From: an uncultured Lacinutrix sp.
GTDB lineage: Bacteria > Bacteroidota > Bacteroidia > Flavobacteriales > Flavobacteriaceae
Direction: 5' to 3'
Assembly: GCF_947500325.1 (NCBI RefSeq)
Contig: NZ_CANMRQ010000021.1
Coordinates: forward strand, 1-61,709
Length of the DNA: 61,709 nucleotides
How positions within the stretch are numbered: the stretch's first letter is position 1; each line of letters starts with the position of its first letter. The position numbers were made by a program, and so were the translations under genes. Of the stretch, positions 1-61,709 are shown one piece after another. Below the pieces are notes generated by a model, which saw nothing but the letters and a program-made list of their open reading frames with translations, was not told where the DNA came from and did no database searches.

Positions 1-3000
1 ACAACCGATCCAAACCCACAAGACCCAATAGCAGTAGACGATACCGCAACGGCAATGGTTGGTATGGCAGAGACGATCGATATTTTAGGCAACGACGATT
101 ACTTACCAGACAACACCGGCACAGCAGGCAGTGATGTTTACATAACCGATGCCGGTTCAGGATCAGGAGTAGGCATTATTAGTTTTGATGAGAACACAGG
201 CGAATTAATATACACAGCAGCAGCTAGCGAACAAGGTATGCTGGTTACAGTAGATTACACGGTATGTAATGATCCAAGTGGCGATAACACCTATAATCCA
301 GATGGCAGTTTAGCAAGTGATCCAAGTGGAGACGATGTTTGTGATACGGCTACAGTAGAAATTACAGTGGCTATGGGACCAGATGCAGACATGGATGGTA
401 TTCCAGATGCCGTAGATCAAGATGATGATAACGATGGTATCTTAGATGTTGCAGAAGGTCCAGGTGATCCAAGTGGGGATGATGATAACGATGGTGTACC
501 AAATTACTTAGATGACGATCCAGCCGACCCAATGGTAGGAGATGTAAATGGCATGGTAGAACCAGCATATGATACAGATGGCGATGGTGTTAGTAACCAT
601 TTAGACCTAGATGCTGATAATGACGGTATTTACGATACAGTAGAGACAGGAGGAACAGATGCCGATAACAATGGTATAGCCGATGGCACACCAGATCCAG
701 TAACAGGAATCCCAAGTAGTGCAGGCACAGGTGTAGGAATGCCAACAGATACTGATGGTAACGTCGGAGAGAACTTGCCAGATTTCTTAGATGCAGATAG
801 TGATGACGATGGTTGTAGTGATGCTAATGAATATTATGGAGATAATACAGCCGATGGCGGCGATGGCGGACAATACGGAACAGACCCAGCAGCAGTAAAT
901 GCAAATGGTACTGTAGTAGCAGCAAGTTACCCAGCAACAGGCGGCGATAGTGATGCTAACGGCACAGCCGATTATCTAGAAGTAGGACCAGATCCAGACG
1001 CAGATGGTATAGCAAATACCTGTGATCCAGATGATGATAACGATGGTAACCCAGATACAACCGATCCAAACCCACAAGACCCAATAGCAGTAGACGATAC
1101 CGCAACGGCAATGGTTGGTATGGCAGAGACGATCGATATTTTAGGCAACGACGATTACTTACCAGACAATACTGGCACAGCAGGCAGTGATGTTTACATA
1201 ACCGATGCCGGTTCAGGATCAGGAGTAGGCGTTATTAGTTTCGATGAGAACACTGGCGAATTAATATACACAGCAGCAGCTAGTGAACAAGGTATGCTGG
1301 TTACAGTAGATTACACGGTATGTAATGATCCAAGTGGCGATAACACCTATAATCCAGATGGCAGTTTAGCAAGTGATCCAAGTGGAGACGATGTTTGTGA
1401 TACGGCTACAGTAGAAATTACAGTGGCTATGGGACCAGATGCAGACATGGATGGTATTCCAGATGCCGTAGATCAAGATGATGATAACGATGGTATTTTA
1501 GATGTAGCCGAAGGTCCAGGTGATCCAAGTGGGGATGATGATAACGATGGTGTACCAAATTACTTAGATGACGATCCAGCAGACCCAATGGTAGGCGATG
1601 TAAATGGTATGGTAGAGCCAGCATATGATACAGATGGCGATGGTGTTAGTAACCATTTAGATTTAGATGCCGACAATGATGGTATTTACGATACGATAGA
1701 GACAGGAGGAACAGATTTAGATGGTGATGGTATAGCAGATGGAGCAATAAATCCAGTAACTGGTATTCCTACATCAGCAGGCACAGGTGTCTCTAGTCCA
1801 ACAGATACAGATGGTAACGTAGGAGAGAACCTTCCAGATTTCTTAGATACAGATAGTGATGATGATGGTTGTAGTGATGCCAATGAAGCCTTTGGAGATA
1901 ACACAGCCGATGGCGGCGATGGCGGACAATATGGTGTTGATCCAGCAGTAGTAGATACAGATGGAACAGTATCAGCAGCAACTTATACTAATGCGGCAGG
2001 ATTAGCCGATAGTGATGCCAATGGCACAGCCGATTACCTAGAAGTTGGACCAGATCCAGACACAGATGGTATAGCAAATACTTGCGATCCAGATGATGAC
2101 AATGATGGTAATCCAGATACAACCGATCCAAACCCACAAGACCCAATAGCAGTAGACGATACCGCAACGGCAATGGTTGGTATGGCAGAGACGATTGATA
2201 TTTTAGGCAACGACGATTACTTACCAGACAATACTGGCACAGCAGGCAGTGATGTTTACATTACTGATGCAGGTTCAGGATCAGGAGTAGGCGTTATTAG
2301 TTTCGATGAGAACACTGGCGAATTAATATACACAGCAGCAGCTAGTGAACAAGGTATGATGGTTACAGTGGATTACACGGTATGTAACGATTTAACGGGA
2401 GATGGACCAAGTCCAGATGATATCTGTGATACGGCTACTGTAACGATAACTGTAGCTATGGGACCAGACCAAGATATGGATGGCATTCCAGATGCCGTAG
2501 ATCAAGATGATGATAACGATGGTATCTTAGATGTTGCAGAAGGACCAGGTGACCCAAGTGGGGATGATGATAACGATGGTGTACCAAATTACTTAGATGA
2601 TGATCCAGCCGACCCAATGGTAGGCGATGTAAATGGTATGGTAGAGCCAGCATATGATACAGATGGCGATGGTGTTAGTAACCATTTAGACTTAGATGCA
2701 GATAATGATGGTATCTATGATACAGTAGAGACAGGAGGGACCGATGCCAATAATGATGGTATAGCCGATGGACCAGTAAATAATACAACAGGAATACCAG
2801 TAACAGCAGGTGCAGGAGTTGGAATGCCAGTTGATACTGATGGTAACATAGGAGAGAACCTTCCAGATTTCTTAGATACAGATAGTGATGATGATGGCTG
2901 TTCAGATGCTAATGAGGCATATGAAGATTCAAATGCTGATGGAGGTGATGGTGGATCTTATGGCACAGGAGAACCTCAATTAGCAGTAAATCCTAATGGA

Positions 3001-3126
3001 ACAGTTATAGGAGCTAGTTATGATACAGGCGCAAATCCTAATGTTGTAACAACTGGATTAGATACTGATGGGGATGGTTTAACTAATGGATGTGATGATG
3101 ATGATGATGGAGATGGTGATCCAGAT
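1..3126 (+). repeat. Three long tandem repeats in the adhesin gene
   Basis: Units start at 1, 1057 and 2119 at the recurring sequence encoding TTDPNPQDPIAVDD. The periods are 1056, 1062 and about 1008 bp. The first two units are nearly identical at DNA level over most of their length, and the third is more divergent in its last third. The array probably extends upstream of the window, since base 1 falls exactly in the repeat junction. The codon choice looks more GC-rich than that of the short repeats that follow. Near-identity at DNA level makes the region prone to recombination and to assembly collapse. Confidence 0.9.
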
Positions 3127-6100
3127 ACAACTGATCCAGATCCTTTAGACCCATGTGTTTTTGATTCTAATAATCAAGATATAACAATGACAGCTACATC
3201 TTTTGATGATGCAGATTGTGATGGAGACGGCGTTACAAATGGTGACGAGTTATCTCCACCGGATGGAGAGACTCCTACAAATCCTTTGGATCCATGTGAT
3301 TATGTAATTGCAGATCAAGATTTAAGTATAGTAACTGTAATTTATAATACACTAGATTGTGATAATGATGGTCTTACAAATGGAGAAGAAAATACAGGAG
3401 TAGATGATCCTAGTACAACAGCAAATCCAAACGGAAGTACAACAAATCCATTAGATCCAGATACAGATGGTGATGGTGTAACTGATGGAGATGAAGCTAA
3501 TGATGGTACAGATCCAAATGATCCTTGTTCGTTGGAAATATTAAGCCAGTCATTACCTGCAGATATGATATGGAATGATTTAGATTGTGATAACGATGGT
3601 CTTACAAATGGAGAAGAAGTAATAGGAATAGATGATCCAAATACGCCAGCAGATCCAAATGGGAATACAACAGATCCGTTAGACTCTGATACAGATGGAG
3701 ATGGCGTAACAGATGGTCAAGAAGCTATTGATGGTACAGATCCAAATGATAATTGTAGTTTAATAGTTGCTAATCAAACAGAAACACCAGATGCATCTTA
3801 TGAAAGTGCAGATTGTGATAATGATGGTTTAACAAATAATGAAGAGACAACAGGAATTGATGATCCTAGTACTCCAAACGATCCAAATGGAAATATAACA
3901 GATCCACAAGATCCAGATACAGATGGTGATGGTGTTAGTGATGGAGATGAAGCTAATGACGGTACAGATCCAAATGATCCTTGCTCTTTTGATATTGGAA
4001 GTCAAACATTAACTACAGATAATACTTGGAATGATTTAGACTGTGATAATGATGGATTAAATAATGAAGAAGAAGTAACTGGAATAGATGATCCAGATAC
4101 ACCATTAGATCCAAATGGAAACATAACAGATCCACAAGATCCGGATACAGATGGAGATGGTGTTAATGATGGAGATGAAGCTAATGATGGTACAGATCCG
4201 AATGATCCATGTGATTTTGTAGTAGCAAGTCAAACACTTCCAGTAGATACTAATTGGAATGATTTAGACTGTGATAACGATGGTCTTACAAATGGCGAAG
4301 AACTTACAGGAGTAGATGATCCAAATACGTCTGCAGATCCAAATGGAAATACAACAGATCCTTTTGATCCGGATACAGATGGTGATGGTGTTACAGATGG
4401 AAATGAAGCTAATGATGGTACAGATCCAAATGATCCATGTGATTTTGTAGTAGCAAGTCAAACTGCTCCAGCTGATGTATTATGGAATGATTTAGATTGT
4501 GATAATGATGGTCTTACCAATGGGGAAGAAAATACAGGAGTAGATGATCCAAATACGCCAGCAGATCCAAATGGAAATATGACAGATCCACAAAACCCAG
4601 ATACTGATGGTGATGGTGTTATCGATGGAGATGAAGCGATAGATGGGACAGATCCAAATGATCCATGTAGTTTAATATTAGCAAGTCAAACATTACCAGT
4701 AGGAGGTGATTGGAATGATGCAGATTGTGATAATGATGGACTAACAAATGGAGAAGAAGTTACAGGTGTTGATGATCCAAGTACACCAAACGATCCAAAT
4801 GGAAATACAACAGATCCGTTAGATCCAGATACAGATGGAGACGGGATTAGTGATGGAGATGAAGCTAATGATGGCACAGATCCAAATGACCCTTGTTCTT
4901 TTGATATAGGAAGTCAAACATTAACACCTGATAATTCTTGGAATGATTTAGATTGTGATAATGATGGATTAAATAATGAAGAAGAAGTAACAGGAATAGA
5001 TGATCCAGACACGCCTATTGATCCAAATGGAAATACAACAGATCCATTAGATCCAGATACAGATGGAGATGGAGTGATAGATGGAGATGAAGCTAATGAT
5101 GGCACAGATCCAAATGACCCTTGTGATTTTGTCGAGATGAGTATGACATTACCAGTTGATACAGGTTGGAATACCGCAGATTGTGATGGTGATGGTGTTA
5201 CTAATGGACAAGAAGTTATAGATATGACTGATCCACAAGATACATGTGATTATAATGTAGCTAATCAAGATATTACAACTGTTAATTCAGAATGGGAAGC
5301 TGAAGATTGTGATGGCGATGGTGTTTCAAATGAACAAGAAACAGATGATAATACAGATCCACAAGATTCTTGTAGTTTCAATCCAAATAGCCAAGATGGT
5401 TCTATGACAACTAGCGCATATGATATGCTAGATTGTGATGGTGATGGTGTAACTAATGGAGATGAAACAGCAGATGGAACAGATCCTTTAGATCCATGTA
5501 GTTATGAGATGTTAAGTCAGGATGTAACGATTGTAACACCAGAATGGGAAGCTTTAGATTGTGATGGCGATGGTGTAATTAATGGAACAGAATTAGATGA
5601 TGGAACAGATCCTCAAGATTCTTGTGATTTTACTGCAACTAGTCAAACAGAACCAGTTTCTGGAGCCTTTGGAGCCTTAGATTGTGATGGCGATGGTGTT
5701 ACAAATGATCAAGAAACGAATGATGGTACAGATCCAACAGACTCATGTAGTTTTGAGGTTGCAAGTCAGACATTACCTCCTTCAGATGAATGGAATGATG
5801 CCGATTGTGATGGTGATAGTGTTTCTAATGAACAGGAAGTTGATGATGAAACGGACCCAACAGATGGATGTGATTTTGATTTTAATAGTCAAGATATAGT
5901 AGACGTTTCAGATGAATGGTTATTATTAAACTGTGATGGTGATGCATTTAACAATGGAGAAGAACCAGGAGACGAAAATAATAATGGGATTCCTGATTAT
6001 ATTGAAATAAATAATGGAGATCCTAATGCTCCAGATGGTCTTGAAATATTTGATATCATGACTCCAAATGGAGATGGCTCTAATGATGTATTTGTTATAC

Positions 6101-6342
6101 GAGGTATAGAACAGTATCCAAATAATACATTGAGAATTTATAACCGATGGGGTATAGTTGTTTATGATGTTGAAGGTTATGGTCAGGATGCTAACTATTT
6201 CAAAGGCGTTTCAGAGGGTCGTGTAACAATTAAGAAAGAAGAGAAATTACCAGTAGGGACATATTACTATGTATTAGACTATGTCAACAGTTCGGGCGAA
6301 AATGTTTCTAAAGCAGGACCATTATATATTAACAGAAGATAA
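1..6342 (+). CDS. Giant repetitive surface adhesin with type B T9SS sorting domain (5' truncated)
   Basis: The frame is open from base 1, so the gene begins upstream of the window and the ATG at 55 is internal. The visible 2,114 residues run in order: three long repeats (about 352, 354 and 336 residues) combining Asp-rich DxDxDG calcium-binding loops of thrombospondin type 3 kind with a beta-sandwich-like segment containing AVDDTATAMVG; eight exact 76-residue repeats; six 41-42-residue repeats of the DCDGDGVTNGxE type; and from about residue 2015 a C-terminal domain with TPNGDGSNDVF and IYNRWG, the signature of gliding-motility-associated/type B T9SS sorting domains. It is probably exported by the T9SS and held on the surface, like SprB of gliding flavobacteria. 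The following PorP/SprF and OmpA genes fit that role. The ligand is unknown. Confidence 0.9.
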   Translation, partial: TTDPNPQDPIAVDDTATAMVGMAETIDILGNDDYLPDNTGTAGSDVYITDAGSGSGVGIISFDENTGELIYTAAASEQGMLVTVDYTVCNDPSGDNTYNPDGSLASDPSGDDVCDTATVEITVAMGPDADMDGIPDAVDQDDDNDGILDVAEGPGDPSGDDDNDGVPNYLDDDPADPMVGDVNGMVEPAYDTDGDGVSNHLDLDADNDGIYDTVETGGTDADNNGIADGTPDPVTGIPSSAGTGVGMPTDTDGNVGENLPDFLDADSDDDGCSDANEYYGDNTADGGDGGQYGTDPAAVNANGTVVAASYPATGGDSDANGTADYLEVGPDPDADGIANTCDPDDDNDGNPDTTDPNPQDPIAVDDTATAMVGMAETIDILGNDDYLPDNTGTAGSDVYITDAGSGSGVGVISFDENTGELIYTAAASEQGMLVTVDYTVCNDPSGDNTYNPDGSLASDPSGDDVCDTATVEITVAMGPDADMDGIPDAVDQDDDNDGILDVAEGPGDPSGDDDNDGVPNYLDDDPADPMVGDVNGMVEPAYDTDGDGVSNHLDLDADNDGIYDTIETGGTDLDGDGIADGAINPVTGIPTSAGTGVSSPTDTDGNVGENLPDFLDTDSDDDGCSDANEAFGDNTADGGDGGQYGVDPAVVDTDGTVSAATYTNAAGLADSDANGTADYLEVGPDPDTDGIANTCDPDDDNDGNPDTTDPNPQDPIAVDDTATAMVGMAETIDILGNDDYLPDNTGTAGSDVYITDAGSGSGVGVISFDENTGELIYTAAASEQGMMVTVDYTVCNDLTGDGPSPDDICDTATVTITVAMGPDQDMDGIPDAVDQDDDNDGILDVAEGPGDPSGDDDNDGVPNYLDDDPADPMVGDVNGMVEPAYDTDGDGVSNHLDLDADNDGIYDTVETGGTDANNDGIADGPVNNTTGIPVTAGAGVGMPVDTDGNIGENLPDFLDTDSDDDGCSDANEAYEDSNADGGDGGSYGTGEPQLAVNPNGTVIGASYDTGANPNVVTTGLDTDGDGLTNGCDDDDDGDGDPDTTDPDPLDPCVFDSNNQDITMTATSFDDADCDGDGVTNGDELSPPDGETPTNPLDPCDYVIADQDLSIVTVIYNTLDCDNDGLTNGEENTGVDDPSTTANPNGSTTNPLDPDTDGDGVTDGDEANDGTDPNDPCSLEILSQSLPADMIWNDLDCDNDGLTNGEEVIGIDDPNTPADPNGNTTDPLDSDTDGDGVTDGQEAIDGTDPNDNCSLIVANQTETPDASYESADCDNDGLTNNEETTGIDDPSTPNDPNGNITDPQDPDTDGDGVSDGDEANDGTDPNDPCSFDIGSQTLTTDNTWNDLDCDNDGLNNEEEVTGIDDPDTPLDPNGNITDPQDPDTDGDGVNDGDEANDGTDPNDPCDFVVASQTLPVDTNWNDLDCDNDGLTNGEELTGVDDPNTSADPNGNTTDPFDPDTDGDGVTDGNEANDGTDPNDPCDFVVASQTAPADVLWNDLDCDNDGLTNGEENTGVDDPNTPADPNGNMTDPQNPDTDGDGVIDGDEAIDGTDPNDPCSLILASQTLPVGGDWNDADCDNDGLTNGEEVTGVDDPSTPNDPNGNTTDPLDPDTDGDGISDGDEANDGTDPNDPCSFDIGSQTLTPDNSWNDLDCDNDGLNNEEEVTGIDDPDTPIDPNGNTTDPLDPDTDGDGVIDGDEANDGTDPNDPCDFVEMSMTLPVDTGWNTADCDGDGVTNGQEVIDMTDPQDTCDYNVANQDITTVNSEWEAEDCDGDGVSNEQETDDNTDPQDSCSFNPNSQDGSMTTSAYDMLDCDGDGVTNGDETADGTDPLDPCSYEMLSQDVTIVTPEWEALDCDGDGVINGTELDDGTDPQDSCDFTATSQTEPVSGAFGALDCDGDGVTNDQETNDGTDPTDSCSFEVASQTLPPSDEWNDADCDGDSVSNEQEVDDETDPTDGCDFDFNSQDIVDVSDEWLLLNCDGDAFNNGEEPGDENNNGIPDYIEINNGDPNAPDGLEIFDIMTPNGDGSNDVFVIRGIEQYPNNTLRIYNRWGIVVYDVEGYGQDANYFKGVSEGRVTIKKEEKLPVGTYYYVLDYVNSSGENVSKAGPLYINRR
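3355..5178 (+). repeat. Eight 228-bp (76-residue) tandem repeats in the adhesin gene
   Basis: Each unit begins with DCDNDGLTNGEE or a close variant, and contains TGVDDPxTPxDPNG, then DPDTDGDGVxDGDEAND and GTDPNDPC. Eight units fill 3355-5178 with no insertion or deletion (8 x 228 bp). Two conserved Cys per unit could form disulfides, and the Asp-rich loops probably bind calcium. Confidence 0.9.
5179..5928 (+). repeat. Six 123-126-bp (41-42-residue) tandem repeats in the adhesin gene
   Basis: Units start at 5179, 5305, 5431, 5557, 5680 and 5803 with DCDGDGVTN-type loops, TDPxDxC and SQ motifs. They look like half of the preceding 76-residue unit with the central DPDTDGDG loop removed. A seventh degenerate unit (NCDGDAFNNGEE) leads into the sorting domain. 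Confidence 0.85.
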
Positions 6343-6356
6343 ATCATAATTAAATA

Positions 6357-6382
6357 CCTAACGGAATAAACCTTCCGTTAGG
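6357..6382 (+). terminator. Hairpin between adhesin and PorP/SprF gene
   Basis: A perfect 10-bp inverted repeat (CCTAACGGAA / TTCCGTTAGG) with a 6-nt loop is followed by TTTA only. It lies in the 56-bp gap between the two genes. The weak T tract suggests partial termination or an mRNA-stabilising hairpin rather than a full stop. Confidence 0.55.
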
Positions 6383-6398
6383 TTTAATATTCAAACTT

Positions 6399-7343
6399 AT
6401 GGAAAACAAATTCTTAACAATTCTAACCATAACGATATTGGCTTTTTGTACAACATTTAGTTATGGTCAACAGGACGCACAATACACTCAGTATATGTAT
6501 AATACCCTTAGTATAAATCCAGCATATGCAGGTTCAAGGGATGTTTTAAGTTTTGTAGGGTTATATCGTACACAATGGGTTGGCTTAGATGGTGCTCCAG
6601 ATACATTTACTGCATCTTTACACTCGCCCGTTGGAGAAAAAGTAGGATTAGGATTAAATGTAACTCATGATAAGATTTTTATTACTCAAGAAACATATAT
6701 AGACCTAGATTTTAGTTATACACTAAACCTTTCAGAAGAAAGAAAGTTAGCTCTTGGGTTAAAAGGAGGCGGACATTTTCTAAATATTGATACTAATAGG
6801 TTAAATACAGGGGCTTTTAATCCAGGTGACGCAGAAGCTGAGATTAATGTAGATAATAAGTTTTCACCTCAATTTGGGGTTGGTATATATTATTATACAA
6901 AACAATGGTACTTAGGTTTAAGTGTACCTAATATGTTAGAAACAAAACATTTTGATTTAAACGCAGCAAATAATAATTCATTTGCTACGGCCAAAGAACG
7001 AGTTAATATTTATTTAATGGCTGGTAAGACATTTGATTTAAATAGTGATCTTAAACTTAAACCTGCTGGATTATTAAAAGCTGTTGATGGTTCTCCTCTT
7101 CAAGTGGATTTATCTGCTAGTTTATTGATAAAGAAAAAACTAACCTTAGGATTAGCTTATAGGTGGAGTGCTGCATTAAGTGGATTGGTTGGCTTTCAAC
7201 TTTCAGATTCATTAATGCTTGGTTTTGCATACGATAGAGAAACAACAGAGTTAAAGCAATATAACGATGGTTCTTATGAGTTTTTTCTACGCTATGAATT
7301 ATTCAAAAGAAATAATCGTATGATTTCACCAAGATTTTTCTAA
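6399..7343 (+). CDS. PorP/SprF family T9SS outer-membrane protein
   Basis: The product has 314 residues with a cleavable signal peptide ending around TTFSYGQ, followed by the QQDAQYTQYMYNTLSINPAYAGSRD segment typical of PorP/SprF proteins and an amphipathic beta-barrel pattern ending in a C-terminal aromatic residue. In Flavobacterium johnsoniae, SprF is encoded just downstream of the adhesin gene sprB and is needed for its surface localisation. The same order here (adhesin, then this gene 56 bp later) suggests a dedicated partner for the upstream adhesin. Such proteins occur in many paralogs, so assignment to this adhesin rests on position. Confidence 0.9.
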   Translation: MENKFLTILTITILAFCTTFSYGQQDAQYTQYMYNTLSINPAYAGSRDVLSFVGLYRTQWVGLDGAPDTFTASLHSPVGEKVGLGLNVTHDKIFITQETYIDLDFSYTLNLSEERKLALGLKGGGHFLNIDTNRLNTGAFNPGDAEAEINVDNKFSPQFGVGIYYYTKQWYLGLSVPNMLETKHFDLNAANNNSFATAKERVNIYLMAGKTFDLNSDLKLKPAGLLKAVDGSPLQVDLSASLLIKKKLTLGLAYRWSAALSGLVGFQLSDSLMLGFAYDRETTELKQYNDGSYEFFLRYELFKRNNRMISPRFF

Positions 7344-7366
7344 CCAAACAAAAAATTACTTAAGAT

Positions 7367-9328
7367 ATGAGACAATATATACATATTATAATAGCTTTAG
7401 TTCTCGTAAGTAGTTCACAATTGTGGGCACAAGAGAATACTGTCGAAAAAGGAAATAAAGAGTTTGAAGAATTTGCATATATCGATGCTAGAGAAGCTTA
7501 TTTAAAAGTCGCTGAAGATGGTTACCAGTCTGAAGATTTGTTAAAACGATTAGCAGATTCGTATTACTATACAGCGGATTATACTCAAGCAGCTAAATGG
7601 TATGGTGTTTTATATGATAGAGGAAACAAAGAAGCAGATTATTTGTATAAATATGCTTTGTCTTTGAAAAGTGATAAATCATATGTAGCATCAGATCAAA
7701 TAATGGAAGAGTTTATAGATATAAAAGGGCAAGATTATAGAGCAAAGTTGTTTTTTAATGAGCGTAATTATTTAGAAGAAATTGAAGAACAGTCAGGTAG
7801 GTTTGAGTTGTCTAACATAGGATTTAATTCTACACTTTCAGATTTTGCACCAGCGTTTTATCAAGGCCGATTAGTTTTTGCATCAAATAGAAGTAAACGA
7901 TCAGCAAGAAAAATGATTCATAATTGGAATGAACAACCATTTTTAGATATTTATGGCGTGCCAGTAGGCGATGATACCAGAGGTAAAGGTGTAGAAGTGT
8001 TTGATAAAACAATCAATTCAAAATACCATGAGTCAACAGCTGTTTTTACAAAAGATGGCTTAACCATGTATTTTACAAGAAATAATTATACCAAAGAAGA
8101 TTATAAAGAAGATTCTGAAGGTACTAATAGACTCAAATTATATAGAGCAAAACGAACAGAAGATTTTGGAGATTGGGAGGTAGAAGAATTACCATTTAAT
8201 AATGATGAATATTCTGTAGCTCATCCTACGCTTAGTAAAGATGAAAAAACTTTGTATTTCGCAAGTGATATGCCTGGAGGAAAAGGGCTTTCAGATTTAT
8301 ATAAAATTCCTGTTCAAGGTGATGGTTTTGGAACTGTAGAAAGTTTAGGAGATGGTATTAATACCGAAGGAAGAGAAACATTTCCTTTTGTAAGTGAAGA
8401 TGATAAAATATATTTTGCTTCAGATGGCCATATAGGATTAGGCGGATTAGATGTTTTTGTTGCAGAAATTACTGGCTCGAATAAATTTGGGGAAGTCTTT
8501 AATCTTGGAAGACCAATTAATAGTCCACAAGATGATTTTACATTTATAATTAAAAAAAATGGTTTAGGGTATTTTGCTTCAAATAGATCTGGTGGCGTTG
8601 GAGATGATGATATATATAGCTTTAAAAGTATAAGACCATTAATTACAAGTAGAGTCTGTGTACAAAAAATGGAAGGTGTTGTTAGAGATGAAAGAAGTGA
8701 TGACCCAATAGCAGATGCTAAAGTGTTTTTATTAAATTCTGATGGTAAAGTTATAGATGAAAAAGTATCTAATTATGATGGCTCATTTATATTTAAAGGT
8801 TTAACCTGCAGTACACAGTATGCTGTACGTTCACAAAAAAGAAGTTATTCAACAGCAGAGAAGCCATTTGCAACTGGTAATACACGAGGTACAGTAGAAC
8901 GCACTTTATTTATGAAAACAGGTAATGATTTAGGCAAAACTCTAGCAGAACCTGGTTCAGATTTGGTTACAATATTAGGATTAAATATTATTTATTTTGA
9001 TTTAGATAAAGATTATATAAGAGCAGATGCAGCTAACGAATTAAGAAAAGTAATAGCTGTAATGAAATTATATCCAGAAATGAAAATAGATGTACGCTCG
9101 CATACAGATAGTAGATCGCCGGACGACTATAATATGGATTTATCTAATCGTAGAGCAAAATCAACAATAGATTTTATTGTTAGAAACGGAGGTATAGATA
9201 GTTCTAGATTACAAGGAAGAGGTTATGGAGAAACGAAGCTTGTAAATCGCTGTAGTAATGGTGTTAAATGCAGTGAAGTAGAACATGAATTAAATAGAAG
9301 AAGTGAATTTATAATAGTTGCTAATTAA
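7367..9328 (+). CDS. PorE-like OmpA family protein (TPR, beta-propeller, CNA-B/CRD, OmpA domain)
   Basis: The product has 653 residues. An N-terminal signal peptide (to about SSQLWAQ) is followed by TPR-like helices (about 25-130), WD40/PD40-type propeller blades with repeated LYFASD and IYFASDG motifs (about 150-430), a carboxypeptidase-regulatory-like fold (about 440-520, VCVQKMEGVVRD) and a C-terminal OmpA peptidoglycan-binding domain (about 545-653, IIYFDLDKDYIR and SNRRAKS). This is the domain order of PorE, which anchors the T9SS to peptidoglycan. The gene starts 23 bp after the PorP/SprF gene and is probably co-transcribed with it. It is more likely an adhesin-cluster paralog than the core PorE. 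Confidence 0.85.
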   Translation: MRQYIHIIIALVLVSSSQLWAQENTVEKGNKEFEEFAYIDAREAYLKVAEDGYQSEDLLKRLADSYYYTADYTQAAKWYGVLYDRGNKEADYLYKYALSLKSDKSYVASDQIMEEFIDIKGQDYRAKLFFNERNYLEEIEEQSGRFELSNIGFNSTLSDFAPAFYQGRLVFASNRSKRSARKMIHNWNEQPFLDIYGVPVGDDTRGKGVEVFDKTINSKYHESTAVFTKDGLTMYFTRNNYTKEDYKEDSEGTNRLKLYRAKRTEDFGDWEVEELPFNNDEYSVAHPTLSKDEKTLYFASDMPGGKGLSDLYKIPVQGDGFGTVESLGDGINTEGRETFPFVSEDDKIYFASDGHIGLGGLDVFVAEITGSNKFGEVFNLGRPINSPQDDFTFIIKKNGLGYFASNRSGGVGDDDIYSFKSIRPLITSRVCVQKMEGVVRDERSDDPIADAKVFLLNSDGKVIDEKVSNYDGSFIFKGLTCSTQYAVRSQKRSYSTAEKPFATGNTRGTVERTLFMKTGNDLGKTLAEPGSDLVTILGLNIIYFDLDKDYIRADAANELRKVIAVMKLYPEMKIDVRSHTDSRSPDDYNMDLSNRRAKSTIDFIVRNGGIDSSRLQGRGYGETKLVNRCSNGVKCSEVEHELNRRSEFIIVAN

Positions 9329-9379
9329 TTATAAGTGGATTTAAATTAAGAAGTTGTTGTTTGTGACTTCTAGCAACTA

Positions 9380-9410
9380 AAAAGTGTTCTTTTTTTTAAG
9401 GAACACTTTT
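9380..9410 (+). terminator. Terminator after the OmpA-family gene
   Basis: A 10-bp inverted repeat AAAAGTGTTC / GAACACTTTT encloses a T-rich loop, 50 bp after the stop codon. It closes the adhesin-PorP-OmpA operon before the small-RNA array. Confidence 0.7.
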
Positions 9411-9427
9411 ATAAAATAAAGCTGTAG

Positions 9428-9476
9428 ATAAGTAAGGTGTTTTTAAAGTTAAATATTATTGAATAACCTTACTTAT
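9428..9476. repeat. 11-bp inverted repeat at the head of the small-RNA array
   Basis: ATAAGTAAGGT (9428-9438) and its exact reverse complement ACCTTACTTAT (9466-9476) are separated by 27 bp. The right arm is the first CCTTACTT element of the array, so the left arm is an extra, inverted copy of that element and may be a further binding site. Confidence 0.6.
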
Positions 9477-9523
9477 TGTACGGAAGTTTACACTGTAATT
9501 AACATGTATTATTAGTAATTTTG
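9467..9523 (+). promoter_or_regulatory. Array promoter module 1
   Basis: CCTTACTTATTGTA at 9467-9480 is followed by TAATTTTG at 9516-9523, which matches the Bacteroidota -7 element TAnnTTTG. The distance from the first C to the T of the -7 box is 49 bp, the same as in modules 3, 4 and 5. The upstream element sits too far out to be a -33 box and is placed like an activator site. Confidence 0.6.
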
Positions 9524-9529
9524 ACTCAA

Positions 9530-9657
9530 GTTACAATAAGTAGTTATTTAAAGTATTCAAAATATTGTTACTTCCTAATATGAGTTTCGGGTAGAGTTAT
9601 AATTATTAGACTGTGTAACATTTAAAAAGCGTCCTAAATTTTAGGACGCTTTTTTTT
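9530..9657 (+). ncRNA. Candidate small RNA, array unit 1
   Basis: The start is inferred from the -7 box; the end is the T tract. The unit contains the 55-nt core at 9566-9620, which begins TGTTAC and ends GTAACA (complementary), with an inner pair CTAATA/TATTAG. A Rho-independent terminator follows (AGCGTCCTA 9628-9636 pairing with TAGGACGCT 9642-9650, then seven T). The core is identical, 55 of 55 bases, in units 3 and 4, while the flanks differ. There is no convincing ORF. It could belong to a known flavobacterial RNA family such as Flavo-1, which I cannot test here. Confidence 0.65.
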
Positions 9658-9665
9658 ATTACTCA

Positions 9666-9721
9666 CCTTACTTTTTGTAAGGTAAAACTGTCTTAGTTAT
9701 AAACTATTTTTTTTAACTTTA
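9666..9721 (+). promoter_or_regulatory. Array promoter module 2
   Basis: CCTTACTTTTTGTAAGG (9666-9682) is a full inverted repeat (CCTTAC/GTAAGG). It is followed 48 bp from its first base by TAACTTTA (9714-9721), a weaker -7 box. This is the only module whose spacing is not 49 bp. Confidence 0.5.
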
Positions 9722-9727
9722 ATACAA

Positions 9728-9829
9728 ATTATAAAATACAATTTGTGTTTAAGAGATTAAGTACTGTATTTTAAATATAAATAGATTTAATAGCATTTAA
9801 AGGCGTTCTAAAATTTAGGACGCTTTTTT
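9728..9829 (+). ncRNA. Degenerate array unit 2 (lacks the 55-nt core)
   Basis: The unit has its own promoter module and a terminator (GCGTTCTA 9803-9810 pairing with TAGGACGC 9816-9823 including one G-U, then T tract), but the 55-nt core is missing. A separate small inverted repeat ACAAATT/AATTTGT lies at 9724-9746. Just before the terminator, GCATTTAAA resembles the core's right flank. It is either a decayed copy or an RNA with a different body. Confidence 0.4.
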
Positions 9830-9838
9830 ATTATTAAA

Positions 9839-9895
9839 CCTTACTTTTTGTATGACTAATTTGTATTAAGTCTATATATATTTTTACTAAATTTA
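9839..9895 (+). promoter_or_regulatory. Array promoter module 3
   Basis: CCTTACTTTTTGTA at 9839-9852 and TAAATTTA at 9888-9895 are spaced 49 bp. The 45 bp following the first element are nearly identical to module 4. Confidence 0.55.
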
Positions 9896-9901
9896 ATAAC
9901 T

Positions 9902-10004
9902 CTTAAAAGATATTGTTACTTCCTAATATGAGTTTCGGGTAGAGTTATAATTATTAGACTGTGTAACATTTAAAAAGCGTCCTAAAATTTAGGGCGCTTT
10001 TTTT
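9902..10004 (+). ncRNA. Candidate small RNA, array unit 3
   Basis: The core at 9914-9968 is identical to units 1 and 4. The terminator stem is AGCGTCCTA (9976-9984) with TAGGGCGCT (9990-9998), where A-to-G on the right arm turns a U-A pair into U-G, so pairing is kept. The leader before the core is shorter than in units 1 and 4. Confidence 0.65.
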
Positions 10005-10013
10005 ATTATTAAA

Positions 10014-10070
10014 CCTTACTTTTTGTATGACTAATTCGTATTAAGTCTACATATATTATTACTAATTTTG
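10014..10070 (+). promoter_or_regulatory. Array promoter module 4
   Basis: CCTTACTTTTTGTA at 10014-10027 and TAATTTTG at 10063-10070 are spaced 49 bp. Confidence 0.6.
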
Positions 10071-10076
10071 ATACAA

Positions 10077-10193
10077 GGTTAAATTAAATAACTATTAAAA
10101 ATAATGTTACTTCCTAATATGAGTTTCGGGTAGAGTTATAATTATTAGACTGTGTAACATATAAAAAAGCGCTCTATGTATTAGAGCGCTTTT
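10077..10193 (+). ncRNA. Candidate small RNA, array unit 4
   Basis: The core at 10105-10159 is identical to units 1 and 3. The terminator stem is AGCGCTCTA (10168-10176) with TAGAGCGCT (10182-10190). Relative to unit 1, two neighbouring base pairs have changed on both arms together, so the stem is under selection even though its sequence drifted. Confidence 0.65.
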
Positions 10194-10202
10194 GTTATTT
10201 AA

Positions 10203-10259
10203 CCTTACTTTTTGTAAGGAGAATTTACATATTGGTTTAGTTCCTAATTACTAATTTTA
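10203..10259 (+). promoter_or_regulatory. Array promoter module 5, driving the LytTR regulator gene
   Basis: The full inverted repeat CCTTACTTTTTGTAAGG (10203-10219) is followed exactly 49 bp from its first base by TAATTTTA (10252-10259). The regulator's TTG start is at 10281, so the leader would be only about 15 nt. The same architecture as the small-RNA units implies common control of the RNAs and the regulator. Confidence 0.6.
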
Positions 10260-10280
10260 GTAATAATTAAATTAAATCCT

Positions 10281-11006
10281 TTGAATAATTATTTCATAAT
10301 AGAAAAAGAATGCTCTTCAGTTAAGCAGATTATGGATGTTTTTAAAAGCTATCCAGACTTTCTTTTTAAAGGAGTATCTAGTGATTATAACACAGCAATG
10401 AATACAATTCTAAAAGAAACATTAGATATTATTTTCGTGTGCGTGGATAATACATTAAGTAATCCTTTTCAATTTATTAATGAAGTATTTCAGTTTAGTG
10501 AAAAGACTCCAAGAATAGTAGCTATTTCATATTCTAAAAGTAAAGCATACGATGCCATAAAAGGCGGTCTTTATGATTTTATATTGAAACCTTTAACCGA
10601 ATTAGAAATTAGAAAAACTATTCTAAAGGCTAAAAAAGAAAGACAAACTCAAATAAAGAATACTATTTGTTTAAAATCCTATAGAGATTATCAATATTTA
10701 AATGCTGATGAGATTTTATTTCTTAAAGCAGATAATAATGCTACCGATTTTTATATGAAAGGAGAAAAAACAATTAGTGCCTATAAAACTTTAAAAACAT
10801 TTGAAGATGTATTGCCTAATAATTTCTTAAGAATTCATAAAAGTTATATTATAAATGCAAACCATGTTTCTAGAATTAATTATGGAAAATACATTTGTAA
10901 TATAAATGAACATAGTTTAAATATTCCTTTCACTAAAACATATATTGAAAACATTGAAGAAATTAATAAAAAACTATCCAGTTCAATTTCCTTTCCGCTT
11001 AATTAA
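10281..11006 (+). CDS. LytTR-family DNA-binding regulator with degenerate receiver domain
   Basis: The product has 241 residues with a TTG start. Residues about 1-120 have a response-regulator receiver fold with the conserved Lys (ILKPL), but the N-terminal acidic pair is replaced (YFIIEKE) and the phospho-acceptor region reads IIFVCVDNT, so classical phosphorylation is doubtful. Residues about 130-235 form a LytTR DNA-binding domain (YLNADEILFLKADNN, FLRIHKSYIIN, PFTKTY). Its gene is driven by module 5 of the preceding array, so it may bind the CCTTACTT elements and control the RNAs and itself. No kinase gene is directly paired with it: the kinase at 11459 has its own regulator. Confidence 0.85.
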   Translation: MNNYFIIEKECSSVKQIMDVFKSYPDFLFKGVSSDYNTAMNTILKETLDIIFVCVDNTLSNPFQFINEVFQFSEKTPRIVAISYSKSKAYDAIKGGLYDFILKPLTELEIRKTILKAKKERQTQIKNTICLKSYRDYQYLNADEILFLKADNNATDFYMKGEKTISAYKTLKTFEDVLPNNFLRIHKSYIINANHVSRINYGKYICNINEHSLNIPFTKTYIENIEEINKKLSSSISFPLN

Positions 11007-11218
11007 TTTTCCTCTTACATTTCCTTATTTCGCTAATAGAATACTTGCCTTTACTAAACATGGGTAAGAATAATTGTGAAAACCTTAAAGACATTATACT
11101 TTAGTAACAGAAAAGCTTTTCAGGGTACAGATTAAAAAAAAATCTTAACCTACTTCATTGTGCATAATTAAAAAAAGCCGATAGTCGGCGCCTATTTAAA
11201 CCCATAAAAAGACACAAA
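11007..11218. other. Intergenic region before the small lipoprotein
   Basis: It holds a short inverted repeat GCCGA/TCGGC at 11177-11189, not followed by T residues, and AT-rich sequence. No convincing promoter consensus or RNA gene was seen. Confidence 0.4.
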
Positions 11219-11374
11219 ATGAAAGCCTTGAAAATTATTTTAGCAATAGCCCTATTTACTAGTACATTTTACGCTTGTACGCCTACAGAAATTACAGAAA
11301 ACGACTCTCCTGAATTAATAGAACAAGCCACAGGTGGAGATGACGAAACAGGAATAGATGAAGATAAAGATTAA
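11219..11374 (+). CDS. Small acidic lipoprotein (51 aa)
   Basis: The ATG at 11219 opens a 51-residue product. It has a Lys-containing n-region and hydrophobic core ending in the lipobox FYAC (Cys20), followed by a short acidic tail with TGGDDETGIDEDKD at the C-terminus. The mature peptide would be a 32-residue acidic lipopeptide. It is followed by its own terminator and then, 84 bp after the stop, by the TPR histidine kinase. Small lipoproteins of this style are common and uncharacterised in Flavobacteriaceae. Function is unknown; a signal or accessory peptide for the neighbouring kinase is possible but only positional. Confidence 0.7.
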   Translation: MKALKIILAIALFTSTFYACTPTEITENDSPELIEQATGGDDETGIDEDKD

Positions 11375-11400
11375 TTAACTAAAATATTATAATTAATAAG

Positions 11401-11432
11401 AGCCTTAACAGGATTTGTTAAGGCTTTTTTTG
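11401..11432 (+). terminator. Terminator after the small lipoprotein gene
   Basis: AGCCTTAACA (11401-11410) pairs with TGTTAAGGCT (11416-11425) and is followed by a run of T. It is a textbook Rho-independent terminator, so the kinase at 11459 needs its own start or read-through. Confidence 0.9.
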
Positions 11433-11458
11433 TTTATTTTTACTTAAACTTTTTTTAA

Positions 11459-13525
11459 TTGAAAAGAATCTCAAGTATATATAATAATGCTCTTTTTTTT
11501 ATAATAATTGGAGTTTTTTCAATTTCAATTTCCTGTACCTCTAAAAATGAATCGTTAAGCAAAAATTTATCTATAAGAAAAGATAGTATCTCAATATGGA
11601 TAAATGAGTCAAAAAAGAATTCATTAAATCTAGAACAAAGAAAAAATAGGCTAATGAAAGCTTATAATTCTAATGAGAATTTAAAAAACGACTCCTTAAA
11701 GGGTAGGAATTTGTTGAAAATTGCTTTTGAAGCATACAGACAAAAAAATTACACTTTCTTCAAAAAAGTAAACAAAGAAGCTTTATCGTTATCATTAAAA
11801 ACAAAAGATACATTTGGAATAGCAGATACTCACTGGAATTGTGGTAACTTTTTTTCTAGAAAAGAAGTTAATGATAGCGCTTACTACCATTATTCTGAAG
11901 CGAATAAACTTTATGAAGTTATAGGCGATAAGTATTACTCGGCCAAAATGTTATACAACATGTCTATAATTCAGGCTAATACCAAAGATTATACTGGAAG
12001 CGAAAAATTAATGGTTAAAGCTATTTCTAAATTTAAACCCTTAGAAAGAAATCTTAATTTGTATAGAAGTTATAATCATTTAGGAGTTATATATAAAGAG
12101 CTAGAAGAATATGAACGCTCTGTTTTTTACCATAATCAAGCATTGAGTTTCTTGAAGAAGATTAAAGACAAAAAGATTAAAAACAACAGGTTTTATAAAG
12201 AAGGAAGTTATAATAACTTAAGTTTAGTATATCAAAAATGGGGAAACCATGATGAAGCAATATTTTATTTAAAAGAAGCATTAGAAAATACTAAAGTAAG
12301 AATAGAAAACCCCAAATTATATGCAAGATTAATAGATAATTTGGCATATAATAAGCTTCAAAAAGGAGATGTAGCTAATCTTTCTAAAGCTTTTTTTAAT
12401 GCGCTAAGTATTAGAGATAGTCTTGATGATACTTCAGGAATTATTATTAATAAATTGCATTTGGCAGAGTATTATTTAAAGCTAGAAGATACCTCTCAAG
12501 CTATTAGTTTTGCAAGTGATGCAAATAAACTAGCAAAAAATGCAAATAGAAATAGAGACCATTTAGTAGCATTAAAACTGTTATCAAAAATAGATACTCT
12601 AAACTCTAAAAAGTATTTAAATAATTATATAACACTTGGAGATAGTCTTCAAAGAAACGAGCGAAAAATACGAGAGAAATTTACAAGAATACTTTTTGAG
12701 ACTGATGAGTTTCAGGAAGAAACCAAACGTTCTGAGCAACAAAAGAAAATAGCTTTTGCTCTTAGTATAGTATCTGTTTTTGCTATTTCGTTACTTTATT
12801 TTGTTAAACGTCAACACTCAAAAAACAAACAACTAATTTTTGAAAGCGAGCAACAAAAATCTAACGAAGAGATATATAGGTTAATGTTAAAACAGCAATC
12901 AAATCTAGAAGAAGGACGATTATTAGAAAGAAATAGAATATCTGAAGAGTTACATGATGGTGTTTTGGGTAGATTATTTGGAACCCGATTAGGAATTGGC
13001 TTTTTAGACCTTGAAGGTGATGCAGAAGCATTAGAAAAACATGAAAAATATATTGACGAATTACAAAGCATAGAAAAGGAAATAAGAACAATTTCTCACG
13101 AACTTAAAAATGAAATCCTTTCCTCTAAACTTAGTTATGTAGACTTAATAGAGAATTTATTAGAGAAACAAAATGTTAAAGGAGAGTACAAACATACACT
13201 TACATTTAATGATGATATTTATTGGGATGAAGTCGATGAAAAAATAAAAATTAATATTTATAGAATAATACAGGAAGCACTTCAAAATATTAATAAATAT
13301 TCTAAAGCCAAAAACGTTAGTATTGATTTTGATATAAGAGATAATATTCTTAATTTAACAATGGCGGACGATGGCATAGGATTTAATGTGAAAAAGGCGG
13401 CTAAAGGTATAGGTCTACTCAATATATCTTCTAGAGCAAAAAAACTTGGAGCTGAGTTAATTATCTCATCTACTAAAAACCAAGGAACAGAAATTATTGT
13501 AAAAACCCCTATCAATAGTAATTAA
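11459..13525 (+). CDS. TPR-containing sensor histidine kinase (HisKA_3 type)
   Basis: The product has 688 residues with a TTG start. An N-terminal signal/lipobox-like segment (SISISC) is followed by periplasmic TPR repeats (about 60-400), one membrane segment (about 430-448, IAFALSIVSVFAISLLYF), a coiled linker, a HisKA_3 dimerisation domain with ELHDGVLG (His499) and an HATPase domain with DDGIGFN and GIGLLNI. It is a NarX-like kinase common in Bacteroidota. It probably phosphorylates the regulator encoded 2 bp downstream. The TPR sensor suggests detection of a protein or peptide. Confidence 0.92.
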   Translation: MKRISSIYNNALFFIIIGVFSISISCTSKNESLSKNLSIRKDSISIWINESKKNSLNLEQRKNRLMKAYNSNENLKNDSLKGRNLLKIAFEAYRQKNYTFFKKVNKEALSLSLKTKDTFGIADTHWNCGNFFSRKEVNDSAYYHYSEANKLYEVIGDKYYSAKMLYNMSIIQANTKDYTGSEKLMVKAISKFKPLERNLNLYRSYNHLGVIYKELEEYERSVFYHNQALSFLKKIKDKKIKNNRFYKEGSYNNLSLVYQKWGNHDEAIFYLKEALENTKVRIENPKLYARLIDNLAYNKLQKGDVANLSKAFFNALSIRDSLDDTSGIIINKLHLAEYYLKLEDTSQAISFASDANKLAKNANRNRDHLVALKLLSKIDTLNSKKYLNNYITLGDSLQRNERKIREKFTRILFETDEFQEETKRSEQQKKIAFALSIVSVFAISLLYFVKRQHSKNKQLIFESEQQKSNEEIYRLMLKQQSNLEEGRLLERNRISEELHDGVLGRLFGTRLGIGFLDLEGDAEALEKHEKYIDELQSIEKEIRTISHELKNEILSSKLSYVDLIENLLEKQNVKGEYKHTLTFNDDIYWDEVDEKIKINIYRIIQEALQNINKYSKAKNVSIDFDIRDNILNLTMADDGIGFNVKKAAKGIGLLNISSRAKKLGAELIISSTKNQGTEIIVKTPINSN

Positions 13526-13527
13526 GT

Positions 13528-14202
13528 ATGAAAAAGTACAACGTATTAATAATTGATGACCATCCATTAATTGTTGATGCCTATAAGAACGCACTAAACT
13601 ATATTAGTTCTAAAGACAAAGATTTAGTATTTGAAATTGATGTAGCAAATGATTGTGATTCTGCTGTAGAGAAAATTACCGCAGCCACGAAAAGTGAAAC
13701 AGAATATATTATATTTTTAGATATTAGATTACCACCTTCTTGTGATAAAAAATACCTTTCTGGAGAAGATATAGGTCATAAAATCAATGAACTATTACCA
13801 GAATCTAAGATTATATTATCTACAACACTAAATGACAATTATCGAGTTCATAGTATTCTAAAAAACATTAATCCTGATGGGTTTTTAATAAAAAATGATA
13901 TTACGCCAAAAGATCTAGTTATGGCCGTAAAAACAGTTATTACCGAACCTCCGTTTTATACTAAAACTGTTATTCAATTAATGCGAAAACAAATATCTAA
14001 TGATTTTGTTTTAGATAGGATAGATAGGCAATTATTGTATGAACTATCTATAGGTACGAAAATGAAAGAATTGCCTAATATTTTACCATTATCTATGGCA
14101 GGAATTGAAAAGCGAAAAAGACAACTAAAAGAGGTGTTTGATGTAAAAAACTATGGCGATAAAGAACTTGTAAATCTGGCCAAAGAAAAAGGGTTTATTT
14201 AA
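13528..14202 (+). CDS. Response regulator (receiver plus HTH-like output)
   Basis: The product has 224 residues. The receiver domain has LIIDDH, phospho-acceptor Asp65 (FLDIRLPP) and conserved Lys in FLIKND. The C-terminal part (about 160-224, ending KNYGDKELVNLAKEKGFI) is a short LuxR/NarL-like helical output domain, divergent from the standard HTH. The ATG lies 2 bp after the kinase stop, so the pair is co-transcribed and very likely cognate. Target genes are not evident from the window. Confidence 0.9.
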   Translation: MKKYNVLIIDDHPLIVDAYKNALNYISSKDKDLVFEIDVANDCDSAVEKITAATKSETEYIIFLDIRLPPSCDKKYLSGEDIGHKINELLPESKIILSTTLNDNYRVHSILKNINPDGFLIKNDITPKDLVMAVKTVITEPPFYTKTVIQLMRKQISNDFVLDRIDRQLLYELSIGTKMKELPNILPLSMAGIEKRKRQLKEVFDVKNYGDKELVNLAKEKGFI

Positions 14203-14217
14203 AACTCAATATAAATA

Positions 14218-16320
14218 CTAATATAATTTTAATTTAGAGATAACTTCACTGGTAGATGTTATTGGTAGTTTACATGTACCATTAACGCATATGTATATAT
14301 AAGTGTTATCGGGATTATATCTATTTTGCATTAAAGGAATGTTACTTTCTTTAGTTGCTCCTGCAATTAATATATTTGGTAAGTAATGAGTATTTAGTTT
14401 TCGTATTTTTTCTTGAGCATCTGTTCCAGAAATGGCAACTTCATAAAAAGGATCTGTAAAATTATACATAAGCATTAACCAATTAGAATAGGCAGATGGA
14501 GAAGCGCTAATGTTTTTATTCATATTGTTTAACATCTCTTGAGAAGTAACAATGTAATCTTTAATGGAGTAATAATGCCCTAGTTTAAAAAGGTTATTAG
14601 CCATAATAGAATTAGAACTAGGAATAACGCCATCATGAATTTCTACTTTTCTTGCAATTATATTTTTGGCTTTATTATTTGTGTAATAAAACAGTTTGTT
14701 TTTTTGTTCTATAAAATTTGAAATAGTATAATCTGCTAAATTTTTAGCCGTATTTAACCACTTTTCGTTTAAAGTAACTTGGTATAGAGTTATAAATGCG
14801 TCTATAACAGTTGCGTAATCTTCGGTATAACCATCAATAGTACTTTTTCCATTTCTATAACTATGGTTTAAACCACCATCATTTCGTAATTGATTATTTA
14901 TTAAAAAATCTGCGTTTTTAAGAGCAGTATCTAAATATTTTTTATTTCCAAATACTTGGTAGGCATTTACATAGGCTTTAAGCATTAAGGCATTCCAAGA
15001 CGTTAACATTTTATCGTCAAGTCTGGGCGATTGTCTTTTTTTTCTGTGATTAAAAAGTGTCTTTTTCCAAGCGAGGACTTTAGTTTGTAGTTGAGTAATA
15101 GATAGGTTATTTAATTTAGCGAAGTCTATGTCCGATTTTGTTTTTGTTAAAACATAATTATTCTTTTCCCACTTACCGTAATTATTTATGTTATAATAAG
15201 AAGCGAACAAATTAAAATCGGACTCTAATAATAATTTTAATTCATCTTTAGTCCAACTATAAAAGATACCTTCTTCTAATTCATTTTTTTCATTTTTACT
15301 ATCTGCATCAATGGAGGAGTAAAAACCACCATTAGTGTCTGTTAATTCACGCTCTATAAAGTCTAATGTTTCTATAGTAATTACTTTATATAAATCTTTA
15401 TTTTCTGCTAAATATGCCTTGGAATATAGGCTTACTAATTGTGCGTTATCATAAAGCATTTTCTCAAAATGAGGAATACGCCAATTTTTATCTACACTGT
15501 ACCTAGAGAAACCACCACCAATTTGATCATAAATACCACCATAAGCCATTTTTTCTAAAGTAGTTTTTATATAGTTTTTTAGAGAATCTTTTTTATTGGT
15601 ATATGCATAACGCATTAAAAATTGCAAATTGCTTGGCATTGGAAATTTCGTATCTCCAATTAGACCACCATTTTTATAATCTAAATACTGTGTCCATTTA
15701 TTAAGAGCAGTTTCTATAGTTGAGGTTTTAAAATCTGCTTTTTCAGTGTTTACTTTTATCAATTCAGAGTTTTGTATGCCTTCAGTAAGTTTATTAGCGT
15801 ATTCAATAATTTTTTGTGGGTTTTTTTCATAAAGTTGAGAGATGTCTTTTAGAGCTTTAGACCATTGGTCTTTTGTAAAATAAGTGCCGCCAAAAATAGG
15901 GCGTCCATCTGGAAGCGTAATACAATTTAAAGGCCATCCACCACTGCCAGTCATTAATTCTACAGCATTTAAATAAATTTTATCTATATCTGGTCTTTCT
16001 TCTCTATCTACTTTAATATTAATAAAATTGGTATTCATTATTTTGGCAATAGAGTCGTTTTCAAAACTTTCTTCTTCCATAACATGGCACCAATGACATG
16101 CAGAATAGCCAATAGAAATAATCATTAATTTATTTTCTTTTTTTGCAAGACTTAATGTTTTGTCATTCCAAGCTTTCCAATTTACTGGATTATTAGCATG
16201 TTGAAGCAAGTATGGGCTAGTCTCATGAATTAAATCATTACTAGTTTTAACTTCTAATTTAGAATTATTACAATTTAAAAATAGAAGTAAGAATGAAAAA
16301 AAATAAAGGTGTTTATACAT
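14218..16320 (-). CDS. YyaL/DUF255 thioredoxin-like lipoprotein
   Basis: The product has 700 residues from the preferred ATG at 16320 (the frame is open to an ATG at 16353, but starting at MYKHLYFF gives a clean lipoprotein signal with FLNC). Residues about 20-160 form the DUF255/DsbH-like thioredoxin fold with a [12 protein letters not shown] active site. The rest is an alpha/alpha barrel like those of sugar-processing enzymes ([48 protein letters not shown]). The family includes bacterial YyaL and animal SPATA20, with uncertain function. It converges on the response regulator gene, with 15 bp between the stops. Confidence 0.88.
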
Positions 16321-16620
16321 AATTACTGCCTGATGGTGAAATTTAAATGTCATATTAAATTGTAGTAAAAATATTGTAAATCCTTTACAATTAGAAAAGT
16401 ATCTTCTGGAAATTATTTTTTTTAAAATAAAGTGATTTATTATGGTAACAAATCTAAAGAATTTGCACTAATAGGTATATAATTAGAAATTATTTATTAA
16501 GATTAGAATAGTACTTTTTTTATACTGTGAGAGGTTTTATTAATAATGCTATGTGCTAATCGACAAAAGCCTTTCCGGTATAGGAAAGGCTTTTAATATT
16601 TTATCTAAATTAAGTTTTAG
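16321..16620. other. Intergenic region between YyaL-like and TPR anti-sigma genes
   Basis: It contains the minus-strand terminator at 16565-16594 and, near the YyaL-like gene start, a palindrome ATTGTAAA-TCC-TTTACAAT at 16373-16391 that could be an operator. No small ORF or RNA gene was recognised. Confidence 0.5.
16565..16594 (-). terminator. Terminator of the ECF sigma/anti-sigma operon
   Basis: AAAAGCCTTTCC (16565-16576) pairs with GGAAAGGCTTTT (16583-16594). It lies 27 bp after the minus-strand stop at 16621, with T residues on the minus strand. Confidence 0.85.
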
Positions 16621-17448
16621 TTATTCTCTTATCTTGTTTAAGATGTCTTTAGCTTTTTTGTAGTTGTAATTTGAGGTGTCTTTTATAATAATTTCAAGCT
16701 GTTGTTGTGCTTTGTCTCTATCGTCCATTTTTAAATAAGCCAAAGCTTTATACCAGTAACCTTTAGATTTATCTATAGATTTAGATTCTATTACTTTTTG
16801 GAAATTATCTAAAGCAGAAGTAAAGTTTTCAAGTTCTAACTGAGAGATTCCAGCATATAATAATACACTAGGATTAACTTCGTCTTCATTATTAATATAT
16901 GTATTAAATTTTTCACTAGCTACTTTATAGTTTTTAGAAATAAAAGCATCTTCTCCACTAGATAACAAGACTGCATTTGTTTCGTTTCTAGAAACTAATG
17001 AAGGTAATTCCTCCCAATTATTATAGTTACTATAAATTTCCAGATTAGTTAATGACTTGCCTTTAAGAAAGATTCCAAAAAATATTACTAAAACTGCAGC
17101 TATAGCAAGTGCATAGTATAATTTAGATTTATTGCTATTAGAATTTTTAGCTTCTTCTTCTTTAAAGTACGAATCTCTGGCGTTTGAAATAGCATTTCTT
17201 TTCTCTATAAATTCATTAGATTTTAATAAAGACTCTAGCGCATTTAATTTTTCATTGCTTTTGTCATCTTTAATAAAGTCCCAATCATTCACACCGTATT
17301 GCAATCGCATTTTTTTGTTGATTGTTACTGCATCGGAAAGTTCCGGGTTCTCATTTATTTGGTATTCAAATGCTTTTATTTCTTCGGCATTCATATTACC
17401 ATTTAAATAGTTTTCAATTTGTTGGAGTATGTCTTCAGAAAAAGTCAT
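16621..17448 (-). CDS. TPR-containing anti-sigma-like membrane protein
   Basis: The product has 275 residues. The N-terminal cytoplasmic helix pair (IENYLNGNMNAEEIKAFE, NPELSDAV) is typical of Bacteroidota anti-sigma/ECF partner proteins. One membrane segment lies at about 107-126 (LYYALAIAAVLVIFFGIFL) and a periplasmic part with TPR-like repeats at about 165-270 (LLYAGISQLELENFTSALDNF). Its start overlaps the end of the ECF sigma gene by 4 bp, so the two are translationally coupled. Inference: it sequesters the sigma factor and senses an envelope signal through the TPRs. The known zinc-binding HxxxCxxC motif is absent. Confidence 0.75.
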   Translation of the reverse strand: MTFSEDILQQIENYLNGNMNAEEIKAFEYQINENPELSDAVTINKKMRLQYGVNDWDFIKDDKSNEKLNALESLLKSNEFIEKRNAISNARDSYFKEEEAKNSNSNKSKLYYALAIAAVLVIFFGIFLKGKSLTNLEIYSNYNNWEELPSLVSRNETNAVLLSSGEDAFISKNYKVASEKFNTYINNEDEVNPSVLLYAGISQLELENFTSALDNFQKVIESKSIDKSKGYWYKALAYLKMDDRDKAQQQLEIIIKDTSNYNYKKAKDILNKIRE

Positions 17449-18008
17449 ATTACTTGTAGTTCTTTAAATCTTAAATCCTTTTGTATTATTTCGGTTAGCT
17501 TGGCTTTGCATTTAAAAACACGCTGTCTTACTACTCTTTCATCATTATAATCTAGTTCTATTGCAATATCCTTATACGCTATTCTTTTAAAGAAACGTTT
17601 TAAGATTTCTTTACAATTCTCTGAGACTAATTCTAATTTTTCTTGAAAAAAATCCCATCGTTCTTGTTCTAATGATGATAGAGCAATATCTCGCTCTTCA
17701 GTTCTTAGTTCAACTAAACCATCAATTGTTACCTCTTTTTTTGACTTATTTAATTCTCTTCTCCATAAATTTTTACAAACTGTAAATAAATAAGCTTCAA
17801 AACTAGTTTTAATTTCAAATTTCTCTTTGTGATAACGCACGGTTAATTGCATTAATGCTTTTTGGAAAATATCTTGCGCATCAGATTTTTGCCCTTTGTT
17901 TTGTATTACAAACCGTTCTACGTTTATAAAGTTTTTCTGGTAAATTTCTTTAATTATATTAGAATCACTAGTTAGTAGAGCGTTTAAATAAATGTTGTTT
18001 TCTTTCAT
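17445..18008 (-). CDS. ECF-type RNA polymerase sigma-70 factor
   Basis: The product has 187 residues. Region 2 (NVERFVIQNKGQKSDAQDIFQKAL, SFEAYLFTVCKNLWRREL) and region 4 (CKEILKRFFKRIAYKDIAIEL, RVVRQRVFKCKAKL) are recognisable. Pairing with the TPR anti-sigma gene and divergent orientation from the lipoprotein-CHAT genes suggest it controls those genes. The bipartite motif GGGTAACA-N16-AACAG upstream of three neighbouring units is the candidate target. No copy of that motif was found in front of the sigma gene itself. Confidence 0.9.
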   Translation of the reverse strand: MKENNIYLNALLTSDSNIIKEIYQKNFINVERFVIQNKGQKSDAQDIFQKALMQLTVRYHKEKFEIKTSFEAYLFTVCKNLWRRELNKSKKEVTIDGLVELRTEERDIALSSLEQERWDFFQEKLELVSENCKEILKRFFKRIAYKDIAIELDYNDERVVRQRVFKCKAKLTEIIQKDLRFKELQVI

Positions 18009-18323
18009 TTATTAATTAATTAAGAATACATTATAAATTGTATTAAAAACAAATATATATATTAGAGAAATAGATAAGGATAGATGTAACAAAATATTAA
18101 TATTTTGTAGAAGATTTATTTAAAGAAATATATTTTTATTTAGTACTTAACTTAAGTCTTTAATCTCTAAGTAATACATATTCAATTGAATAATGTATAT
18201 TGAGGAGTGTTTTTACAATAATTAAAATGAACTAAATCTAAAAAAACAATTATAAAATAAATACTGGGTAACATAATTATATATTTAGTAACAGATGGCT
18301 ATAAACGTATAAATAAATTAAAC
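18009..18323. other. Divergent intergenic region, ECF sigma versus lipoprotein-CHAT
   Basis: AT-rich and about 315 bp long. The only clear element is the bipartite motif at 18266-18294. A weaker look-alike starts at 18084 (TGTAACA, with GTAGAA near the expected spacing). No ORF longer than a few codons was seen. Confidence 0.6.
18266..18294 (+). promoter_or_regulatory. Candidate ECF sigma promoter 1 (GGGTAACA-N16-AACAG)
   Basis: GGGTAACA at 18266-18273 and AACAG at 18290-18294 form a 29-bp unit ending 29 bp before the lipoprotein ATG. The identical two boxes and total length recur at 21798 and 22602. The GTAAC-like upstream box is typical of ECF -35 elements. Confidence 0.65.
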
Positions 18324-18749
18324 ATGAAAAATTTAAAATTATCTTTTACACCATTATTAGTTGTTGCATTATTAATATTAGGATGCGCTAAAGAAAGTAT
18401 AAACGAATCTATTGAATTAGAAGAAAACAAAAATCAATTGACTAATAGACTCATTCATTGTGACGAAAATGGAGAAACTATATTACATATAACATACGAT
18501 ACAACCACAGATGAATGGATTGAAGATAGTCTAGCCGTAAGAGTTAATTTTAGAAATAAAATGTCTAGCCGCTTTACTATATATTCTGTTACAGGTAATA
18601 TAATGCCAGGTTGTCAACATACAGAAATGTGGAGTGTAGATTGTGATGAGTATATAGACTATTTAAATGATAAAGGAAATGGAACAGGAGGAAACCATAA
18701 AGAAGGAACTATTAAACAAGGAGGAGGAACTATTTCCAGTTGTTTTTAA
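18324..18749 (+). CDS. Small lipoprotein of unknown function next to the CHAT protease
   Basis: The product has 141 residues. The signal peptide ends in lipobox LILGC (Cys21). The mature part has CDENGE, a region IHCDE...ILHITYDTTTDEWIED, further Cys at PGCQH and SVDCDE, and a Gly-rich C-terminus (GNGTGG, KQGGGTISSCF). No family is recognised. It sits directly downstream of the candidate ECF promoter and just ahead of the CHAT gene, so it is probably part of the same response. A strong hairpin after its stop codon lies inside the start of the CHAT gene. Confidence 0.8.
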   Translation: MKNLKLSFTPLLVVALLILGCAKESINESIELEENKNQLTNRLIHCDENGETILHITYDTTTDEWIEDSLAVRVNFRNKMSSRFTIYSVTGNIMPGCQHTEMWSVDCDEYIDYLNDKGNGTGGNHKEGTIKQGGGTISSCF

Positions 18750-18754
18750 TTAAA

Positions 18755-21517
18755 ATGCCAGTATTTTATAAAAATAATTTAAAAAAGAAAACACATAATA
18801 GTTTTAAGCTATTATGTGTTTTCTTTTTTATTATATCATGTTCTTTTGCTCAAAACACCTCACAAGCTTATAAAAATATTTTTGATAATGATAAATTTAC
18901 GGCAGTCGAAAAAGACAGCTTAATTAATACACTTTTTAAGTCTTATAAAGAGAACAATAATTTAAAAGAACTGGTATATGATTTAAAAGAATATGCTGTG
19001 GAACATTATCGTAATAAAAGAATTGATGAAGCTATTTCTGTTAGCATACAAGCTGATTCTGTCTGTAATAAAATAAATAATACTGAAATAGAATTACATA
19101 GTAATTTATTAAATAATCTGGCCTATTTTTATAAAACAAAAGGGGAGTATTTAAATGCCTCAAAGGTCTACAGGAAAATAATAAAATTTAAATCGGATAG
19201 TGATGTTGTTAAGGCTAACATCGCAGATGCTTATACATTATATGCACAATGTTTTAACAGTTTAGGTGATTTTTATAAAGCAGCTCAATTCTATGAAAAT
19301 GCCATAAACTATTTTGTAACTACTAAAAATAGAAAGGAACTATTAGTAGCCATAAATGATGCTAGTATAAACTATAAAAAAATAGGCACACAAAAAAGCT
19401 TAAATAGAGGAATAGAACTGTTAAATAAAGGTATTAGTTTAATTCCTGAAAATAAAAAAGATAAAGATTTAATAGATTATTATAATTTATATGAGCAATT
19501 AGCAAATTTATACAATGAACGAAAAGATTATAATTTTGAAAAAAGTAAATTAAATTATGATAAAGCTTTAAAACTAGCTTTTCAAATAAATGATCAAGAA
19601 TTAATAGGTCTAACATATATAGATATTGGATATCTTTATATGCACTCTAATAATAAATTAGCAATTGAATATTTTGATAAAGCAATTGCATTAGAAATTT
19701 CTTCAGAAAAAAGATCATTAGCCTATGGTAATAAGGCTTTGTATTATTATAATACTAAATCATATGACTTAGCTTTAATTAATACTCAAAATTCAATTAA
19801 TACTTTACTCAATAACAAACTTAAAAATAAAGAAGAGTTACCTTCAAAAGAAGATTTATTAGTTTCTCAAAATAAATATGATATTCTATCCAGTTTAATA
19901 GAAAAAGCCAAAATTTGGCTGTCATTTGGTGGAAATGAACGTAAAGAGTATGCTAATAAGGCTTTAAAAACATTACAATTGGCAGATTATCTTGTTGATG
20001 AAATTAGATTAGAAAGTAATGAACAACAATCAAAGCTGTTTTGGAGAAAAAAAGCATCAGATATTTATACTAATGCAGTTAAAGCGTGTTATATTTTAAA
20101 TGATACTGATGAAGCTTTTTATTTTATGGAGAAAAATAAAGCCATTTTATTACTTGAAGATTTAACAGAAGAACAATTAAAATTAAGTGCCAATGTACCT
20201 CAAAATATAATAGATAAACAGTTTTTGTTTAAACAAGAAATTAACGAGTTAGAAATAACTATTAATAATAATATTAAGTTTAAAGATTCTCTTTTTCCTG
20301 TACTTATTAAAACTAAAGAAAGTTATTCTAGCTTTTTAGAATCTTTACAAAAAGATTTTCCTTCTTACTCGAAATTTAAAAAAAAGACAACAGTTTTAAG
20401 TTTAGAAAAAGTCACAGATTCATTAGACGAGAATACTGCTTATATAGAATATATTTTAAATGATAAGAGTGGTTTTGGTATGGTAATAACTAATGCAGAG
20501 ACTAAGTTTTTTAAGATTAATAATTGCGATGTATTATTAGAAAAAATTCATTTATATATAGAATTATTAAATAGTCCTTTTCAAAAAGAAGAAGACCAAG
20601 AAACTTTTAATACTATAAGTTATTTAATTTATAATAACCTATTGCCAGAACATGTATTAGATATTGTTAAAAATAAAAAGCTAATTATTATACCAGATTA
20701 TTACTTGCAAAATATTCCTTTTGAAACTTTAAAAAGAGATGCACAAGACAATTATCTCATTGAATATAATGAAATAAGCTACGCCTATTCAATTTCATTT
20801 TTAGAACAAAATAAAAAGAGAATTAGAACAAATGAATTGGAATTCTTAGGAATAGCTCCAATAAAATTTAATAATGAACTTAGTAATTTGCCTAAAACGG
20901 AACAGGAAATTAAAATAGCTTCTAATCTGTTCTTGTCTAATATCTTTCAATATGAAGAAGCGTCATCAAAAAACTTTATTTCTAACATTAAAAATCATTC
21001 TATAATACATATAGCATCGCATGCCAATGCAAATGATGACGCTTCACCATGGATTGCTTTTTCAGATAAAAAATTGTCTTTAGAAGAATTGTATTTTGCT
21101 AAAAACACAGCCGATTTGGTGGTTTTAAGTGCTTGTAAGACTTCTTTAGGGGTTTTAAATGAAGGAGAAGGAGTTATGAGTTTAGCTAGAAATTTCTTTA
21201 ATACAGGAGCTAATAGTGTGCTTTCTACACAATGGAATGTAAATGATAAATCGAGTGCTCAAATTATTAGTGATTTTTATAAAAACTTAAAAAAAGGAAA
21301 AACCAAATCTCAAGCTTTACGAATAGCAAAATTAAATTACTTGAAAACTCATCAATTAAGTGAGCGCTTACCTCATTATTGGGCTTCTTTTGTTTTAATA
21401 GGTGACACTGAAGCAATATTTATGCCCAATCAAAATTTGAACTTTATTATTGCAATTGGAACCTTTTTGTTGTTAGTAATTTTGCTGTTTCTTTTTAATA
21501 GGAAATTAAAAAAATAA
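18755..21517 (+). CDS. Exported, membrane-anchored TPR-CHAT protease
   Basis: The product has 920 residues from the ATG at 18755 (a TTG at 18741 in frame would overlap the previous gene). A signal peptide with Phe-rich core ends near IISCSFAQ. TPR repeats follow (about 60-420), then a helical linker and a CHAT caspase-like domain (about 600-890) with HIASHA (His756) and SACKTSLG (Cys794) as likely catalytic dyad, plus GVMSLARNFFNTGA and STQWNVND. A C-terminal membrane helix (FIIAIGTFLLLVILLFLF) and KLKK tail place the protease domain outside the cytoplasm. Substrate unknown. Its first codons contain a 21-bp inverted repeat that may terminate or attenuate transcription. Confidence 0.88.
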   Translation: MPVFYKNNLKKKTHNSFKLLCVFFFIISCSFAQNTSQAYKNIFDNDKFTAVEKDSLINTLFKSYKENNNLKELVYDLKEYAVEHYRNKRIDEAISVSIQADSVCNKINNTEIELHSNLLNNLAYFYKTKGEYLNASKVYRKIIKFKSDSDVVKANIADAYTLYAQCFNSLGDFYKAAQFYENAINYFVTTKNRKELLVAINDASINYKKIGTQKSLNRGIELLNKGISLIPENKKDKDLIDYYNLYEQLANLYNERKDYNFEKSKLNYDKALKLAFQINDQELIGLTYIDIGYLYMHSNNKLAIEYFDKAIALEISSEKRSLAYGNKALYYYNTKSYDLALINTQNSINTLLNNKLKNKEELPSKEDLLVSQNKYDILSSLIEKAKIWLSFGGNERKEYANKALKTLQLADYLVDEIRLESNEQQSKLFWRKKASDIYTNAVKACYILNDTDEAFYFMEKNKAILLLEDLTEEQLKLSANVPQNIIDKQFLFKQEINELEITINNNIKFKDSLFPVLIKTKESYSSFLESLQKDFPSYSKFKKKTTVLSLEKVTDSLDENTAYIEYILNDKSGFGMVITNAETKFFKINNCDVLLEKIHLYIELLNSPFQKEEDQETFNTISYLIYNNLLPEHVLDIVKNKKLIIIPDYYLQNIPFETLKRDAQDNYLIEYNEISYAYSISFLEQNKKRIRTNELEFLGIAPIKFNNELSNLPKTEQEIKIASNLFLSNIFQYEEASSKNFISNIKNHSIIHIASHANANDDASPWIAFSDKKLSLEELYFAKNTADLVVLSACKTSLGVLNEGEGVMSLARNFFNTGANSVLSTQWNVNDKSSAQIISDFYKNLKKGKTKSQALRIAKLNYLKTHQLSERLPHYWASFVLIGDTEAIFMPNQNLNFIIAIGTFLLLVILLFLFNRKLKK
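18781..18829 (+). terminator. Perfect 21-bp terminator/attenuator hairpin inside the CHAT signal-peptide codons
   Basis: The arm at 18781-18801 (A-rich, ending ACACATAATAG) is the exact reverse complement of 18809-18829 (CTATTATGTG...TTTTTT), with a 7-nt loop. It has the form of a Rho-independent terminator for the lipoprotein gene, but it encodes about residues 10-25 of the CHAT protein including the signal-peptide core. Confidence 0.85.
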
Positions 21518-21944
21518 CTTTTAAAGGAATATATCTTTGCTTTTTCAATAGGAGATTATTAATATTCTTTTATTACTTTTTAAAGTGTTTATAAACATAT
21601 GTCAAACTTATTTACTGAATTTATTTTCGATAATAAGTAGTGTTTCATATATGTTGGGCGGTTTATTAAATGTTACTCTTTCTAAAATTTAACTTCAACC
21701 TAAGTTATATAACATCCAAATTATTTAATTGGATTACTCTCTCTAAAATTTAAGATTAATACTCAAAAACATTGTTTTTAAAAAAAATGATTTTTAAGGG
21801 TAACAATTTAATTGTTGTTTGAACAGGATATTAAACAATGTAAAACAAGTATACTTTTAAAAATATTCCCTCGAGAAGAATAGACATAAACTTTAAGTGT
21901 CTTAAAACAATTTAAAGATTTAATAACAATTATAAATTTTAATT
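21518..21944. other. Intergenic region after the CHAT gene
   Basis: It holds a 20-bp direct repeat TTACTCTnTCTAAAATTTAA at 21673-21692 and 21734-21753 (one mismatch) and the candidate ECF promoter at 21798-21826, which leaves a leader of over 100 nt before the next gene. Only tiny ORFs (13 codons) are present. No clear terminator follows the CHAT gene. Confidence 0.6.
21798..21826 (+). promoter_or_regulatory. Candidate ECF sigma promoter 2 (GGGTAACA-N16-AACAG)
   Basis: GGGTAACA at 21798-21805 and TTTGAACAG at 21818-21826, with the same 29-bp length as the copies at 18266 and 22602. It shares the longer right box TTTGAACAG and a following TTAAA with copy 3. It lies 118 bp before the ATG at 21945. 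Confidence 0.65.
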
Positions 21945-22355
21945 ATGAAAACTTTATTTAGCATTTTATTTTTATTAACTGCATCATTTTCTTTTGCTCA
22001 ACTATCAGCTGGTAACGGTGTTGGTAGTGGTGGTACTTCAACTGGTTATACAGATGCCCAATATGCGGCAATGGGCGCAAATAATGGCTGTAGAGATGGG
22101 CAAAGAACAGCTTATTCTCCAACTTGGAATTATACTTATAGTAGTATAGTTTATAATACAGCGATAAATATACATTATAGAGAAGCATATATGGAAACAT
22201 TTATGGCATGTAGAGGTTCTGTTCAAAATGGAGAAACTGTACAAGGCGCAACATGTGTTAGACGTAGTGGATCTGGATACACAACCTATGCGTGTGGAAC
22301 AGGTTCTGGTGGCGGTTCTACAGGAGGCGGAACTACTGGTGGTGGCAGTCAATAG
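21945..22355 (+). CDS. Small secreted Cys-containing protein with Gly-rich tail
   Basis: The product has 136 residues. A signal peptide (to about SFSFAQ) is followed by a Gly/Ser/Thr stretch, a compact middle with four Cys (NNGCRDGQ, FMACRGS, GATCVRR, TYACGTG) that could form two disulfides, and a low-complexity Gly/Ser/Thr C-terminus (about 117-136). No T9SS sorting domain is visible. No family is recognised. It has its own candidate ECF promoter and a terminator, so it is probably monocistronic and part of the CHAT-linked response. Confidence 0.75.
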   Translation: MKTLFSILFLLTASFSFAQLSAGNGVGSGGTSTGYTDAQYAAMGANNGCRDGQRTAYSPTWNYTYSSIVYNTAINIHYREAYMETFMACRGSVQNGETVQGATCVRRSGSGYTTYACGTGSGGGSTGGGTTGGGSQ

Positions 22356-22377
22356 TAGCTATAATATATATTATTTA

Positions 22378-22411
22378 AAAAATGGATTGAGTTATCTCTC
22401 AATCCATTTTT
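22378..22411 (+). terminator. Terminator after the small secreted protein gene
   Basis: The arm AAAAATGGATTGAG (22378-22391) pairs with CTCAATCCATTTTT (22398-22411) across a 6-nt loop. Confidence 0.9.
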
Positions 22412-22546
22412 AATGACTTGAAAATAGAACGTCTAATTTTGACGTTGTGCACAACTTTTCAAAATCACAATCTTAACCAATAGACTAGCTTATTTCTTTT
22501 AATACTAGCTGTAAGCGATGTTAATTTAGATTATTAATACAAAACT

Positions 22547-22580
22547 AAAAGCCTTTCCAGAACTACTTGGAAAGGCTTTT
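22547..22580 (+). terminator. Second terminator-like hairpin upstream of the T9SS cargo gene
   Basis: AAAAGCCTTTCCA (22547-22559) pairs with TGGAAAGGCTTTT (22568-22580) and is followed by more T. No gene was found immediately before it. Confidence 0.8.
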
Positions 22581-22601
22581 TTTAAAATATTTAAAACCAT
22601 T

Positions 22602-22630
22602 GGGTAACATCTTTATAATTGTTTGAACAG
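22602..22630 (+). promoter_or_regulatory. Candidate ECF sigma promoter 3 (GGGTAACA-N16-AACAG)
   Basis: GGGTAACA at 22602-22609 and TTTGAACAG at 22622-22630, with the motif ending 28 bp before the ATG, almost the same distance as for copy 1. Confidence 0.65.
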
Positions 22631-22658
22631 AGTGTTAAATAACTTTAAATTTTAAATT

Positions 22659-23639
22659 ATGAAAACATTAAAAACTCTTTTATTTTTTTTGTTAGTGAGT
22701 ACACTAACATATGGACAAATTAAAATAGACGGCGGAATAGGAGGCTCTAATTCTTGTGGTAGTTGTAACGATTCTAATAATGATATCACTGTTGTTGATA
22801 ATGATACCTTTAGATCTAGATATGCTCAAGCCTATTGGTGGGAAATTTGCGCTGGTAATGCTACAATTGTAGGGTCTAATACTTCTAGAAATGTAAATAT
22901 TTCATGTGTGTCTGGTCAAACTAGCACAATAAAACTTACACGATTCTATAATGGTAATTGTATTGAGTCTTGTGAAACTTTTACTTGCGCAGGCGGCGGT
23001 GGCGGCGAATGCCAAGCGTCTATTAAAGATATTTGGTGTAATGTAAATAACGGACCAAACTCTAGTTTATATCCAACTCTTATAGATTCGGAAGTGTATC
23101 TTAGTAATCCGTTTCCAAATTCAGCTTCTGGTTATGCAAGATGGAATCCTAATTATTTAAACGGACAACAAGCTGCAGGTGGCGTTTTTGGAAATTTAGC
23201 TGCAAATGCTAATAATGTAGTTTTTCCTTCACAGTTTTATGTAAATATTTCTGCACAAACAACTACTAATCCTTCAGGATTTTATGTGCCAATGGTTGTT
23301 CACTATGTAGATAATGTTACAGGTGCAGAGTGTACTGTTACTTTAAATCCATTAATTGATGAGCCTTGTGGTTCAATTGGACCAGCAAGAACAAGTCTAG
23401 TTAAAGAAGAAATTAAACTATATCCTAACCCAATAAAAAAAGGGAGCCAAGTAAGCTTTGAAGGTTTAAATATAAACGATATTGAATTAATAGAAGTAGT
23501 AGATTTTAAGGCTAATATATTACAAAGCCTAAAACCTAAGTCAAACTCATTTAATGTTGCTAAATTAGAAACAGGATTGTATTTCGTTAGATTTAAGACC
23601 AAAAATGGAATTATCCAAAAGCGATTAGTGATTGAATAG
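22659..23639 (+). CDS. Secreted protein with type A T9SS sorting domain
   Basis: The product has 326 residues. A signal peptide (to about TLTYGQ) is followed by a Cys-rich start (SCGSCNDSNND), a PKD/Ig-like segment (AYWWEICAGNATIVGSN...TIKLTRFYNGNCIESC), a Gly-rich linker (AGGGGGEC), a second unassigned domain, and a C-terminal sorting domain (about 250-326, LYPNPIKKGSQVSF...LETGLYFVRF) of the Por secretion type. It is likely exported by the T9SS and anchored or released at the surface. Function is unknown. The candidate ECF promoter lies 28 bp upstream of the start. Confidence 0.85.
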   Translation: MKTLKTLLFFLLVSTLTYGQIKIDGGIGGSNSCGSCNDSNNDITVVDNDTFRSRYAQAYWWEICAGNATIVGSNTSRNVNISCVSGQTSTIKLTRFYNGNCIESCETFTCAGGGGGECQASIKDIWCNVNNGPNSSLYPTLIDSEVYLSNPFPNSASGYARWNPNYLNGQQAAGGVFGNLAANANNVVFPSQFYVNISAQTTTNPSGFYVPMVVHYVDNVTGAECTVTLNPLIDEPCGSIGPARTSLVKEEIKLYPNPIKKGSQVSFEGLNINDIELIEVVDFKANILQSLKPKSNSFNVAKLETGLYFVRFKTKNGIIQKRLVIE

Positions 23640-23661
23640 TAGTATGTTTTATAAATAAGAG

Positions 23662-23691
23662 AAAGCCTTTCTAATTTAGAAAGGCTTTTTT
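23662..23691 (+). terminator. Terminator after the T9SS cargo gene
   Basis: AAAGCCTTTCTA (23662-23673) pairs with TAGAAAGGCTTT (23677-23688), followed by T. An almost identical hairpin plus trailing TGATTTTTTG recurs at 25323-25350. Confidence 0.9.
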
Positions 23692-23760
23692 ATGATTTTT
23701 TGTATATTCAAAACAATATATAGACAAATCGTTTGTGTCTTTTAATTAATCCAATAAATT

Positions 23761-25299
23761 ATGAAAACAAAACATGTGTTTAAAAAAGGTTTTTTATTGT
23801 TAATAACTACATTATTAATGTTTCATAGTTGTACGGACGATGAGTTAAAAAACATAGATACAATAACTGAAGAGCAAAATATACTCCTTAATCAAAAAAA
23901 GAAGCCTTTAAGAGTTACTCCTGTAGTTGAGAAACTTGTTGAAATGGGATTTAGTTTAAAAAATATTGTTGAGAAAGATAAATTTTATTTAGTCGAAGGA
24001 GATTTAATGTTTTCAAAAAACATTAAAAATTATAATCAATCTCCTAATATCGCAGAAAGGCATTACCATTCCTATAACTTGGTTTCTCAAGCGAATGTGT
24101 CTAATATAAATGTGTTTTTAGGCTTTTCTATGCCATCTAATGATCCAAATAGTTGGGACACTGAAGTTGAACAAGCTATAAATGATTGGAATAATATAAG
24201 TAATAATAGTTGTGTGAATTTTAATTTAGTAACGGATCCGAGTATAGCGAACATTAGAATTTTAAGTGATCAACATATTGATGCAGAAACATTAGATGAT
24301 AATCAGCAATTAGCTTTAGCTGGAGTTCCTTTTCCTAATGGTAGTCCATACAATATAATATCGGTGAACCTGAATTTTAATGGTCAAAATAATAATTATG
24401 TAATAACAGATATACGAAAAAGAAATGTAATAGCTCACGAGTTAGGTCATTGTATAGGTTTTAGACATACAGATGTTTTTGATCCAAATGATGGAGATGG
24501 ATATATTTTAATTCCGGGTACAAATTTCTTTGAAGATCCTGCTTCTATAATGAGAAAAGAAATAATTTCTAATATTTCAACAGTCCCATTTTCTAACAAT
24601 GATATTATTGCTACGGAGTATCTATATGGATGTAATAATGGTGTTTTTGATAGTCAAGATATATATAGTATAACTCTTAATCCTATTGCTCCTTTTTGTT
24701 ATACATCTGATACTTTTAATATCAATGGAACTTATAACACCCAAGGTGCAGCGATAACGATGTGTCTAAAAAAAGTAGGCTCTTTTATGCAAGATTGTAC
24801 AAATGTGCAAACTTTTTCTGGTGGAACATATGCTATTAATAATATAGATTTAAATTCTTTTTCTGTCTTTGATGGTACTGGTAATTATGAATTAAGTGTG
24901 AACTTTACTAATTCGCAAGGTAATATCATAAAAACATCGAATATTATTAATTTAAACTATAATGATTGTCAAGGTTGTTCAATTACAAATTTAGTTAATG
25001 GGGCATCAATTAATGGCCCATTGTTAACATGGCCAGATATTACCAATGGTAGTTATACAATTGAATTTACTGGTAGTGATAATTGTCCAAACGGAGATGT
25101 AGGACAATTGAATACAATAACTTACACTCAAACTCAAAACTCGATAAACTTGAATAATGTTCATGAAACTTTAGGGAGAAAATGTTTTGTATGGAAAATA
25201 AAAGCAGATTGCAGTGATTGGTCTAACGGTTGTTTGTTAGGAGTTTCTTCTTTTAGTTTTAACCCCAATTATGTATTTGTTGGTAATTGTACAAATTAG
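23761..25299 (+). CDS. HEIGH-type (M57-like) zinc metalloprotease lipoprotein, copy 1
   Basis: The product has 512 residues. The lipoprotein signal has lipobox FHSC. A propeptide-like region follows (VEKLVEMGFSLKNIVE, FYLVEGDLMFSKNI), then a matrixin-fold catalytic domain with HELGHCIGFRH (zinc ligands His226, His230, His236) and a Met-turn SIM about 50 residues later. The C-terminal half has Cys-containing beta domains (SGGTYAINNIDL..., CSITNLVNGASINGP) probably used for binding. The family matches dual-action HEIGH peptidases. Its paralog follows 123 bp later, with a near-identical start region. Confidence 0.85.
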   Translation: MKTKHVFKKGFLLLITTLLMFHSCTDDELKNIDTITEEQNILLNQKKKPLRVTPVVEKLVEMGFSLKNIVEKDKFYLVEGDLMFSKNIKNYNQSPNIAERHYHSYNLVSQANVSNINVFLGFSMPSNDPNSWDTEVEQAINDWNNISNNSCVNFNLVTDPSIANIRILSDQHIDAETLDDNQQLALAGVPFPNGSPYNIISVNLNFNGQNNNYVITDIRKRNVIAHELGHCIGFRHTDVFDPNDGDGYILIPGTNFFEDPASIMRKEIISNISTVPFSNNDIIATEYLYGCNNGVFDSQDIYSITLNPIAPFCYTSDTFNINGTYNTQGAAITMCLKKVGSFMQDCTNVQTFSGGTYAINNIDLNSFSVFDGTGNYELSVNFTNSQGNIIKTSNIINLNYNDCQGCSITNLVNGASINGPLLTWPDITNGSYTIEFTGSDNCPNGDVGQLNTITYTQTQNSINLNNVHETLGRKCFVWKIKADCSDWSNGCLLGVSSFSFNPNYVFVGNCTN

Positions 25300-25322
25300 A
25301 AATTCTTAAAAGAATGCCATAA

Positions 25323-25350
25323 AAAAGCCTTTCTATTTAGAAAGGCTTTT
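25323..25350 (+). terminator. Terminator after metalloprotease copy 1
   Basis: AAAAGCCTTTCTA (25323-25335) pairs with TAGAAAGGCTTTT (25338-25350). Confidence 0.9.
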
Positions 25351-25422
25351 TTATGATTTTTTGGTAACTTTTAAAATTATATATGAATGAATCATATATA
25401 AACTTAATTAATCCAATAAATT

Positions 25423-26886
25423 ATGAAAACAAAACATGTATTGAAAAGCGGTTTTTTATTATTAATAACTGCATTATTAATGTTTCAAAGTTGCAGTCAA
25501 GATGATTTAGAAACTGTTGAAACCTCTCTTAAACAAGAAGAACAATTTTTAAAAATGACTCCAGTAGTTAAAAAACTAATTGAAATGGGGTATGAAACAA
25601 AGAATATTGTTGAAGTAGATGACTATTATGTTGTTGAAGGCGATTATCTTTTTTCGAAAAACATTAATGATTATGTAAAATCTCAAAATGTTAGCGAAAG
25701 ACATTATTATATAGGTGTAACTGTTACAGATGTTAGTAATATTAATATTTTCACAGCTATTCCTGAATTTATGGCACCATTAGGTATCCCACAAAATGGC
25801 TCATGGAGATTTGCTCTTGAACAAGCAATTAATGATTGGAATAGTATAAGTAATGATAGTTGTATTAATTTTAATTTAGTTACTAATGCAATGCAAGCAG
25901 ATATTACAATTTCAGAAACAAGTATTACTGGTGTTTTTGGAGCGACTCCTGGTTTCCCTTCTCTTCCTCCAACAGGAGAAGTTTATCCAGATGTTTTAAT
26001 TAATATAGATTATGTAAATACAGATGGTACAGATACAAATGCCATACAAAAACAAAATATTATAGCACATGAACTTGGACATGCAATTGGTTTAAGGCAT
26101 TCGAATGTGCCATTTAATAATGGTGTAGCAATTCCTGGAATGCAAAATAGCCTAACTAGTGATCCTTTATCTATTATGATTGATGGTAGTGGTAATCCTA
26201 ATGATCCTAATGATTATACGATATTTAATAGACCAATTACAGGTTTTACTAGTCAAGATATAGTAAACATAGATGCACTATATGGAGGTTGTGGAGATGT
26301 TATAATAATTGATCCGGTTGGTGGAGTTATATTCGGCCCTTCTACTATATGTAATAACAGTAATGCTGTAACTTATAATTTAACTAATGGCGATACTGCT
26401 AGCAGTTGGGCTGTTTCTTCAAATCTACAAATTCTAAGCAGTAATTCTACAAGTATTACAGTGAAACCAATAAACAACGGTTTATCATCTCAAGCTACAA
26501 TAACGGCGCAGTTATCAAATGGAGGCTCTGCAAGTAAGACTATTAATATTAATGGAGGTCCACAACCTAGTGGAGGAGCAATAATAAGTGGGCCTAATAC
26601 ATTGCAATATTATCAATCTGGAGTGTTTAGTACTAGTTCAAGTAATTTTAGTTCTTATACTAATGTAGAATGGGTAGTGTTTAGTTATGCATTTCCAAAT
26701 GCATCACAACATTTTAATATACAAACAACAGGAAATAACGATTTTTTAAGAGTTATTGAAGTGCTTCCTACTGCTCCAGAAGGAGATTATACAGTACAGT
26801 GTAGAATTAGTAATAGTTGTGGTACTTATTATATTGATAAAGTTTTTAATGTAAAAAAAGGAAAACCTCAAATATTTGGCTTTTAA
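25423..26886 (+). CDS. HEIGH-type (M57-like) zinc metalloprotease lipoprotein, copy 2
   Basis: The product has 487 residues. Lipobox FQSC, prodomain-like VVKKLIEMGYETKNIVE, and a catalytic motif HELGHAIGLRH starting at His216 with Met-turn LSIM. The N-terminal 300 residues are clearly paralogous to the preceding protein, but the C-terminus differs: a PKD/Ig-like domain (SWAVSSNLQILSSNSTSITV) and another beta domain. So the catalytic part was duplicated while the binding part was swapped. A weak variant of the ECF motif (TGGTAACT at 25362-25369) lies upstream. Confidence 0.85.
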   Translation: MKTKHVLKSGFLLLITALLMFQSCSQDDLETVETSLKQEEQFLKMTPVVKKLIEMGYETKNIVEVDDYYVVEGDYLFSKNINDYVKSQNVSERHYYIGVTVTDVSNINIFTAIPEFMAPLGIPQNGSWRFALEQAINDWNSISNDSCINFNLVTNAMQADITISETSITGVFGATPGFPSLPPTGEVYPDVLINIDYVNTDGTDTNAIQKQNIIAHELGHAIGLRHSNVPFNNGVAIPGMQNSLTSDPLSIMIDGSGNPNDPNDYTIFNRPITGFTSQDIVNIDALYGGCGDVIIIDPVGGVIFGPSTICNNSNAVTYNLTNGDTASSWAVSSNLQILSSNSTSITVKPINNGLSSQATITAQLSNGGSASKTININGGPQPSGGAIISGPNTLQYYQSGVFSTSSSNFSSYTNVEWVVFSYAFPNASQHFNIQTTGNNDFLRVIEVLPTAPEGDYTVQCRISNSCGTYYIDKVFNVKKGKPQIFGF

Positions 26887-26933
26887 TATAATTTTGTAAA
26901 TCAGATATATTACAATAAATACTAGTAAAAAAT

Positions 26934-26963
26934 AACTCCTAAAGGTTTCTTTCTTTAGGAGTT
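26934..26963. terminator. Bidirectional terminator between metalloprotease 2 and valS
   Basis: AACTCCTAAAG (26934-26944) pairs with CTTTAGGAGTT (26953-26963), with A/T tracts on both sides. It serves both convergent genes. Confidence 0.85.
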
Positions 26964-26972
26964 GTTTTTTGT

Positions 26973-29609
26973 CTATTGTAAACTTGTTAAGCTCGTTTTT
27001 AAAGTTTCAATCTTAGCTAATGCATCTGCCTCTTTTTTCTTTTCTGAAGCAACTACTTGTTCAGGTGCTCCAGCTACAAAACGTTCGTTAGATAATTTTT
27101 TTTGCACACTTTTAAGGAAACCTTCTGTATAGTTTAATTCTTCTGTGAGTTTTTTAATTTCTGCTTCAACATCTATATTTCCTGCCATTGGTACAAAATA
27201 TTCATTAGATTTAACTCTAAATGTTAATGCACCTTCTACAGCATCAGATGTATATTCTATACTTTCTAAGTTTCCAAGTTTAGAAATAACGTCGTCAAAA
27301 GTAGTATTAGATTTTTCGTTATTAATTATTGAGAAGCCTATAGCATCTTTAAAAGCGATGTTTTTTTGCTTCCTAATGTTTCTAATACCGGTAATAACTT
27401 CAGACGCAAAATCAAATTCAGAAATTAGAGCTTCATTAATAGGTTTCGTTTCTGGCCATTTTGAAATAATTAAAGCTTCTTCTGGAGTTCTGTCTGTAAT
27501 ATATTGCCATAAATCTTCGGTTAAGAACGGCATAAATGGATGTACAATTTTTAAGTTGTTTTCAAAAATCGATATAATAGCTTTGTATGATGTACCATCA
27601 ATTGGTTTTTGATACGCTGGTTTTACCATTTCAAGCATCCAACCACAAAAATCATCAAATATTAATTTATATATAGACATTAAAGCATCACTTAAACGGT
27701 ATTTGCTAAAGTGATCTTCTATTTCTATTAATGCTTTTTGAAACTTAGACTCAAACCACTCAATAGCAATTTTACTAGAATTAGGTTGAGGTATACTGTT
27801 ATCAACTTCCCAGCCATCAACTAGGCGATAAGCATTCCATATTTTATTACCAAACTTTTTACCTTGATCACATAAAGCTTCATCAAACATTAAATCATTA
27901 CCTGCAGCACTACTTAATAGTAAGCCTACACGAACACCATCTGCACTATATTCTTCAATAAGTTTTAAAGCATCAGGAGAATTTCCTAAACTTTTACTCA
28001 TTTTACGTCGTTGCTTATCACGAACTAGTCCTGTTAAATATACATTTTCAAAAGGCTTAGCATCTTTATATTCATAACCAGCTATAATCATACGTGCTAC
28101 CCAAAAGAATAAAATATCTGGTCCAGTAACTAGATCATTAGTAGGATAATAATATTTTATCTCTTCATTTTCAGGATTTCTAATACCATCAAAAACACTC
28201 ATTGGCCATAACCAAGATGAAAACCAAGTATCTAAAGCATCTGTATCTTGCTTTAAATCTTCGGCTTTTAATTGCGAATTGTTTGTTTTGATTTTAGCTT
28301 TCTGGAGAGCTTGCTCGATAGTTTCAGCAACTACAAAATCTTCTTTACCATCACCATAGAAATAGGCAGGAATTTGTTGTCCCCAAAGTAGTTGTCTAGA
28401 AATATTCCAATCGCGAATATTTTCCATCCAATGACGGTAGGTGTTTTCAAACTTTTTTGGAAATAATTTAATTTCAGAATCGTCATCTAAAACCGCTTTA
28501 ATTGCTGGTTTTACTAATTCTTCCATTTTTAAAAACCATTGGTCACTTAATCGTGGCTCTATAACAGCTTTTGTTCTTTCCGATGTTCCAACTTTATTAG
28601 TATGCGTTTCTGTTTTTATTAGAATACCTGTTTCATCTAATAGTTTGGCAACTGCTTTTCTAGCAATAAAACGATCTTGACCTTCAAATTGCAATCCAAA
28701 GCTATTTAAACTAGCATCTTCATTAAAAATATCTATAACCTCTAATTGATGTTTGTCTCCTAATACTTTATCATTTTCATCATGCGCAGGTGTTACTTTT
28801 AAACAACCTGTACCAAATTCTACATCAACATAATCATCTTCAATAATAGGAATCACTCTATTGCAAATAGGCACAATTGCTTTTTTCCCTTTTAAATGTG
28901 TAAAACGTTCATCGTTTGGATTAATACAAATGGCAGTATCACCAAAAATGGTTTCAGGTCTTGTAGTAGCAATCGTTAATGTATCATCACTACCTTCAAT
29001 TTTATAATTTAAATAGTATAATAAACCTTGACGCTCTTCATGTATTACTTCTTCGTCAGACAGTGTTGTTTTTGCTTCAGGATCCCAATTTACCATTCGG
29101 TAACCTCTATAAATTAGTCCTTTGTCATGTAGATCAACAAAAACCTTAATTACAGCTTCAGACATATCGTCATCCATTGTAAATTTTGTTCTGTCCCAAT
29201 CGCAAGAACAACCTAATTTTTTAAGCTGCTCGAGAATAACGCCACCATATTCTTCAGTCCAATCCCATGCATGCTTTAAAAACTCATCACGAGTTAAATC
29301 GTTTTTATCAATACCTTGCTCTTTTAATTTAGCGACAACTTTGGCTTCTGTTGCTATTGAGGCATGATCTGTTCCTGGTACCCAGCATGCATTCTTACCT
29401 TGCAAACGGGCACGACGAATTAATACGTCTTGAATAGTATTATTCAGCATATGTCCCATATGTAAGACACCAGTGACATTTGGTGGAGGAATTACTATAG
29501 TGTAAGGTTCTCTCTCGTCTGGTGTTGAATGAAAATAATTATGTCTCATCCAGTAGTCGTACCACTTGTTTTCTACCTGAATTGCATCATATTTTGATGG
29601 AATGCTCAT
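26973..29609 (-). CDS. valS: Valine--tRNA ligase
   Basis: The product has 878 residues from the preferred ATG at 29609 (MSIPSKYDA, the usual family start; an in-frame ATG at 29642 would add 11 residues). It is a class I synthetase with the HIGH-type motif GVLHMGHM, the KMSKS loop (RRKMSKSLGNSPD), the editing domain (TIATTRPETIFGDTAICINP), an anticodon-binding domain and a C-terminal coiled-coil arm (about 810-878) typical of ValRS. It charges tRNA-Val in the cytoplasm. Monocistronic. Confidence 0.98.
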   Translation of the reverse strand: MSIPSKYDAIQVENKWYDYWMRHNYFHSTPDEREPYTIVIPPPNVTGVLHMGHMLNNTIQDVLIRRARLQGKNACWVPGTDHASIATEAKVVAKLKEQGIDKNDLTRDEFLKHAWDWTEEYGGVILEQLKKLGCSCDWDRTKFTMDDDMSEAVIKVFVDLHDKGLIYRGYRMVNWDPEAKTTLSDEEVIHEERQGLLYYLNYKIEGSDDTLTIATTRPETIFGDTAICINPNDERFTHLKGKKAIVPICNRVIPIIEDDYVDVEFGTGCLKVTPAHDENDKVLGDKHQLEVIDIFNEDASLNSFGLQFEGQDRFIARKAVAKLLDETGILIKTETHTNKVGTSERTKAVIEPRLSDQWFLKMEELVKPAIKAVLDDDSEIKLFPKKFENTYRHWMENIRDWNISRQLLWGQQIPAYFYGDGKEDFVVAETIEQALQKAKIKTNNSQLKAEDLKQDTDALDTWFSSWLWPMSVFDGIRNPENEEIKYYYPTNDLVTGPDILFFWVARMIIAGYEYKDAKPFENVYLTGLVRDKQRRKMSKSLGNSPDALKLIEEYSADGVRVGLLLSSAAGNDLMFDEALCDQGKKFGNKIWNAYRLVDGWEVDNSIPQPNSSKIAIEWFESKFQKALIEIEDHFSKYRLSDALMSIYKLIFDDFCGWMLEMVKPAYQKPIDGTSYKAIISIFENNLKIVHPFMPFLTEDLWQYITDRTPEEALIISKWPETKPINEALISEFDFASEVITGIRNIRKQKNIAFKDAIGFSIINNEKSNTTFDDVISKLGNLESIEYTSDAVEGALTFRVKSNEYFVPMAGNIDVEAEIKKLTEELNYTEGFLKSVQKKLSNERFVAGAPEQVVASEKKKEADALAKIETLKTSLTSLQ

Positions 29610-29712
29610 ACTTTGGAATAGTTTTTGAATATTGATAGGCAAAAATACTTATATTTCTGTTTCTGCGAAATTATAACGAGTATTAATGTATAGTTAAATG
29701 TGATGTTTGCAT

Positions 29713-29743
29713 TTGTGAGATTGCATTACATCTAATATTTTTG
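29713..29743 (+). promoter_or_regulatory. Bacteroidota-type promoter for the DUF1573 gene
   Basis: TTG at 29713-29715, a 20-bp spacer, and TATTTTTG at 29736-29743 match the TTG-N17-23-TAnnTTTG consensus. The inferred start of transcription is near 29750, about 45 nt before the ATG. Confidence 0.7.
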
Positions 29744-29795
29744 CAGAACGGATAAAAAGTAGTTAGATTTACAAAACACTTAAAAATAGAAGAAG

Positions 29796-30221
29796 ATGAA
29801 AAATTTAATAATAGTATTATTTGTCGGATTAATGAGTTTCTCAATAAATGCCCAAGAGAAAGTAGCTAAAATTGAGTTTAAAGAAACGACTATAGATTAT
29901 GGTACCGTAGAAAAAGGAGCCAATGGATTAAGAACTTTTGAATTTACTAATACTGGTGATGCACCTTTAATTATTTCTAAAGTAAGTTCTAGTTGTGGTT
30001 GTACAGTACCTAAAAAACCAAAAGATCCAATAATGCCAGGAATGACTGGAGAAATTGAAGTTAAGTATGATACAAAACGAGTTATGCCAATTAGAAAAAC
30101 TATTACTGTTTTATCTAATGCAGAAACTCCAAGTGTAGCTTTAAAAATTAAAGGAGAAGTTATAGATCCTTCTAAAAGCAGCGTTTTAAATGCTAAGAAG
30201 AAAAGCGTAATGGAGCAATAA
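29796..30221 (+). CDS. DUF1573 domain protein, exported
   Basis: The product has 141 residues. A signal peptide (to about FSINAQ) is followed by a single Ig-like DUF1573 domain (FKETTIDYGTVEKGANGLRTFEFTNTGDAPL, SSCGCTVPKKPKDPI, ITVLSNAETPSV). The paired Cys in SSCGCTVP is a family hallmark. It is a widespread Bacteroidota periplasmic/surface protein of unknown role, short single-domain form. Confidence 0.92.
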   Translation: MKNLIIVLFVGLMSFSINAQEKVAKIEFKETTIDYGTVEKGANGLRTFEFTNTGDAPLIISKVSSSCGCTVPKKPKDPIMPGMTGEIEVKYDTKRVMPIRKTITVLSNAETPSVALKIKGEVIDPSKSSVLNAKKKSVMEQ

Positions 30222-30242
30222 TTATTTGCTTAAAATTTATTA

Positions 30243-30274
30243 AAAAAAGCCAAAACGAAAGTTTTGGCTTTTTT
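30243..30274. terminator. Bidirectional terminator after the DUF1573 gene
   Basis: AAAAAAGCCAAAAC (30243-30256) and GTTTTGGCTTTTTT (30261-30274) enclose a GAAA tetraloop. The last base of the stem overlaps the stop codon of the convergent protease gene. Confidence 0.9.
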
Positions 30275-31620
30275 TAATTTAAAGGAGATTTTAATTCAAA
30301 ACGAACAACAATCTTTATGCCTAATCTCTCTACTACAACTTTAGTTTTTTTCCCTTCTTCGTCAAAAAAGTCACTTAGTAATTCTTGTAAGGTATGATCT
30401 TTAAAATTTTTGTTATTTACAGAAATTAAGACATCTCCAACTTTTAAGCCCACAAGATCTGCAGGCGAATTTGGTCTTATTTGAGAAATACTAAATGCTG
30501 GTGTTACAATATTTTTTTTCGTTCTAGCAAAAACGGCTTTTATAACTTTAGTAGAAGTATTACTGTATTGTGAGTCTGAATTACCGTAAAAATCCGATTC
30601 AAATTCGGTTACTACTCTAATGCCATCATGAACTAAACTAATACCACTTTTGTTGTAGCTAAATTTTTCTTTAAAGAGCCTGTTTTTCTTTAATCTAATC
30701 TTAGCTTTTTTATAATCTACAACAATGTTAAATCGCTTTAAAATTTCGCCGCCAAGACTTCCATTACGTCCTTTTATTCTTTTAATACTTTTAGTAATAG
30801 TAGAATCTGGGAAAGTGGCTTTGGGGTTGTTTAAAACAAAAGAATTAATAATTACACTGTCTATTTTTGTTCTTTTTCCAAATAAAATACCGCTTAGGCC
30901 GTAACCTAAAAAATCATCAAAGGATTTATCGCCAAGTGTAATGCCTTTATCATCATCTTCAAATAACCAAATAGAATTGCTACTACCAGTATCTAATAAT
31001 AATTTTACAGGGATGTTTTTACTGGCAATAGTAGTTTTTATATTTACATAAGGTTTATTATTATAAAATTGTAGGTTAAGTGTTTCACACTTTTTACAAT
31101 TCCTATATTTATATGATTCAGGATTAGCAATTTTTAAATATTTTTTAGAATAATTAATTTCAACAACTAAATCTTTAAAGAAATCGTAGCCTATTATCCC
31201 ATGAATAGGTACGCCTAGATGAGGTGCGAAATTTATTGAAGAATCAAAAACAACATAAAAATCTTGATTGGTGTTTACGGCGTCTCCAATTTTAAATTGA
31301 TTATTAGAAGATTTTAAAGCCTCAATTAAACCATTATTCCCTAGTCCTTTTAGATAGATTCTTTCTGCATTTTGAATATTTAAAGAATCTGAGGATTTTA
31401 AAAAGTTAAACACAATAGGTTTACTAACACCAGTGTCTAATAGAAATGATAATTCAACACCATTAACTTCAACGGGGATAATAATAACATTATTAACTAA
31501 TTTGAAATTTATTTTATCAATACCTTTTTTGTTTTTTACAACATAGTTGTTTTGCGAAAAGCAGATTAAACTGAAGCAAAATAAAATTGGTAGTATGTAG
31601 GATTTTTTATTTAAGAACAT
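30274..31620 (-). CDS. Retropepsin-like aspartyl protease with C-terminal PDZ domain
   Basis: The product has 448 residues. A signal peptide (to about ICFSQ) is followed by two aspartyl-protease half-domains with DTG motifs at Asp62 (FLLDTGVSK) and Asp210 (LLLDTGSSN), so the active site could form within one chain. A PDZ domain lies at about 370-440 (SQIRPNSPADLVGLKVGDVLISVN). Such proteins are frequent in Bacteroidota and are probably periplasmic. Two Cys (NCKKC) lie between the half-domains. Monocistronic, facing the DUF1573 gene. Confidence 0.88.
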   Translation of the reverse strand: MFLNKKSYILPILFCFSLICFSQNNYVVKNKKGIDKINFKLVNNVIIIPVEVNGVELSFLLDTGVSKPIVFNFLKSSDSLNIQNAERIYLKGLGNNGLIEALKSSNNQFKIGDAVNTNQDFYVVFDSSINFAPHLGVPIHGIIGYDFFKDLVVEINYSKKYLKIANPESYKYRNCKKCETLNLQFYNNKPYVNIKTTIASKNIPVKLLLDTGSSNSIWLFEDDDKGITLGDKSFDDFLGYGLSGILFGKRTKIDSVIINSFVLNNPKATFPDSTITKSIKRIKGRNGSLGGEILKRFNIVVDYKKAKIRLKKNRLFKEKFSYNKSGISLVHDGIRVVTEFESDFYGNSDSQYSNTSTKVIKAVFARTKKNIVTPAFSISQIRPNSPADLVGLKVGDVLISVNNKNFKDHTLQELLSDFFDEEGKKTKVVVERLGIKIVVRFELKSPLN

Positions 31621-31701
31621 AGCACATGAAGTTAAGCATTTTAATAATACAGATTAAACTTTTTTTTTGCAACTTTGCTTTTTTTAAATTAATCTTTAAT
31701 T

Positions 31702-32892
31702 ATGCCATCAATTTCTAAGAAAGGGCAATTAATGCCACAATCTCCCATTAGGAAATTAGTCCCATTTGCAGAGAAAGCTGCAAAAGACGGAAAATCTATA
31801 TATTATTTAAATATTGGTCAGCCAGATATAAAAACACCTGAAGTAGCTATAAAGGCTGTTAAGGAAGCAGATATTCAAGTCTTGTCTTATTCAAGATCTG
31901 AAGGTTCTGAGCAATATAGACAGAAAATTGCTAACTATTATACAAAACATAATATCCATGTTAAGCATGACGATATAATTGTTACAACGGGTGGAAGCGA
32001 AGCACTTTTATTTGCTTTTGGAAGTATTATGGATGTGGAAGACGAAATTATTATTCCAGAACCGTTTTATGCAAATTATAATGGATTTTCAACAGCTTCA
32101 GGAGTAAAAGTAGTACCAGTTATATCAAAAATTGAAGATAATTTTGCTTTACCTGCAATAGAGGAATTTGAAAAATTAATTACACCAAGAACTAAAGCTA
32201 TTTTAATATGTAACCCAGGTAATCCTACAGGTTATTTATATTCTAAAGAGGAAATAAAAAAATTAGCAGCCATTGCGAAAACACATAACTTGTTTTTAAT
32301 TGCAGATGAGGTTTACAGAGAGTTTGCCTACGATGGAGAAACACATTATTCTATTTTACAAGAAGAAGGATTAGAAGATTATGCTATTGTTATAGATTCT
32401 GTATCTAAGCGTTATAGTATGTGTGGTGCGAGAATTGGTTGCATGGTTTCTAAAAATAAAGAGGTAATACAAACCGCTTTAAAATTTGCCCAAGCAAGGT
32501 TGAGTCCACCTACATTGGCTCAAATAGCAAGTGAAGCAGCACTTGAAACACCACAAAGTTATTTTGATGATGTAATTGAAGAGTATGTAGAAAGGAGAAA
32601 TACTTTAATTAATGAGCTAAATAAAATAGAAGGCGTAAAAGTTGCAAATCCTAAAGGAGCATTTTACTGCATTGCAGAACTGCCAATAAAAAATAGTGAT
32701 GTATTTGCACAATGGCTTTTAGAAGCGTTTGATGTTGATGGAGAAACAGTTATGGTTGCACCTGCAGCAGGTTTTTATTCAACATCTGGAGTTGGTCTAA
32801 ACCAAATAAGAATTGCATACGTACTTAATAAAGAAAGTTTAATAAAAGCCGTTAATATTATAAAAGAAGCTTTAAAAGTTTATAACGATTAG
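31702..32892 (+). CDS. PLP-dependent class I/II aminotransferase
   Basis: The product has 396 residues of the aspartate aminotransferase fold-type I family: TTGGSEALLFAFGS, LICNPGNPTG, IADEVYREF, the PLP-binding Lys in SVSKRYSMCGARIG, and a C-terminal RIAYV. Substrate preference (aspartate, aromatic or other) cannot be decided. Its TAG stop overlaps the murB GTG start by one base, so the two are coupled. Confidence 0.92.
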   Translation: MPSISKKGQLMPQSPIRKLVPFAEKAAKDGKSIYYLNIGQPDIKTPEVAIKAVKEADIQVLSYSRSEGSEQYRQKIANYYTKHNIHVKHDDIIVTTGGSEALLFAFGSIMDVEDEIIIPEPFYANYNGFSTASGVKVVPVISKIEDNFALPAIEEFEKLITPRTKAILICNPGNPTGYLYSKEEIKKLAAIAKTHNLFLIADEVYREFAYDGETHYSILQEEGLEDYAIVIDSVSKRYSMCGARIGCMVSKNKEVIQTALKFAQARLSPPTLAQIASEAALETPQSYFDDVIEEYVERRNTLINELNKIEGVKVANPKGAFYCIAELPIKNSDVFAQWLLEAFDVDGETVMVAPAAGFYSTSGVGLNQIRIAYVLNKESLIKAVNIIKEALKVYND

Positions 32893-33905
32893 TGCACATT
32901 AAAACAAACATATCTTTAAAGTCATATAATACTTTTGGTATAGATGTTATGGCGAAGCATTTTGTGTCTATAGATACAGTGTCAGATTTAACTTCTTTAA
33001 TTAAACAAAAGCATTTTTCTAATAAGTTAATACTTGGTGGAGGTAGTAACATGTTATTAACTAAAGATATCGATGCTTTAGTTGTACATATTAATCTAAA
33101 AGGGAAAACGATAGTTTCTCAAACAGAAACATCTGTTTTTATTAAAGCTGAAGCTGGAGAAAATTGGCATGAGTTTGTACTTTGGTGTTTGGATAAAGGT
33201 TATGGAGGTTTAGAAAATATGTCGCTTATTCCTGGAAATGTAGGGACATCACCAATTCAAAATATAGGAGCATATGGTGTGGAGCTAAAAGATCATTTTG
33301 TTAGTTGTGAAGCATTAAATTTGAATACTCTAGAACTAGAAACATTTAATAATTCAGATTGTAATTTTGCGTACAGAAATTCCATATTTAAAAATGAAGT
33401 TAAAGGACAATATATTATTACAAGTGTTGTGTTTAAATTGTCTAAAAAAGACCATGAATTAAAAACGAATTATGGAGCGATTAAAACCAAGTTAGAAGAA
33501 ATGATGGTAAAAACTCCAACTATTCATGATGTTTCTAAAGCAGTAATAGCTATTAGAGAGAGTAAGTTACCTAATCCTAAAGAGTTGGGAAATAGTGGTA
33601 GTTTTTTTAAGAATCCTGTAATTTCATCAGAAGCATTTTTAAAATTACAACAAAACTTTCCTGAAGTTCCAAGTTATTATGTATCAAAAAAAGAAGTTAA
33701 GGTACCAGCTGGATGGCTTATAGAACAAGCAGGTTTTAAAGGCAAAACTTTTGGTAATTATGGAGTGCATAAAAAACAAGCTCTAGTTTTAGTTAATTAT
33801 GGAGGTGCAAAAGGAGAAGAAATCCTTGAGCTTTCAAAATTAATACAGAAAACTATTTATCGTATCTTTAACATTTCGATAGAGGCAGAAGTAAATATTT
33901 TATGA
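32892..33905 (+). CDS. murB: UDP-N-acetylenolpyruvoylglucosamine reductase
   Basis: The product has 337 residues with a GTG start overlapping the previous stop (TAGTG). FAD-binding motifs KLILGGGSNML and IPGNVGTSPIQNIGAYGVE, the YRNSIFK region, the catalytic Ser loop GNSGSFFKNP, and C-terminal AGWLIEQAGFKG with NYGVHKKQALVLVN are all of the MurB family, and the length fits the E. coli-type (type I) enzyme. It reduces the enolpyruvyl group to form UDP-MurNAc, NADPH-dependent, in peptidoglycan synthesis. Confidence 0.97.
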   Translation: MHIKTNISLKSYNTFGIDVMAKHFVSIDTVSDLTSLIKQKHFSNKLILGGGSNMLLTKDIDALVVHINLKGKTIVSQTETSVFIKAEAGENWHEFVLWCLDKGYGGLENMSLIPGNVGTSPIQNIGAYGVELKDHFVSCEALNLNTLELETFNNSDCNFAYRNSIFKNEVKGQYIITSVVFKLSKKDHELKTNYGAIKTKLEEMMVKTPTIHDVSKAVIAIRESKLPNPKELGNSGSFFKNPVISSEAFLKLQQNFPEVPSYYVSKKEVKVPAGWLIEQAGFKGKTFGNYGVHKKQALVLVNYGGAKGEEILELSKLIQKTIYRIFNISIEAEVNIL

Positions 33906-33957
33906 TAACAATAAATATAATTTTAAGTTGTTAATCTAACTAAACAAACAACAGAAA

Positions 33958-34488
33958 TTGAGTAGATCATTAGAAAATACTATAGTAGCTTTAATGAAGG
34001 ATGGTGATAAAAAAGCTATCTCCTTATTATATGAAAATTATTCTGGGGCATTACTAGGAGTTATAAAAAAAGTGATTTCAGATGATGATTTAGCGCAAGA
34101 TGTATTACAAGAGAGTTTTATAAAAGTTTGGAAAAAAGGAAAAAGTTATAATCCTGAAAAAGCAAAATTGTTTACTTGGCTTTATAGAATTGTTTATAAT
34201 ACATCTATAGATAAAATAAGATCTTTAAATAATAAAACGAGTAAAGAAGTCCAAATTGAGGATTCAAACGTATATAAGCTGACAACCAGAAGTTTGAATC
34301 AAGACACCTTAGATATTAAAAAACATTTAAGTAGTATAGATTTAAAGTATCAGGTGGTCTTGAATGCACTGTTTTTTGAGGGGATGACCCAACAAGAAGC
34401 AAGTGAAGAGTTAAATATTCCGTTAGGAACCATAAAGTCCCGATTAAAAATAGGATTACGTGAATTGAAGAAAATTTACAACCCTTAA
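33958..34488 (+). CDS. ECF-type RNA polymerase sigma-70 factor (second)
   Basis: The product has 176 residues with a TTG start. Region 2 has DDDLAQDVLQESFIKVWKKG and FTWLYRIVYNTSIDKIR, and region 4 has FFEGMTQQEASEELNIPLGTIKSRLKIGLRELKK. It is followed after 10 bp by an RskA-type anti-sigma factor. This is the common SigK-RskA arrangement, and its own regulon is not visible in the window. Confidence 0.95.
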   Translation: MSRSLENTIVALMKDGDKKAISLLYENYSGALLGVIKKVISDDDLAQDVLQESFIKVWKKGKSYNPEKAKLFTWLYRIVYNTSIDKIRSLNNKTSKEVQIEDSNVYKLTTRSLNQDTLDIKKHLSSIDLKYQVVLNALFFEGMTQQEASEELNIPLGTIKSRLKIGLRELKKIYNP

Positions 34489-34498
34489 AAGTAATGTC

Positions 34499-35293
34499 AT
34501 GAATGTTGATATAAGTACATTATTAAAATCTGATTTATTAGAAAGATATCTAATAGGTCAAACAACAACTCAAGAGACTCTTGAAGTTGAAAACTATATT
34601 GAAAACTATCCAGAAGTTAAAGATGCCTACAATAAACTTCAAGATAACTTAGAACTAGTTTGTATGGCTAATGCAGAAGAAGCTCCTGTACATTTGTTAG
34701 GAGATATTCTTAATGAGTTGGATGATAAGCCAGTAGTTACCTTAGAACAGAAACCAAAAAAATCTTGGTTTGCATATGGTATTGCAGCTAGTGTTGCAGC
34801 TTTAATTTTTGCTGGGTCTTCATTGTTTTTTTATAGCCAAAACCTTAAATTAATGCAAGAAAATCAAGTTATAGTTGAAGAAATTTTTGATTTGCGTGGA
34901 GATATTTTAAATAATAATTTAAAATTAGAGGCATTATCAAATCAATTTGATCAGCTTAATAATCCAGAGATGGAGAAATATGTTTTAAAAGGTAATCGTC
35001 GTGCAAAAAATTTAAAAACGGTAGCTTATATAAACCCAAAAGAAAAGAAGTCTATGTTGGATGTGGTGTCATTACCTGTTTTACCAGACGATCAGGTATA
35101 TCAAATATGGGCAGAGTTACAAGGTAAAATGGTAAGCTTAGGGGTTTTAAGTGAAACAGATAGACGCTTACAAGAAATACCTTATACCGAAGATGCTTTA
35201 GGATTGAGTATTACTATTGAACAAAAAGGAAATAGTGTTATAAAGTCTACAGAAACACCAGTAGCAGAAATTGAATTAAAACTTAATGACTAA
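34499..35293 (+). CDS. RskA-type anti-sigma factor
   Basis: The product has 264 residues. An N-terminal cytoplasmic sigma-binding domain (LLERYLIGQTTTQETLEVENYI) is followed by a membrane helix (about 90-110, WFAYGIAASVAALIFAGSSLFFY), a coiled region (NNLKLEALSNQFDQL) and the periplasmic RskA C-terminal domain (VVSLPVLPDDQVYQIWAELQG, GLSITIEQKG). It probably sequesters the sigma factor encoded just upstream. Confidence 0.92.
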   Translation: MNVDISTLLKSDLLERYLIGQTTTQETLEVENYIENYPEVKDAYNKLQDNLELVCMANAEEAPVHLLGDILNELDDKPVVTLEQKPKKSWFAYGIAASVAALIFAGSSLFFYSQNLKLMQENQVIVEEIFDLRGDILNNNLKLEALSNQFDQLNNPEMEKYVLKGNRRAKNLKTVAYINPKEKKSMLDVVSLPVLPDDQVYQIWAELQGKMVSLGVLSETDRRLQEIPYTEDALGLSITIEQKGNSVIKSTETPVAEIELKLND

Positions 35294-35318
35294 ATCTTAG
35301 TCTTAAATATATAAATAT

Positions 35319-35347
35319 AAAAAGCCTCATTAAAAATGAGGCTTTTT
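35319..35347. terminator. Bidirectional terminator between anti-sigma and aqpZ genes
   Basis: AAAAAGCCTCATT (35319-35331) pairs with AATGAGGCTTTTT (35335-35347) across a 3-nt loop. It serves both convergent genes. Confidence 0.9.
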
Positions 35348-35361
35348 ATATTTATATATTA

Positions 35362-36048
35362 TTATGCTTTATCAAATAAAGCTTTGTGAATAAACCCAGC
35401 TACTATAGCACCTAAAATTGGAGCTACCCAGAACAACCAAGTTTGAGGTAAAAAGTCACCACCAGCAAATAGGGCTTGACTCGTTGATCTAGCAGGATTG
35501 ACAGATGTATTAGAGATAGGAATACTAATTAAATGTATTAATGTTAAGCCTAATCCAATAGCAATAGGAGCAAACCCTTTAGGAGCTCTTTCATTAGTGC
35601 TTCCTAAAATAATAAGTAAGAAAAAACCAGTTAGTAAAAATTCAGCTATAAAAACAGATAGCATTGAATAACCATCTGGTGATAGCGCGCCATACCCATT
35701 AGAAGCAAAGCCTCCAATAGTAGAGAAACCATCTTTGCCAGATACTATAATGTATAATGTTCCGGCTGCTAAAATAGCACCTACTAACTGTGCAATTATG
35801 TAACCTATTAAATCTTTTGCCGGAAATTTACCGCCAGCCCATAAACCAAAAGAGACTGCTGGATTAAAATGTCCTCCAGAAATATGTCCTACTGCATAGG
35901 CCATTGTTAGCACTGTAAGACCAAATGCTAAAGAAACGCCAACAAAACCAATTCCTAATTCTGGATATCCAGCAGCAAAAATAGCACTACCACAACCTCC
36001 AAAAACAAGCCAAAATGTTCCGAAAAATTCTGCAAATAATTTTTTCAT
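35362..36048 (-). CDS. aqpZ: Aquaporin Z
   Basis: The product has 228 residues and six membrane helices. Both NPA boxes are present ([12 protein letters not shown] and [11 protein letters not shown]), with [17 protein letters not shown] at the start. The His and the Cys-like narrow-filter pattern of water-selective AqpZ (the NTSVNPARS context) favours a water channel over a glycerol facilitator. Monocistronic; the upstream region shared with the divergent 36242 gene carries a 12-bp direct repeat. Confidence 0.95.
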
Positions 36049-36143
36049 AATATGATTAATTTTAAAGTTAATGAGTATTAATTTATTAGAATAATTTGGC
36101 TAATAGGAAGAAACGCTATCTTTTATATAAAGGTTACGATTAA

Positions 36144-36193
36144 ATGCATAAAAACCTGCTGAAAAAAGCAAATAGTACATTATGCATAAAAAC
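36144..36193. repeat. 12-bp direct repeat in the aqpZ/36242 divergent region
   Basis: ATGCATAAAAAC occurs at 36144-36155 and 36182-36193. It could be a regulator half-site. There is no other support. Confidence 0.4.
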
Positions 36194-36206
36194 AATATAA
36201 AACTAT

Positions 36207-36214
36207 TATCTTTG
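36207..36214 (+). promoter_or_regulatory. -7 promoter element of the 36242 operon
   Basis: TATCTTTG fits TAnnTTTG and lies 28 bp before the GTG start. No good TTG box was seen at the expected distance. Confidence 0.5.
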
Positions 36215-36241
36215 TTGTCTTATTTATAAATACAAAATTGA

Positions 36242-36445
36242 GTGAAACTTTTATTAATCACATTAGCATTATTAGGTCTTGCAATTGCTGGAATAGCAAT
36301 TAAGATATGGGCAAAGAAAGATGGTAAATTTGCAGGTACTTGTGCTAGTCAGAATCCTATGCTAAATACAGAAGGTGAATCCTGTGGGTTTTGTGGTAAA
36401 ACACCAGATCAGTTTGAGAATTGTAACGAACCCCAACATTCATAA
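36242..36445 (+). CDS. Small membrane-anchored CxxC protein
   Basis: The product has 67 residues with a GTG start. An N-terminal hydrophobic helix (about 2-22) is followed by a short soluble part with FAGTCASQ, ESCGFCGK and ENCNEP, four Cys in all. The CGFC pair could be redox-active or metal-binding. Function is unknown. Its stop lies 6 bp before the glycosyltransferase gene, so it heads that operon. Confidence 0.8.
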   Translation: MKLLLITLALLGLAIAGIAIKIWAKKDGKFAGTCASQNPMLNTEGESCGFCGKTPDQFENCNEPQHS

Positions 36446-36451
36446 ATTAAC

Positions 36452-37564
36452 ATGATTGTACTTGATGTGGTTTTCTACAGCTTCGTAGCTGTAGTTTGTA
36501 TTCAAGTTATATTCTATGGATCTTTATTTGGTAGTTTTGCTTTTAAAGCCTCCAAAAATAATACGCCAGTAAATGTTCCAATTTCTATTATAGTTTGTGC
36601 TAAAAATGAATCTGAAAATTTAAAACAGTTTATACCTTCTATACTTAATCAAAAGTATTCTAAGTTTGAAGTTGTCTTGATTAATGATGCTTCCTATGAT
36701 AATACATTAGAAGTAATGGAAGCTTTTGCAAATGAACATAGCAATATAAAAATTGTAAATGTTAAAAATGTAGAATCATTTTGGGCAAATAAAAAATATG
36801 CTCTTACTCTAGGCATTAAGGCTGCTAGCCATGATTTTTTGTTGTTTACTGATGCAGATTGTGAACCTGTATCGCCTAATTGGATAACAGAAATGACTTC
36901 TTGTTTTTCAGAAGAAAAAACAATAGTTTTAGGTTACGGAGCTTATAATAAAATTAAAAACTCATTACTTAATAAATTAGTGAGGTATGAAACGCTTTTA
37001 ACAGCAATACAATACTTTTCGTTTGCTAAATTAGGAATTCCATTTATGGGAGTAGGAAGAAATTTAGCATACAAACGTGACGAATTCTTTAAAACAAATG
37101 GGTTTATAAACCATATAGATATTCGTTCTGGAGATGATGATTTATTTATAAATGAAGCGGCTAATTCAATAAACACTAGTATCTGTTTTTCAAAAGATAG
37201 TTTTACAACATCAAACCCAAAAACGTCATTTAAAGATTGGTTTCGCCAAAAGCGACGTCATGTCTCAACAGCAAACCGTTACAAGTTTAAGCATAAAGCA
37301 TTATTAGCATTGTTTTATACGACTCAATTACTATTTTGGGCGTTTTCTATTGTGCTTTTAATAACTATGTTTTATTGGAAATTTGTTATAGGACTCATAA
37401 TTGTTCGCTTTATTATTCAGTTTTTAGTTTTTGGTTTTTCGGCAAAAAAATTAGATGAAATGGATGTTATTTTTATACTTCCTTTTCTCGAATTGTTTTT
37501 AATTGGTTTTCAATTAACTATATTTATAACTAATCTTATATCTAAACCTAATCATTGGAAATAA
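36452..37564 (+). CDS. Family 2 glycosyltransferase, membrane-bound
   Basis: The product has 370 residues. An N-terminal membrane helix is followed by a GT-A fold (ISIIVCAKNESENL, VLINDASYDNT, FLLFTDADCEP), the RQKRRH motif of processive or polyprenyl-type GT2 enzymes (FRQKRRHVSTANRY), and three C-terminal membrane helices. The acceptor is unknown. The last 10 bp overlap the TTG start of the next sigma factor gene. Confidence 0.92.
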   Translation: MIVLDVVFYSFVAVVCIQVIFYGSLFGSFAFKASKNNTPVNVPISIIVCAKNESENLKQFIPSILNQKYSKFEVVLINDASYDNTLEVMEAFANEHSNIKIVNVKNVESFWANKKYALTLGIKAASHDFLLFTDADCEPVSPNWITEMTSCFSEEKTIVLGYGAYNKIKNSLLNKLVRYETLLTAIQYFSFAKLGIPFMGVGRNLAYKRDEFFKTNGFINHIDIRSGDDDLFINEAANSINTSICFSKDSFTTSNPKTSFKDWFRQKRRHVSTANRYKFKHKALLALFYTTQLLFWAFSIVLLITMFYWKFVIGLIIVRFIIQFLVFGFSAKKLDEMDVIFILPFLELFLIGFQLTIFITNLISKPNHWK

Positions 37565-38100
37565 AAGAAGCTATTGCAAAAGCAAAAGAAAACAATCAAA
37601 AAGCATTTAATTTTTTATTAGATGAGTTTTGGGATTATGTGTATGGTTACCAGTTAAAACGTATTGAAAATGAGAATGATGCTGAAGATATTACCATTCA
37701 GACTTTTTCAAAGGCTTTTGATAAAATAAAAACATACAATAGTAAATATGCCTTTAAAACATGGTTAATTACTATTTCTAAAAATATTCATATAGATCTA
37801 CTTCGAAAAGAGAAAAGTTCAATAAATTCTAGAATTACAGATCATGAGGATGATAAGATTTATCGTGTTTTAGATGATTCTCCAACACCAGAAGATAAAT
37901 TAATCACAGAGCAAAATTTAGCCAAGTTACTTCGCGACATTAAAAAATTGAAGCCTCATTATCAAGAGGTTATTAATCTGCGTTATTTTCAAGAATTAAG
38001 CTATGCCGAAATAAGTGAAGAGTTAGAAGAACCTATGAATAATGTAAAAGTAAAATTACTTCGAGCTAAAAAACTATTAGCTGCAATTATTAAAAAGTAA
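37555..38100 (+). CDS. ECF-type RNA polymerase sigma-70 factor (third)
   Basis: The product has 181 residues with a TTG start at 37555 inside the glycosyltransferase gene. Region 2 has DAEDITIQTFSKAFDKI and FKTWLITISKNIHIDLLR, and region 4 has HYQEVINLRYFQELSYAEISEELEEPMNNVKVKLLRAKKLL. No anti-sigma gene is adjacent: it is wedged between the glycosyltransferase and the Nramp-like transporter, with overlaps on both sides, which points to translational coupling. Confidence 0.93.
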   Translation: MEIKEAIAKAKENNQKAFNFLLDEFWDYVYGYQLKRIENENDAEDITIQTFSKAFDKIKTYNSKYAFKTWLITISKNIHIDLLRKEKSSINSRITDHEDDKIYRVLDDSPTPEDKLITEQNLAKLLRDIKKLKPHYQEVINLRYFQELSYAEISEELEEPMNNVKVKLLRAKKLLAAIIKK

Positions 38101-39311
38101 TGATTTCAATAAAAAAACTTGGTCCAGGTTTATTATTTGCTGGTGCAGCTATTGGTGTCTCACATCTAGTGCAATCTACAAGAGCTGGAGCAGATTTTGG
38201 TTTAGGTTTACTTTGGGCTTTATTACTTGTAAACTTATTTAAGTATCCTTTTTTTCAATTTGGCCCTCGGTATGCCTCTGCTACTGGAGAAAGTCTTTTA
38301 GAGGGTTATAAAAAATTAGGGAAAGGTGTATTAGTTGCATACTTCATTATAACATTTGCAACTATGTTTACTATACAAACAGCAGTTACTATTGTAACCG
38401 CAGGATTGGCATCATCGTTATTTGGCGATTTTGTAAGTGTTGAGGTGTGGACGATTATAATTCTTGTTATTTGTCTATCTATTTTATTTATTGGTAAGTA
38501 TAAAATATTAGATAAACTCATTAAAATTATAATTATAACACTTACTATTAGCACTATTGTAGCAGTTGTTTTTGCTTTGTTTAAAACAAATAATGAACTA
38601 TCATTTATTCAGGTTTTGCCAAAAGGAAGTATAGAAATAGGTTTTCTTATAGCATTCATGGGATGGATGCCAGCACCGTTAGATATTTCGGTTTGGCACT
38701 CCTTATGGGCTATTGAGAAAAAGAAAGATGAAACAGAGTTTACTCCAAAATCGGCATTATTAGACTTTAATATTGGGTATGTTGGAACTATTGTTTTAGG
38801 AATAGGTTTTGTATTGTTGGGTTTTTTAGTAATGTACAATAGTGGTGAAGCATTTAGTGGGAAAGCTGGTGTTTTTTCTAATCAATTAATAACAATGTAT
38901 ACTAAAAGTTTAGGTAATTGGTCATATGTAATTATAGGTGTTGCTGCTTTTACTACTATGTTTAGCACTACATTAACTACACTTGATGCATCACCGAGAG
39001 CAATGCATAAAACAGCAGAATTATTATTAAATAAAAAACAGAAATCCGGATATCTGTTTTGGATCTCACTTCTAGCTATTGGTACTATCTTTATTTTTTT
39101 CTTTTTTGCTTCAGAAATGGGTAAGCTTATTAAAATCGCTACAATTTTATCTTTTTTAACAGCTCCATTTTATGCCATTATTAATTATGCTCTAATTAGT
39201 GGGAAACATACACCAAAAGAATGGCGTCCATCTAAAAAACTACATTTTTTAAGTGTTTCTGGAATTTTATTTTTAATAGGTTTTAGTATTTGGTTCCTCA
39301 CTACTTTATAG
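38100..39311 (+). CDS. Nramp-related transporter without canonical metal-binding motifs
   Basis: The product has 403 residues and about 11 membrane helices. The Nramp/MntH fold is recognisable (GPGLLFAGAAIGVSHLVQSTRAG, FKYPFFQFGPRYASATGESL, TTLDASPRAM). In TM1 the canonical DPGN metal-binding motif is replaced by AIGVSH, and in TM6 the MPH motif by MPAPLD, so manganese/iron transport cannot be assumed. The ATG overlaps the sigma factor stop (TAATG), so the two are coupled. Confidence 0.85.
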   Translation: MISIKKLGPGLLFAGAAIGVSHLVQSTRAGADFGLGLLWALLLVNLFKYPFFQFGPRYASATGESLLEGYKKLGKGVLVAYFIITFATMFTIQTAVTIVTAGLASSLFGDFVSVEVWTIIILVICLSILFIGKYKILDKLIKIIIITLTISTIVAVVFALFKTNNELSFIQVLPKGSIEIGFLIAFMGWMPAPLDISVWHSLWAIEKKKDETEFTPKSALLDFNIGYVGTIVLGIGFVLLGFLVMYNSGEAFSGKAGVFSNQLITMYTKSLGNWSYVIIGVAAFTTMFSTTLTTLDASPRAMHKTAELLLNKKQKSGYLFWISLLAIGTIFIFFFFASEMGKLIKIATILSFLTAPFYAIINYALISGKHTPKEWRPSKKLHFLSVSGILFLIGFSIWFLTTL

Positions 39312-39320
39312 AATACTTCG

Positions 39321-39328
39321 TATCTTTG
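39321..39328 (+). promoter_or_regulatory. -7 promoter element of the lipA-gap unit
   Basis: TATCTTTG fits TAnnTTTG, 20 bp before the lipA ATG. The nearest TTG upstream is 28 bp away, longer than usual. Confidence 0.45.
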
Positions 39329-39347
39329 TTTTCGAAATTTTGCATTT

Positions 39348-40229
39348 ATGAAAAGTGAAACAGGATCAGTAATTTTACCAGGAGAAAGACAGCCAAAACC
39401 AAAATGGTTACGTGTTAAATTGCCTACAGGTAAAAAGTATACAGAGCTTCGTGGTTTAGTAGATAAATATAAATTAAATACAATTTGTACATCAGGAAGC
39501 TGCCCAAATATGGGAGAATGTTGGGGAGAAGGCACTGCTACTTTTATGATATTGGGAAACGTTTGTACACGTTCTTGTGGATTTTGTGGCGTTAAAACAG
39601 GAAGGCCAGAAACTGTAGATTGGGATGAGCCAGAAAAAGTAGCACGTTCTATAAAAATAATGTCAATAAAACATGCTGTTTTAACTAGTGTAGATCGTGA
39701 TGATTTAAAAGATATGGGAAGTATTATGTGGGCAGAAACTGTAAAGGCTGTTCGACGTATGAATCCAGAAACAACCTTAGAAACCCTAATCCCAGATTTT
39801 CAAGGAATAGAGAAACATATAGATAGAATAATAGAAGTAGCTCCAGAAGTCGTGTCACATAATATCGAAACTGTAAAACGGTTAACTAGAGAAGTTCGTA
39901 TTCAAGCTAAATATGAGCGAAGTTTAGGTGTTTTAAAATATTTAAAACAACAAGGACAACGTAGAACTAAATCGGGTATTATGCTAGGTTTAGGAGAAAC
40001 GCGGGAAGAAGTTATTGCTACACTTCATGATCTAAGAGAAAATGATGTAGATGTAGTTACAATTGGTCAATATTTACAACCAAGTAAGAAGCATTTACCA
40101 GTAAAACAGTTTATCATGCCAGATCAATTTAATGAATATCAAGAGATTGGTTTAGAATTAGGCTTTCGTCATGTAGAAAGTAGTGCGTTAGTACGTTCGT
40201 CTTATAAGGCTCAAAAACATATTAATTAA
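39348..40229 (+). CDS. lipA: Lipoyl synthase
   Basis: The product has 293 residues. It is a radical SAM enzyme with the CTRSCGFC cluster motif and the auxiliary-cluster Cys motif [12 protein letters not shown], plus [19 protein letters not shown] and a C-terminal LVRSSYKA containing the family's conserved Ser. It inserts sulfur into octanoyl groups on lipoyl domains. Its stop overlaps the start of the GAPDH gene. Confidence 0.98.
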
Positions 40230-41236
40230 TGATTACTATTGCTATTAATGGCTTTGGTCGTATTGGGAGACGCGTTTTTAGGTTACTTCAAGATTATGAA
40301 AATATTAAAGTTGTTGCAATTAATGATTTAGCAGATGCTAGGACATTAAGCCATTTACTTAAATATGATAGTATTCATGGCGTTTTTAAAGCTGAAATCT
40401 CTCATAGTTCTAATGGTATTTCAGTTAACGGAAATGAAACTATATTATTGAATGAAAAGCACCCAAAAACTATAGATTGGAAACCCTATAATCCAGATTT
40501 TGTTATTGAGGCTACGGGAAAATTTAAAACTTCTAAAGCATTAGAATATCATATAGAAAATGGAGCAAAACGGGTTATTTTAAGTGTTCCACCTATTGAA
40601 GACGATATAAAAACAATAGTTTTAGGAACTAATGAACATATTTTAGACGGTACAGAAACAATAGTTTCCAATGCATCATGTACTACTAATAATGCAGCAC
40701 CAATGATTGCTATTATTAATGAGTTGTGCGGTATAAATCAAGCATATATTACAACAATTCATTCGTATACAACAGATCAAAGTTTGCATGATCAACCGCA
40801 TCGCGACTTAAGACGTGCACGTGCAGCTGGACAATCTATAGTGCCAACAACTACAGGTGCAGCAAAAGCGTTAACTAAGATTTTTCCTGATCTTGCCGAG
40901 GTTATAGGTGGTTGTGGTATTCGTGTTCCAGTGCCAAATGGCTCTCTAACGGATATTACCTTCAATGTTAAAAAAACAGTTTCAATTGAAGTTATAAATC
41001 AAGCATTTAAAAAAGCATCAGAAGAAAAATATAAAGATGTTTTAGAATATACAGAAGATCCAATTGTGTCAATAGATATAGTGGGGAATCCACATTCTTG
41101 TATTTTCGATTCTCAAATGACTTCCGTAATAGGTAACATGGTAAAGATTATTGGTTGGTACGATAATGAAACAGGTTACTCTAATAGAATTATTGACTTA
41201 ATATTCAATTTGAACGAAAAAAAAAGACCTTTATAG
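40229..41236 (+). CDS. gap: Type I glyceraldehyde-3-phosphate dehydrogenase
   Basis: The product has 335 residues. The Rossmann motif NGFGRIGRR with Asp in INDLAD indicates NAD preference. The catalytic Cys lies in SNASCTTNNAAP and the phosphate-binding loop in TTGAAKA, with a C-terminal WYDNETGYSNR. Its start overlaps the lipA stop (TAATGA). It could be one of two GAPDH paralogs often found in flavobacteria; which one runs in the glycolytic direction cannot be told. Confidence 0.96.
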   Translation: MITIAINGFGRIGRRVFRLLQDYENIKVVAINDLADARTLSHLLKYDSIHGVFKAEISHSSNGISVNGNETILLNEKHPKTIDWKPYNPDFVIEATGKFKTSKALEYHIENGAKRVILSVPPIEDDIKTIVLGTNEHILDGTETIVSNASCTTNNAAPMIAIINELCGINQAYITTIHSYTTDQSLHDQPHRDLRRARAAGQSIVPTTTGAAKALTKIFPDLAEVIGGCGIRVPVPNGSLTDITFNVKKTVSIEVINQAFKKASEEKYKDVLEYTEDPIVSIDIVGNPHSCIFDSQMTSVIGNMVKIIGWYDNETGYSNRIIDLIFNLNEKKRPL

Positions 41237-41274
41237 GATAAATAGTTATATTTGAGTAATAAATATAAAAACTA

Positions 41275-43497
41275 ATGTCCCTTATCAATAAGATATTTTG
41301 TGCTATTGTATTGTTGTTAAGCTTATCAATACATTCTCAAGACTTAACAGATAAAGAAATTGAATCACTTCAAACTAGTATTGATGCTAGTTTGTCTAGT
41401 GCGCAAAATAGCATTAATAATCACCAATATTTTAAGGCAAAACAATATTTAGACTTAGCATTAGAAGACGCCAATACTATTGATAATAAAAAGAGTTTAG
41501 GTCTTGTATATTCTAAATTAGGTAAAGTAAACTATGTTTTAGAAGCGCCAAATGAAGCTATTAAAATGCTAATTAAAGCGAGTGAACTACAACGTTTTGC
41601 TAAAGACGATATTAATATAGCAGAAACATATAAAACACTGGGAGACGTTTATATGTATAATAAAGAATATGTTAAAGCTTTAGATTATTACATTTCTGCA
41701 GAAACATACTTTAAGCAAGAAGATTTACATAATTACGAAACAGAATCTGTGCTTAAAAAAGGAAAGGCGCTTTTGGCTAAAGGCGATATAAGAAAAGCAA
41801 TTGGTGTTTTTGAAAAAGCTATAGATATGGCTAAACAATACCAATTAGATAAGATCTCTAGTGCAGCACTTTTTTCTTTAGCAGAAGCTCAATTAAAACA
41901 AGGTGCCAATGTTAAAGACGCATTAAAAAATGCAACTAATGGCTTTCAAATTGCTAAAGAAAATAATTTTTCAGATATCTTAAATGAAGGATATTTAATA
42001 CTAAGCAATCTATATGAAAAGGATAATAATTTAAAATTATCTAATCTGTATTTAAAAGCACATATGAAATTGTCTGATTCTTTACTACAGGTAAAGAGAG
42101 CTTATATTACTTTTGGACAAAATCAGTTTTTAATTGCAAATCAAACAGAATTTCAAAATCAAGGAAAAGCAAATCTTGAAGAAGAAGCCAAAACAAATAA
42201 TACTTTCGATCAGTTAACAACGATACTAAGTATTGCTTTAATTACAATTTTATCTTTACTAACACTATCATTATATAAAAACAATAATATTAGATTAAAA
42301 TCTAATAATATTCTTCATAAAAAAAATAGTGAGCTAATAGTAGCAATGGAAAAAGCAGAATTAGCTTCAAGAACTAAAGCAAATTTCTTATCAACAGTTA
42401 CTCATGAATTAAGAACGCCTCTATATGCTGTTACAGGATTAACCAATATGTTATTAGATGAGGATCCTAAACCAGAGCAAGTACAGCACTTAAAATCACT
42501 TAAGTTCTCAGGAGATTATTTATTAACTTTTATTAATGATATACTTCAAATTAATAAAATTGAAGCGAATAAAGTTGATATAGAACCAGAGGTATTTAAT
42601 TTAAGAAAGAAAATAGCTAATGTTATATCTGCTCTAAATAATTCGGCATTAGATAATAATATTAAGTTGCATTTAGAGTATGATGAAGAACTGCCTTTAA
42701 ACTATAATGCAGATCAACTTAAAATATCTCAAATTTTAATAAACTTAATAGGTAACTCTATTAAGTTTACAAAAGATGGAGATATCTGGGTGCGTACAAA
42801 AAAGATAAATGAAAAAAATGGAGTATATAATATTCTTTTCGAAGTAGAAGATAATGGTATTGGTATAAGTAAAGAAAAACAAGAGCACATGTTCGAAAGT
42901 TTTTCTCAAGGCTCTATACAAATTAACAGAAAATATGGAGGAACAGGTTTAGGTCTGTCTATTGTAAAAGGCTTAATAGATATTTTAAAAGGAAAGATCT
43001 ACTTAAAAAGTGAATTAGGAAAAGGAACCACTTTTTTCTTTGAGTTGCCTATGAAATATACAGAAGAAGTAATTAAAGAAAAAGATGTTAATTACTTTAA
43101 AGATGTGGCTGAAGTTGAATTAAACAATGTTAAAATCTTAGTAGTTGAAGACAATAAAATCAACCAAATGATTACTAAAAAGATTTTAAATAAAATGAAA
43201 CTTAATTGTGAGGTTGTAGATAATGGAGAAGCAGCAGTCGATAAAGTGAAAAACAATGTATATGATGTTGTTTTAATGGATATTCATATGCCAGGAATAA
43301 GTGGGATTGAAGCTACAAAGTTAATTAGAGCATTTAATAAAGATTTAACTATTTTTGCTTTAACAGCAGTAACTATAGAAGATAAGATGAAAGAGTTTGA
43401 TGATGCTGGTTTTACTGATATTATTTCAAAACCATTCAAACAAGAGGATTTTGAAAAGAAATTATTTGAAGCACTTATTACAAATCAAAACGCTTAA
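41275..43497 (+). CDS. Hybrid histidine kinase with TPR sensor and receiver domain
   Basis: The product has 740 residues. A signal peptide (to about SIHSQ) is followed by periplasmic TPR repeats (about 25-280), a membrane helix (about 315-335), a HisKA domain with VTHELRTPLYAV (His377), an HATPase domain (EDNGIGIS, GGTGLGLSIVKGL) and a C-terminal receiver with VVEDNKINQ and Asp669 in LMDIHMPG. It is a typical Bacteroidota hybrid sensor. No output regulator is adjacent. A -7-like box TATATTTG (41247-41254) precedes it. Its 3' end overlaps lpxK by 4 bp in convergent orientation. Confidence 0.94.
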   Translation: MSLINKIFCAIVLLLSLSIHSQDLTDKEIESLQTSIDASLSSAQNSINNHQYFKAKQYLDLALEDANTIDNKKSLGLVYSKLGKVNYVLEAPNEAIKMLIKASELQRFAKDDINIAETYKTLGDVYMYNKEYVKALDYYISAETYFKQEDLHNYETESVLKKGKALLAKGDIRKAIGVFEKAIDMAKQYQLDKISSAALFSLAEAQLKQGANVKDALKNATNGFQIAKENNFSDILNEGYLILSNLYEKDNNLKLSNLYLKAHMKLSDSLLQVKRAYITFGQNQFLIANQTEFQNQGKANLEEEAKTNNTFDQLTTILSIALITILSLLTLSLYKNNNIRLKSNNILHKKNSELIVAMEKAELASRTKANFLSTVTHELRTPLYAVTGLTNMLLDEDPKPEQVQHLKSLKFSGDYLLTFINDILQINKIEANKVDIEPEVFNLRKKIANVISALNNSALDNNIKLHLEYDEELPLNYNADQLKISQILINLIGNSIKFTKDGDIWVRTKKINEKNGVYNILFEVEDNGIGISKEKQEHMFESFSQGSIQINRKYGGTGLGLSIVKGLIDILKGKIYLKSELGKGTTFFFELPMKYTEEVIKEKDVNYFKDVAEVELNNVKILVVEDNKINQMITKKILNKMKLNCEVVDNGEAAVDKVKNNVYDVVLMDIHMPGISGIEATKLIRAFNKDLTIFALTAVTIEDKMKEFDDAGFTDIISKPFKQEDFEKKLFEALITNQNA

Positions 43498-44498
43498 GAA
43501 CTAGCGAAATCTAGTATAACCTTATTAAACGCTTCAGGTCTATCTATAGTAGATTCGATTGGTAAATAATATAATTTGCTATTTAACGCGGTTATATTTT
43601 TTAATCGCATATAATCTTTTTCAGTAGTAATTATCAATTCCTCTTTAGAGATCATTTCAATATCTTTTGTTGAAAACTCATGATGATCTTTAAATTCTAA
43701 ATGATTAAACTTAAGATTTTTAGACTCAAGAAAATTAACTAATGGCTTGGCGTTAGCTATACCAGTTACTAAAGTGAAATTAGATAGCGATACTATAGGT
43801 TTGCTTTCGTTTGAATTATTTACATTGTTACTATAAGCAATCGAGCTAAAAAACACTTGCTGATGTGCTTTTGGTTTAATACGCTTTGTTATATCTAATT
43901 TTTCGTTATCGGTAATAGTATCTGGACATTTTGTAATGACAATAATATGTGCGCGTTTTGAACCATTACGAGGTTCTCGTAAATTACCTGTAGGTAAAAC
44001 AATATCGTTATAAAAAGGCTGGTTATAAGTGGATAATAATATATTTAGCCCAGCAGTTACTTTCCTGTGTTGATAAGCGTCATCCAAAAGGATGATTTCT
44101 GGTTGATTTTTAGAATTTTGCAATGTTGCAATACCATGTTGCCTGTTTTCATCTACAGAAACTTGAATCGTTTCATTAAATTTATGATAAAATTGATACG
44201 GCTCGTCACCTATATCTTTTGCAGTTATAGAATTATTAGCTAATACATAACCTTTAGTATTTCTTCCATAACCGCGACTTAATGTGGCTATTTTGTAATG
44301 GTCTTTTAATAATCTAATTAAATATTCTACCATTGGTGTTTTTCCTGTACCACCAGCACTTAAATTACCAACACAAATTATAGGGAAATTATAAGATTTA
44401 GATTTTTTTATACCAGTATCATAAAATGTATTACGAAGCCATGTAACTATATAGTAAACAGGAACAATAGGAAATAATAAGATTCTAATTAATTTCAT
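43494..44498 (-). CDS. lpxK: Tetraacyldisaccharide 4'-kinase
   Basis: The product has 334 residues. An N-terminal membrane-associated helix is followed by a P-loop CVGNLSAGGTGKTPMVEYL, the LSRGYGRN motif, LLDDAYQHRK, and ITTEKDYMRL near the C-terminus, all LpxK hallmarks. It phosphorylates the lipid A disaccharide at the inner membrane, so the organism makes lipid A. Confidence 0.96.
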   Translation of the reverse strand: MKLIRILLFPIVPVYYIVTWLRNTFYDTGIKKSKSYNFPIICVGNLSAGGTGKTPMVEYLIRLLKDHYKIATLSRGYGRNTKGYVLANNSITAKDIGDEPYQFYHKFNETIQVSVDENRQHGIATLQNSKNQPEIILLDDAYQHRKVTAGLNILLSTYNQPFYNDIVLPTGNLREPRNGSKRAHIIVITKCPDTITDNEKLDITKRIKPKAHQQVFFSSIAYSNNVNNSNESKPIVSLSNFTLVTGIANAKPLVNFLESKNLKFNHLEFKDHHEFSTKDIEMISKEELIITTEKDYMRLKNITALNSKLYYLPIESTIDRPEAFNKVILDFASS

Positions 44499-44532
44499 TA
44501 ATGATGTTTCGACAAGACGAAAGTAAAAATTT

Positions 44533-44540
44533 TATATTTG
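44533..44540 (+). promoter_or_regulatory. -7 promoter element of the Nif3-like gene
   Basis: TATATTTG fits TAnnTTTG, 25 bp before the ATG. No convincing TTG box was seen. Confidence 0.4.
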
Positions 44541-44565
44541 TTAAAGATAAAATCCTAATAAATAT

Positions 44566-45660
44566 ATGATTATTCAAGATGTTATTAATCACTTAGAAGA
44601 CTTTGCTCCTTTAGCTTATGCTGAAGATTTTGATAATGTAGGTCTATTGGTTGGAGATAAAAATGAAAAATTAACTGGTGTTTTAGTTACTTTAGATACT
44701 ATAGAAGCTGTTATAGATGAGGCAATTAATACTAATTGTAATCTCGTCGTTAGTTTTCATCCTATCGTTTTTAAAGGGTTAAAAAAGCTAACAGGAAAAA
44801 CCTATGTAGAACGTACAGTATTAAAAGCGATAAAAAATGATATTGCCATTTATGCTATTCATACTGCATTAGATAATCATGTTAATGGTGTTAATGATAT
44901 AATTTGTGAACGACTAGGATTACTAAATAGAAAAATTTTAATACCACAAGCAGAAACTATTAAGAAACTAACAACTTTTGTTCCTAAAACAGAAGCTAAA
45001 TCACTTAGAGAATCACTTTTTCAAGTTGGAGCAGGAGCTATAGGGAATTATAATAATTGTAGTTTTAATGTTGAAGGTATTGGTTCTTATAAAGGAAATG
45101 AATCTTCAAATCCTACAAAAGGAAATAAAGGAGAGACACATTTTGAGGAAGAAACACAAATTAGTATCACATTTGCGAAGCACTTAGAAAGTAATATTAT
45201 TAATACACTTTTAAAAAATCATTCTTATGAAGAAGTGGCTTATGAGATTACAACTCTAGAAAATAAGAATCAAAATATAGGTATGGGAATGATAGGTGAG
45301 TTGGAGAATGCTATGCCAGAATTAGAGTTCTTTAAGTATTTAAAACAAAAAATGAATGTTTCAATTATTCGTCACACAAAATTATTAGGTAAACCTATAA
45401 AAAAAGTAGCAGTTTTAGGAGGTTCTGGTAGTTTTGCTATAAATGCTGCTAAAGCAATGAAAGCTGATGTTTTTATAACTGCAGATCTTAAATATCATGA
45501 TTTCTTCTCTGCAGAAAATAATATTGTACTAGCAGATATAGGGCATTATGAAAGCGAGCAGTTCACAAAAAACGGATTAGTAGCGCATCTTACAAAAAAA
45601 ATTAGTAATTTTGCAATCATTTTATCAAATATAAATACCAATCCTGTTCAATATTTTTAA
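44566..45660 (+). CDS. Nif3-like dinuclear metal-centre protein (YbgI/DUF34 family)
   Basis: The product has 364 residues, the long form with an inserted central domain (about 130-225). Metal-binding motifs SFHPIVFKGLKKL, IHTALDNHVNGVND and GHYESEQF are present. The protein usually forms a hexameric toroid. Function remains debated (GTP cyclohydrolase-like activity has been proposed for members). The coiled-coil protein gene starts 3 bp after its stop, an arrangement common in Bacteroidota. Confidence 0.95.
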   Translation: MIIQDVINHLEDFAPLAYAEDFDNVGLLVGDKNEKLTGVLVTLDTIEAVIDEAINTNCNLVVSFHPIVFKGLKKLTGKTYVERTVLKAIKNDIAIYAIHTALDNHVNGVNDIICERLGLLNRKILIPQAETIKKLTTFVPKTEAKSLRESLFQVGAGAIGNYNNCSFNVEGIGSYKGNESSNPTKGNKGETHFEEETQISITFAKHLESNIINTLLKNHSYEEVAYEITTLENKNQNIGMGMIGELENAMPELEFFKYLKQKMNVSIIRHTKLLGKPIKKVAVLGGSGSFAINAAKAMKADVFITADLKYHDFFSAENNIVLADIGHYESEQFTKNGLVAHLTKKISNFAIILSNINTNPVQYF

Positions 45661-45663
45661 AGT

Positions 45664-46443
45664 ATGGCAAAGAGTAAAGAAGTAACTGTAGAAGAACGTT
45701 TAAGATCTCTATACGACTTACAATTAATCGATTCAAGAATCGACGAGATAAGAAATGTTCGTGGAGAACTGCCTTTAGAAGTTAGTGATTTAGAAGATGA
45801 GGTTGCTGGATTAAACATGAGGTTAGAAAAACTTAGTGATAGTTTAGCGTTAATAGATTCTCAAATTAGCGATAAGAAAAACTTAATCGAAGAAGCTAAG
45901 ACTTTAATAAAGAAGTATAGTGAGCAACAAAAAAATGTTAGAAATAACAGAGAGTTTAATTCACTTACAAAAGAAGTAGAGTATCAAGAACTAGAAATAG
46001 AATTAGCTGAAAAACACATTAGAGAATTCAAAGCTCAAATAGAGCAGAAAAAAGAAGTTATTGACAAAACTAAAGGGCACACTAAAGAGCGTGAAACACA
46101 TTTAAAACACAAAAAAGGTGAATTAGATGCTATTTTAAGTGAAACAGCTAAAGAAGAAGAGGCTCTTATAAATAAGTCTGAAGAGTACAAAAAGAAAATT
46201 GAAGAACGTTTAGTTAAAGCTTATAATCGTATTCGTAAAAACGTAAAGAATGGTTTAGCTGTTGTGCCAATTGAAAGAGGTGCATCAGGAGGTTCTTATT
46301 TTACTATTCCACCACAAGTGCAAATGGAAATAGGTTCACGTAAAAAAATAATTACAGATGAACATTCTGGACGTATTTTAGTAGATGAGATTTTAGCTCA
46401 AGAACAAAAGGAAAAAATGGCTAAAATGTTTAAAAAACTTTAA
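45664..46443 (+). CDS. Coiled-coil hairpin protein of the C4 zinc-ribbon (CT398-like) family, ribbon cysteines lost
   Basis: The product has 259 residues. A long antiparallel coiled coil (about 10-195) is followed by the C-terminal ribbon region. Relatives have Cys pairs in a GACGGC-type and a CEYCGR-type motif; here these read GASGGSYFTIPPQ and TDEHSGRILVDE, so all four zinc ligands are gone although the rest of the ribbon sequence is kept. It is co-transcribed with the Nif3-like gene (3-bp gap). The family's role is uncertain (putative nucleic-acid or chaperone function). Confidence 0.88.
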   Translation: MAKSKEVTVEERLRSLYDLQLIDSRIDEIRNVRGELPLEVSDLEDEVAGLNMRLEKLSDSLALIDSQISDKKNLIEEAKTLIKKYSEQQKNVRNNREFNSLTKEVEYQELEIELAEKHIREFKAQIEQKKEVIDKTKGHTKERETHLKHKKGELDAILSETAKEEEALINKSEEYKKKIEERLVKAYNRIRKNVKNGLAVVPIERGASGGSYFTIPPQVQMEIGSRKKIITDEHSGRILVDEILAQEQKEKMAKMFKKL

Positions 46444-46461
46444 GTCTATTTAAAACTATAT

Positions 46462-46493
46462 AAAAAGCCTTCATTTTTAAATGGAGGCTTTTT
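46462..46493 (+). terminator. Terminator after the Nif3/coiled-coil operon
   Basis: AAAAAGCCTTCATTT (46462-46476) pairs with AAATGGAGGCTTTTT (46479-46493) with one G-U pair, followed by T residues. Confidence 0.9.
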
Positions 46494-46565
46494 TTTTAGC
46501 ATAAATTTATATAATTAGTATTAAGGATACTTAACTTTATACGACATAAAGTAAAAAGAATTGCT

Positions 46566-47231
46566 ATGAGAAAGATTGTTCTATTATTAATGGTTGGCTT
46601 GTTGTTTAATTGTAAAAATTCTGCTCAAAATGCAGAACAGAAAAATACACAAGAAAAAATAAAAACAGCAAAACCTATAGAAGTCCCTTTAGAAAATGGA
46701 TTGGCTAAAGCCTACTTTGCAAGCGGTTGTTTTTGGTGTGTAGAAGCGGTTTATGAAAGTGTAAAAGGTGTAAAAGAATCAATTAGTGGTTATGCAGGTG
46801 GTCATACTAAGAATCCAACATATGCAGCAAGTAATACTGGTAGAACAGGGCATGCCGAAGCTGTAGAAATTATATACGATCCAGAAATAGTGAGTTTCGA
46901 AACTTTAGTAGATGTGTATTTTGCATCTCAAAACCCATTACAAGTAAATGGGCAAGGTCCAGATAGAGGTTCTCAATACCGTTCAATTCTATTTTACCAA
47001 AACGATGCGCAGAAAAAGATAATAGAATCTAAAAAAGCATTGCTAGCTAAAAAATTAAATGCAACGATTGCTGCTGAAGTATATCCTTTTCAAAAATTCT
47101 GGATAGGAGAAGATTATCATCAAGACTACGAAAAACTACATCCTAACAATGGTTATATTAGAAATGTTTCTATACCAAGATTAAGACGTTTTCAAGCAAA
47201 AATGCCTCAAGTGTTAAAAGAAAAACATTAA
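46566..47231 (+). CDS. msrA: Peptide methionine (S)-S-oxide reductase, lipoprotein form
   Basis: The product has 221 residues. An N-terminal lipoprotein signal with LFNC is followed by the MsrA domain: catalytic Cys in SGCFWCVEAVYE, then GYAGGHTKNPTYAAS, TGHAEAVEI, GPDRGSQYRSIL and EDYHQDYEKLHP. The signal places the repair enzyme in the periplasm or outer membrane. Monocistronic. Confidence 0.96.
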   Translation: MRKIVLLLMVGLLFNCKNSAQNAEQKNTQEKIKTAKPIEVPLENGLAKAYFASGCFWCVEAVYESVKGVKESISGYAGGHTKNPTYAASNTGRTGHAEAVEIIYDPEIVSFETLVDVYFASQNPLQVNGQGPDRGSQYRSILFYQNDAQKKIIESKKALLAKKLNATIAAEVYPFQKFWIGEDYHQDYEKLHPNNGYIRNVSIPRLRRFQAKMPQVLKEKH

Positions 47232-47357
47232 AAAAACTGCAGTTCATCGGTAAATTGGTTATTTTAGCGGATAATTATAAGGTTTTTAGGCTTAAACCGA
47301 ATTAAATACAATAAGTCTAATTACTTTGCTATAAATCTATTAATTAACCTATTTATA

Positions 47358-48962
47358 ATGAAAAAATCATTACTTCTTGTTGTTGCAATAATATTGCATG
47401 CATCTTTATTTGCTCAAACACCTGGTGTTTCAGTATTTGATACTAGTGGAAAAGAGTATATAGAATATATTCCTGGAAATTTACCAATAATTATATCTGC
47501 TCCACATGGAGGTCTTAAATTAACTGGAGGTACGGTGAATGGTGTTAATTATCCAGATAATAGTACAACTAATAATTCTAGTCAGCCATATTACTTACCT
47601 ACAAGAGGTTGTGGAACAAACGAAAGAGATGACAATACAGATGTGTTAATAGAGCGTATTCAAGCAGAGTTATTTGCGCAAACCGGAGGTTATGCACATG
47701 TTATTATAAATAGGCTGAATAGGAAAAAATTAGATCCTAATAGAGAGCAAAATGAAGCGACTTGCGGTAATGCTAATGCTTTGTTTTTTTGGAATGCTTG
47801 GCATAGTTTTTTAGATGATGCAAGTACTGCTGTTGAAACTAATTGGGGAAAAGGATTGTATATAGATTTACATGGTCAAAGTCATTCAATTCCAAGAATA
47901 GAAGTAGGCTATAACGTTACATCATCTCAATTAAATTCGGCTTCTGGAATTAATGGAGCATCTATTGTAAATAATTCTACTATTAAGAACTTGGTTGCCA
48001 ATAATCTTAATGGTCTAAACCATGAGCAATTAGTAAGAGGAGATGATAGTTTAGGAGAGCTGTTTCAAAATGCAGCCTACCATGCAACAAGTGGTTTTTA
48101 TGCTGCGCAAAATTACCCTGGTTGTACTAGAAATGGAACTACAGGTTACAGAGCAATTCCTAGTAGTTCAGATTACGGTAGCTCTAGCTGTGATGATACT
48201 CAACCTTTTTCTAATGCTTATTTCGATGGGGACTTTTATAATAATAGACGTCATGGTTCTGGACAATCTGCATCAGATGGTTTAGGTGGAGGCGGTACTG
48301 TTGATGGTATTATGACTGAAGTTAATAGGCGTGTGCGAGATTTAGGTTCGCCTTTTAGTAGTGGTCCAGATACTACAACACCTTTTGCAAAAGATTATGC
48401 AAGCGTAGTTTTAGAGTATATAGATACACATTATAATGATTTTACAGGATTTGGATATAGTAGTGCAAGTTATGATGCAGGTACAGACTCTAATCCAACA
48501 CCTACATTAAGTACAGGTGTGTCTGGAGGATTATATACTAGCTCGCCAGTTGGTTTAGTAATAGATTCTAATACAGGAACAATTGATCTAATGGGATCTA
48601 CACCCGGGAATTATACAGTAACATATTCTGTGGGGCCAAGTTCTGTAGCAAGTGCTCCAAATAGGTACTATAGTTCATCACAGACTGTAGAAATTATAGC
48701 TAGTACTTTAAGTGTAGTTGATTTTAATAAAGAAACTTTTAAATTATATCCAAACCCAGCTAATGAATTTGTTCAATTTGAATCTAATAAAGAAATTTCT
48801 AAAGTGGTAATATTTAATTTATTGGGACAAGAAATGATTTCTATTAAAACAAATGCTAGACAAGCCACACTAGATGTCTCTAATTTAACTCAAGGTTCTT
48901 ACTTAATGTCTTTCTATATAGAAGGGTTATTAGTAAATTCTAAAGTAATATTAAAAAATTAA
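47358..48962 (+). CDS. Secreted N-formylglutamate-amidohydrolase-like protein with T9SS sorting domain
   Basis: The product has 534 residues. A signal peptide (to about SLFAQ) is followed by a hydrolase domain (about 35-350) with ISAPHGGLKL, RDDNTDVL, NRLNRKKLDPNRE and YIDLHGQSH, which parallel the PH(S)G, RxxxDxNR and DLH motifs of the FGase fold. Then comes an Ig-like segment (GLVIDSNTGTIDLMGSTPGNYTVTY) and a type A T9SS sorting domain (LYPNPANEFVQF...LTQGSYLMSF). The fold suggests zinc amidase activity outside the cell, but the substrate is not known. Its 3' end overlaps the convergent methyltransferase gene by 4 bp. Confidence 0.8.
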   Translation: MKKSLLLVVAIILHASLFAQTPGVSVFDTSGKEYIEYIPGNLPIIISAPHGGLKLTGGTVNGVNYPDNSTTNNSSQPYYLPTRGCGTNERDDNTDVLIERIQAELFAQTGGYAHVIINRLNRKKLDPNREQNEATCGNANALFFWNAWHSFLDDASTAVETNWGKGLYIDLHGQSHSIPRIEVGYNVTSSQLNSASGINGASIVNNSTIKNLVANNLNGLNHEQLVRGDDSLGELFQNAAYHATSGFYAAQNYPGCTRNGTTGYRAIPSSSDYGSSSCDDTQPFSNAYFDGDFYNNRRHGSGQSASDGLGGGGTVDGIMTEVNRRVRDLGSPFSSGPDTTTPFAKDYASVVLEYIDTHYNDFTGFGYSSASYDAGTDSNPTPTLSTGVSGGLYTSSPVGLVIDSNTGTIDLMGSTPGNYTVTYSVGPSSVASAPNRYYSSSQTVEIIASTLSVVDFNKETFKLYPNPANEFVQFESNKEISKVVIFNLLGQEMISIKTNARQATLDVSNLTQGSYLMSFYIEGLLVNSKVILKN

Positions 48963-49759
48963 AGCTTAGTAGCCTTAATTTCAAATATAAGCGGGTAAAG
49001 TTTATCCTTTGTAGTGTAATTGCCCGATTTGGTTTCTACTAATTCGGGCAATACATTGTAAGGACTTTCGTTATATTCATTCATGTATTCAATATGTAAT
49101 CCAGCTTCAGTTAAAGCATTTATGACCTCGCTTAAACCATGATTCCAACCATATTCTTTGGTTACCATTTTAGAATCTAAATCAGCATAAGTGCCTTCGT
49201 ATTCTTCATAAATAACCTCGTCTTGCATATAACCGTATTTCATTATTGGTTTATCTTCTAAGTAGTCAAACATCCAAACTATTGGGTGGAACTCTACCAT
49301 GTAAAATGTACCGCCATTATTTAGTTTTTCGGCTATCATTTTCCCCCAAGGTTTTAAATCTGGCAACCAACCAATAACACCATAGCTAGTATATACTATG
49401 TCAAAAGAGTCTTTTATATGTTCAGCAGTATCTAAAACATTACAGCATACAAATTGGGCATCAAGATTTAATTCTTTATTTAATGCTTTTGCTAATTTTA
49501 TGCCTTCATCACTTAAATCTACTCCAACACATTTTGCGCCTAATCTACTCCAGCTCAAAGTGTCTTGACCAAAATGACATTGTAAATGTAGAAGTGATTT
49601 TCCTGTTACGTTTTGTAAAGCATTTAATTCGTATTTCATTAAAGATGATTTGCCGTTTTTAAAAGCTTTTATATCATACATTTCGCTTTCGGCATGTACT
49701 TTTACTTTGTCGTTCCAGGTAGCCTTATTGGTTTTAAAATATTCAGAATTATTGCCCAT
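48959..49759 (-). CDS. Class I SAM-dependent methyltransferase
   Basis: The product has 266 residues. A Rossmann-type methyltransferase domain (KSLLHLQCHFGQDTLSWSRLGAKCVGVDLSDEGI as motifs I/II, FDIVYTSYGVIGWLPDL as motif IV). The close LHLQCHFGQD variant is common in a flavobacterial family of unknown substrate. Monocistronic. Confidence 0.88.
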   Translation of the reverse strand: MGNNSEYFKTNKATWNDKVKVHAESEMYDIKAFKNGKSSLMKYELNALQNVTGKSLLHLQCHFGQDTLSWSRLGAKCVGVDLSDEGIKLAKALNKELNLDAQFVCCNVLDTAEHIKDSFDIVYTSYGVIGWLPDLKPWGKMIAEKLNNGGTFYMVEFHPIVWMFDYLEDKPIMKYGYMQDEVIYEEYEGTYADLDSKMVTKEYGWNHGLSEVINALTEAGLHIEYMNEYNESPYNVLPELVETKSGNYTTKDKLYPLIFEIKATKL

Positions 49760-49854
49760 GATTAAATAACTTGTTTTTTAAAATTTGATTGACGAATTCA
49801 TTTCAAAGTTACTTAATTATATAATATTTATTACTTTCGAAAAAAAACAAACCT

Positions 49855-50511
49855 ATGTATCGATTTTTTATTTTTTGCTTATTTATTTTATCGTCTTGTA
49901 AGTCTGAAAATAAAGACGTTATAAATAAGTTAACAATTCCTGAAAAAATTGCAAATGCTCATGGATTTGAGAATTGGGAAAAGGTTTCCGAAATTCAATT
50001 TACATTTAATGTCGATAGAGATTCGAGTCATTATGAACGTTCTTGGGTCTGGAAGCCAAAAACCAATGCGGTAACAATGTTGACAAAAAAAGATACTATT
50101 TCTTATAATAGAAATAAGATGGACAGTATTAGTCTTAAGACAGATCGAGCATTTGTTAATGATAAATATTGGGCACTATTTCCTTTTCAATTTGTTTGGG
50201 ATAAAGATGTTCATTTTTCAGAGCCTGTAAAAAGCCAAGCTCCTATAAGTAAAGAGCAGCTTAATAAAATAACATTATTATATGGAGATGAAGGCGGTTA
50301 TACACCTGGCGATGCTTATGATGTGTTTTATGATGATAATTATAGTATTAAAGAATGGGTGTTTAGAGAAGGCAATACAAAGAAACCATCAATAACTAAT
50401 ACGTTTGAAAATTATGAGAACTTTAATGGAATAAAGATTGCCAGAGATCATAAAAAAGCGGAAGGGAATTGGAATTTAAGCATAACTAATGTTAAAGTAA
50501 AAGTTGATTAG
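49855..50511 (+). CDS. Lipoprotein of unknown function (LolA-like DUF6503-type)
   Basis: The product has 218 residues. Lipobox LSSC. Mature part: EKIANAHGFENWEKVSEIQFTFNVDRD, WVWKPKTNAVTML, KYWALFPFQFVWD and YSIKEWVFREGN. This resembles a Bacteroidota lipoprotein family with a LolA/LppX-like half-barrel; the assignment is from memory of the pattern. It may bind lipid. It lies beside the IclR gene with convergent orientation (8 bp between stops) and need not belong to the kynurenine cluster. Confidence 0.65.
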   Translation: MYRFFIFCLFILSSCKSENKDVINKLTIPEKIANAHGFENWEKVSEIQFTFNVDRDSSHYERSWVWKPKTNAVTMLTKKDTISYNRNKMDSISLKTDRAFVNDKYWALFPFQFVWDKDVHFSEPVKSQAPISKEQLNKITLLYGDEGGYTPGDAYDVFYDDNYSIKEWVFREGNTKKPSITNTFENYENFNGIKIARDHKKAEGNWNLSITNVKVKVD

Positions 50512-50519
50512 TTTAAACT

Positions 50520-51290
50520 CTAATTATAATTGTTAATACTATTCTCAATGGCTTGAACACCTTTTTTTATAATAGATAAATAATTACCTATATTTTCAAG
50601 TTTAAATCGACTTGAAGGTCCAGAAACACTGATGCTAGCTATAATTTGATTCTTATTGTTAAAAACTGGTATAGCAATACAGATAAGCCCTAATTCTAGC
50701 TCTTCCATATCTAAAGCATATTCCTGCTTTTTTATCTTTTGTAGTTCTTTAAGAAAAACATGTTGATCTGTAATAGTATTTACTGTACATGGATCTAGAG
50801 CGGTTTTCTTTAAATATTCTAATATTTTTTCTTCAGAAGAAAAGGCTAGCAGGACTTTGCCTATTGCAGTGCAATAAGCTTTTTGATAGGACCCTATTTG
50901 TGTACTAACTTTTAGTCCTTGTGGACTTTCTGTTTTATTTAAATACAATACTTGATTCTTATCTAAAACACCAAAATGTACAGTTTCTTTAATTTCTCTG
51001 GCAATTTGTTCTAAAGGCTGCCTAGAATGTTTTCTTAGAGATTTATGTATTGAAACTAAATTTCCTAATTCAAATAGTTTAAGGCCTAAAAGATATTTGT
51101 CTTCATCATTTTTTTGTAATACACCTATAGATTCTAAAGTATTTAATAGCCTATAGGTTGTACTCTTGTTATAGCCTGTTTTTTTTGCTAACTCACGAAC
51201 ACCCCATTTTTGCTTATCTCCAACAAAAGCTTCTAAGAGAGTGAAAGCTTTTAGTACAGATAGATTAAGGTCTTTAACGTCTTCATTCAT
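50520..51290 (-). CDS. IclR-family transcriptional regulator of the kynurenine cluster
   Basis: The product has 256 residues. An N-terminal winged HTH (LSVLKAFTLLEAF, RELAKKTGYNKSTTYRLLNTLESIG) is followed by the IclR ligand-binding domain (LGLKLFELGNLV, YCTAIGKVLLAFSSEE, GLICIAIPVFN, IASISVSGPSSRF). It is divergent from kynU, with a strong palindrome in between, so it very likely senses a kynurenine-pathway compound and controls the cluster. Confidence 0.92.
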   Translation of the reverse strand: MNEDVKDLNLSVLKAFTLLEAFVGDKQKWGVRELAKKTGYNKSTTYRLLNTLESIGVLQKNDEDKYLLGLKLFELGNLVSIHKSLRKHSRQPLEQIAREIKETVHFGVLDKNQVLYLNKTESPQGLKVSTQIGSYQKAYCTAIGKVLLAFSSEEKILEYLKKTALDPCTVNTITDQHVFLKELQKIKKQEYALDMEELELGLICIAIPVFNNKNQIIASISVSGPSSRFKLENIGNYLSIIKKGVQAIENSINNYN

Positions 51291-51319
51291 AATAGTATAG
51301 TGTGTAAAGTAGCTTGGTA

Positions 51320-51348
51320 AAAAGATTAGAGCCTTCTATGAATCTTTT
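51320..51348. repeat. Inverted repeat in the iclR-kynU intergenic region
   Basis: AAAAGATT (51320-51327) and AATCTTTT (51341-51348) flank 13 bp. It could be a second operator or a hairpin in the iclR leader. Confidence 0.4.
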
Positions 51349-51381
51349 ATAATTTCCATTCTATTATTCAAAAATAATGTT

Positions 51382-51413
51382 TATTTTTGAAACAGCGTTT
51401 CATATAATGAAAC
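51382..51413 (+). promoter_or_regulatory. kynU promoter overlapped by an IclR-type operator
   Basis: A -7 box TATTTTTG (51382-51389) runs directly into GAAAC-AGC-GTTTC (51389-51401), followed by the perfect inverted repeat GTTTCATATAATGAAAC (51397-51413). Three GAAAC half-sites in alternating orientation cover the expected transcription start. A repressor bound there would block kynU transcription. Confidence 0.65.
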
Positions 51414-51458
51414 GTTTTTAAAATTTTTCAATTCAAAAGACCTTTTTTACTTTTAAAA

Positions 51459-52724
51459 ATGAATAAAGCTACTTTAAGTTACGCAAAACAGTTAGATGCA
51501 GAAGATCAATTATCGCATTTTAGAAATAAGTTTCATATACCAAAAGATAAAAATGGAAATGAGCTTATATATTTATGTGGTAATTCATTGGGTCTACAGC
51601 CAAAAATAACTAAAGAGTATATAAATCAAGAACTTGAAGACTGGGCTAATTTAGGAGTAGAAGGACATACAGAAGGTAAGAATCCTTGGTTACCATATCA
51701 TGAATTTTTAACAGAAACAATGGCTGCAGTTGTTGGAGCAAAACCAATAGAAGTAGTTGTAATGAATACGCTTACTGCTAATTTGCATTTTATGATGGTG
51801 TCTTTTTACAAGCCAACACAAAAGCGATATAAAATTTTAATAGAAGCAGACGCATTTCCAAGTGATAAATATGCTGTAGAATCTCAGTTACGTCATCATG
51901 GTTTTGATGATAAAGAAGGTTTGATATTATGGAAAGCTAGAGAAGGAGAAGAATTAGCTAATTATGAAGATTTAGAAGCTATTTTAGAATCTCAAGGCGA
52001 TGAAATTGCATTAGTCATGATTGGTGGTGTTAATTATTATACAGGACAGTTTTTCGATTTAAAACGCATTACAGAGCTAGGACATAAACATGGCTGTATG
52101 GTAGGTTTTGATTGTGCTCATGGAGCTGGAAATGTAGATTTAGATTTACATAATTCGGGAGCAGATTTTGCTGTATGGTGTACATATAAATATATGAATT
52201 CTGGACCAGGAAGTTTGTCAGGTTGTTTTGTTCATGAAAGACATGCAAATAATAAAGATTTAAATCGTTTTACAGGTTGGTGGAGTCATAATAAAGAAAC
52301 CCGTTTTAGAATGCGTGATGAGTTTGATCAATTAGCAGGAGCAGAAGGTTGGCAATTATCAAATCCGCCAATATTATCTATGGCAGCTATTAGAGCGTCA
52401 ATAGATGTATTTAAAGCTGCTGGTTTCGATAACCTAATTAACAAATCAAAAAAGCTAACAGGTTATTTTGAATTTCTAATAAACGACTTAAATAATTCAG
52501 ATATTAAAATAATTACACCAAGTAATCCTGAAGAAAGAGGATGCCAGTTGTCTATCCAAGTGAAAAATGCAGATAGAAGTTTACATGATAAACTAACGGA
52601 AGCTGGAGTAATTAGTGATTGGAGAGAACCAGATGTTATTCGTTGTGCTCCAGTGCCTTTATATAATTCGTTTGAAGATGTGTTTAATATGGTTGAAAGA
52701 TTAAAAACAGTATTAAATGAATAA
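51459..52724 (+). CDS. kynU: Kynureninase
   Basis: The product has 421 residues. It is a PLP-dependent fold-type I enzyme: IYLCGNSLGLQPK at the start, VVVMNTLTANLHFMMVSFY, GFDCAHGAGNV, the PLP Lys in WCTYKYMNSGPGS, and FTGWWSH. It cleaves 3-hydroxykynurenine (or kynurenine) to 3-hydroxyanthranilate (or anthranilate) and alanine. It is the first gene of the cluster and overlaps kmo by 8 bp. Confidence 0.97.
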   Translation: MNKATLSYAKQLDAEDQLSHFRNKFHIPKDKNGNELIYLCGNSLGLQPKITKEYINQELEDWANLGVEGHTEGKNPWLPYHEFLTETMAAVVGAKPIEVVVMNTLTANLHFMMVSFYKPTQKRYKILIEADAFPSDKYAVESQLRHHGFDDKEGLILWKAREGEELANYEDLEAILESQGDEIALVMIGGVNYYTGQFFDLKRITELGHKHGCMVGFDCAHGAGNVDLDLHNSGADFAVWCTYKYMNSGPGSLSGCFVHERHANNKDLNRFTGWWSHNKETRFRMRDEFDQLAGAEGWQLSNPPILSMAAIRASIDVFKAAGFDNLINKSKKLTGYFEFLINDLNNSDIKIITPSNPEERGCQLSIQVKNADRSLHDKLTEAGVISDWREPDVIRCAPVPLYNSFEDVFNMVERLKTVLNE

Positions 52725-54114
52725 AAAAGATAATATATTAATCATTGGTGCAGGACTTTGTGGTTCGTTGCTAGCATTACGTTTAGCGCAAAGAGGTTAT
52801 ACTGTTAATGTATACGAAAGTAGACCAGATTTAAGAACTACAGATATTTCTGCTGGACGATCTATAAACTTAGCATTGTCAGATCGAGGTTTAAAAGCAA
52901 TGCGTTTGGCTGGAGTAGAAGATAAAGTAAAGCCATTGTGTATTCCTATGTATGGTCGTTTAATACACGATGTAGAAGGAAATACTTTTCCTTCTAATTA
53001 TTCAGGGAGAGATGGAGAATATATTAATTCAATTTCAAGAGGAGAACTAAATGGATTGTTACTAACAGAAGCAGATAGATATAATAATCTAACTATCCAT
53101 TTTAATAAAAAATGTAATGGAGTTGATATTGAAAACAATGAAGCTTCATTTTATGATTATCAAACTAAAACTGATTTTAAAATTACTGCAGATGTAATTT
53201 TTGGAACAGATGGAGCTGGATCATCATTACGTAAAAGTTATTATTTAGAACGCAAATTCTTATTTAGTTATTCTCAAAACTATTTAACTCATGGTTATAA
53301 AGAATTAGAAATACCTGCTTCTGCCAAAGGAGAACATCAAATAAGTAAAGATTATTTGCATATATGGCCAAGAGGAAGCTATATGCTAATTGCACTCCCT
53401 AATTTAGATGGTAGTTTTACAGTAACCTTATTTTTAAGTTATGAAGACGGTGAATATAATTTTAAAGACTTAAAAACAGAAAGTGATATAAAAACTTTTT
53501 TTAAATCACAATTCCCAGACGCATTAGCTTTAATTCCAAATATTGCTGAAGAATTTGCAAATAATCCAACTGGAGCTTTAGGTACAGTAAAATGCTCACC
53601 ATGGCATTATAAAAATAAAACAGTGTTAATGGGAGATGCTGCACATGCTATTGTTCCTTTTTATGGCCAAGGAATGAATGCTTCTTTTGAAGACGTTACT
53701 GTTTTTGATGCTATTTTAGACAAACATGAAGGCGATTGGGAAACCATTTTTAATGCTTACGAGAAAACTAGAAAAGCAGATACAGATGCTATCGCAGATT
53801 TAGCAATAGATAATTATTACGAAATGCGAGATCATGTTGCAAACCCTATATTTAAAGAAAAACGTAATTTAGAGATGACATTAGAAAAGGCATTTCCAGA
53901 GTCTTATTTTTCTAAATACTCTATGGTGACTTTTAATGAAAATATGCCTTATAATGAAGCAATGAAAAGAGGTAGAGCACAAGATAAAGCGATTTTGAAT
54001 ATGATTTCCGATAATGAAATTAACGAAGATGAAGATTTAAATGTTTTATTAAAAAAAGTACAATTAGAAACTAATGCTATTCTTGAAGAAGATAAAATAG
54101 CAGGATTAAAATAA
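52717..54114 (+). CDS. kmo: Kynurenine 3-monooxygenase
   Basis: The product has 465 residues. It is an FAD monooxygenase with [47 protein letters not shown] and [22 protein letters not shown]. The C-terminal region (about 400-465) is hydrophilic rather than a membrane anchor, as in bacterial forms. It hydroxylates kynurenine to 3-hydroxykynurenine. Translationally coupled to kynU. Confidence 0.97.
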
Positions 54115-54118
54115 AGAC

Positions 54119-54523
54119 ATGGAAGACAAAAAAGTAACACCAAGAGGCGCATATCCACATACAAAAAGAGTAGGTGATTTTATTTTCGTTTCAGGAACTA
54201 GTTCTCGTAGGCCAGACAATACAATTGCAGGTGTAGATATTATAGATGAAATGGGAACCAAACGGTTAGATGCTTATGTTCAAACTCAGGAAGTTATAAA
54301 AAATATAGAACGCAATTTAGCCAAAGAAGGCGCTAGTTTGAAAGATGTTGTAGATGTCACTTCTTTTTTAGTTAATATGAATGATTTTGCAGGTTATAAC
54401 AAAGCTTATGCAGAGTTTTTTGAAAAGGAAACAGGTCCAACCAGAACAACTGTAGCTGTTCACCAATTACCACATCCAGATTTGGTAGTGGAGATTAAGG
54501 TGATGGCTTATAAAAAGTTATAG
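54119..54523 (+). CDS. RidA-family protein, probable 2-aminomuconate deaminase
   Basis: The product has 134 residues of the YjgF/RidA fold: [70 protein letters not shown]. The SSRRPDNT segment and its position after kmo match the deaminase subgroup of 2-nitrobenzoate/aminomuconate pathways rather than general RidA. It would convert 2-aminomuconate to 4-oxalocrotonate. Specific activity is inferred from context. Confidence 0.85.
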
Positions 54524-54527
54524 TAAG

Positions 54528-55124
54528 ATGAAAAGAATACTCTTTGCTTTTTTGTTATTAGCTTCTTTTAATTCTTTTTCTCAAGAGATAATAAATGTTG
54601 TTAATTCAGGATTTACATTTGATTTGACTAAAATAAAAAATCTAGAGGTTTCAAAAATTAGTAGGATTGATATTTATAAAAAAGATGTTTTTTTACAAAC
54701 AATTATACCTGATGATAATAGTTTTTTTTCAATAATAAATAATCAATCCATACTTGAAGTTAAAGATTTAAATTTTGATAATCATATTGATATTAGAATT
54801 ATAAAAAGTATTCCTTTTGATAAAATATCTTACCTAAGTTGGATATATAATCATGAAAAAGAAACTTTTGAAAGGAATAAAGAATATGATAAAATCACTT
54901 TTCCAAAGTTTGACATAAAAAAAAAGGAAATAACTTCTGTTTCATATGGTTATCTAAGAGATATAGATAAAAATGTATATAAAGTAGAGAATAGTAAGCT
55001 GATTTTGATTGAAAGATATCTCGAAAAAATTATTAAACCAGGTAAAAAAAGTTTTAAGAACTGGAAATTGATTGATGGAGAATTCAAACTAATAAAAGAA
55101 GGTGTTATTCCTTCATATCCTTAA
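54528..55124 (+). CDS. Hypothetical exported protein inserted in the kynurenine cluster
   Basis: The product has 198 residues. A signal peptide (to about FNSFSQ) is followed by a Lys/Ile/Asp-rich, beta-rich mature part (LEVKDLNFDNHIDIRIIKSIP, YLSWIYNHEKETFERN, VYKVENSKLILIERYLEK). The pattern of an N-terminal exported fold with NFDNHIDIRI resembles XAC2610-like and VCBS-repeat-like protein fragments, but I do not recognise a family. Gaps are 4 bp to the RidA gene and 5 bp to the dehydrogenase, so it is co-transcribed. It has no obvious role in tryptophan catabolism. Confidence 0.75.
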   Translation: MKRILFAFLLLASFNSFSQEIINVVNSGFTFDLTKIKNLEVSKISRIDIYKKDVFLQTIIPDDNSFFSIINNQSILEVKDLNFDNHIDIRIIKSIPFDKISYLSWIYNHEKETFERNKEYDKITFPKFDIKKKEITSVSYGYLRDIDKNVYKVENSKLILIERYLEKIIKPGKKSFKNWKLIDGEFKLIKEGVIPSYP

Positions 55125-55129
55125 TTAAT

Positions 55130-56569
55130 ATGAATATCCAAAACTACATAAACGGTAAATTCCATAATCCAATAGAAAATAATTGGATAGATAATTATTG
55201 TCCAGCAAATGGAGAAGTATATGGGCAGATTCCTAATTCAGGTAAAGCTGATGTAGAAAATGCTTATATAGCTGCAAGAGCAACATTTCCTGTATGGTCT
55301 CAAACTACATTAGAAGAACGTAGTCGTATTCTTATTAAGATTTCCGAATTATTAGAAGCTAATTTACAGCGATTTGCAGAAGCAGAAAGTAAAGATAATG
55401 GTAAACCTGTAAGCTTAGCAAAAGCAGTCGATATACCTAGAGCAGCAAGTAATTTTAGGTTCTTTGGTAATGCTATAACTCAGTTCGCAAGTGAAAGTCA
55501 TGAAAGTGTTGGGCAGAAAGCAGTAAATTATACATTACGCCAACCCATTGGAGTTGTAGGTTGTATTTCACCATGGAATTTGCCATTATATTTATTCACT
55601 TGGAAAATTGCTCCAGCTATAGCTGCAGGTAATTGTGTAGTAGCTAAACCTAGCGAAGTAACACCAATGACTGCATATTTATTAGGAGAAATATGTAATG
55701 AAGCCGGTTTGCCAAAAGGTGTTTTAAATATTGTTCATGGACTTGGAGGTTCAACAGGCCAAGCAATTGTAGAGCATCCAGATATTAAGGCTATTTCATT
55801 TACTGGAGGTACAGCAACAGGAGCACATATAGCTAAAGTAGCAGCGCCAATGTTTAAAAAACTATCTTTAGAATTAGGAGGGAAAAATCCAAACATCATT
55901 TTTGCAGATTGCGATTATGATACTATGTTAGACACAACGGTAAGATCATCATTTGCAAACCAAGGTCAAATATGTCTTTGTGGAAGTCGCATTTTTGTAG
56001 AAGAAAAAATATACGAGCAGTTTAAAACAGATTTTGTAACTCGAGTAAAAGAATTAAAAGTTGGTCATCCATCAGAAAATGACACCAACATTGGAGCATT
56101 GGTATCCAAACCACATATAGAAAAAGTAAAAGAATATATAGATATTGCCAAAACTGAAAACGGGACAATCCTTTGTGGAGGAAACGAAGTAACAGTAGAA
56201 AGTTATGAAAATGGTTACTATTTAGAACCTACTGTTATAGAAGTGCCAAATGATGAATGTAGAGTAAATCAAGAAGAAATTTTTGGACCTGTAGTTACTA
56301 TCATGCCTTTTAAAACAGAGGATGAGGTGTTACAAATGGCAAATAAAGTGAAGTACGGTTTATCTGCTACACTTTGGACAAATAACTTAAAACGTACTAT
56401 GCGATTAAGTAATCAATTACAAGCAGGTATTGTTTGGGTAAATACATGGATGATGCGAGATTTGCGAACACCTTTTGGAGGTGTTAAAGCTAGTGGAGTT
56501 GGTCGTGAAGGCGGTTTTGAAGCGTTAAGGTTTTTTACTGAAGCTAAAAATGTGTGTATTAAATATTAA
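55130..56569 (+). CDS. Aldehyde dehydrogenase, probable 2-aminomuconate 6-semialdehyde dehydrogenase
   Basis: The product has 479 residues. It is an NAD-dependent ALDH: GCISPWNLPLYLFTWKIAPA, AKPSEVTP, ISFTGGTATG, the general-base Glu in LELGGKNPN, catalytic Cys region NQGQICLCGSR, and EEIFGPVVTIMPF. In the cluster context it should oxidise 2-aminomuconate semialdehyde to 2-aminomuconate, the step between the ACMS decarboxylase and the RidA-type deaminase. The hydroxymuconic semialdehyde dehydrogenase subfamily is an alternative by sequence. Confidence 0.92.
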   Translation: MNIQNYINGKFHNPIENNWIDNYCPANGEVYGQIPNSGKADVENAYIAARATFPVWSQTTLEERSRILIKISELLEANLQRFAEAESKDNGKPVSLAKAVDIPRAASNFRFFGNAITQFASESHESVGQKAVNYTLRQPIGVVGCISPWNLPLYLFTWKIAPAIAAGNCVVAKPSEVTPMTAYLLGEICNEAGLPKGVLNIVHGLGGSTGQAIVEHPDIKAISFTGGTATGAHIAKVAAPMFKKLSLELGGKNPNIIFADCDYDTMLDTTVRSSFANQGQICLCGSRIFVEEKIYEQFKTDFVTRVKELKVGHPSENDTNIGALVSKPHIEKVKEYIDIAKTENGTILCGGNEVTVESYENGYYLEPTVIEVPNDECRVNQEEIFGPVVTIMPFKTEDEVLQMANKVKYGLSATLWTNNLKRTMRLSNQLQAGIVWVNTWMMRDLRTPFGGVKASGVGREGGFEALRFFTEAKNVCIKY

Positions 56570-56572
56570 AGA

Positions 56573-57013
56573 ATGATAGAAATAAGTAAAGGCATTTATT
56601 TTTCTTCAAAAAGAGAAGATATGGACTTTAAAATGATCTATTGTTTTATAAAAGACTCTTATTGGGGTGCATTACGTACGGAAGAAGAGCAGAAAACAGC
56701 AATGGATAACACAATTAATTTTGGGTTATTTCATGATAAAAAACAAATAGCTTATGCCCGCGTAATGACCGATAAAATATTTTTCGCCTATTTACTTGAT
56801 GTATTGGTGATTAAAGAGTATCAGGGACAAGGTTTTTCTAAAGTGTTAATGAGGGAGATTTTAAATTTTCCTGAATTAAAAAATATAGATAAATGGATGT
56901 TGGCAACAAAAGATGCACATGGATTATATGAGAAATATGGATTTACAAGTATTGCAAGTCCTGAGAAGTTAATGGAAAAACTAAACGAACGCGCTAAGAA
57001 AATATATAAATAA
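56573..57013 (+). CDS. GNAT-family N-acetyltransferase
   Basis: The product has 146 residues. GNAT fold with the acetyl-CoA loop region VIKEYQGQGFSKVLM and C-terminal DAHGLYEKYGFTSI. Position between the dehydrogenase (3-bp gap) and the SDR gene (1-bp gap) places it in the operon. The substrate is unknown: an amine intermediate is possible, but it may be a passenger. Confidence 0.9.
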   Translation: MIEISKGIYFSSKREDMDFKMIYCFIKDSYWGALRTEEEQKTAMDNTINFGLFHDKKQIAYARVMTDKIFFAYLLDVLVIKEYQGQGFSKVLMREILNFPELKNIDKWMLATKDAHGLYEKYGFTSIASPEKLMEKLNERAKKIYK

Positions 57014-57014
57014 A

Positions 57015-57797
57015 ATGAATTTAAATTTAAATAATAAAAACGCATTAGTCTGCGGAAGTACACAAGGAATAGGTAAAGCTACAGCATTGATTTTAGCTGA
57101 AGAAGGAGCAAATGTAACTTTAATTGCTAGAAATGAAGAGAAACTAAAAGCTGTTTTAGAAGAATTGCCAGGACATAGAAATCACAATTATATTGTAGCA
57201 GATTTTTCTAATCCAGAAGATTTAAAAATAAAAGTACAAGACTATATTTCAAAGCATAATGGATTTCATATCCTTGTTAATAATACAGGTGGGCCAAAAG
57301 GCGGACCAGTATTTTCAGCTGAGGTAAATGAATTTGAAAATGCTTTTACGCAACATTTAAAATGCAATCACGTACTTGCGCAAGCTGTTGTTCCATTTAT
57401 GAAAGATGAAAATTATGGACGTATTGTAAATGTAATTTCTACTTCTGTTAAGCAACCTTTAGATGGATTAGGCGTAAGTAATACTATTCGTGGAGCTGTT
57501 GCTAATTGGAGTAAAACATTAGCTAATGAATTAGGGAGTTATGGTATTACAGTAAATAATGTATTACCTGGAGCGACAGGAACAGAGCGTTTAAGTGAAA
57601 TTATTAAAAACAAATCGGCTAAAACAGGTGTAACTGTTGAAGATGCTAGTAATGCAATGAAGAATGCTGTACCTGCAAAACGTTTTGCTAAACCTCAAGA
57701 AATAGCTAATGCAATTACTTTTTTAGCAAGTGAAGCAGCAAGTTATATTAATGGAATTAACTTACCTGTTGATGGTGGTAGAACAAAATCTTTGTAA
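57015..57797 (+). CDS. SDR-fold protein lacking the canonical catalytic Tyr-Lys
   Basis: The product has 260 residues. The Rossmann start NALVCGSTQGIGKATALIL and the C-terminal ASYINGINLPVDGGRTKSL are of the BKR-like SDR type. The usual NNAG reads NNTGGPKGG, and the YxxxK site reads SNTIR (within GLGVSNTIRGAVANW), so Tyr is replaced by Ser and Lys by Arg. Similar non-canonical SDRs are a known BKR-like subgroup. It may use another chemistry in the pathway or be a non-catalytic protein. Confidence 0.9.
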   Translation: MNLNLNNKNALVCGSTQGIGKATALILAEEGANVTLIARNEEKLKAVLEELPGHRNHNYIVADFSNPEDLKIKVQDYISKHNGFHILVNNTGGPKGGPVFSAEVNEFENAFTQHLKCNHVLAQAVVPFMKDENYGRIVNVISTSVKQPLDGLGVSNTIRGAVANWSKTLANELGSYGITVNNVLPGATGTERLSEIIKNKSAKTGVTVEDASNAMKNAVPAKRFAKPQEIANAITFLASEAASYINGINLPVDGGRTKSL

Positions 57798-57891
57798 CTT
57801 TATAACAGGATGTTATCCTTGGTTAATTTGATGTAAAAACAATTATAATAAATAGATTTCTACTTATGGTGGAATGATAAAAACTAATACA

Positions 57892-58425
57892 ATGAGCAAC
57901 TTAGTATCTCCTTTAAATTTTAAAGATTGGATTGATGAAAATAGACATCTTTTAAAACCACCAGTTGGTAATAAATGTGTATGGAAGGATGGCGATTTTA
58001 TTGTTATGGTTGTTGGAGGACCTAATGCCAGAAAAGATTATCATTATAACGAAACTCCAGAGTTTTTTTATCAAATAGAAGGAGACATAGTCTTAAAAAT
58101 TATAGATAAAGGCACACCTAAAGATGTTCATATTAAAGAAGGAGATATTTATTTGCTTCCACCTAAAGTACCGCATTCTCCTCAACGAGGAGCTAATACT
58201 GTGGGTTTAGTAATAGAATATAAAAGACCAGAAGGTATGCGAGATGCATTACTTTGGTTTTGTGAAAATTGCGTGACTAAATTATATGAAGAAGATTTTA
58301 CTGTAGAAAATATTGAAACAGATATGCCTAAAATCTTTGATAAATATTATGGGGATAAAGATAAGCGTAGTTGTCCTAACTGTGGAGAAGTAATGCAACC
58401 TCCAACAAAAGTAAAAATCGATTAA
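57892..58425 (+). CDS. nbaC: 3-Hydroxyanthranilate 3,4-dioxygenase
   Basis: The product has 177 residues from the preferred ATG at 57892 (MSNLVSPLNFKDWI; an in-frame ATG at 57874 is also possible). It is a cupin with iron ligands in DYHYNETPEFFYQIEGD and PHSPQRG, and a C-terminal rubredoxin-like CxxC pair (FCENCVTKL, SCPNCGEVM) typical of the bacterial enzyme. It opens the ring of 3-hydroxyanthranilate to 2-amino-3-carboxymuconate semialdehyde. Confidence 0.96.
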   Translation: MSNLVSPLNFKDWIDENRHLLKPPVGNKCVWKDGDFIVMVVGGPNARKDYHYNETPEFFYQIEGDIVLKIIDKGTPKDVHIKEGDIYLLPPKVPHSPQRGANTVGLVIEYKRPEGMRDALLWFCENCVTKLYEEDFTVENIETDMPKIFDKYYGDKDKRSCPNCGEVMQPPTKVKID

Positions 58426-58464
58426 ATAAAACCTTAAAGATTCCTGACCTCTCAGGACATAATT

Positions 58465-59547
58465 ATGAAACGTAAACTTAGAATTAACGGTCACTCTCAT
58501 TTATTGCCTTACCCTGAAGAGATTCCTCAATTTATGCAAGATAAAGGTATTTTTTGGGTGGATAAAGATCGAAAATTCATGCTTCAAAAAGATTGGAGTC
58601 GTCCAGTAACAGATTCTAGTTTCTTCTTAGATGAAAAACTAGAGTGGATGGATCGTAATAAAATAGATCATGCTGTAGTATTAAATTTATCTCAATTATA
58701 CGGTAATGGTTTGCGTGTTGAGGAAATGAAACAGGCTTTACGTTTTCAAAATGATTTTAATGCTAAAGTACAGCATGAAAACCCTAGTAAATTTACTTGT
58801 GGTTTTGTAGTGCATCCTGGCTTTGTTCGTGGTGCGTGTTGGGAAATTGAGCGATGTGTTGAAGAACTGGGAATGCAATTATTATGTTTGCCAACACATT
58901 ATATGGATACAATTGGTACATGGCGTTGTATTTTTGATGAAGAAAATGAACCTATTTTCGAGTTAGCAAATAAATATAATTTAGCTGTGGAAGTGCATCC
59001 TTATGATGGAGAGAAATTTATAAAATTAGAAAACACCTCTTGGCGCTTTCATCTTATTTGGATGCTAGCACAATGTGCAGATGCGTATCATTTTTTAACA
59101 TTAAATGGTTATGCAGATAAATATCCTAATATGCGTACCTGTTTTGCTCACGGAGGACAATTAGCGCAAATAAATCTAGGAAGGCGTATTCAAGGTTTTG
59201 ATGGTAGACCAGATTTATTTGAAGGCAAAAGTCATCCTAGAAAAGCGGTAGGGCACAAGAATATCTTTTTCGATACATTAGTGCATGATACTGGAGGTTT
59301 AGAGTTGCTTATTAAAAATCAAGGGTCAAAGCAAGTATTAATGGGACTAGACGATCCTTATCCTTTAGGTGAAATGGAAAGTGAGAAACAATCATCTTAC
59401 CCTGGTAAAATATTAGATTTAGCTATAGAACGTAATATTATTAATGAGGTTGAGCGTGATGCTATTTGGGAAGATAATGTGATACAGTGGTTATGTGGAG
59501 ACGATGAAACTGCTAAACAAAAATTGATTGATAGAATATTAGGTTAA
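58465..59547 (+). CDS. nbaD: Amidohydrolase, 2-amino-3-carboxymuconate-6-semialdehyde decarboxylase (ACMSD)
   Basis: The product has 360 residues. Metal-dependent decarboxylase of the amidohydrolase superfamily: the N-terminal GHSHLLPYPEE (HxH zinc ligands), CGFVVHPG, LAVEVHPYDG, CFAHGGQLAQINLGRR, and GLDDPYPLGE with the late Asp ligand. It converts the dioxygenase product to 2-aminomuconate semialdehyde, committing flux to complete oxidation rather than quinolinate. It follows the dioxygenase gene after 39 bp containing a small TCCTGA/TCAGGA hairpin (58442-58457). Confidence 0.95.
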   Translation: MKRKLRINGHSHLLPYPEEIPQFMQDKGIFWVDKDRKFMLQKDWSRPVTDSSFFLDEKLEWMDRNKIDHAVVLNLSQLYGNGLRVEEMKQALRFQNDFNAKVQHENPSKFTCGFVVHPGFVRGACWEIERCVEELGMQLLCLPTHYMDTIGTWRCIFDEENEPIFELANKYNLAVEVHPYDGEKFIKLENTSWRFHLIWMLAQCADAYHFLTLNGYADKYPNMRTCFAHGGQLAQINLGRRIQGFDGRPDLFEGKSHPRKAVGHKNIFFDTLVHDTGGLELLIKNQGSKQVLMGLDDPYPLGEMESEKQSSYPGKILDLAIERNIINEVERDAIWEDNVIQWLCGDDETAKQKLIDRILG

Positions 59548-59586
59548 TTTGTCTATCTTAGTTATCTAACTCAAACCATTTTAATT

Positions 59587-59799
59587 ATGAAAAGAATAGG
59601 AGGATACATTGCTCTATTTGGTATACTGGCTATAGTTTTGCCTTTTTTTAACTTGCAACTTAGGCTTTTAGGCTGGATAGATAACTGGGGAGAAGCAGTG
59701 TCTTGGGCTATAAAAATTGGTTTAATTGTTATCGGTGCTGCTTTATTTTTTATGAGTAAAAAAGAAGTAGAAGAAACTCAGGAAATAGAAGAAAATTAA
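59587..59799 (+). CDS. Small two-helix membrane protein
   Basis: The product has 70 residues. Two hydrophobic segments (about 6-26 and 42-58, IGGYIALFGILAIVLPFF and AIKIGLIVIGAALFFM) flank a short loop, with an acidic tail (EVEETQEIEEN). No family function is known. It lies 39 bp after the ACMSD gene and is probably an independent or trailing gene of the operon. Confidence 0.75.
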   Translation: MKRIGGYIALFGILAIVLPFFNLQLRLLGWIDNWGEAVSWAIKIGLIVIGAALFFMSKKEVEETQEIEEN

Positions 59800-59821
59800 T
59801 AATATAAAAAAAAATAGTAAG

Positions 59822-59852
59822 CCTCATAATGTACCTATTATGAGGTTTTTTT
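59822..59852 (+). terminator. Terminator after the small membrane protein gene
   Basis: CCTCATAAT (59822-59830) pairs with ATTATGAGG (59837-59845), followed by seven T. It is the first clear terminator downstream of kynU. Confidence 0.85.
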
Positions 59853-59855
59853 GTT

Positions 59856-60497
59856 ATGCATTTTATACCAGAAAAATTAGACGATTATGTTGTGGCTCAT
59901 TCTGAAAGTGAACCAGAATTACTACAGCAGTTAACACGAGAAACATTTCAAAAAATACTACAGCCACGTATGTCTAGCGGTCCATATCAAGGTCGTGTTT
60001 TGAGTATGATTTCGAAATTAATAAATCCAAAAAATATATTAGAAATAGGAACTTTTACGGGATATTCAACATTGTGTTTAGCTGAAGGTTTAAAATCTAA
60101 TGGTACAGTTGATACTATAGATGTCAATGAAGAATTATATGATTTTCAGCGTAAATTTTTTGATAAATCTGAATACGGCAAACAAATAGTTCAACATTTA
60201 GGAAACGCTTTAAATATTATTCCAACACTTGAAAAAAACTTTGACTTAGTGTTTATTGATGCAGATAAAGATAATTACATAAATTATTTTCATCTAATTA
60301 TCGATAAAATGAATGAAGGAGCTATCATCTTATCTGATAATGTTTTGTGGAGTGGAAAAGTTATACAAACATTAGATCCTAAAGATAAAATGACAAAAGC
60401 TGTTTTAGAATATAATACGCTTTTAAAAGAAGATAATAGAGTTGAAACTGTAGTTTTGCCCATTCGTGATGGCTTGACTATTAGTAGAAAACTGTAA
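59856..60497 (+). CDS. O-methyltransferase (Methyltransf_3 family)
   Basis: The product has 213 residues. SAM-dependent, cation-type O-methyltransferase family: LEIGTFTGYSTLCLAEGL (motif I), TIDVNEELYDFQ, FIDADKDNYINYFHLI and LSDNVLWSGKVI. Substrate unknown, possibly catechol-like. The ATG lies only a few bases after a terminator, so the promoter must lie upstream within it or transcription reads through. Confidence 0.92.
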   Translation: MHFIPEKLDDYVVAHSESEPELLQQLTRETFQKILQPRMSSGPYQGRVLSMISKLINPKNILEIGTFTGYSTLCLAEGLKSNGTVDTIDVNEELYDFQRKFFDKSEYGKQIVQHLGNALNIIPTLEKNFDLVFIDADKDNYINYFHLIIDKMNEGAIILSDNVLWSGKVIQTLDPKDKMTKAVLEYNTLLKEDNRVETVVLPIRDGLTISRKL

Positions 60498-60561
60498 ATT
60501 TAGATAATGTAGTGAAAGTGATTGCTTAAATGTATTATTGTAAATCAAAAAAATAGAGCTT

Positions 60562-61071
60562 ATGAAAAAAATTATAACAGTTTTATTATGCTTAATTGCT
60601 ATAAGTAATCTTAATGCTCAAGAAAAATATAGGGTTGATAATCATAATCTTAAATGGTATGTGGATTATGATGTTGCAAGAGAAATTAGCTTGAAAGAAA
60701 AAAAACTAACACTACTTTATTTTACAGGATCAGATTGGTGTGGAGCATGTAAACTCTTAGAAGATAATTATTTTGCAAAAAAGGAATTTAAAAAATTGTC
60801 TAAATATTTTACTCTATGCGAAATGGATTTTCCTAAAAAGACTTTTGATAAAGAGTATGTGAAAAAACATTTTGAAAAATTTAAAAGAAAATTTGAGATT
60901 AGCGATAAACTGAAAGCAAAATCGTATCCAACAATCATTATTTTAGATAAAAATGAAAATGTTTTAGGTAGGGTTGTAGGGTATTTAGGAAAAGATACTC
61001 CTAAAAAAGTAACAAATTTAATAAAAGCAATTATAGATACTAAAACTGTTAATGGAAATTTTAGAAATTAA
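60562..61071 (+). CDS. Exported thioredoxin-family protein
   Basis: The product has 169 residues. A signal peptide (to about SNLNAQ) is followed by a thioredoxin fold with the redox motif GSDWCGACKLLEDNYF, YPTIIILDKNENVLGR and a long Lys-rich insert after the active site (about 80-115). It is probably a periplasmic disulfide reductase of the thioredoxin_7 type. Confidence 0.88.
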   Translation: MKKIITVLLCLIAISNLNAQEKYRVDNHNLKWYVDYDVAREISLKEKKLTLLYFTGSDWCGACKLLEDNYFAKKEFKKLSKYFTLCEMDFPKKTFDKEYVKKHFEKFKRKFEISDKLKAKSYPTIIILDKNENVLGRVVGYLGKDTPKKVTNLIKAIIDTKTVNGNFRN

Positions 61072-61160
61072 AATCAATTATTTTTTTCTTTAAACTATTA
61101 AAAGGATTCTTTTGTAAACTATAAGAAATACCTTCGTCTAAATATTCATAATACTCAATT

Positions 61161-61574
61161 ATGGAAAAGAAGTTACCGCTACCACCTTTTACTTTAGAAA
61201 CTGCAAAAATAAAAATTCAAAAAGCTGAAGATGCATGGAATTCTCAAAATCCAGAAAATATTTCTAAAGCCTATTCTATAGATAGTGAATGGAGAAATAG
61301 AGATACATTCGTTAATGGTCGTGAAGAGATCGTTTCGTTTTTAAAGAGTAAATGGAATAATGAATTAAATTATAAGCTTAAAAAAGAATACTGGGCGCAT
61401 ACCGATTATAGAATAGCTGTGAGATTTGAATATGAATATCAAAATAAAGAAGGTGATTGGTTTAGAGCTTATGGGAATGAAAATTGGCAATTTGATGAAA
61501 ACGGATTAATGGAAAAAAGATTTGCTAGTATAAATGACTTATCGATAAAAGAAATAGATAGAAAATTAAAATAA
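61161..61574 (+). CDS. DUF1348 (NTF2-like) protein
   Basis: The product has 137 residues. NTF2-like fold of the DUF1348 family: [63 protein letters not shown]. Function unknown. Monocistronic, with a terminator after it. Confidence 0.93.
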
Positions 61575-61594
61575 TCTGCTAATATCTATTAAAA

Positions 61595-61624
61595 AAAAGC
61601 CTCTTCTTATAAGAAGAGGCTTTT
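61595..61624. terminator. Terminator after the DUF1348 gene
   Basis: A fully palindromic AAAAGCCTCTTCTTA / TAAGAAGAGGCTTTT pair at 61595-61609 and 61610-61624, able to act in both directions. Confidence 0.9.
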
Positions 61625-61634
61625 AATTTTAAAT

Positions 61635-61709
61635 TGTCCCGTCCTGAAATAAGTTGACAAAAAATCGACTTATTAATGAAAAGTAAAGAGAACAAAAGAG
61701 TTAAACGAA
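61635..61709 (+). mobile_element. Left end of a probable IS3-family insertion sequence (truncated by window end)
   Basis: TGTCCCGTCCTGAAATAAG at 61635-61653 continues with TTGACA and looks like the terminal inverted repeat of flavobacterial IS3 elements. About 40 bp in, an ORF opens that encodes a Lys/Arg-rich start typical of IS3 OrfA. The right end is outside the window, so target duplication cannot be checked. Confidence 0.55.
61676..61709 (+). CDS. Start of a probable IS3-family OrfA (3' truncated)
   Basis: The ATG at 61676 gives MKSKENKRVKR before the window ends. The basic N-terminus and the position just inside the putative terminal repeat fit OrfA of IS3-type elements, which carries a helix-turn-helix DNA-binding domain. 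Eleven residues are too few for certainty. Confidence 0.45.
   Translation, partial: MKSKENKRVKR

Follow-up and report, generated by a model that had tools for sequence, protein, structure and literature searches.

The tandem array of small-RNA-like units in the window (the whole stretch of 61,709 nucleotides that was analysed) is probably a set of multicopy small RNAs (sRNAs) which are controlled by the LytTR-family regulator encoded beside them and which work like the LhrC sRNAs of Listeria. Four units are present, with 173-199 nt between successive operators, and by sequence comparison the promoter of the LytTR-regulator gene next to the array recurs as a copy at the start of each of them. 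Three units carry an identical 55-nt core, and the second (9665-9831) has the promoter and the terminator and is devoid of the core. The original prediction had read the region as repeated, structured sRNAs, perhaps of the Flavo-1 class; the former part is still the best reading and has gained a predicted promoter for every unit, while the latter part has fallen. The coreless unit, the operator copies and the link to LytTR are additions to that prediction. The features are collected in Table 1.

Table 1. Features of the array and of the genes on both sides of it (window positions).
Feature	Positions	Strand	Evidence or remark
Giant repeat adhesin, 3' part; 5' part lost at the contig end, probably on contig C26	1..6342	+	
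PorP/SprF	6399..7343	+	PF11751
OmpA/PD40 protein, presumably encoded at the end of the adhesin operon	7367..9328	+	
OmpA mRNA 3' end: 9-bp stem over the stop codon plus terminator-like hairpin	9315..9410	+	
Unit 1 operator copy, ACCTTACTTATTGTACGGA	9466..9484	+	1 mismatch to ACCNTA-N7-TANGGT
Unit 1 -7 box, TAATTTTG, offset 50; transcript start inferred near 9530	9516..9523	+	
Unit 1 core, 55 nt	9566..9620	+	
Unit 1 terminator and T tail	9624..9657	+	terminator scan
Unit 2 operator copy, ACCTTACTTTTTGTAAGGT	9665..9683	+	perfect
Unit 2 -7 box, TAACTTTA, weak, offset 49	9714..9721	+	
Unit 2 (coreless) terminator and tail	9799..9831	+	terminator scan
Unit 3 operator copy, degenerate second half-site	9838..9856	+	2 mismatches
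Unit 3 -7 box, TAAATTTA, weak, offset 50	9888..9895	+	
Unit 3 core	9914..9968	+	
Unit 3 terminator and tail	9972..10004	+	terminator scan
Unit 4 operator copy, degenerate second half-site	10013..10031	+	2 mismatches
Unit 4 -7 box, TAATTTTG, offset 50	10063..10070	+	
Unit 4 core	10105..10159	+	
Unit 4 terminator, two compensated pairs	10165..10196	+	terminator scan
LytTR gene operator, presumed template of the unit promoters	10202..10220	+	
LytTR gene -7 box, TAATTTTA, offset 50	10252..10259	+	
LytTR-family regulator, 241 aa, TTG start as listed	10281..11006	+	PF04397, E 2e-15
Small lipoprotein-like gene of the LytTR module, 51 aa, acidic tail	11219..11374	+	
TPR histidine kinase of the LytTR module	11459..13525	+	TPR, HisKA_3, HATPase_c
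Response regulator of the LytTR module	13528..14202	+	PF00072

The three cores agree at 55/55 positions in all three pairwise comparisons, and no further copy with three or fewer mismatches was found in the whole 4.57 Mb genome. The leaders of the core-bearing units differ pairwise by 6-11 mismatches and 18-30 gap positions, and the stretches between core and terminator by 2-9 mismatches and 1-2 gaps. The block common to the three copies starts exactly at the closing stem and stops one base past it. The core is predicted to fold into two 6-bp stems enclosing a 23-nt loop, inside which there is a weak 3-bp stem, and the conserved loop sequence of the RNA is AGUUUCG(G/A)GUAGAGU. The stability of the core alone is not raised above that of shuffled sequences (z +0.26), so thermodynamics by itself says little, and the z of -4.5 obtained for the core together with its terminator is due to the stability that the terminator supplies. 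A terminator scan gave five terminator-like sites against 0.1 expected in shuffles; four of them are the plus-strand terminators of the units and the fifth is the unit 4 terminator on the opposite strand. The array has three cores and four terminators in all. These results bear out most of what had originally been claimed: three exact cores with diverged flanks at just these coordinates, a TGTTAC/GTAACA and a CTAATA/TATTAG stem (both are in the minimum-energy fold), a terminator behind each core, and two pairs of the unit 4 terminator stem (GCGCTCTA/TAGAGCGC) that are altered on both arms relative to unit 1 (GCGTCCTA/TAGGACGC).

The suggested membership of Flavo-1 (RF01705) did not hold up: its model, with a cut-off of 42 bits, finds nothing above that score in the window genome, where it gives four weak matches, none of them in the array, and at E<=10 it is absent from 9300-10320. 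A scan of the window against Rfam gave 0 matches at gathering score, and the best Rfam match at E<=10 in the array region, which is due to the terminator, reaches 27.2 bits where the gathering score is 55. Other Rfam families were rejected on these scans, and Flavo-1 is excluded by its own model. In addition, a mobile or phage origin was considered and rejected, a 22-mer of the core being absent from viral contigs and 701 bases of the array matching no plasmid or phage.

The predicted promoter is defined by an inverted repeat, ACCTTA-N7-TAAGGT, which starts 49-50 nt ahead of a -7 box like TAATTTTG. When the operator was scored as ACCNTA-N7-TANGGT, the offset being counted from the operator start to the -7 box, a putative promoter with this common regulator site was recognized in 4/4 units, with 0-2 mismatches in the operator, offsets of 49-50 and two weak boxes. 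The same arrangement was looked for upstream of LytTR genes of relatives. Matches to the regulator at E<=1e-30 occur in 39/149 family genomes, the window genome included, and the 85 loci from relatives consist of 29 from this survey (the best ones besides the window's own, from the 149 genomes) and 56 from named genomes (out of 80 loci among the matches listed, the other 24 being weaker and dropped); 84 of the 85 were used in motif tests, L179 being excluded. A first motif test with a guessed spacer of 5 nt gave no enrichment, scores of 10 or more being reached in 22% of the upstreams and 20% of the shuffles; the true spacer, seen by inspection of the upstreams, is 7 nt. In an unguided count of gapped 7-mers over 81 LytTR upstreams, AACCNTA was the most enriched word (50/81 against 12.0 in shuffles). 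That set contained near-duplicates, and removal of 8 of the 84 loci that share 30 nt left 76 distinct loci, which come from related genera and are not independent samples; the half-site is upstream of the LytTR gene in 46 of these 76 (shuffled mean 9.7), and paired half-sites at most 25 nt apart are in 32 (1.3 in shuffles).

The distance between operator and box is constrained too. An operator at no more than one mismatch is present in 29 of these LytTR upstreams, and in 17 of the 29 a -7 box lies within 48-52 nt, every time at exactly 50 (shuffle control: mean 0.24, maximum 2 in 500 rounds), and the plain box TA-N1-2-TTTG alone is found in 13/29, again always at 50 (mean 0.21, maximum 3). In a set of 30 upstreams a stricter -7 pattern was present at 47-52 in 6 (control 0.8), and a looser pattern, which includes box forms added once the sequences had been read, in 18. 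Such rigid phasing is what a regulator-dependent promoter would need. Since many genera of the family have this operator next to their LytTR regulators, it is put forward as a binding-site hypothesis for the module of regulator, lipoprotein and kinase. Other arrangements were also observed: upstream of LytTR genes in some other genera (e.g., L131, L156 and L171) the half-sites are either reversed, TANGGT-N3-ACCNTA, or placed alternately, with 9 and 13 between their starts, which would suit several dimers bound side by side.

One reading of these repeats, which we regard as unlikely, is that the array is a DNA decoy in which five operator copies titrate the LytTR protein and shape its autoregulation, the transcripts being functionless. 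The repetition of the operators agrees with it, and so does unit 2, where a perfect operator stands without a core. However, the identical part of the units is the 55-nt core and not the operator, since a comparison of unit 1 with units 3 and 4 shows differences at 3/18 operator positions and at 0/55 core positions, and each unit has kept an in-phase -7 box and a terminator.

The LytTR gene is followed by genes for a small lipoprotein-like protein, a histidine kinase and a response regulator. In the regulator, the LytTR domain is the only one that Pfam calls; the N-terminal part looks like a receiver domain, for which Pfam makes no call. A similar kinase is found at 78/85 LytTR loci and a similar response regulator at 43/85, many of these loci being incomplete in sequence. 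The 51-aa lipoprotein-like gene lies between the LytTR and kinase genes and, on reading, has a counterpart in the related genome G159; its product might be a signal or sensor partner.

On the other side of the array there are the 3' part of a giant adhesin gene and genes for PorP/SprF and OmpA. In the 911,709 bases of the window genome that were searched, an operator with at most one mismatch and a box at 49-51 occurs at 4 places: unit 1, unit 2, the LytTR gene and C26:4073 (minus), which is upstream of a giant adhesin gene. With two mismatches allowed there are 7 places, the additional ones being units 3 and 4 and one other; the looser box list used here includes forms that had come to light in unit 2, unit 3 and the LytTR promoter, and with the plain box only, at two mismatches, units 1 and 4, C26 and one other place remain. 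Three one-mismatch copies of the 15-nt operator half that lie beyond the array and C26 show no such promoter layout on reading. The C26 site consists of a perfect operator with TAATTTG at offset 50, and the adhesin behind it is apparently secreted and runs past the contig end. The last 227 nt of this gene are 95.6-97.8% identical to three repeats of the window adhesin; the same match is absent from the first 6-7 kb of C17 and C3, and C23 gives only 29 nt of an earlier part, these three being the contigs that bear the other OmpA loci compared. C26 thus probably carries the start of the operon that ends in the window, and if so the adhesin operon, the sRNAs and the regulator would stand under one operator.

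Further observations concern the adhesin genes. Four OmpA paralogues, at the starts of C17, C3, C23 and C21, each follow a PorP/SprF-like gene on reading and lie behind cut-off adhesin-like genes; the assembly probably breaks in adhesin repeats. The leaders of two giant adhesin genes, L213:3770-3990 (minus, C26 of the window genome G000) and L214:13700-13900 (G159), have a common element, ACCC..CAATTGT.AAACTTTGG....CAAAAG.AGGGTC, in whose outer stem, judged by eye, G159 has one pair with both partners changed and another that is broken. Rfam gave no gathering match to either leader, and a match of 14.6 bits in that of G159 was taken as chance. The element could be a new riboswitch-like leader. 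An antisense-like stretch was also noted behind the C26 operator.

The core was searched for in relatives by a covariance model, in a first round over 199 family genomes and in a second over 397. The first round gave one locus besides the window's own, G159:C8:47480-47533, with 31.9 bits and E 0.003 for that genome, about 0.6 equally good matches being expected by chance across the 199 genomes; an E of 3e-4 over 57 LytTR loci was computed once the locus was already known. It is convincing because of its position, not its score: it lies between the counterparts of OmpA (53% identity over 441 residues) and of the LytTR regulator (56%), and the gene order from adhesin to response regulator, lipoprotein and kinase included, is on reading that of the window. 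Among the 85 LytTR loci, some of which include so little upstream sequence that OmpA adjacency could be missed, G159 alone has OmpA beside LytTR and alone has the core. The original prediction had named random drift of the core in relatives as a result that would speak against it; this one relative (n=1) keeps 12/12 pairs, one of them with both partners altered and two with a single partner altered, and 14/15 bases of AGUUUCGRGUAGAGU, 16/23 loop bases and 40/51 aligned bases. The retention of pairs is uninformative for two distinct sequences, 263 of 500 shuffles scoring as high. In G159 a single core stands over the OmpA stop codon and is followed by a terminator-like hairpin and then by the LytTR operator; at no more than one mismatch the operator was found neither near the G159 core nor at the G159 adhesin. 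In addition, the operator scan picked up three inverted repeats close to ACCCTA-N7-TAGGGT, at a spacing of 297 nt, in G159 C8:1-18000 (L215:1955, 2252 and 2549).

Only two genomes are known to have the core. In the second round, six weak matches besides the two loci were obtained, of which five were read in their context and that of G007 as sequence only. The weak model matches in G344, G119, G281, G127, G079 and G341 and at a second place in G159 were taken as chance; five of these seven lie wholly within stop-free frames of 211-1017 residues, G127 mostly and G341 partly. Two other genomes of the genus of G159 gave one weak match between them. A 26-mer of the core with at most three mismatches is found in the window genome only among the 397, and a 25-mer is absent from a database of genome contigs, where the record of the window genome itself is possibly missing. 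Within the genus, blastn matched the core in the window genome only, the other matches being mostly terminator-like, and no convincing core was seen in the 12 other members, whose matches were inspected as sequence only. Relatives of the OmpA gene are present in 13/13 genomes of the genus, the window genome included; near the closest one (G005, 63%) nothing comes within three substitutions of the 15-nt middle of the core, and no array was seen when the sequence was read.

The position of the G159 core bears on another interpretation, namely that the cores are 3'UTR or terminator architecture: spacer hairpins and stacked terminators which shield the LytTR gene against transcription running on from the adhesin operon, or which stabilise the 3' end of this operon. 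In G159 the core does lie over a stop codon just ahead of a terminator-like hairpin, and the OmpA mRNA of the window ends with a comparable stem and hairpin. This 3' end has a fold z of -4.2, is absent from the hits of the terminator scan and may possibly be a diverged counterpart of the core; the core model gives it only 3.2 bits, and consequently the link between the OmpA 3'UTR and the core is suggestive only. We give the interpretation little credence, since insulation requires neither an identical loop nor a promoter in every unit, and 14/15 central loop bases (16/23 of the whole loop) are common to two genera. Recent duplication without function, in which recency or gene conversion alone keeps the cores alike, is an improbable explanation as well: tandem repeats in one species would suit it, as would the search of the 12 other members of the genus, which gave no convincing core, but the flanks of the cores have diverged where the cores have not, the identity breaks off with the closing stem at one end and a single base past it at the other, and a homologous core is found in another genus. 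Finally, a minus-strand frame of 17 codons, MLHSLIIITLPETHIRK (9566-9621), is open across the core and starts one base outside it, but it is hardly credible as a peptide gene and probably due to chance, as its G159 counterpart has lost the start codon and has a stop in all three minus-strand frames, and the start codon lies a few bases behind the terminator hairpin.

Multicopy sRNAs under LytTR control are preferred among these readings, and the scheme that we infer is as follows. The array would consist of tandem sRNA genes, three with the core and about 100-130 nt each and one without it, with a separate LytTR promoter copy to start transcription of each unit and a separate terminator to end it. 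The inverted repeat, about 55 bp ahead of the transcript start, would be the binding site of the LytTR protein or of another component of the module of TPR kinase and response regulator, and the activated regulator or module would raise the expression of the LytTR gene itself, of the sRNAs and of the adhesin-PorP/SprF-OmpA operon. The regulator, its sRNAs and probably the giant surface-adhesin operon may then all be turned on by one switch. The sRNA would display the AGUUUCG(G/A)GUAGAGU loop, held by the two 6-bp stems, and would most likely act in trans, the loop pairing with mRNAs of surface proteins, as with LhrC under LisRK.

The targets were approached by ranking 83 genes, among which no clear target emerged. 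The adhesin gene ranks 14/83 over -150..+100 and 6/83 over -300..+350, with a predicted site at about +240 (-17.6 kcal/mol); the response regulator ranks 8, LytTR 29, OmpA 50, PorP/SprF 73 and the kinase 76. A genome-wide search with an antisense pattern gave 1 non-self match against 2 for the reversed control. It is doubtful that the sRNA acts on this adhesin operon.

As to the origin, the single G159 core between the same two genes suggests that the sRNA genes go back to a 3'UTR element that was copied along with the regulator's promoter; probably the duplicated stretch took in the OmpA 3'UTR element and its terminator as well as the LytTR promoter next to them. Tandem duplication of an intergenic stretch of the G159 type would automatically leave each additional core downstream of a LytTR promoter copy, as in the window. 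A fuller account can be offered tentatively, in which a 3'UTR hairpin of the adhesin-operon mRNA was freed as sRNA genes by duplication with the LytTR promoter, and an autoregulated switch now makes the adhesin operon, itself and a multicopy sRNA, by which the mRNA of the adhesin or related surface mRNAs would be adjusted. If this origin is true, an element of an mRNA 3'UTR has been turned into independent sRNA genes through duplication with the promoter of a neighbour, and the birth of an sRNA family is directly visible, its ancestral state surviving in a relative.

To our knowledge, regulatory RNAs are little charted in the Flavobacteriaceae, and the array offers a testable sRNA family, a likely transcription factor for it, an operator and a candidate member of the regulon. 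Judged from search results alone, no publication was recognised on a LytTR-sRNA link, on this LytTR operator or on a multicopy flavobacterial sRNA. In Clostridium perfringens, the LytTR-type regulator VirR controls the regulatory RNA VR-RNA; the likeness to the array lies in a LytTR-type regulator placed over a regulatory RNA, and the difference in that VR-RNA is a single RNA of a Firmicute. Flavo-1 (RF01705) and the array are both short structured RNAs of the Bacteroidetes, but the Rfam model of the former does not match the latter. Rfp18 of Flavobacterium psychrophilum, the deletion of which lowers two metalloprotease mRNAs, is by its description in the part of the report consulted (PMC9723704) a structured sRNA of the same bacterial family; however, it is one sRNA and no LytTR link is named there. 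The FopS family of Bacteroides thetaiotaomicron comprises 14 paralogous sRNAs of about 65-70 nt with canonical promoters in intergenic, antisense and 3'UTR positions, and resembles the array, by description, as a multicopy sRNA family of the same phylum; it differs in these lengths, positions and promoters, and the available portion of the paper mentions no tandem array (PMC11697453). By analogy, the closest working analogue of the array is LhrC1-5 of Listeria monocytogenes, a set of five sRNAs, 111-114 nt long and nearly the same in sequence, with their own promoters and LisRK-dependent expression, for which one known target is an adhesin mRNA and which act through CU-rich motifs (PMC4132741). 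The two are alike, as far as the accessible part of that description goes, in having near-identical sRNA copies and (predicted, in the array) a promoter for each of them and dependence on a two-component system; they differ in the loop, which has a GGG stretch in the array and CU-rich motifs in LhrC, and in the sharing of the promoter with the regulator's own gene, which is predicted for the array and is not stated for LisR in that part of the paper (PMC4132741).
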